From Actinobacteria bacterium UBA5176 (GTDB lineage: Bacteria; Actinomycetota; UBA4738): a DNA stretch of 17,417 nucleotides. The notes under the pieces are model-generated. The model made no database searches. It had not been told where the DNA came from and saw nothing but the letters and a program-made list of their open reading frames with translations. Location of the stretch: the NCBI GenBank assembly GCA_002413305.1, contig DHWS01000071.1, positions 58,209 through 75,625 of the forward strand, read 5' to 3'. A program made the translations under genes and the position numbers. Below, piece by piece: positions 1 through 17,417 of this stretch; within the stretch, counting starts at the first letter, position 1; the number at the start of each line of letters is the position of its first letter.

Positions 1-1
1 G

Positions 2-625
2 ATGGGCGGCGGGATCGCGCAGGTGGACTCGGCCTCTGGGCGCGTCCGGTGGATCCCGGCGCGCGCTGACAGCGTCATCGCTCTCGCCGTGGGCGAGGGC
101 TCGGTGTGGGCGACCGCGACCCGCTATTCCGACGAAGGGCGGGATCAACAGATCGTGCTTCGCATCGACCCTCGGCGTCTCGCCGTCGTGACCCGAAGTG
201 TCTTCGACTACGGCGAGGATCGCTTGGACATCGCAGTCGGGGCCGGCGCCGTATGGCTGGGGCGCGAAGGGACCGACACGGTCTACCGGCTCGATCCGGC
301 CAGCCTCAGTCCCACCGAGAGCCACACCAAGGTCATCGGTGGGAACACCCTCGTGGTGGCCGGCAACGCCCTGTGGGTGGTCCGGTCAGGAGGTGCCACT
401 CGGGTCGATCCCTCGGCAACCCCGCCCACGAACGACATCCCGTTCAGCGCGGGCTCAGGGGCGGCAGGGGATGCCGCAGCTCTCTGGGTGGGAACGGGCA
501 GATCGATCCGGTCGTTGGATCCCGGCGGCGGGTTCGATCAGCGCGGGCGCGGCTATCCGATGCCGATCTCGGTGGACGCGATCGCGCTCACGACGACCAC
601 GGTCTGGGTAGTGGGCTCCGTATGA
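2..625 (+). CDS. C-terminal part of a beta-propeller (VW-repeat) protein, 5' partial
   Basis: The reading frame is open at the left edge and ends at a TGA at 623-625, so only the last 207 residues are visible; the ATG at 2-4 is probably internal. The protein shows a repeated short strand pattern, a run of V/A and G followed by VW or LW, at residues 35-36, 84-85, 124-125, 161-162 and 201-202. Each is followed by a turn and then a segment such as RLDP or RVDP. This spacing of about 40-50 residues is typical of the blades of YVTN/PQQ-like beta-propellers. In Actinomycetota such propellers often form the sensor or scaffold end of larger proteins, for example kinases or transcriptional activators, but no partner domain is in view. 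The sequence ends inside the last blade, as expected for a true C-terminus. It converges on the aminotransferase gene with a 25-base gap. The exact function is unknown. Confidence 0.7.
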   Translation: MGGGIAQVDSASGRVRWIPARADSVIALAVGEGSVWATATRYSDEGRDQQIVLRIDPRRLAVVTRSVFDYGEDRLDIAVGAGAVWLGREGTDTVYRLDPASLSPTESHTKVIGGNTLVVAGNALWVVRSGGATRVDPSATPPTNDIPFSAGSGAAGDAAALWVGTGRSIRSLDPGGGFDQRGRGYPMPISVDAIALTTTTVWVVGSV

Positions 626-650
626 AGGAGGGTCATACCGGGCGGGCGCA

Positions 651-2015
651 CTACGCTCCCTCTGATAGGAGCGTGCCGGTCCGCCCTTGTCCCTCCCGCG
701 CCTCGACAACCGCTTCGCCCAGGATGTCCAGCCCTTCGTCGAGCTCCTCGTCCGTGATGACCAGCGGGATGAGGTGGCGTAGCACGTTGTGGTAGGCGCC
801 ACAGCTGACGGTGATCAGGCCGCGCTTCATGGCCCCGCCGACCACCGCCCCGAGGAACGCCTCGTTGGGCTCCTTCGTCGCGCGATCCGAGACGAACTCG
901 ACCCCCACCATGGCGCCGACACCCCGCACCTCGCCGATCTGGGGAGTCTCGGCCGCGAACTCCTCCCAACGCGTCTTCAGCGTCTTGCCGACCTGTTCGG
1001 CGCGTTCGAGGAGCCCCTCCTCCTCGATGACCTGCATGACGGCGTTGCCGGCCGCACACGCCACCGGGTTCCCCACGTACGTGCCGCCGATCGCCGACGG
1101 CCCGGGTGCGTCCATGACCTCCCGCGGACCGATCACCGCGGACAGCGGATACCCGGCCGCCAGGGCCTTGGCCAGCAGCACGATGTCGGGTTCGAAGTCG
1201 AAGGTCTCCGATGCGAGGAATGCTCCCGTCCGGCCGCAGCCGCTCTGGATCTCGTCCGCGACCACGAGGATGCCGCGCTGCCGGCAGATGCGCTGGAGCC
1301 CGCGGAGGAACTCGGCCGGCGGGACGACGAAGCCGCCCTCCCCCTGGATCGGCTCGACGATCGCGCAGGCGACCGACGCCGGATCGATCATCGTGGCGAA
1401 CGCGCGCTCGATGCCGTCCAGTGCGAGCTGCGCGGAACGCGAGGGGTCCACGCTGCGGTAGGGGTACGCGTACGGCAGCCGGTACACCTCCGGGGCGAAC
1501 GGTCCGAAGCCGCTCTTGTAGGGCTTGTACCGGCTGGTGAGGGTCATGGTGAGGAGGGTCCGGCCGTGGAAGCCACCCTCGAAGGCCACCACCGCCGGCC
1601 GGCCGGTGGCGGCGCGGGCGAACTTCACCGCGTTCTCGACCGCTTCGGCCCCCGCATTGAAGAACGCTGCCTTCCGGTCACCCGCGCCGGTTGCCGCGAT
1701 CAGCCGCTCGGCGAGCTCGACGTAGGACTCGTACGGGATGACCGAGAAGTCTGTGTGGGAGACCCTCGCGGCCTGCTTCCGGACGGCCTCGACCACCTTC
1801 GGGTGGGAGTAGCCGACCAGTTGACACCCCAGTCCTCCGGAGAAATCGAGCATGGTGTTGCCGTCCACGTCCGTGATCCGCGCGCCGTCGCCGCGATCGA
1901 TCACCGCCGGGACGTGGATGTCGAGCGCATCGGCGACCACCCTGCTCTTCCGCTCGAGGATCGCCGCGGAACGCGGCCCGGGGATGTCGGTGACGAGATT
2001 GATGGCCTTGCCCAT
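651..2015 (-). CDS. gabT: class III aminotransferase, 4-aminobutyrate aminotransferase-like
   Basis: This is a fold-type I PLP-dependent aminotransferase of 454 residues, the normal length for the family. Residues 54-69 hold the conserved substrate/PLP entry region (LDFSGGLG). FNAGAEAVENAVKFAR at 119-134 is the phosphate-binding segment. Asp254 in VVADEIQSGCGRTG contacts the PLP ring nitrogen, and Lys283 in LLAKALAAGYPLSAV is the Schiff-base lysine. The match to 4-aminobutyrate transaminase (GABA plus 2-oxoglutarate to succinate semialdehyde plus glutamate) is good, but related omega-amino-acid or 3-aminoisobutyrate transaminases share these features. The ATG at 2015 is chosen because GAGGAGGT lies just upstream (2030-2021 region, minus strand). 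The frame is open further upstream to 2189, but that part is low-complexity and runs into the MFS promoter. It is divergent from the MFS/TetR operon, so the operators between them could influence both. Confidence 0.85.
   Translation of the reverse strand: MGKAINLVTDIPGPRSAAILERKSRVVADALDIHVPAVIDRGDGARITDVDGNTMLDFSGGLGCQLVGYSHPKVVEAVRKQAARVSHTDFSVIPYESYVELAERLIAATGAGDRKAAFFNAGAEAVENAVKFARAATGRPAVVAFEGGFHGRTLLTMTLTSRYKPYKSGFGPFAPEVYRLPYAYPYRSVDPSRSAQLALDGIERAFATMIDPASVACAIVEPIQGEGGFVVPPAEFLRGLQRICRQRGILVVADEIQSGCGRTGAFLASETFDFEPDIVLLAKALAAGYPLSAVIGPREVMDAPGPSAIGGTYVGNPVACAAGNAVMQVIEEEGLLERAEQVGKTLKTRWEEFAAETPQIGEVRGVGAMVGVEFVSDRATKEPNEAFLGAVVGGAMKRGLITVSCGAYHNVLRHLIPLVITDEELDEGLDILGEAVVEAREGQGRTGTLLSEGA
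653..674. terminator. inverted repeat straddling the end of the aminotransferase gene, possible terminator
   Basis: ACGCTCC at 653-659 and GGAGCGT at 668-674 form a perfect 7-bp inverted repeat with an 8-base loop. It overlaps the stop codon of the aminotransferase, between two convergent genes, which is where a shared terminator would sit. There is no T-tract on either side, so it is not a classical intrinsic terminator. The assignment rests on position and symmetry only. Confidence 0.3.
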
Positions 2016-2145
2016 CGAAGGACCTCCTCGATGCACAGGGCCGCGGCGGCTCCACCCCTGGAGGATTCTTCGCCCGCAGCCGGCTCCGAGCGTACACGAC
2101 GGCCACCCGGCCCGACACCGGCCGAAGGCCTTCCCACCAGCCCGT

Positions 2146-2175
2146 TTGACGAATGAGTGACCACTCACTGAAAAT
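2146..2175 (+). promoter_or_regulatory. promoter of the MFS-tetR operon
   Basis: TTGACG at 2146-2151 is a near-consensus -35 box. With an 18-base spacer it is followed by GAAAAT at 2170-2175, which matches four of six bases of the -10 consensus. The start of transcription would fall near 2182. One operator lies within the spacer and the other begins at the end of the -10 box, the usual layout for a repressor that blocks RNA polymerase. The boxes are read by eye. Confidence 0.5.
2154..2167. promoter_or_regulatory. operator 1, TetR-type palindrome
   Basis: TGAGTG-AC-CACTCA is a perfect 6-bp inverted repeat with a 2-bp centre. It sits between the -35 and -10 boxes of the MFS promoter. Palindromes of this TGAGTG/CACTCA class are common TetR-family operators in Actinomycetota, and a TetR gene closes this operon. 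The link to that TetR is inferred. Confidence 0.65.
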
Positions 2176-2188
2176 GAGTGACCGCTCA
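2175..2188. promoter_or_regulatory. operator 2, near-copy of operator 1
   Basis: TGAGTG-AC-CGCTCA repeats operator 1 with one changed base in the right half. It starts exactly 21 bp after operator 1, two helical turns, so two repressor dimers would bind the same DNA face. The flanking AA and ACTCAC bases are also shared, making the pair a 21-bp direct repeat. Confidence 0.6.
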
Positions 2189-2243
2189 CTCACACAAGCA
2201 CCGGCGGGCCGGATCGCCCGCCCACGGACGGCTGGAGGAGGAC

Positions 2244-3908
2244 GTGGCAAAGACGATCGAAGCGGTCCCGGTGGACGCCGCCGCTGCGGCCAGACGAGCG
2301 GATCGCCGCAAGTGGTGGGTCCTCGGCGCGATGGTCTTCGGGCTGTTCATGCCGATGCTCGACAACCTCGTGGTGAATGTGGCGCTGCCCACGATCCAGG
2401 ACAAGCTCGGGGCGGGCGTGTCCGGCCTCCAGTGGATCATCGACGGCTACACGCTGACATTCGCCTCGTTCATGCTCACCGGAGGGGCGCTCGGCGACCT
2501 GTACGGGCGGAAGCGGTTCTTCATGGCCGGCCTCGGCCTGTTCACGTTGGGCTCACTGATGTGCGGACTCTCGGGGTCCACCGGCCAGTTGGTCGCCTTC
2601 CGGGCGATCCAGGGCCTGGGCGCGGCCATGCTGCTCCCCGGTTCGCTCTCGATCATCACGGCCACCTTCAGTGGGAAGGAACGCGGAGCGGCCATCGGGA
2701 TCTGGGCGGCCATGTCCGGCCTGGCCATCGCCGTCGGCCCGGTGGTCGGAGGCCTCCTGGTCGAGCACGTCTCGTGGCAGAGCATCTTCTACATCAACGT
2801 CCCGATCGGGATCATCGGCCTGACCATGACCTACTTCGTGGTCACCGAGTCGAAGGACCCCAACACGTCCCGCCGCATCGACCCGCCGGGCCTGATCACC
2901 GGCACCGCCGGCCTGTTCTTCCTGGTCTACGGACTGATCGAGGGCAACTCGAAGGGCTGGGGCGACAGCCTCATCCTGGTGTCGTTCGCCCTGTCGGCGG
3001 TCCTGCTGGTAGCGTTCTTCTGGATCGAGTCGCACCGCGAATCCCCCATGCTCCCGTTGTCGTTCTTCAAGATCCCCACGTTCAGCGCGGCGAACGTGGT
3101 GGCCGCGGCGGTGTTCTTCGCTATGTTCGGGTCGGTCTTCTTCTTCTCCCTGTACCTGCAGAACATCGACCACTACTCGCCGGTGGCGGCCGGGATCCGA
3201 CTGCTGGCCTTCTCGCTGGTCATCCTCATCGTCGCTCCCCTGTCCGGACGATTCTCCGACCGGTACGGTTCGCGGTGGTTCATGACCGTCGGGCCACTCG
3301 TGGGGGCGATCGGCTTGGGGCTCATGCTCCGGACCGAGGTGGGTTCGCCGTACACGACCGTGATCCTTCCATCCTTCCTGGTCCTGGCGGCGGGCATGGC
3401 CACCACCATGACGCCGATGACCGCGGCAGTGATGGGCTCGGTCGAGACCCGGCACGCCGGGGTGGCCTCAGCGGCGACGAACACCAGCCGGGAGATCGGC
3501 GGCGTATTCGGCATCGCCCTGCTCGGGGCCATCGTGACCAGCTCCTTCAAGACCGGGTGGCTGTCCGCCCTCCAAGCTGCCCGGGTGCCGAACGCCGCGT
3601 CCATCGTGTCGAAGTTCGGCACGGCCGCCGCCACGGGTGGCGCCCCCACCTTCGCCGCCTTTTCGAAGAACGTGCCGAGGTCGATCCCGATCCCGGTCCA
3701 GCGGGCCATCTACACCTCCATCGACCACCCGTTCGTCCACGCGATGCACGCGGCGCTGTACGTCGCGGTGGCCTTCATGCTGCTGGCCGGCGTGGTGTCC
3801 GCCATCTTCGTGCGGAGCCATGTGGAGATCGAACGGGTCCCGGTCGCCGGTCCCGAGACGAACGGTGCCGGTGCTCGCGGGGAGGGCACGGCGGTCGGTG
3901 GTCACTGA
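2244..3908 (+). CDS. MFS drug exporter, DHA2 family, 14 transmembrane segments
   Basis: The protein belongs to the EmrB/QacA-type drug:H+ antiporters and should pump a toxic compound out of the cytoplasm using the proton gradient. TM1 carries the motif LDNLVVNVALP with Asp40, motif A (GGALGDLYGRKR) is at residues 80-91, and a motif C-like GPVVGG lies in TM5. The hydrophobic pattern and length of 554 residues fit 14 TM segments. I chose the GTG at 2244 because GGAGGAGG lies directly upstream. An in-frame GTG at 2178 falls inside operator 2 without a ribosome site and would add 22 basic residues. The C-terminus is short and hydrophilic. It is the first gene of an operon with the TetR regulator, whose start overlaps its stop, so expression is probably repressed by that regulator. 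The substrate cannot be read from sequence. Confidence 0.88.
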   Translation: MAKTIEAVPVDAAAAARRADRRKWWVLGAMVFGLFMPMLDNLVVNVALPTIQDKLGAGVSGLQWIIDGYTLTFASFMLTGGALGDLYGRKRFFMAGLGLFTLGSLMCGLSGSTGQLVAFRAIQGLGAAMLLPGSLSIITATFSGKERGAAIGIWAAMSGLAIAVGPVVGGLLVEHVSWQSIFYINVPIGIIGLTMTYFVVTESKDPNTSRRIDPPGLITGTAGLFFLVYGLIEGNSKGWGDSLILVSFALSAVLLVAFFWIESHRESPMLPLSFFKIPTFSAANVVAAAVFFAMFGSVFFFSLYLQNIDHYSPVAAGIRLLAFSLVILIVAPLSGRFSDRYGSRWFMTVGPLVGAIGLGLMLRTEVGSPYTTVILPSFLVLAAGMATTMTPMTAAVMGSVETRHAGVASAATNTSREIGGVFGIALLGAIVTSSFKTGWLSALQAARVPNAASIVSKFGTAAATGGAPTFAAFSKNVPRSIPIPVQRAIYTSIDHPFVHAMHAALYVAVAFMLLAGVVSAIFVRSHVEIERVPVAGPETNGAGARGEGTAVGGH

Positions 3909-4566
3909 GCGCGTCTCTCCCGCCGTCGTCAAGGTGCCCGCCGACGGTTCGACCCCGTCATCGACACGCATCCGCGACCAGATCGTCCTGGCCGCGCAGC
4001 GGTTGATGGCGGAGCGCGGCCTGCGAGGCGTGACCACCCGGGCGATCGCCGAGGCGGCAGGGTGCGCCGAGGGCAGCATCTACCGGTACTTCCCCGACAA
4101 GCACGCGCTGGTCGTCGAATGCATCGGCTCCCGGTTCCCCGACGTCCTGGCCCTGTTCGACTCGCTCCCCTCCCGGGCCGGGACGGCGAGCGTGCGGAAG
4201 AACCTCGAGGAGCTCACCGTCGCCGTGCTCCGGTTCTACCGAGCCCTGATCCCCATGGCCGCGGGCATCATGGCGGACAGTGAGCTCCTGGCGCAGCATC
4301 GTGCGCGCCTGGTGGAGACGAAGCAGGGCCCCGCCAAGCTCCTCGGCTCGCTCAGCACGTACCTTCGGCGCGAGCAACGCCTGGGGCGTCTCTCGGACCG
4401 ACCGCTGGCCGAGGGGCTGGCCCGGCTGATCCTCGGCGCGCCCTTCCTGCACATCTGGGTCGGCGCGTACACCGGGGACGAGGCCGCCGAGGAGGGCGAC
4501 GAACGCTTCGCCAGGGAGACCGTCCGGGCGCTGCTGGAGGGCATGCAGCCGGCGGTGCCGCCGTAA
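3898..4566 (+). CDS. TetR/AcrR family transcriptional regulator
   Basis: A 222-residue protein with the standard TetR layout. The N-terminal DNA-binding domain is at about residues 24-72 and includes the helix-turn-helix TTRAIAEAAGCAEGSIYRYF at 46-65, followed by the typical PDKHALV linker. The rest is an alpha-helical ligand-binding domain. The GTG at 3898 overlaps the MFS stop by 11 bases and has GGGGAGGG about ten bases upstream, which suggests translational coupling. A GTG at 3934 is an alternative giving a shorter tail. The likely role is a local repressor that binds the two palindromes ahead of the exporter and releases them when it binds the exporter's substrate. This is inferred from gene order; the ligand is unknown. 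Confidence 0.87.
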   Translation: MVTERVSPAVVKVPADGSTPSSTRIRDQIVLAAQRLMAERGLRGVTTRAIAEAAGCAEGSIYRYFPDKHALVVECIGSRFPDVLALFDSLPSRAGTASVRKNLEELTVAVLRFYRALIPMAAGIMADSELLAQHRARLVETKQGPAKLLGSLSTYLRREQRLGRLSDRPLAEGLARLILGAPFLHIWVGAYTGDEAAEEGDERFARETVRALLEGMQPAVPP

Positions 4567-4573
4567 CCCGGAC

Positions 4574-4981
4574 TCAAAGCCCGAGCTCACGGAACCGCTG
4601 CAGCGCTTCCGCGAACGGCTGAAGCGGCTCCAGCAGGTCCGCCAGCACGCCGGCCAGTTCCTCGTACCCTGCCGGCGAGCCCTCCAGGCGAAGCGCCTCG
4701 GCGCGGCGGGCCGCTTCGTCCAGCCCCTCCCGGCACGGCCACCAGGCCTCGTCCACCTCGGGGACCCGCCACGCCAGCATGCCCGCGCTCGCCTCCGCCA
4801 GCCCCAGCTCGAACCCGAACAGTGCTTCGGCCAACGGCACCTTCGACCCGCGCTGACCGGGCGCGGCCGACACCAGGGACGCCTTCGCGCGTTCCATCCG
4901 GTCGACGGTCGTCCGGAACGCCCGGAACGCGTGACGGAGCGCCGGCGACGCGGCGCGATGGGCTCGCCACCCTCTGAGCAT
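4574..4981 (-). CDS. hypothetical protein, alpha-helical
   Basis: I do not recognise this 135-residue protein. It is rich in Ala, Leu, Glu and Arg and looks almost wholly alpha-helical, with no signal peptide, membrane segment or cysteine cluster; there is one Cys in the middle. The ATG at 4981 has only a weak purine stretch upstream. The coding case rests on an uninterrupted frame that fills the space between the TetR gene, which ends seven bases away and converges on it, and the divergent anti-sigma gene. Codon third positions are GC-rich as in the neighbours. Confidence 0.6.
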   Translation of the reverse strand: MLRGWRAHRAASPALRHAFRAFRTTVDRMERAKASLVSAAPGQRGSKVPLAEALFGFELGLAEASAGMLAWRVPEVDEAWWPCREGLDEAARRAEALRLEGSPAGYEELAGVLADLLEPLQPFAEALQRFRELGL

Positions 4982-5024
4982 GTCGGACCCGAGTGTAGGA
5001 AAGAGGTCCCCACGCCCACCTGGG

Positions 5025-5030
5025 TAGAAT
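5025..5030 (+). promoter_or_regulatory. possible -10 box of the anti-sigma/sigma operon
   Basis: TAGAAT at 5025-5030 matches five of six bases of the -10 consensus (TATAAT). Transcription from it would start at about 5037, only four bases before the TTG start codon at 5041, giving a nearly leaderless message. No convincing -35 box is present. The box sits in the loop of CTGGG (5020-5024) and CCCAG (5035-5039), which could be an operator. Confidence 0.35.
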
Positions 5031-5040
5031 CACGCCCAGT

Positions 5041-5475
5041 TTGGCCGACCAGACGGAACCCACCGACCGCATAGAAGAAACCGAGCCCGTCGAGCCGACG
5101 GATCGCGTCCTGATCCGCATCCCCGCATCGACCGCCCACATCGGGCTGGTTCGGTCGGCTGCCAGCGCGGTCGGTGCCCTCCTGGACTTCACCTACGACC
5201 GGATCCAGGACCTGCATATCGCCATCGACGAGGTCTGCTCGCGGATCATGGCCACGTCGCAGCCCGCCGCGTCGATGCTCGAGGTCGAATTCACGATCGA
5301 AGGCCGTGAGCTCAAGGTCACCGTCAAGGGCGACGCGCCGCTCAAGTCCGACGCCACCTTCCTCACCAAGTGGTCGCAGGCGATCCTTCGGGCCGTGACC
5401 GACGGGCTCGAGTTCATCTCTTCCGACGGGACCGCTCTGGTGACGTTCCACCTGAATAGAGGTGTGGCGCCCTGA
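5041..5475 (+). CDS. RsbW-like anti-sigma factor (HATPase fold), degenerate ATP site
   Basis: The 144-residue product fits the RsbW/SpoIIAB class of GHKL ATPase-fold proteins that hold a SigB/SigF-type sigma factor inactive. Support comes from its size, from RIPASTAHIGLVRSAASAVG near residues 27-46, from the LHIAIDEVCSRIM helix at 58-70 (the N-box region), and from the cognate-type sigma gene directly downstream. The ATP site looks damaged. The N-box E-x-x-x-N reads E64-V-C-S-R68, replacing the Mg-binding Asn with Arg, and no D-x-G-x-G motif follows the strand ELKVTVKG (90-97). The first 22 residues are an acidic tail. The only usable start is TTG at 5041, since an in-frame stop lies at 4996 and no ATG or GTG follows; there is no Shine-Dalgarno site. 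It may bind sigma without phosphorylating an antagonist. Confidence 0.7.
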   Translation: MADQTEPTDRIEETEPVEPTDRVLIRIPASTAHIGLVRSAASAVGALLDFTYDRIQDLHIAIDEVCSRIMATSQPAASMLEVEFTIEGRELKVTVKGDAPLKSDATFLTKWSQAILRAVTDGLEFISSDGTALVTFHLNRGVAP

Positions 5476-5498
5476 CCGGTCACGAGCGGCACCAGCAG

Positions 5499-6242
5499 TT
5501 GCCCAAGGACGAGGTCAAGCGCTTGCTCCGGGAGCTTCGGGGGACGAACGACCCCGCGATCCGCACCGCGCTGATCGAGGCGCACCTCGGCCTGGTCGAA
5601 TACCTCGCCCGCCGGTTCGCCGGGCGGGGTGAGCCGCTCGACGATCTGATCCAGGTGGCGACGATCGGCCTGGTCAAGGCCGTGGACCGCTTCGATCCCG
5701 GCCGGGAGGTCGAATTCTCGACGTATGCCACACCCACCATCGTCGGCGAGCTGAAACGCCACTTCCGCGACAAGGGATGGGCGGTGCGGGTGCCGCGGAG
5801 GCTTCAGGAGCTGAACCTCCGCCTGGGCAGTGTGGTGGGCAAGCTCTCCCAGGACCTTCAGCGCTCTCCCACCGTGGCCGAGATCGCCCATGCCGCGGAG
5901 GCGACCCAGGACGAGGTGCTGGAGGCGCTGGATTCGGCCCACGCGTACAGCCTCATCTCTCTGGACGCCGGAACCAGCGAGGAGGGTCTCACCTACCATG
6001 AGCAGATCGGCGAGGAGGACCAGGCGCTGGAGGCGCTGGAGGACCGGGTGGCGGTGGTCCCGTTGCTGCAGCGGCTGGCTCCCCGCGAACGACACATGCT
6101 CTATCTGCGCTTCTTCAAGGGCCTCACCCAGAGCGAGATCGCCAAGGATCTCGGGATTTCCCAGATGCACGTATCGAGACTGCTCGCTAAGACGCTGGCC
6201 TCGCTCCGGTCCGGCCTCGAAGACGACGAAGAGGCCGGGTGA
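5499..6242 (+). CDS. RNA polymerase sigma factor, SigB/SigF/SigG group
   Basis: A group 3 sigma factor of 247 residues. Region 2 is at about 25-95 with the core-binding stretch LIEAHLGLVEYLARRF, the DDLIQVATIGLVKAVDRFDP segment, and the -10 recognition helix STYATPTIVGELKRHFRD. Region 3 includes TVAEIAHAAEATQDEV at 125-140. Region 4 at about 188-240 carries the -35 helix-turn-helix LTQSEIAKDLGISQMHVSRL. It directs RNA polymerase to stress or developmental promoters and should be controlled by the upstream anti-sigma protein. The TTG at 5499 is the first standard-type start. However, GAGGTG at 5459-5464 is ideally spaced from an in-frame CTG at 5472 that overlaps the upstream stop as CTGA, so the true start may be CTG 5472, adding nine residues. 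The gene overlaps the lipid kinase start as GTGA. Confidence 0.88.
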   Translation: MPKDEVKRLLRELRGTNDPAIRTALIEAHLGLVEYLARRFAGRGEPLDDLIQVATIGLVKAVDRFDPGREVEFSTYATPTIVGELKRHFRDKGWAVRVPRRLQELNLRLGSVVGKLSQDLQRSPTVAEIAHAAEATQDEVLEALDSAHAYSLISLDAGTSEEGLTYHEQIGEEDQALEALEDRVAVVPLLQRLAPRERHMLYLRFFKGLTQSEIAKDLGISQMHVSRLLAKTLASLRSGLEDDEEAG

Positions 6243-7189
6243 GTCCGGTGTCCGCGCCGAACCGCCGCATGCTCCTGATCGTGAACCCCAAGGCACAGGC
6301 CGTGGCGGCACGCCGAACCGGCGCGGTGGCGCGCAGCCTGTCCCGCGGGTTCGAGGTGCACGAGGTCTGGACGCGGGCTCCCGGGCACGCCTCCGAGCTG
6401 GCTCGGATGGCGGCCGGCACCGGAGCCGACGTGGTGGGCGTTCTCGGCGGCGACGGCACGGTGAACGAGGTCGTCAACGGCATGGCGTCTGCCGAGGACG
6501 GCACGGCGAAGGTCCCCATCGCGGTGATCCCGGGCGGCGGCGCGAACGTACTGGTCCGAGCGTTGGGATTCCCGAACGACGCGGTCCGCACCGCCGAGGT
6601 GCTGGTCCGCACCGCCGACCGGCCCCCGCTGTCGATCCCGCTCGGGCGGATCGGCGACCGGTACTTCGTCTCGAGCTGCGGGATGGGCTTCGACGCGGCG
6701 ATCGTGCGCGAGGTCGAACGCCACCCAAAGGTGAAGCGCGCGCTGGGCGACGCCTGGTTCGTGGCGGTGGGCCTTGGCTTGTACGCGGCGGGCTACGACA
6801 CGAACCAGCCCCACATCCGCGTCCGTGCGGGTGAGGACCCCTGGCAGTACGGGCTCTACCTGGCCATCCTCCAGAACCTCGACCCCTTCACCTACCTGGG
6901 ATCACGGGCCCTGCGCGTCTGCCCGGACGCCAACCTCGGCGAGGGCCTGGACTGCTTCGCGCTGGAGACCATGCGCCCTGCGCGCATCTTCCCCGTCCTG
7001 TTCTCCGCGTTCGGGATCGGCCCCCTCACGCACCACCGCGGTCCGGAGGGACGGTACTGGCACGACGAACGCCGCTTCGTCATCGAGTCGAACGTCCCAC
7101 TGCCCGTCCAGGCCGACGGTGAGTACCTCGGCGAGCGGCAACGGGTGGAGATCGAATCGATCCCCGATGCGCTCTCGGTGTACCGCTAG
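6239..7189 (+). CDS. diacylglycerol kinase family lipid kinase
   Basis: A 316-residue member of the DAGK/YegS/sphingosine kinase family, which uses ATP to phosphorylate a lipid hydroxyl at the membrane surface. LIVNPKA at 13-19 is the first nucleotide-binding strand. GGDGTVNEV at 70-78 is the signature glycine loop, and PGGGANVLVRALG at 98-110 is the second conserved loop that in relatives reads P-x-G-T-x-N. The C-terminal half supplies the beta-sandwich domain and ends with the usual QADGEYLG-like segment. The GTG at 6239 overlaps the sigma factor's TGA by four bases and has GAAGAGG just upstream, so it is translationally coupled. The true lipid substrate is not readable. Its stop overlaps that of the convergent phosphodiesterase gene, which also acts on phosphoglycerol compounds. 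Confidence 0.87.
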   Translation: MSPVSAPNRRMLLIVNPKAQAVAARRTGAVARSLSRGFEVHEVWTRAPGHASELARMAAGTGADVVGVLGGDGTVNEVVNGMASAEDGTAKVPIAVIPGGGANVLVRALGFPNDAVRTAEVLVRTADRPPLSIPLGRIGDRYFVSSCGMGFDAAIVREVERHPKVKRALGDAWFVAVGLGLYAAGYDTNQPHIRVRAGEDPWQYGLYLAILQNLDPFTYLGSRALRVCPDANLGEGLDCFALETMRPARIFPVLFSAFGIGPLTHHRGPEGRYWHDERRFVIESNVPLPVQADGEYLGERQRVEIESIPDALSVYR

Positions 7190-7977
7190 CCCGAACGAGC
7201 TCGGAACCGGTCGCGGATGGGAACGGCGGTCGCGGGGTCGTTCGTTGCCACCGCGTCCACGCCGATCGCGAACAACCGCTCCAGGCCCTCCGGTTCGTCC
7301 ATGACCCACGTGCCGACCAGCACACCATCGTCGTGAGCCGCGCGGGTGAACGCCTCCCCAGCGTCCAGGACCGCGGGAACCTGCGGCAGAACATAGTCGT
7401 GCCCCCGCGACCTGACGTAGACCAGGCACGCGTATGGGTCGAACGGCCCGATGGTCAGGAAGCCGGTGGGGACCTGAGGTTCGAGCTCCTTGACCCGCTC
7501 GATCGACAGCCAGTTGAACGACGAGACGAGCATGGGTCCGTCGAACCCGATCCGGTGAAGCAGGATGACCACCTGTTCGGCAGCCGCCTCCCGCGGGGAG
7601 TCGAAGGCGGGCTCGCCCGGCATGTTCTTGATCTCCACGTTGATCCCGGCCTTCCCGGACAAGAACCGGAACGCCTCCTCCAGGGTCGGGATCTCCGCCC
7701 GGGACCCCCGGCCCCGCGAGGCGTCCAATCGCTTGAGTTCGGCAACGGTCAACTCATGGACCCAGCCCGAACCGTCGGTGGTGGCGTCCACTTCGGCGTT
7801 GTGCATGATGACCGGCACGCCGTCGGCGGAGAGGCGAACGTCCAGTTCGACGATGTCGGCACCGGCGTCGATGGCCCCCTGGAACGACGCGAGCGTGTTC
7901 TCCGGGTAGCTGGCCGAGGCGCCACGGTGGGCGACGACCACGGGCAAGATTTGTCGGCCGATATCGGTGCGAAACAT
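7186..7977 (-). CDS. ugpQ: glycerophosphodiester phosphodiesterase
   Basis: The 263-residue protein is a cytoplasmic GDPD, which hydrolyses glycerophosphodiesters to glycerol-3-phosphate and an alcohol. His17-Arg18 in VVAHRGAS, Glu26 in YPENT, Glu44 and Asp46 in VELDVRLS, His59 in VIMHN and the Glu-Lys pair in NVEIKN are the expected metal and catalytic residues of the TIM-barrel family. His59 is followed by Asn where many relatives have Asp. The C-terminal GVDAVATNDPA closes the barrel in the usual way. There is no signal peptide, so an intracellular role resembling E. coli UgpQ is likely. The ATG at 7977 has GAGGAG four bases upstream. A possible minus-strand -10, TATACT, lies at 8004-7999. 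Confidence 0.87.
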   Translation of the reverse strand: MFRTDIGRQILPVVVAHRGASASYPENTLASFQGAIDAGADIVELDVRLSADGVPVIMHNAEVDATTDGSGWVHELTVAELKRLDASRGRGSRAEIPTLEEAFRFLSGKAGINVEIKNMPGEPAFDSPREAAAEQVVILLHRIGFDGPMLVSSFNWLSIERVKELEPQVPTGFLTIGPFDPYACLVYVRSRGHDYVLPQVPAVLDAGEAFTRAAHDDGVLVGTWVMDEPEGLERLFAIGVDAVATNDPATAVPIRDRFRARSG

Positions 7978-8006
7978 TGTGCTCCTCGGAGGGGCGTCAG
8001 TATAAT
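7977..8006 (+). promoter_or_regulatory. possible promoter of the whiB-like gene
   Basis: TATAAT at 8001-8006 is a perfect -10 box, preceded at 18 bases by the weak -35 TTGTGC at 7977-7982. It would give the WhiB message a leader of about 105 bases containing the hairpin ACGCTC (8025-8030) / GAGCGT (8039-8044). The same stretch read on the other strand contains TATACT, so the -10 region may serve both divergent genes. Confidence 0.4.
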
Positions 8007-8118
8007 CCGCCCCTCGCCCGGCACACGCTCGCTTTGGTGAGCGTCCCGGAGCCCGTCAGGGGTCGGGTGACCGATTTCGACATGTGCTTGCCCGAGCCCG
8101 GATAGGGGGGAGTGGTCC

Positions 8119-8388
8119 GTGGATTGGGTTCATCTCGCGCGATGCAAGGACGAGGATCCGGAGCTGTTCTTCCCCGTCGGGACGACCGGGCCCGCCGCCG
8201 CACAGATCGCCACCGCCAAGACGATCTGCATGCAATGTGAGGTTCGAACGGAATGCCTCGAATGGGCCATGCTCACCTGCCAAGACGCGGGTGTGTGGGG
8301 CGGGCTGTCCGAGGAGGAACGCCGAGCCCTTCGGCGGGCGCGCCGGAGGGGCGAAGCGGCCGTTGCTCGAACGATGGTGAACGCCTGA
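8119..8388 (+). CDS. WhiB-family iron-sulfur regulator
   Basis: An 89-residue WhiB-like protein, a family confined to Actinomycetota and their phages. Four cysteines, Cys9, Cys37, Cys40 and Cys46, in the C-x(n)-C-x2-C-x5-C pattern bind a 4Fe-4S cluster. GVWGG at 58-62 followed by EEERRALRRARRR forms the turn and the basic C-terminal segment that contacts sigma region 4 or DNA. A fifth cysteine, Cys54, lies between cluster and turn. Such proteins modulate transcription with the principal sigma factor in response to NO, O2 or redox state. The GTG at 8119 has the strong purine run AGGGGGG at 8104-8110. The paralogue type (WhiB1, WhiB2 and so on) cannot be set by eye. It converges on the nth gene. 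Confidence 0.9.
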   Translation: MDWVHLARCKDEDPELFFPVGTTGPAAAQIATAKTICMQCEVRTECLEWAMLTCQDAGVWGGLSEEERRALRRARRRGEAAVARTMVNA

Positions 8389-8410
8389 GGGTCCGCTCGG
8401 CCGCTTCGCT

Positions 8411-9130
8411 CTAGACGCGGCTGGACGGGCAGAGATCGCTGACCGGACAGACCTCGCATCTCGGCGTGGGCGCCTTGCAGACCTGTCGGCCGTGGTCGAT
8501 CAGCACGTACGTGAACGGGAACCAGTCCTTGCGCGGGATGATCCGCATGAGGTCCTGTTCGATCCGGTCGGGATCGTTCTCCTGGGTGAAGCCCAGGCGT
8601 TGGCTCACCCTCCGGACGTGGGTATCGACCGCGATACCGGCGCTCTTGTCCGTGCGATGGCGTTCGGGATAGCTGTTGCCCTGCACGATGTTCGCTGTCT
8701 TCCGGGCTACCCCGGGGAACGTGATGAGCTCCGACATGGTCTGCGGCACCTGGCCGCCGTACCGTTCGACGATCACCCGGCAGGCGCCGCGGACGGACTT
8801 CGTCTTCTGGTTGAAGAAGCCGGTGGGCTTGAGCGCTTGTGCCAGATCGGCCTCCGGCACCCGCAAGTAGTCCTCGGGCGTCCGGTACTTCTTGAAGAGC
8901 GTGGCGGTGACCTCGTTGACCTTTTGATCGGTGCACTGCGCCGAAAGGATCGTGGCGATCAGCATCTCCAGGGGGTTGGAGAAGTTGAGGGCGACGTGCG
9001 CGTCCGGGTAGGCCTTCCTCAGGCGGCGGATCACCACGGGGGCGCGCTCCGCCAGCAGGCTGTCGCGGGTGAGCCCGGGCTTCGGAGGCTTCGGCGCCGG
9101 CCGGGGCTTGGGCGGCTTGATCGCGTCCAT
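8411..9130 (-). CDS. nth: endonuclease III
   Basis: A bifunctional DNA glycosylase/AP lyase of base excision repair that removes oxidised pyrimidines. The helix-hairpin-helix is at about 132-150 (LITFPGVARKTANIV) with catalytic Lys144, and the second catalytic residue is Asp169 in VDTHV. The C-terminal Cys218-x6-Cys225-x2-Cys228-x5-Cys234 pattern binds a 4Fe-4S cluster. Two oddities are visible: an N-terminal extension rich in Lys and Pro (about residues 5-19), and an insert of roughly ten residues, PERHRTDKSA, just before the catalytic Asp. The ATG at 9130 overlaps the upstream stop as TGATG and has GGGGGAAG upstream; a GTG at 9133 directly precedes it. It is the last gene of the leftward run and is not metabolically related to it. 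Confidence 0.92.
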   Translation of the reverse strand: MDAIKPPKPRPAPKPPKPGLTRDSLLAERAPVVIRRLRKAYPDAHVALNFSNPLEMLIATILSAQCTDQKVNEVTATLFKKYRTPEDYLRVPEADLAQALKPTGFFNQKTKSVRGACRVIVERYGGQVPQTMSELITFPGVARKTANIVQGNSYPERHRTDKSAGIAVDTHVRRVSQRLGFTQENDPDRIEQDLMRIIPRKDWFPFTYVLIDHGRQVCKAPTPRCEVCPVSDLCPSSRV

Positions 9131-9915
9131 CACTTCCCCCGGAACTTGGGCGAACGTCGCTCACGGAACGCTCGGATGCCTTCCCGCAGGTCCTCGCTGC
9201 CGAACGCCTCGGCCGCCATCGCGTCGAACTCCGACACGCGGTCGCTCTCGCCGAACCGGTCGACCGAGAGGTGTTCGATGGCGGTTCGGACCCCACGCTT
9301 CGCACCTCGAACCGAGAGCGGGGCGAGGCCGGCGATGCGTTCGGCCAGCGCGAAGGTCCGCTCGGTCAGCTCCGCGGCAGGGACGGCCACGTTCGCCAGC
9401 CCCCACGCGGCCGCCCCGGCGCCACTCACGACTCGGCCCGCATAGAGGATCTCCCCGGCACGCTTCGGCCCAACCGAGAGCACCAGGCGTTCGATGCTCT
9501 CGAAGTTCGGGAGGATGCCGAGCTTGCCCGACGGGATGCCGATGCGGGCGTCCTCGGCGGCCACCGCCAGGTCGCACGCCACCACGATCTGGCACCCTGC
9601 GCCCAGGGCCGAACCTTGCACCTCGGCGATCACCGGGTTCGGGTGCGTGGAGACGGTACGAAGGGACGCCTCGAACCCGCTGGCGTAGTCGCGGTCGGCC
9701 CGTATGATCGTGACGTCGGACAGGTCCGCGCCTGCGCAGAAGTCGGCGCCCTCGCCGGCCAGGATGACCGCCCTGACCTGCGGTTCTGCGTCCAATGCGT
9801 CGAACGCCGCGGCGAGCTCTTCGAGCATGTCGTGGGAGACGGCGTTTCGCTGGTCGGGACGATCGAGGACCACGCGAGCCACCCCCGCGAAGCGTTCGAC
9901 CCTGACCTGCGGCAC
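9130..9915 (-). CDS. enoyl-CoA hydratase/isomerase (crotonase) family protein without the catalytic Glu pair
   Basis: A crotonase-fold protein of 261 residues. The CoA-binding and oxyanion-hole segments are clear: GADFCAGADLSD at about 56-67 and GSALGAGCQIVVACDLAVAAEDARIG around 100-125. In enoyl-CoA hydratase two glutamates activate water, one in GGGCEL and one in GQPE. Here these positions read GAGCQI and GIPS, so both are lost. The protein is therefore unlikely to be an ordinary enoyl-CoA hydratase. Crotonase relatives with other residues catalyse isomerisation, decarboxylation, hydrolysis or C-C bond cleavage. It lies 15 bases after the biotin carrier gene and overlaps nth. The ATG at 9915 starts MPQVRVERF, the usual first beta-strand. 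The substrate is unknown but should be a CoA thioester. Confidence 0.82.
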   Translation of the reverse strand: MPQVRVERFAGVARVVLDRPDQRNAVSHDMLEELAAAFDALDAEPQVRAVILAGEGADFCAGADLSDVTIIRADRDYASGFEASLRTVSTHPNPVIAEVQGSALGAGCQIVVACDLAVAAEDARIGIPSGKLGILPNFESIERLVLSVGPKRAGEILYAGRVVSGAGAAAWGLANVAVPAAELTERTFALAERIAGLAPLSVRGAKRGVRTAIEHLSVDRFGESDRVSEFDAMAAEAFGSEDLREGIRAFRERRSPKFRGK

Positions 9916-9930
9916 CGCGAGCCTCCCGCG

Positions 9931-10143
9931 CTACTCGACGACGGCGATCACGTCGCCCTCCTGGACGACGCCGCCCTCCGCGACCCGAACCTCCTTCACG
10001 AGGCCGGCCAGCGGCGCCTCGACCGGGATCTCCATCTTCATGGATTCGAGGATGACCAGGAAGTCGCCCGCTTCGACCCGGTCGCCCGGCGCGGCGACGA
10101 CCTTCCAGACGTTGGCCACCATCTCGGCGAGGACCTCGGCCAC
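9931..10143 (-). CDS. biotin carboxyl carrier protein, free-standing
   Basis: A 70-residue single biotinyl/lipoyl domain. Lys36 in ILESMKMEIP is the lysine that is biotinylated, and the half-domains VAAPGDRVEAGD and VAEGGVVQEGD show the internal two-fold repeat of the fold. It shuttles carboxyl-biotin between the biotin carboxylase and the carboxyltransferase encoded in the same run. The GTG at 10143 follows the stop of the BKACE gene by two bases. Its product starts MAEVLAEMVANVWK, the usual opening of small actinobacterial carriers. This independent carrier contrasts with alpha subunits that fuse carboxylase and carrier; the carboxylase here indeed lacks a C-terminal carrier domain. Confidence 0.9.
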   Translation of the reverse strand: MAEVLAEMVANVWKVVAAPGDRVEAGDFLVILESMKMEIPVEAPLAGLVKEVRVAEGGVVQEGDVIAVVE

Positions 10144-10145
10144 GG

Positions 10146-11033
10146 TCAGGCGAGGACCTTCGAGCGGTCGGGCTCGGCCGGGAGCGACAACAGCTCACGG
10201 GCCCGGGCCGGCTCGGCGACCTCGCGGCCCTGCATGCGGACGATCTGGGCGGCCGCTTCGACCAGCTCGCCGTTGCTGGCGACCATGTCCCCGGACGGAA
10301 GGTAGAAGTTGTCCTCCAGGCCGACCCGGACGTTGCCGCCCAGCGCGGCCGAGGCCCCGGCCATCATCCACTGGTCCCGGCTGACGGCGATCATGCCCCA
10401 CGTGCACCGGTCAGGCACCACGCTCGACATGTGGGCGAGGTTCCGGGCGGTGGCGCTGATCCCGCCGAGCACCCCGTGGATGAGCGAGAACTGGATGGGC
10501 GTGGTGAGGACGCCGAGGTCGATGAGCGGTTCGACCGATTCGACGTGGCCGACGTCGAAGCACTCGCACTCGGGCTTCACGCCGGCCTTGTTCATCTGCT
10601 CCAGCAGGAAGATGATGTCCTCGAAGCGGTTCTCGAAGACGAAGTTGAACACGAAACCCTTCCGCCTCGGGCTGTATTTCGCGTAGTTCATCGAGCCCAT
10701 GTTCAGCGCGCCGATCTCGGGCCGGAGCTCGGTGATGTGGGCGACCCGGTCCTTCATGGGCAGGCCGACCCAGCCGGTCGAGTAGTTGATGATGATGTCC
10801 GGGGTCTCGGCGAGGATGGCCTGCGTGATCGCCTTGTAGTGCTCGGGCTTGACGGTGGGGGCGCCGTTCGGCTCGCGGGCGTGGATGTGGACCATCGACG
10901 CGCCGGCGTCGCGCGCCCTCCGGATCTCCTTCCCGTATTCCTCCGGTGTGTAGGGGATAGCCGCGCATTGGTCCTTGTTCGCGACGGCACCCGAGACGGC
11001 GCAGGTGATGATGCAGGGTTCGTCGACGGTCAC
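10146..11033 (-). CDS. BKACE (DUF849) beta-keto acid cleavage enzyme
   Basis: A 295-residue TIM-barrel enzyme of the BKACE family, whose founding member Kce splits 3-keto-5-aminohexanoate with acetyl-CoA into acetoacetate and an acyl-CoA. The zinc ligands His49 and His51 in MVHIHAREPNG and Glu240 in RVGLEDN are present, as are IINYSTG, ECECFD and the GVLGG loop that define the family. BKACE members differ in the keto acid they accept, so the lysine-fermentation substrate should not be assumed. A role in producing or consuming an acyl-CoA fits the carboxylase and crotonases around it. The GTG at 11033 overlaps the upstream stop as GTGA, with AAGGGGAAG before it, so its translation is coupled to the candidate selenoprotein upstream. 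Confidence 0.88.
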   Translation of the reverse strand: MTVDEPCIITCAVSGAVANKDQCAAIPYTPEEYGKEIRRARDAGASMVHIHAREPNGAPTVKPEHYKAITQAILAETPDIIINYSTGWVGLPMKDRVAHITELRPEIGALNMGSMNYAKYSPRRKGFVFNFVFENRFEDIIFLLEQMNKAGVKPECECFDVGHVESVEPLIDLGVLTTPIQFSLIHGVLGGISATARNLAHMSSVVPDRCTWGMIAVSRDQWMMAGASAALGGNVRVGLEDNFYLPSGDMVASNGELVEAAAQIVRMQGREVAEPARARELLSLPAEPDRSKVLA

Positions 11034-11596
11034 GTCTTCCCCTTCAACCGGTGTAGGAGTTCGAGGATCGGTCCGTTCGGCGGATTATCGGTCACATCCC
11101 GGTTCCGGTGCGCGTACCGCACGATCCCTTTGGTGTCGATGACGAACGTGCCCGGCATCTGCATGATGTCCTCGCCCGGCTTCCAGCTCGGCGTGGGGAT
11201 GTCGGACAGGACACGTGCCTTCGCCCATCCGAAGTAGACCCGCGGGCCCATGACCTGCCGGAGGGATCCTCGCTTGAGCCCGTAAGCGCGGTGCGCCGCG
11301 TTTCCCGGGTCGCTGGTGCAGACGAACGGCTTCAGCTTCCGCTCCTCGCAGAACCACTCCGCGCGGGCCGGTGCCCCGAGCCCGATCAGGACGACCCGAC
11401 CACCAGCCCGCGTGAACTTCGAACCATCGCCGCGCAACTGCACGGCATGCTCCTGGCAGAAGCTTCAGCCGTAATGGCGCAGGAACGCCGCCACGACGGG
11501 CCGCTCCCTCCAGAAGGACGAAAGCATGACCTCGCGTCCTCCGGCGTCGAGCACGGCGTGATCGGGCGCGCGGTCACCGACCTCGGGTTTGGGCAT
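11030..11596 (-). CDS. AhpC/TSA-like thioredoxin-fold selenoprotein (UxxC), read through an in-frame TGA
   Basis: Read with TGA 11467-11465 as selenocysteine, the frame gives one 188-residue protein. Before the TGA are MPKPEVGDRAPDHAVL (1-16), the peroxiredoxin-like opening, and the strand PVVAAFLRHYG (33-43). After it come SFCQEHAVQLRGDG and the strand VVLIGLG, and near the end MPGTFVIDTKGIVRYAHRNRD, the closing strands of the fold. Relatives in the AhpC/TSA-like (PRXL2-type) group have Cys where the TGA falls, so the redox motif is Sec44-Ser-Phe-Cys47. A SECIS-like hairpin follows. Other cysteines lie in WFCEERKLKPFVC. The ATG at 11596 has no clear ribosome site. Likely role: peroxide or thiol-disulfide chemistry. 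Alternatives are a nonsense mutation or sequencing error, but both halves are conserved and in one frame. Conventional gene calling gives fragments 11465-11740 and 11030-11443. Confidence 0.8.
11425..11449 (-). promoter_or_regulatory. candidate bacterial SECIS element
   Basis: On the minus strand, GCCGUGC (11446-11440), loop AGUU (11439-11436) and GCGCGGC (11435-11429) form seven consecutive pairs, one of them G-U. A further U-G, A-U and C-G extend the stem around a single bulged A at 11427. The loop starts 25 bases after the TGA at 11465, has four bases, and has G within its first two positions. These fit the published bacterial SECIS rules as I know them (loop 16-37 bases from UGA, 3-14 bases long). 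The hairpin is coding sequence, as bacterial SECIS elements are. Confidence 0.7.
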
Positions 11597-11641
11597 GCGG
11601 GCAAGGATACGAGGCTGGCGCTGCACTGACGCCCTGACCTC

Positions 11642-11663
11642 AACCGGCCCCGTCGGACCGGTT
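11642..11663. repeat. inverted repeat between the carboxyltransferase and selenoprotein genes
   Basis: AACCGG (11642-11647) and CCGGTT (11658-11663) form a 6-bp inverted repeat with a 10-base loop in the 168-base gap between the two genes. It could weaken read-through from the carboxyltransferase gene or be an operator. There is no T-run after it on the minus strand, so I leave the role open. Confidence 0.3.
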
Positions 11664-11764
11664 CTCCTTGACTTCAACACCCGGCCCCTCACAATCACCC
11701 GTTGAGCGAGAAACGAGGAAGCTCGGTTGCGCCGTGTCACGGGAGAGCGCAGGGCACGGTCTCC

Positions 11765-13381
11765 TCAGACCGGCAGCACACCGTGCTTGCGCCAGGGGCG
11801 TTCGACCTTCTTCGACTCGCCGATCTCGAGGCCGCGGATGATCGTCGAACGCGTGTCGGCGGGATCGATGAGATCGTCGAGGAAGGACCAGCCGGCGGCG
11901 ATGTAGGCGCCGATCTGTTCCCGGATCCCGGCGACCAGCTGGTTGCGGACTGCGTCCTGGGCCGACCGGTCTCCGGCGGATTCGATCTGCCTGCGGAAGA
12001 TGATGTTCACCGCGCCCTCCGGTCCCATGACCGAGATCTCGGCGCTCGGCCAGCCGACGATCAGGTCGGGCTCATAGGCCCGGCCGTTCATCACGTAGTA
12101 GCCGGCTCCATACCCCTTGCGGAGCACCACGGTCAGCTTCGGCACCGTCGCCTCCGCGACGGCGAACAGCATCTTCGCGCCGTGGCGGATGATGCCCTGC
12201 TTCTCGACCGCCGAGCCGACCAGGAAGCCCGGGCAGTCCATCAGGAACACCAGCGGGATGTTGAACGCGTCGCACAGCCACACGAACCGCGCAGCCTTGT
12301 CCGCCGCATTCACGTCGAGCGCGCCGCCCAGCATCATCGGTTGGTTCGCCACGATCCCCGCCGGCCGCCCGCCGAAGCGCGCGAACCCCGTGACCAGATT
12401 TCGAGCCCATTCGGGCTTCATCGGGAAGAAGTCGCCGTCGTCCGCCAGCACCTTGACGATCTTGCGCATGTCGTACGCGTGCCGCGGGTTGGCGGGGACG
12501 ATGTCGTAGAGCTCCTCGCACCGGCGCTCGACCGGATCGACGGCGTCCACGCGAGGTGGCGGCGCCAGGTTCGAAGACGGGAAGTACCCGAGGTACTTGC
12601 GGACGGTCGCCAGGCACTCGCGGTCGTCCGCCACCTCGAGGTCGGCCACGCCACTCACCTTCGTGTGTACGGCGCTCCCGCCCATCTCCTCGGCGGTGAC
12701 GTCCTCCCCGACGGCGGCCTTGACCAGCGGCGGCCCGCCGAGCGCCATGTGCGAGGTCCCCTTGACCATCGGCACGAAGTCGGCCAGGCCGGGGATGTAC
12801 GCGGTACCCGCCGCGCCCGGCCCCATCATGGCCGCGACCTGCGGGACCACGCCGCTCATGAGGACCTGCTCGCGGAACAGGTCGCCGGTCCGGGCGAACA
12901 TGGACCCGCTCGCCTCCTGGATCCGCGCACCGGCCGAGTCGATCAGCCATACCACTGGGATGCGTTCGCGCAGCGCCAGCTCGCGCATCCTGGTGGCCTT
13001 CAACTCGCCCACCATGCCCAGCGAGCCGGCCATCACGGTGAAGTCATAGGCGATCACCGCCGCCCGGCGGCCCTCGATCTTGCCGATGCCCGTCACGCAG
13101 CCGTCGGCCGGGGTGAACTTCCCTTGCATCGACGGCGTCCCGGCTTGATGGTGCGCGAGCAGCGAGAACTCGGTGAAAGAGCCCGGGTCGAACAGCAGCT
13201 CCAGGCGCTCGCGGACGGTGAGCTTGCCGTCGGCGTGCTGCTTCGCCACCCGCTCGGGGCCGCCCATGCCCAGGAATTCGGCCCGCTTCTGCCGGAGCTG
13301 TTCGGCGTGGCCGCGAAGGTCCGGGCCCTGGTAGGTATAGGTGACGCCGGAGTGCTCGGGTGGCGCGGCTTCCTCGGCCAT
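11765..13381 (-). CDS. acyl-CoA carboxylase carboxyltransferase (beta) subunit
   Basis: A 538-residue carboxyltransferase of the PccB/MccB/AccD type that moves carboxyl from biotin to an acyl-CoA. Both crotonase-fold halves are complete. The N-terminal half has LIDSAGARIQEASGSMF and the oxyanion-hole MGPGAAGTAYIPGLADF. The C-terminal half has FLMDCPGFLVG and RKGYGAGYYVMNGRAYEPDLI with the following WPSAEISVMGPEGAVNII. The length is typical for propionyl- or methylcrotonyl-CoA carboxylase beta chains. GGPPLVKAAVGEDVTAEEMGG resembles the methylcrotonyl type while the region after it resembles the propionyl type, so I do not name a substrate. The ATG at 13381 has GAGGAGGT nine bases upstream. 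Its partners, a biotin carboxylase and a free biotin carrier, are in the same run. Confidence 0.88.
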   Translation of the reverse strand: MAEEAAPPEHSGVTYTYQGPDLRGHAEQLRQKRAEFLGMGGPERVAKQHADGKLTVRERLELLFDPGSFTEFSLLAHHQAGTPSMQGKFTPADGCVTGIGKIEGRRAAVIAYDFTVMAGSLGMVGELKATRMRELALRERIPVVWLIDSAGARIQEASGSMFARTGDLFREQVLMSGVVPQVAAMMGPGAAGTAYIPGLADFVPMVKGTSHMALGGPPLVKAAVGEDVTAEEMGGSAVHTKVSGVADLEVADDRECLATVRKYLGYFPSSNLAPPPRVDAVDPVERRCEELYDIVPANPRHAYDMRKIVKVLADDGDFFPMKPEWARNLVTGFARFGGRPAGIVANQPMMLGGALDVNAADKAARFVWLCDAFNIPLVFLMDCPGFLVGSAVEKQGIIRHGAKMLFAVAEATVPKLTVVLRKGYGAGYYVMNGRAYEPDLIVGWPSAEISVMGPEGAVNIIFRRQIESAGDRSAQDAVRNQLVAGIREQIGAYIAAGWSFLDDLIDPADTRSTIIRGLEIGESKKVERPWRKHGVLPV

Positions 13382-13457
13382 GGCGGCTCGACCTCCTCGG
13401 GGGCCCTTCGCCGGAAGCGTCCCTCCCGATGCTTGCCCGGGCCCGCCTGTCCGAATG

Positions 13458-13901
13458 CTACCGCCGGCCGGTCAGCACGTCGTGCACCGGCTCCAGGGCC
13501 AGGCCGGCAAGTCCCCACAGCGGCGCGTAGTCGAATCGGATGAGCCCGTGGAGCTGGCGCCTGGCGTACGAGTAGTCCCACGGCGCCTGGCCGATCGCCG
13601 TGCGCAGTAGCCAGCCGGTCGTGTACTCCACGCCGAAGAACCCTGCCGCGTACACCGCCCCACGCAACGGCGCCGGAACCCGGTCCCGCATGGCGTCGTG
13701 GAGTGGCTCGAACATCGGCAAGAGCATCCCGTAGATCGGGAACATCCATAGGCTGGTCCGCGACGGCAGCCGGAGGTCGCGCGCCCGAGCGAAGTCGTGC
13801 AGGCCGGAGAACAGCACCTCCGCGCACCACCCGAACAGGCCATAGGCGACGAACCGGCCGGTCCGGCTGGGCACCTCGAAGCGGCTCAGCGGCCTTTCCA
13901 C
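13458..13901 (-). CDS. small membrane protein, PF06541 (putative ABC transporter type IV/CmpB) family
   Basis: A 147-residue membrane protein. FVAYGLFGWCAEVLFSGLHDF, SLWMFPIYGMLLPMFEPLHD, LRGAVYAAGFFGVEYTTGWLL and FDYAPLWGLAGLALEPVHDVL carry four hydrophobic segments and the GW, E, P-Y-G, VEY-GW and DY-PLW landmarks of the PF06541 family, annotated as a putative ABC-type permease of unknown function. The GTG at 13901, inside the last codons of the crotonase gene, is chosen because GGAAG lies five bases upstream; GTG 13874 is an alternative. The longer frame reaching back to 14522 is the shadow of the crotonase gene. Its place inside a carboxylase operon is not explained by any known role. Confidence 0.78.
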   Translation of the reverse strand: MERPLSRFEVPSRTGRFVAYGLFGWCAEVLFSGLHDFARARDLRLPSRTSLWMFPIYGMLLPMFEPLHDAMRDRVPAPLRGAVYAAGFFGVEYTTGWLLRTAIGQAPWDYSYARRQLHGLIRFDYAPLWGLAGLALEPVHDVLTGRR

Positions 13902-14671
13902 TCGGGCTTCCGCCTCGCGAAGAACGCGCTCACGCCCTCCGCGACGTCCTCGGTCTCGAGGTTGCGCGTGAGCATCGAACCCAGGTAGGCCAGCGCGTCG
14001 TCGAAGGACATGTCCTGGGCGCGGTGGAAGGACTCCTTGCCCAGCCGGAGGATGAGGGGACTCTTCGAGGCGAGCTCCTCGACCAACTCGTCCACAGCCG
14101 TGTCGAGCTCGGCCCGCGGGGCCGTCCGGTTCACCATCCCCCAGCGTTCGGCCTCCGCGGCGCTCCAGCGGCGACCGGTCAGCATCATCTCCATGGCGAT
14201 CTTCCGGGGCACGTTCCGTGCGATCACCGCGCTGATCAGGTAGGGCCACAGGCCAAGGTTGATCTCCGGCGTCCCGACCTGGACGTCGTCGGCCGCCACG
14301 GCCAGGTCGCATCCCAACATCAGGCCGAACCCCCCGGCCAGCGCGACGCCGTTCACACGGGCCACCACGGGCTGGGGGTGTTCGGCCAGGGTTCGGAGCA
14401 GCGTGGCCACCCGGTCCCCACGGTCGTGGGACGAGGCGCGGCCCTGGTCCGGCGCGAGGTTCCCTGCCAGGTCGCCGCCCGCACAGAAGGCCCGGTCCCC
14501 GGCGCCCGTCAGGACGACGCATCGGACGTCCGTGTCGCCGGCCGCGCGTCCCAGTCCGTCGAGGATGCCGTCGACCACTTCGTCCGACAGCGTGTTGCGC
14601 CGCTCCTCCCGGTCGATGGTCAGCCGAGCGGCGGATCCCATCGTCTCGTAGCGGACCGCTTCGGGTGCCAT
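13886..14671 (-). CDS. enoyl-CoA hydratase/isomerase family protein
   Basis: A 261-residue crotonase. RERRNTLSDEVVDGI at the N-terminus, DRAFCAGGDLAG and NGVALAGGFGLMLGCDLAVAADDVQVGTPEINLGLWP give the CoA site, the oxyanion hole and the catalytic Glu in GTPE. The other glutamate of classical hydratases is Gly here (GGFGL), as in many related hydratases and isomerases that keep only one acid. It ends with FFARRKPEWKGR, a normal crotonase tail. The ATG at 14671 lies 13 bases after the biotin carboxylase stop, without an obvious ribosome site; the upstream frame to 14740 is the carboxylase shadow. It probably hydrates or isomerises the unsaturated acyl-CoA made or used by the carboxylase, but the exact step is open. 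Confidence 0.87.
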   Translation of the reverse strand: MAPEAVRYETMGSAARLTIDREERRNTLSDEVVDGILDGLGRAAGDTDVRCVVLTGAGDRAFCAGGDLAGNLAPDQGRASSHDRGDRVATLLRTLAEHPQPVVARVNGVALAGGFGLMLGCDLAVAADDVQVGTPEINLGLWPYLISAVIARNVPRKIAMEMMLTGRRWSAAEAERWGMVNRTAPRAELDTAVDELVEELASKSPLILRLGKESFHRAQDMSFDDALAYLGSMLTRNLETEDVAEGVSAFFARRKPEWKGR

Positions 14672-14684
14672 GGCTGCGCCGAGC

Positions 14685-16007
14685 CTACTTCCCGAGCAGC
14701 CCGGTGTCGTAGTCGCCGGAGACGAACCGCTCGTCGGCAAACACAGCGAGCAAGGCCGGGAGGTTCGTCTTCAGGCCTTCGATGTGCAGCTTCTCCAGTA
14801 CGGAGGTTTGGAAGAGGTTGACGCGGTCCCCGGCGTGGATGATCACCTTGCCGATCAGGGGGTCGTAGAACATCGGCACGTCATCGCCAGCGCCGTACCC
14901 GAAGTCGAGCCGCCACTGTGAAGACTCCAAGGGAAGGTCGAACTCCAGACGGTGGATCCGGCCCGGGGAGGGGAGAAACGTCCGAGGATCCTCGGCATAG
15001 ACCCGGAACTCGATGCCGTGGCCATGCCGGGCGGGCGTGGCGGGCAGAGACATCCCCTCTCCAGAGGCGATCCGGAGCTGCTCCTCGACCAGGTCCACGC
15101 CGGTCGTGATCTCGGTGAGGGGGTGTTCGACCTGGATGCGGGCGTTGACCTCCAGGAAGAAGAACTCGCCTTCGGGGGTGAGGACGCACTCCACGGTTCC
15201 CGCGCCGCGGTAGCCGAGCTTCTCCATCGATCGGACGGCGGACCCGCACATCGAATGACGAAGCACCCGGTCCAGGGCGGGCGACGGGGTCTCTTCGATC
15301 ACCTTCTGATGGCGTCGCTGGACCGAACACTCCCGCTCGTACAGGTGAATGGTCCGATGGTCGTCGGCGAGGATCTGGATCTCGACGTGGCGGGCGTGCG
15401 GGACGTAGCGCTCGACGTAGACGCTGGGGTCAGCGAAGAACCTCGCCCCACGGGTGGATGCGGTCTCCACCGCGGACGCCAGCTGCGCCTCGTCACCGGC
15501 GATCCCCATCCCGATGCCGCCTCCGCCGCTGACCGCCTTGACCATCAGCGGGTAGCCGATCCTCGCCGCCGCCGCGACGGCTTCGAAGGGCTCGGTGAAC
15601 GGCCCGGCGCCGGGAAGCACCGGGAAGTCGGTCTCCGCGAACGCCCTGCGCGCGGCCACCTTGTCGCCGGTGAGCTCCAGAACCTCGGGGGGCGGTCCGA
15701 TCCACGCCAGCCCTGCACCGAGGCAGGCCCGGGCGAACATGGCGCTCTCGGCCAGAAACCCGTACCCGGGGTGGACGGCATCCGCGCCCGCCTCGCGTGC
15801 GGCGTCCACGATCGCCGCCGGGTTGAGGTACGAAGCGGGGGCCGGCGACTCGCCGATCCGGAAGGCCCGGTCCGCCTCACGGACGTGCTTCGCCCCCGCG
15901 TCGGCGTCCGAGTAGACGGCGACGGCTTCGGCGCCCAACCGTCGAAAGGTACGGAAGATCCGGCAGGCGATCTCGCCGCGGTTGGCGACCAGCACGGAAC
16001 GGAACAT
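14685..16007 (-). CDS. accC: biotin carboxylase subunit of an acyl-CoA carboxylase
   Basis: A 440-residue ATP-grasp biotin carboxylase that uses ATP and bicarbonate to carboxylate biotin on the carrier protein. The N-terminal domain opens VLVANRGEIACRIFRT, with HPGYGFLAE at 79-87 and Lys116. The glycine loop is MVKAVSGGGGIGMG (155-168), where E. coli AccC has GGGGRGM, so the loop arginine is Ile here. His207, the VQRRHQKVIEETPSP stretch and FFLEVNARIQVEHPLTE (283-299) supply the ATP, metal and bicarbonate sites. It ends right after the biotin carboxylase domain with no carrier domain, matching the separate carrier gene downstream. No Shine-Dalgarno sequence precedes ATG 16007; TATCCT lies ten bases upstream of it, so the message may be short-leadered. 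It is the first gene of the run. Confidence 0.92.
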   Translation of the reverse strand: MFRSVLVANRGEIACRIFRTFRRLGAEAVAVYSDADAGAKHVREADRAFRIGESPAPASYLNPAAIVDAAREAGADAVHPGYGFLAESAMFARACLGAGLAWIGPPPEVLELTGDKVAARRAFAETDFPVLPGAGPFTEPFEAVAAAARIGYPLMVKAVSGGGGIGMGIAGDEAQLASAVETASTRGARFFADPSVYVERYVPHARHVEIQILADDHRTIHLYERECSVQRRHQKVIEETPSPALDRVLRHSMCGSAVRSMEKLGYRGAGTVECVLTPEGEFFFLEVNARIQVEHPLTEITTGVDLVEEQLRIASGEGMSLPATPARHGHGIEFRVYAEDPRTFLPSPGRIHRLEFDLPLESSQWRLDFGYGAGDDVPMFYDPLIGKVIIHAGDRVNLFQTSVLEKLHIEGLKTNLPALLAVFADERFVSGDYDTGLLGK

Positions 16008-16062
16008 GGCGAGCGGGAGGATATCGACAGGTCCGGCCGCCGCGCGAACCGGACGGAAAGGA

Positions 16063-16248
16063 TCAGGCTTTGTTCGGCGCCAGCCGCTTCCCCCGGTAGT
16101 TCGGGAAGACCAGGTCGCTGTGCTGCCAGCACGTGGCGCTCAGGTTGTAGATCGAGAGCTTCGTCGTACAGCCCGGGGCGGCACAGACCCTTCCTGTATG
16201 GGAGGTGGGCGACGGAGGAGGTAGCTTGCCCGGACGGCTTCCTTTCAT
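16063..16248 (-). CDS. small protein with a C-x4-C-x12-C-x2-H cluster
   Basis: A 61-residue protein that I cannot name. Residues 20-43 read RVCAAPGC, then TTKLSIYN, then CWQH, with Cys22, Cys27, Cys40 and His43 spaced like a small zinc-binding knuckle. The tail FPNYRGKRLAPNKA is basic. Similar short proteins with a GTxLSxYN-like core and a C-x2-H end occur in Actinomycetota, often unannotated. The ATG at 16248 is preceded by GTG at 16251 and by a weak GGGTG; the longer frame up to 16485 is antisense-like sequence over the anti-sigma gene. Zinc binding is inferred from the ligand pattern. It ends 55 bases before the accC start and points the same way. Confidence 0.6.
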   Translation of the reverse strand: MKGSRPGKLPPPSPTSHTGRVCAAPGCTTKLSIYNLSATCWQHSDLVFPNYRGKRLAPNKA

Positions 16249-16279
16249 CACCCGTCTATTCGCGCGAGCGGCTCCCAGG

Positions 16280-16300
16280 GTTTCCGTCGCGCGACGAAAC
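16280..16300. repeat. long inverted repeat after the anti-sigma gene
   Basis: GTTT and AAAC flank the perfect 12-bp palindrome CGTCGCGCGACG, with one unpaired C at 16284, giving a nearly continuous 20-base dyad. It lies 31 bases after the end of the RsrA-like gene and upstream of the small Cys/His gene. It may be a transcription terminator without a U-tract or an operator for the small gene. Confidence 0.45.
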
Positions 16301-16331
16301 TTGTGGAGAAAGGATGGTGCGGGCCGCTCGG

Positions 16332-16589
16332 TCAGAGAGCGGGAGGACCGTCGGTTCGTTCGAACCGGATGGCGGAACGGATACGGAGGACCAGGTGCTC
16401 GGGGGTCTTCTGCTGGAGGCACTTGGAGCGGACGATGTCCCGAAGCCTCCGCTGGAACTCCGCCCGATGGAAGCATGGGGCGCACCCTTCGAGATGCTCG
16501 GCGAGGGTGGCCGACCGCTCCGGATCGAGTTCTCCATGGATGAAGTGCTCGATCTCGTGCAGCACGTCGTCGCAGCTAATCTCGGACAA
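16332..16589 (-). CDS. rsrA: RsrA-like zinc anti-sigma factor (zf-HC2)
   Basis: An 85-residue ZAS-type anti-sigma factor that sequesters the SigR-type sigma encoded just upstream. The zinc motif His32-x3-Cys36-x2-Cys39 in EHLEGCAPC is intact. Cys6 in [14 protein letters not shown] aligns with RsrA Cys11, and Cys39 with Cys44, the pair that forms the trigger disulfide in Streptomyces RsrA. Cys57 aligns near the later Cys pair. Thiol oxidation should therefore release the sigma factor. The start is TTG 16589 with GGAGAGAGG just upstream, overlapping the sigma gene by 14 bases; no ATG fits. This marks a thiol-oxidative stress system as in mycothiol-producing bacteria. Confidence 0.87.
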
Positions 16590-17163
16590 GACCTCTCTCC
16601 CTCACGACATCCCACAACCTCTTCTCCAGAGCCTTTCTTCCCCGGTGGAGGCGCGACATGACGGTTCCGATCGGCACGTCGGTGATCTCGGCGATCTCCT
16701 TGTAGCTGAAGCCTTCGACGTCGGCCAGCAGCACGGCGACCCGGAACTGCTCCGGAAGCGAGGCGAGCGCCTCCTGGACGTCCTCGTCGGGCAGGGACTC
16801 GATGACGCTGGTCTCGGCCGATGGTTCCAGGCCCTCCTGGGTCATCTTCGAATACAGGTACCAGTCCTCGACCTCGTCGTCGGAGATCGTCTGGGGCTCG
16901 CGCTGCTTCTTGCGGTAGCTGTTGATAAAGGTGTTCATGAGGATCCGATAGAGCCAGGCCTTCAGGTTCGTCCCGGCCTGGAACTGGGAGAACCCTCGAT
17001 AGGCCCGCAGGAAGGTCTCCTGCACGAGATCCTCGGCGTCCGACGCGTTGCGGGTCAGCCGGTACGCGGCCGAATACATCCCGTTCAGGAGGGGCAACGC
17101 GTCGCGTTCGAACCGGGATTCGAGGTCGGCCGCTCCCTCGCGGTTGGGCTCGGGCGTGCTCAT
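16576..17163 (-). CDS. sigR: SigR/SigH-type ECF RNA polymerase sigma factor
   Basis: A 195-residue group 4 sigma factor. Region 2, at about 16-85, includes [30 protein letters not shown] and the -10 recognition helix [27 protein letters not shown], a hallmark of the SigR/SigH/RpoE subgroup. Region 4, at about 130-190, has [25 protein letters not shown] and the recognition helix [21 protein letters not shown]. SigR in Streptomyces directs thioredoxin and mycothiol genes after disulfide stress. The ATG at 17163 follows TGGGGA; the frame open upstream to 17400 is low-complexity. The downstream anti-sigma gene overlaps it. No clear SigR-type promoter (GGGAAT-N18-GTT) for itself is visible; TAGGAT at 17186-17181 is a possible -10. 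Confidence 0.9.
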
Positions 17164-17226
17164 GGAGTCCCCACGGGGGAATCCTACCGCTCCCTTCCCC
17201 ACAGGCCGGCCCGGGGTGTGACGGTC

Positions 17227-17248
17227 GTTCCCACCGGACGGTGGGAAC
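17227..17248. promoter_or_regulatory. perfect 22-bp palindrome in the sigR divergent intergenic region
   Basis: GTTCCCACCG (17227-17236) and CGGTGGGAAC (17239-17248) are exact inverted copies around GA. The element lies between sigR and the gene beginning at 17306. Each end reads GGGAAC outward, the -35 sequence used by SigR/SigE-type sigma factors, but I find no matching GTT -10 at the right spacing on either strand. It is either a divergent promoter core or an operator for a dimeric regulator. Confidence 0.55.
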
Positions 17249-17305
17249 ATGTACAGGTACGTGCGGGCGCGCCTGCCCGCCAGGGGATGAGGACGGGGAC
17301 ACGGC

Positions 17306-17417
17306 ATGGCGAACGACAACGGCAGCGGCAAGCGAGGGCGCTGGCAGGGCTTCGACTTCGGTGGCAGCGGCGGTGGCCAGGGAGCGGGCGGCGGCCGCAA
17401 CCCCTGGCGGCTCCTGC
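17306..17417 (+). CDS. N-terminal fragment, possibly FtsH-type membrane protease
   Basis: Only 37 residues are inside the window. They begin [16 protein letters not shown], continue with a Gly/Ser-rich linker, and end NPWRLL, where a membrane segment would be expected to start. Some actinobacterial FtsH proteins have such a glycine-rich cytoplasmic lead before a first TM helix, but this is too little to decide. GGGGA six bases before the ATG supports the start. It is transcribed away from sigR, across the palindrome region. Confidence 0.45.

Follow-up and report, generated by a model that had tools for sequence, protein, structure and literature searches.

The window, by which we mean the whole 17,417-nt stretch that was analysed and to which all coordinates below refer, comes from contig DHWS01000071.1 (58,209-75,625) of Actinobacteria bacterium UBA5176 (GCA_002413305.1). 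Seven genes lie here on the same strand in the order biotin carboxylase, enoyl-CoA hydratase, carboxyltransferase, selenoprotein (predicted), BKACE, biotin carrier and enoyl-CoA hydratase, with these features:

14685..16007, minus strand: biotin carboxylase (PF02786, PF00289, PF02785)
13886..14710, minus strand: second enoyl-CoA hydratase family protein (PF00378, 192 bits; start codon uncertain)
11765..13381, minus strand: biotin-dependent acyl-CoA carboxyltransferase, the upstream neighbour (PF01039, 547 bits)
11030..11596, minus strand: predicted selenoprotein gene, 188 codons plus stop, with predicted Sec44; SelL-related/AhpC-TSA redox protein
11465..11467, minus strand: in-frame TGA, the predicted Sec44 codon, aligned to Cys or TGA in relatives
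11456..11458, minus strand: TGC encoding Cys47, the C that closes the UxxC motif (from sequence and alignment)
11441..11454, minus strand: AGGAG (11450-11454) with an in-frame GTG (11441-11443), a possible restart site read by eye
11429..11446, minus strand: SECIS-like hairpin, 7-bp stem GCCGTGC/GCGCGGC with an AGTT loop (11436-11439)
10146..11033, minus strand: BKACE, a beta-keto acid cleavage enzyme (PF05853, 303 bits); its GTG start overlaps the selenoprotein stop (GTGA)
9931..10143, minus strand: biotin carrier protein (NF004547, 104.1 bits, cut-off 75)
9130..9915, minus strand: enoyl-CoA hydratase family protein (PF00378, 184 bits)

The interval between the second hydratase gene and the carboxyltransferase gene (13460-13885, minus strand) holds a small reading frame that looks membrane protein-like by eye. 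BKACE falls below every curated cut-off among its own NCBIfam matches. Within the window there are no tRNA genes, an Rfam scan at gathering thresholds gave no match, and a promoter and terminator scan was uninformative.

A sequence-only reading of this DNA had described a single minus-strand frame from ATG 11596 to the stop at 11030 that is broken by one TGA, and the sequence confirms it. The ATG (11596-11594) opens 43 sense codons, itself counted, before the TGA at 11467-11465, and 144 more sense codons follow up to a terminal TGA (11032-11030) that overlaps the BKACE GTG (11033); codon 44 is the sole break. The residues flanking it, FLRHYG-U-SFCQEHAVQLR, contain a UxxC motif made of Sec44 and Cys47. 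As had also been anticipated, standard annotation truncates the gene: a 137-residue mechanical open reading frame and the database protein P0002, truncated to the same length, both start at the GTG at 11443, behind the TGA. Standard gene calling thus shortens this candidate selenoprotein gene, and the same probably applies to its relatives. Our search found 43 database proteins, of which 24 are 132-146 residues long, and all 12 of the short ones among the matches listed start downstream of residue 44; we infer that such short proteins derive from TGA-bearing genes. The 15 full-length database proteins placed in our tree all carry CxxC.

Such a frame could instead be a pseudogene, in which the TGA is a true stop created by a nonsense mutation or an assembly error, and mechanical gene calling and the database, which give just the 137-residue piece, fit that idea. 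It is countered by P0002 itself, which represents 10 member sequences on 16 contigs, and above all by the state of codon 44 in relatives. We combined 28 loci from the class with 80 from named genomes, the latter chosen as the best of 473 relatives. Of these 108 loci, 91 could be aligned and 17 gave no match. Codon 44 was Cys in 73 loci, TGA in 15 and Thr in 3, a count in which a few assemblies are present twice and the 15 TGA loci include the gene under study and one locus, L047, from a different Prx-like family. Every one of the 73 Cys loci has Cys at both 44 and 47, and all 15 TGA loci have Cys at 47; no TGA was seen at codon 47 in any of the 91. A TGA thus stands in frame where homologues have Cys, as in bacterial selenoproteins, and the single TGA coincides with an active-site Cys, which argues against a pseudogene. 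Lack of a conserved Cys in homologues had been named beforehand as grounds for abandoning the selenocysteine reading, and the 73 Cys loci remove those grounds.

The exchange recurs at several phylogenetic distances. TGA occupies the same codon in a member of the same family but another genus (L022, FLRHYG-U-TFC) and in a member of another family of the same order (L024, FLRHYG-U-AFC), and the nearest Cys forms, P0003-P0006 (FLRHYGCTFC), are 60-62% identical to the protein. A 396-genome sample of the phylum gave 15 matches above the NF040769 cut-off, 12 of them with a single TGA, which always occupies codon 44 and is accompanied by Cys at 47. In a family tree of 121 rows, the state changes between Cys and Sec 11 times, at least 9 of them forced by well-supported branches; the protein, L022 and the Cys forms P0003-P0007 make up one supported group, with L024 beside it. 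Other genomes carry TGA at this codon too, so it is no chance stop, and its presence there in other genera and phyla makes the pseudogene explanation very unlikely. Substitution rates also argue against decay, with dN lower than dS both before and after the TGA; downstream of it, dN is 0.23 and dS 0.74 against L022, and 0.43 and 0.67 against L024.

More distant members from the phylum search, L150, L152 and L158, also have one TGA at codon 44, with other hairpins. Contig C130 of genome G049 carries two adjacent TGA-bearing matches (56125-56622 and 56700-57194). The relatives L159 and L160 read FWRHNGCSCGF: the first Cys is retained, Gly stands at codon 47, and another Cys lies one residue earlier.

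The genome encodes the means to insert selenocysteine, even though it is a draft of 2.99 Mb in 176 contigs at 81% completeness. It contains SelA (268 bits, in a match that reaches the contig end), SelB (297 bits, cut-off 242) directly adjoining SelA on contig C88, a tRNA-Sec with a TCA anticodon (73.8 bits, cut-off 47) and SelD (368 bits; locus L017, genome G000, contig C108:12980-13909), which is the machinery expected of a selenoprotein-making bacterium. Its absence, which would have spoken against selenocysteine, is therefore not what we found. The SelD gene itself carries TGA in frame at its canonical Sec site, in the context GAG-U-ACK; PMC13188914 gives UxxK as the motif of SelD. The same genome holds a second Prx-like gene with TGA as the U of UxxC (L047:1486-1797; G000 contig C110:17859-18155; FSMGST-U-AGC), with a 6-bp stem and an AGTTG loop downstream of the TGA, and this is another selenoprotein candidate.

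Across the class, SelA was found in 25 of 27 genomes and tRNA-Sec in 15 of 27; both occur in each of the 8 genomes with a completeness of 90% or more and a contamination of 5% or less. No tRNA-Sec match was obtained in the draft genomes G026 and G002, which belong to the two nearest relatives that bear the TGA. SelA is complete in G026; G002 has a piece of SelA and a piece of SelB below the cut-off. We also looked for SelA in the genomes behind 50 of the 80 loci from named genomes. Of the 11 genomes with TGA forms 10 had it, versus 12 of the 39 with Cys forms (Fisher p = 5e-4, a value that ignores relatedness). The one TGA-form genome with no SelA match, that of L080, has SelB above the cut-off, and another, that of L093, has SelA with its best SelB match below the cut-off.

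These genes also bear on whether the genetic code has changed, or natural suppression operates, so that TGA is read as some other amino acid. The frame would be open with any residue at the TGA, but the genome has both a tRNA-Sec and SelB, TGA coincides with Cys/Sec positions both in this gene and in SelD, and TGA also terminates this gene and 4 of the 7 neighbouring genes checked. We regard this as the least probable of the alternatives, with hardly any weight left to it.

Downstream of the TGA lies a hairpin with the properties of a bacterial SECIS element. It starts 21 nt from the T of the TGA with a spacing of 25 nt, has a predicted energy of -13.8 kcal/mol, and consists of a 7-bp stem and a 4-nt loop (AGUU) with G at the second loop position. 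By direct comparison, it falls within all of the constraints that PMC13188914 quotes (a loop of 3-9, a stem of 4-16, a G at loop position 1 or 2, 16-37 nt of spacing and an MFE no higher than -7.5 kcal/mol).

Pairing at this site was compared with synonymous randomisation. The 33 distinct TGA sequences form 5.45 of the 7 pairs on average, as against 3.82 (sd 0.19) when randomised, in which the highest of 1000 trials reached 4.33. The 74 Cys sequences average 3.34 pairs versus 3.03 when randomised (highest 3.32) and so also lie slightly above the randomised range. At the exact offset of the hairpin, at least 6 pairs form in 20 of 33 TGA relatives versus 6 of 74 Cys relatives. Covariation points the same way in 19 relatives with an AGTT loop, a set that leaves out the sequence under study and whose rows were picked after viewing folds: 97% of cells pair versus 85% in shuffled controls, compensatory change occurs at 5 of 7 pairs (reached by 3 of 500 shuffles), and controls slid along the alignment pair at 55% or less. 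In a wider set of 32 rows from all subfamilies, pairing is 79% versus 64% shuffled, and doubly changed pairs are not unusual, being equalled in 138 of 500 shuffles. A covarying hairpin downstream of the TGA likewise argues against a pseudogene, and together with the evidence from relatives it leaves that explanation only a very slim chance.

A model built from the 19 relatives, again without the sequence under study, places its site at 56.8 bits, with the next site in the window at 10.7, a score that partly reflects coding similarity because L022 and L024 are in the model. When the genome was scanned with this hairpin model (R1), the next best match reached 17.3 bits, and the model therefore indicates no other selenoproteins.

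The restart candidate behind the TGA suggests a further possibility, namely that the TGA terminates and a shorter protein begins at GTG 11443 behind the AGGAG. The AGGAG lies right behind the TGA together with the GTG, L022 and L024 likewise have AGGAG or GGAG with GTG, and such pieces are present in the database. However, a protein of this kind would contain neither motif residue, residues 1-43 are conserved in frame among relatives, and the Cys forms are single full-length proteins. Moreover, GGAG, AGGA or GAGG soon after the TGA occurs in just 8 of 34 TGA sequences, one of them a duplicate assembly. We give this reading slightly less credence than the pseudogene, which is to say very little.

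Taken together, the frame open on both sides, the interchange of Cys and TGA, the selenocysteine machinery in the genome and the covarying hairpin lead us to regard it as highly probable that codon 44 is read as selenocysteine, as the sequence-only reading had proposed. The product would be a 188-residue thioredoxin-fold UxxC redox protein, likely to reduce peroxides or disulfides. SelB carrying Sec-tRNA would bind the hairpin and insert Sec; Sec44, placed where the first long helix begins, would attack the substrate, Cys47 would resolve the selenenylsulfide, and a thioredoxin-type reductant would reset the enzyme. The least certain step is the setting, which may lie near short-chain acyl-CoA or beta-keto acid breakdown because the neighbours are acyl-CoA carboxylase, hydratase and BKACE genes.

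The order carboxyltransferase-selenoprotein-BKACE is common to three genera. It recurs in L050, from the same assembly as L022, with about 1.4 kb between carboxyltransferase and selenoprotein, and in L024, with about 0.5 kb between them; in the Cys form L054/L028, a carboxyltransferase lies about 1 kb downstream instead. No BKACE match (E <= 1e-8) was found in the other loci from L022 upward, whose flanks span 1.5-5 kb and are often ended by contig ends.

Read-through of the TGA had been thought necessary for ribosomes to reach BKACE, a claim that our analysis does not support. By eye, GGGGA stands just upstream of the BKACE GTG and AGGAG-GTG stands behind the TGA, so BKACE may be translated without read-through, by an independent start or a restart. 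The restart GTG falls inside the 5' arm of the SECIS-like hairpin, and all three genomes with the shared gene order have AGGAG or GGAG with GTG behind the TGA. Because Sec codon, hairpin and restart site overlap, one could imagine a selenium-sensing operon switch, in which selenium supply would decide between the full enzyme and a restart behind the TGA and hence set BKACE translation; we consider such a switch improbable.

UxxC Prx-like selenoproteins as such are already known. They have been in print since at least 2005 (PMC1088965, PMC2398784, PMC9312934, PMC13188914), and Table 1 of PMC13188914 and Table 2 of PMC2398784 list PF00578 Prx-like selenoproteins with UxxC/UxxU; the former paper also names a UxxC protein of the Redoxin family (PF08534) and a UxxS protein that is peroxiredoxin-like (cd02970). 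Its main text contains none of the terms NF040769, SelL, Actinomycet or Actinobacteri, and none of the terms sought occurs in the main text of the deep-Sep paper (PMC12013277). In a search that covered few subscription journals, we found no publication on SelL-related proteins, none that links BKACE to selenocysteine or a selenoprotein to beta-keto acid cleavage, and none on AhpC selenoproteins of uncultured Actinobacteria or Chloroflexi. The carboxyltransferase-selenoprotein-BKACE neighbourhood in three genera thus appears to be new, as we did not find it in print. A pattern search of viral contigs gave 44 matching stretches, and no relative was encoded in any of them.

These results outline a branch of predicted selenium redox proteins that spans actinobacteria, Chloroflexota and Planctomycetota. 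Databases store these proteins as 'peroxiredoxin' pieces of 130-140 residues, and many are known from metagenome-assembled genomes alone. One group is tied to a beta-keto acid/acyl-CoA cluster, which provides a concrete lead for substrate and selenium-dependent metabolism.

The AhpC/TSA-like thioredoxin fold suggested from the sequence is upheld by profile and structural comparison. With C at position 44, the protein scores 134.2 bits against NF040769, the NCBIfam 'SelL-related redox protein' (cut-off 120; 125.4 bits for the gene in the genome search), a cut-off also exceeded by L022, L024 and the Cys forms P0003 and P0025. It passes PF00578 (AhpC-TSA; 60.7 bits, cut-off 26), PF13911 (AhpC-TSA_2; 47.5 bits, cut-off 27, over residues 57-166) and Pfam Redoxin. 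An AlphaFold2 model (pLDDT 91) has a thioredoxin/peroxiredoxin fold with a helix at 45-56, and residue 44 lies immediately before it. Its top structural matches are Bcp/AhpE peroxiredoxins, with human prostamide/PGF synthase at rank 9.

SelL proper has two Sec residues in a UxxU motif, whereas codon 47 here is TGC and the motif UxxC. The protein is also PRXL2/SelU-like in combining a PF13911 match above the gathering score with a UxxC motif. Human prostamide/PGF synthase (9us9, 9usa), which is PRXL2B and kin of SelU, has a similar fold, and its CxxC aligns with residues 44 and 47; the deposited mutant is C44S/C47S. Identity over the fold match is 22%, and the gene differs in having a predicted bacterial SECIS within its own coding region. 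A defining activity of PRXL2/SelU-like proteins would be reduction of an endoperoxide or other peroxide. Classical peroxiredoxins (Bcp/PrxQ, AhpE) are the best solved-structure matches by both sequence and fold, but their PxxxTxxC/U motif is absent: residues 40-47 read RHYGUSFC, with Arg at 40 and the TGA codon at 44. PxxxTxxU is the form quoted for peroxiredoxins in PMC13188914. The UxxC motif and the lack of PxxxTxxC rule out both a classical peroxiredoxin and SelL proper. With the Prx-like thiol:disulfide oxidoreductase selenoproteins (PF00578, UxxC/UxxU) the protein shares both Pfam domain and UxxC, and it is likely a selenol/thiol reductase of peroxides or disulfides.
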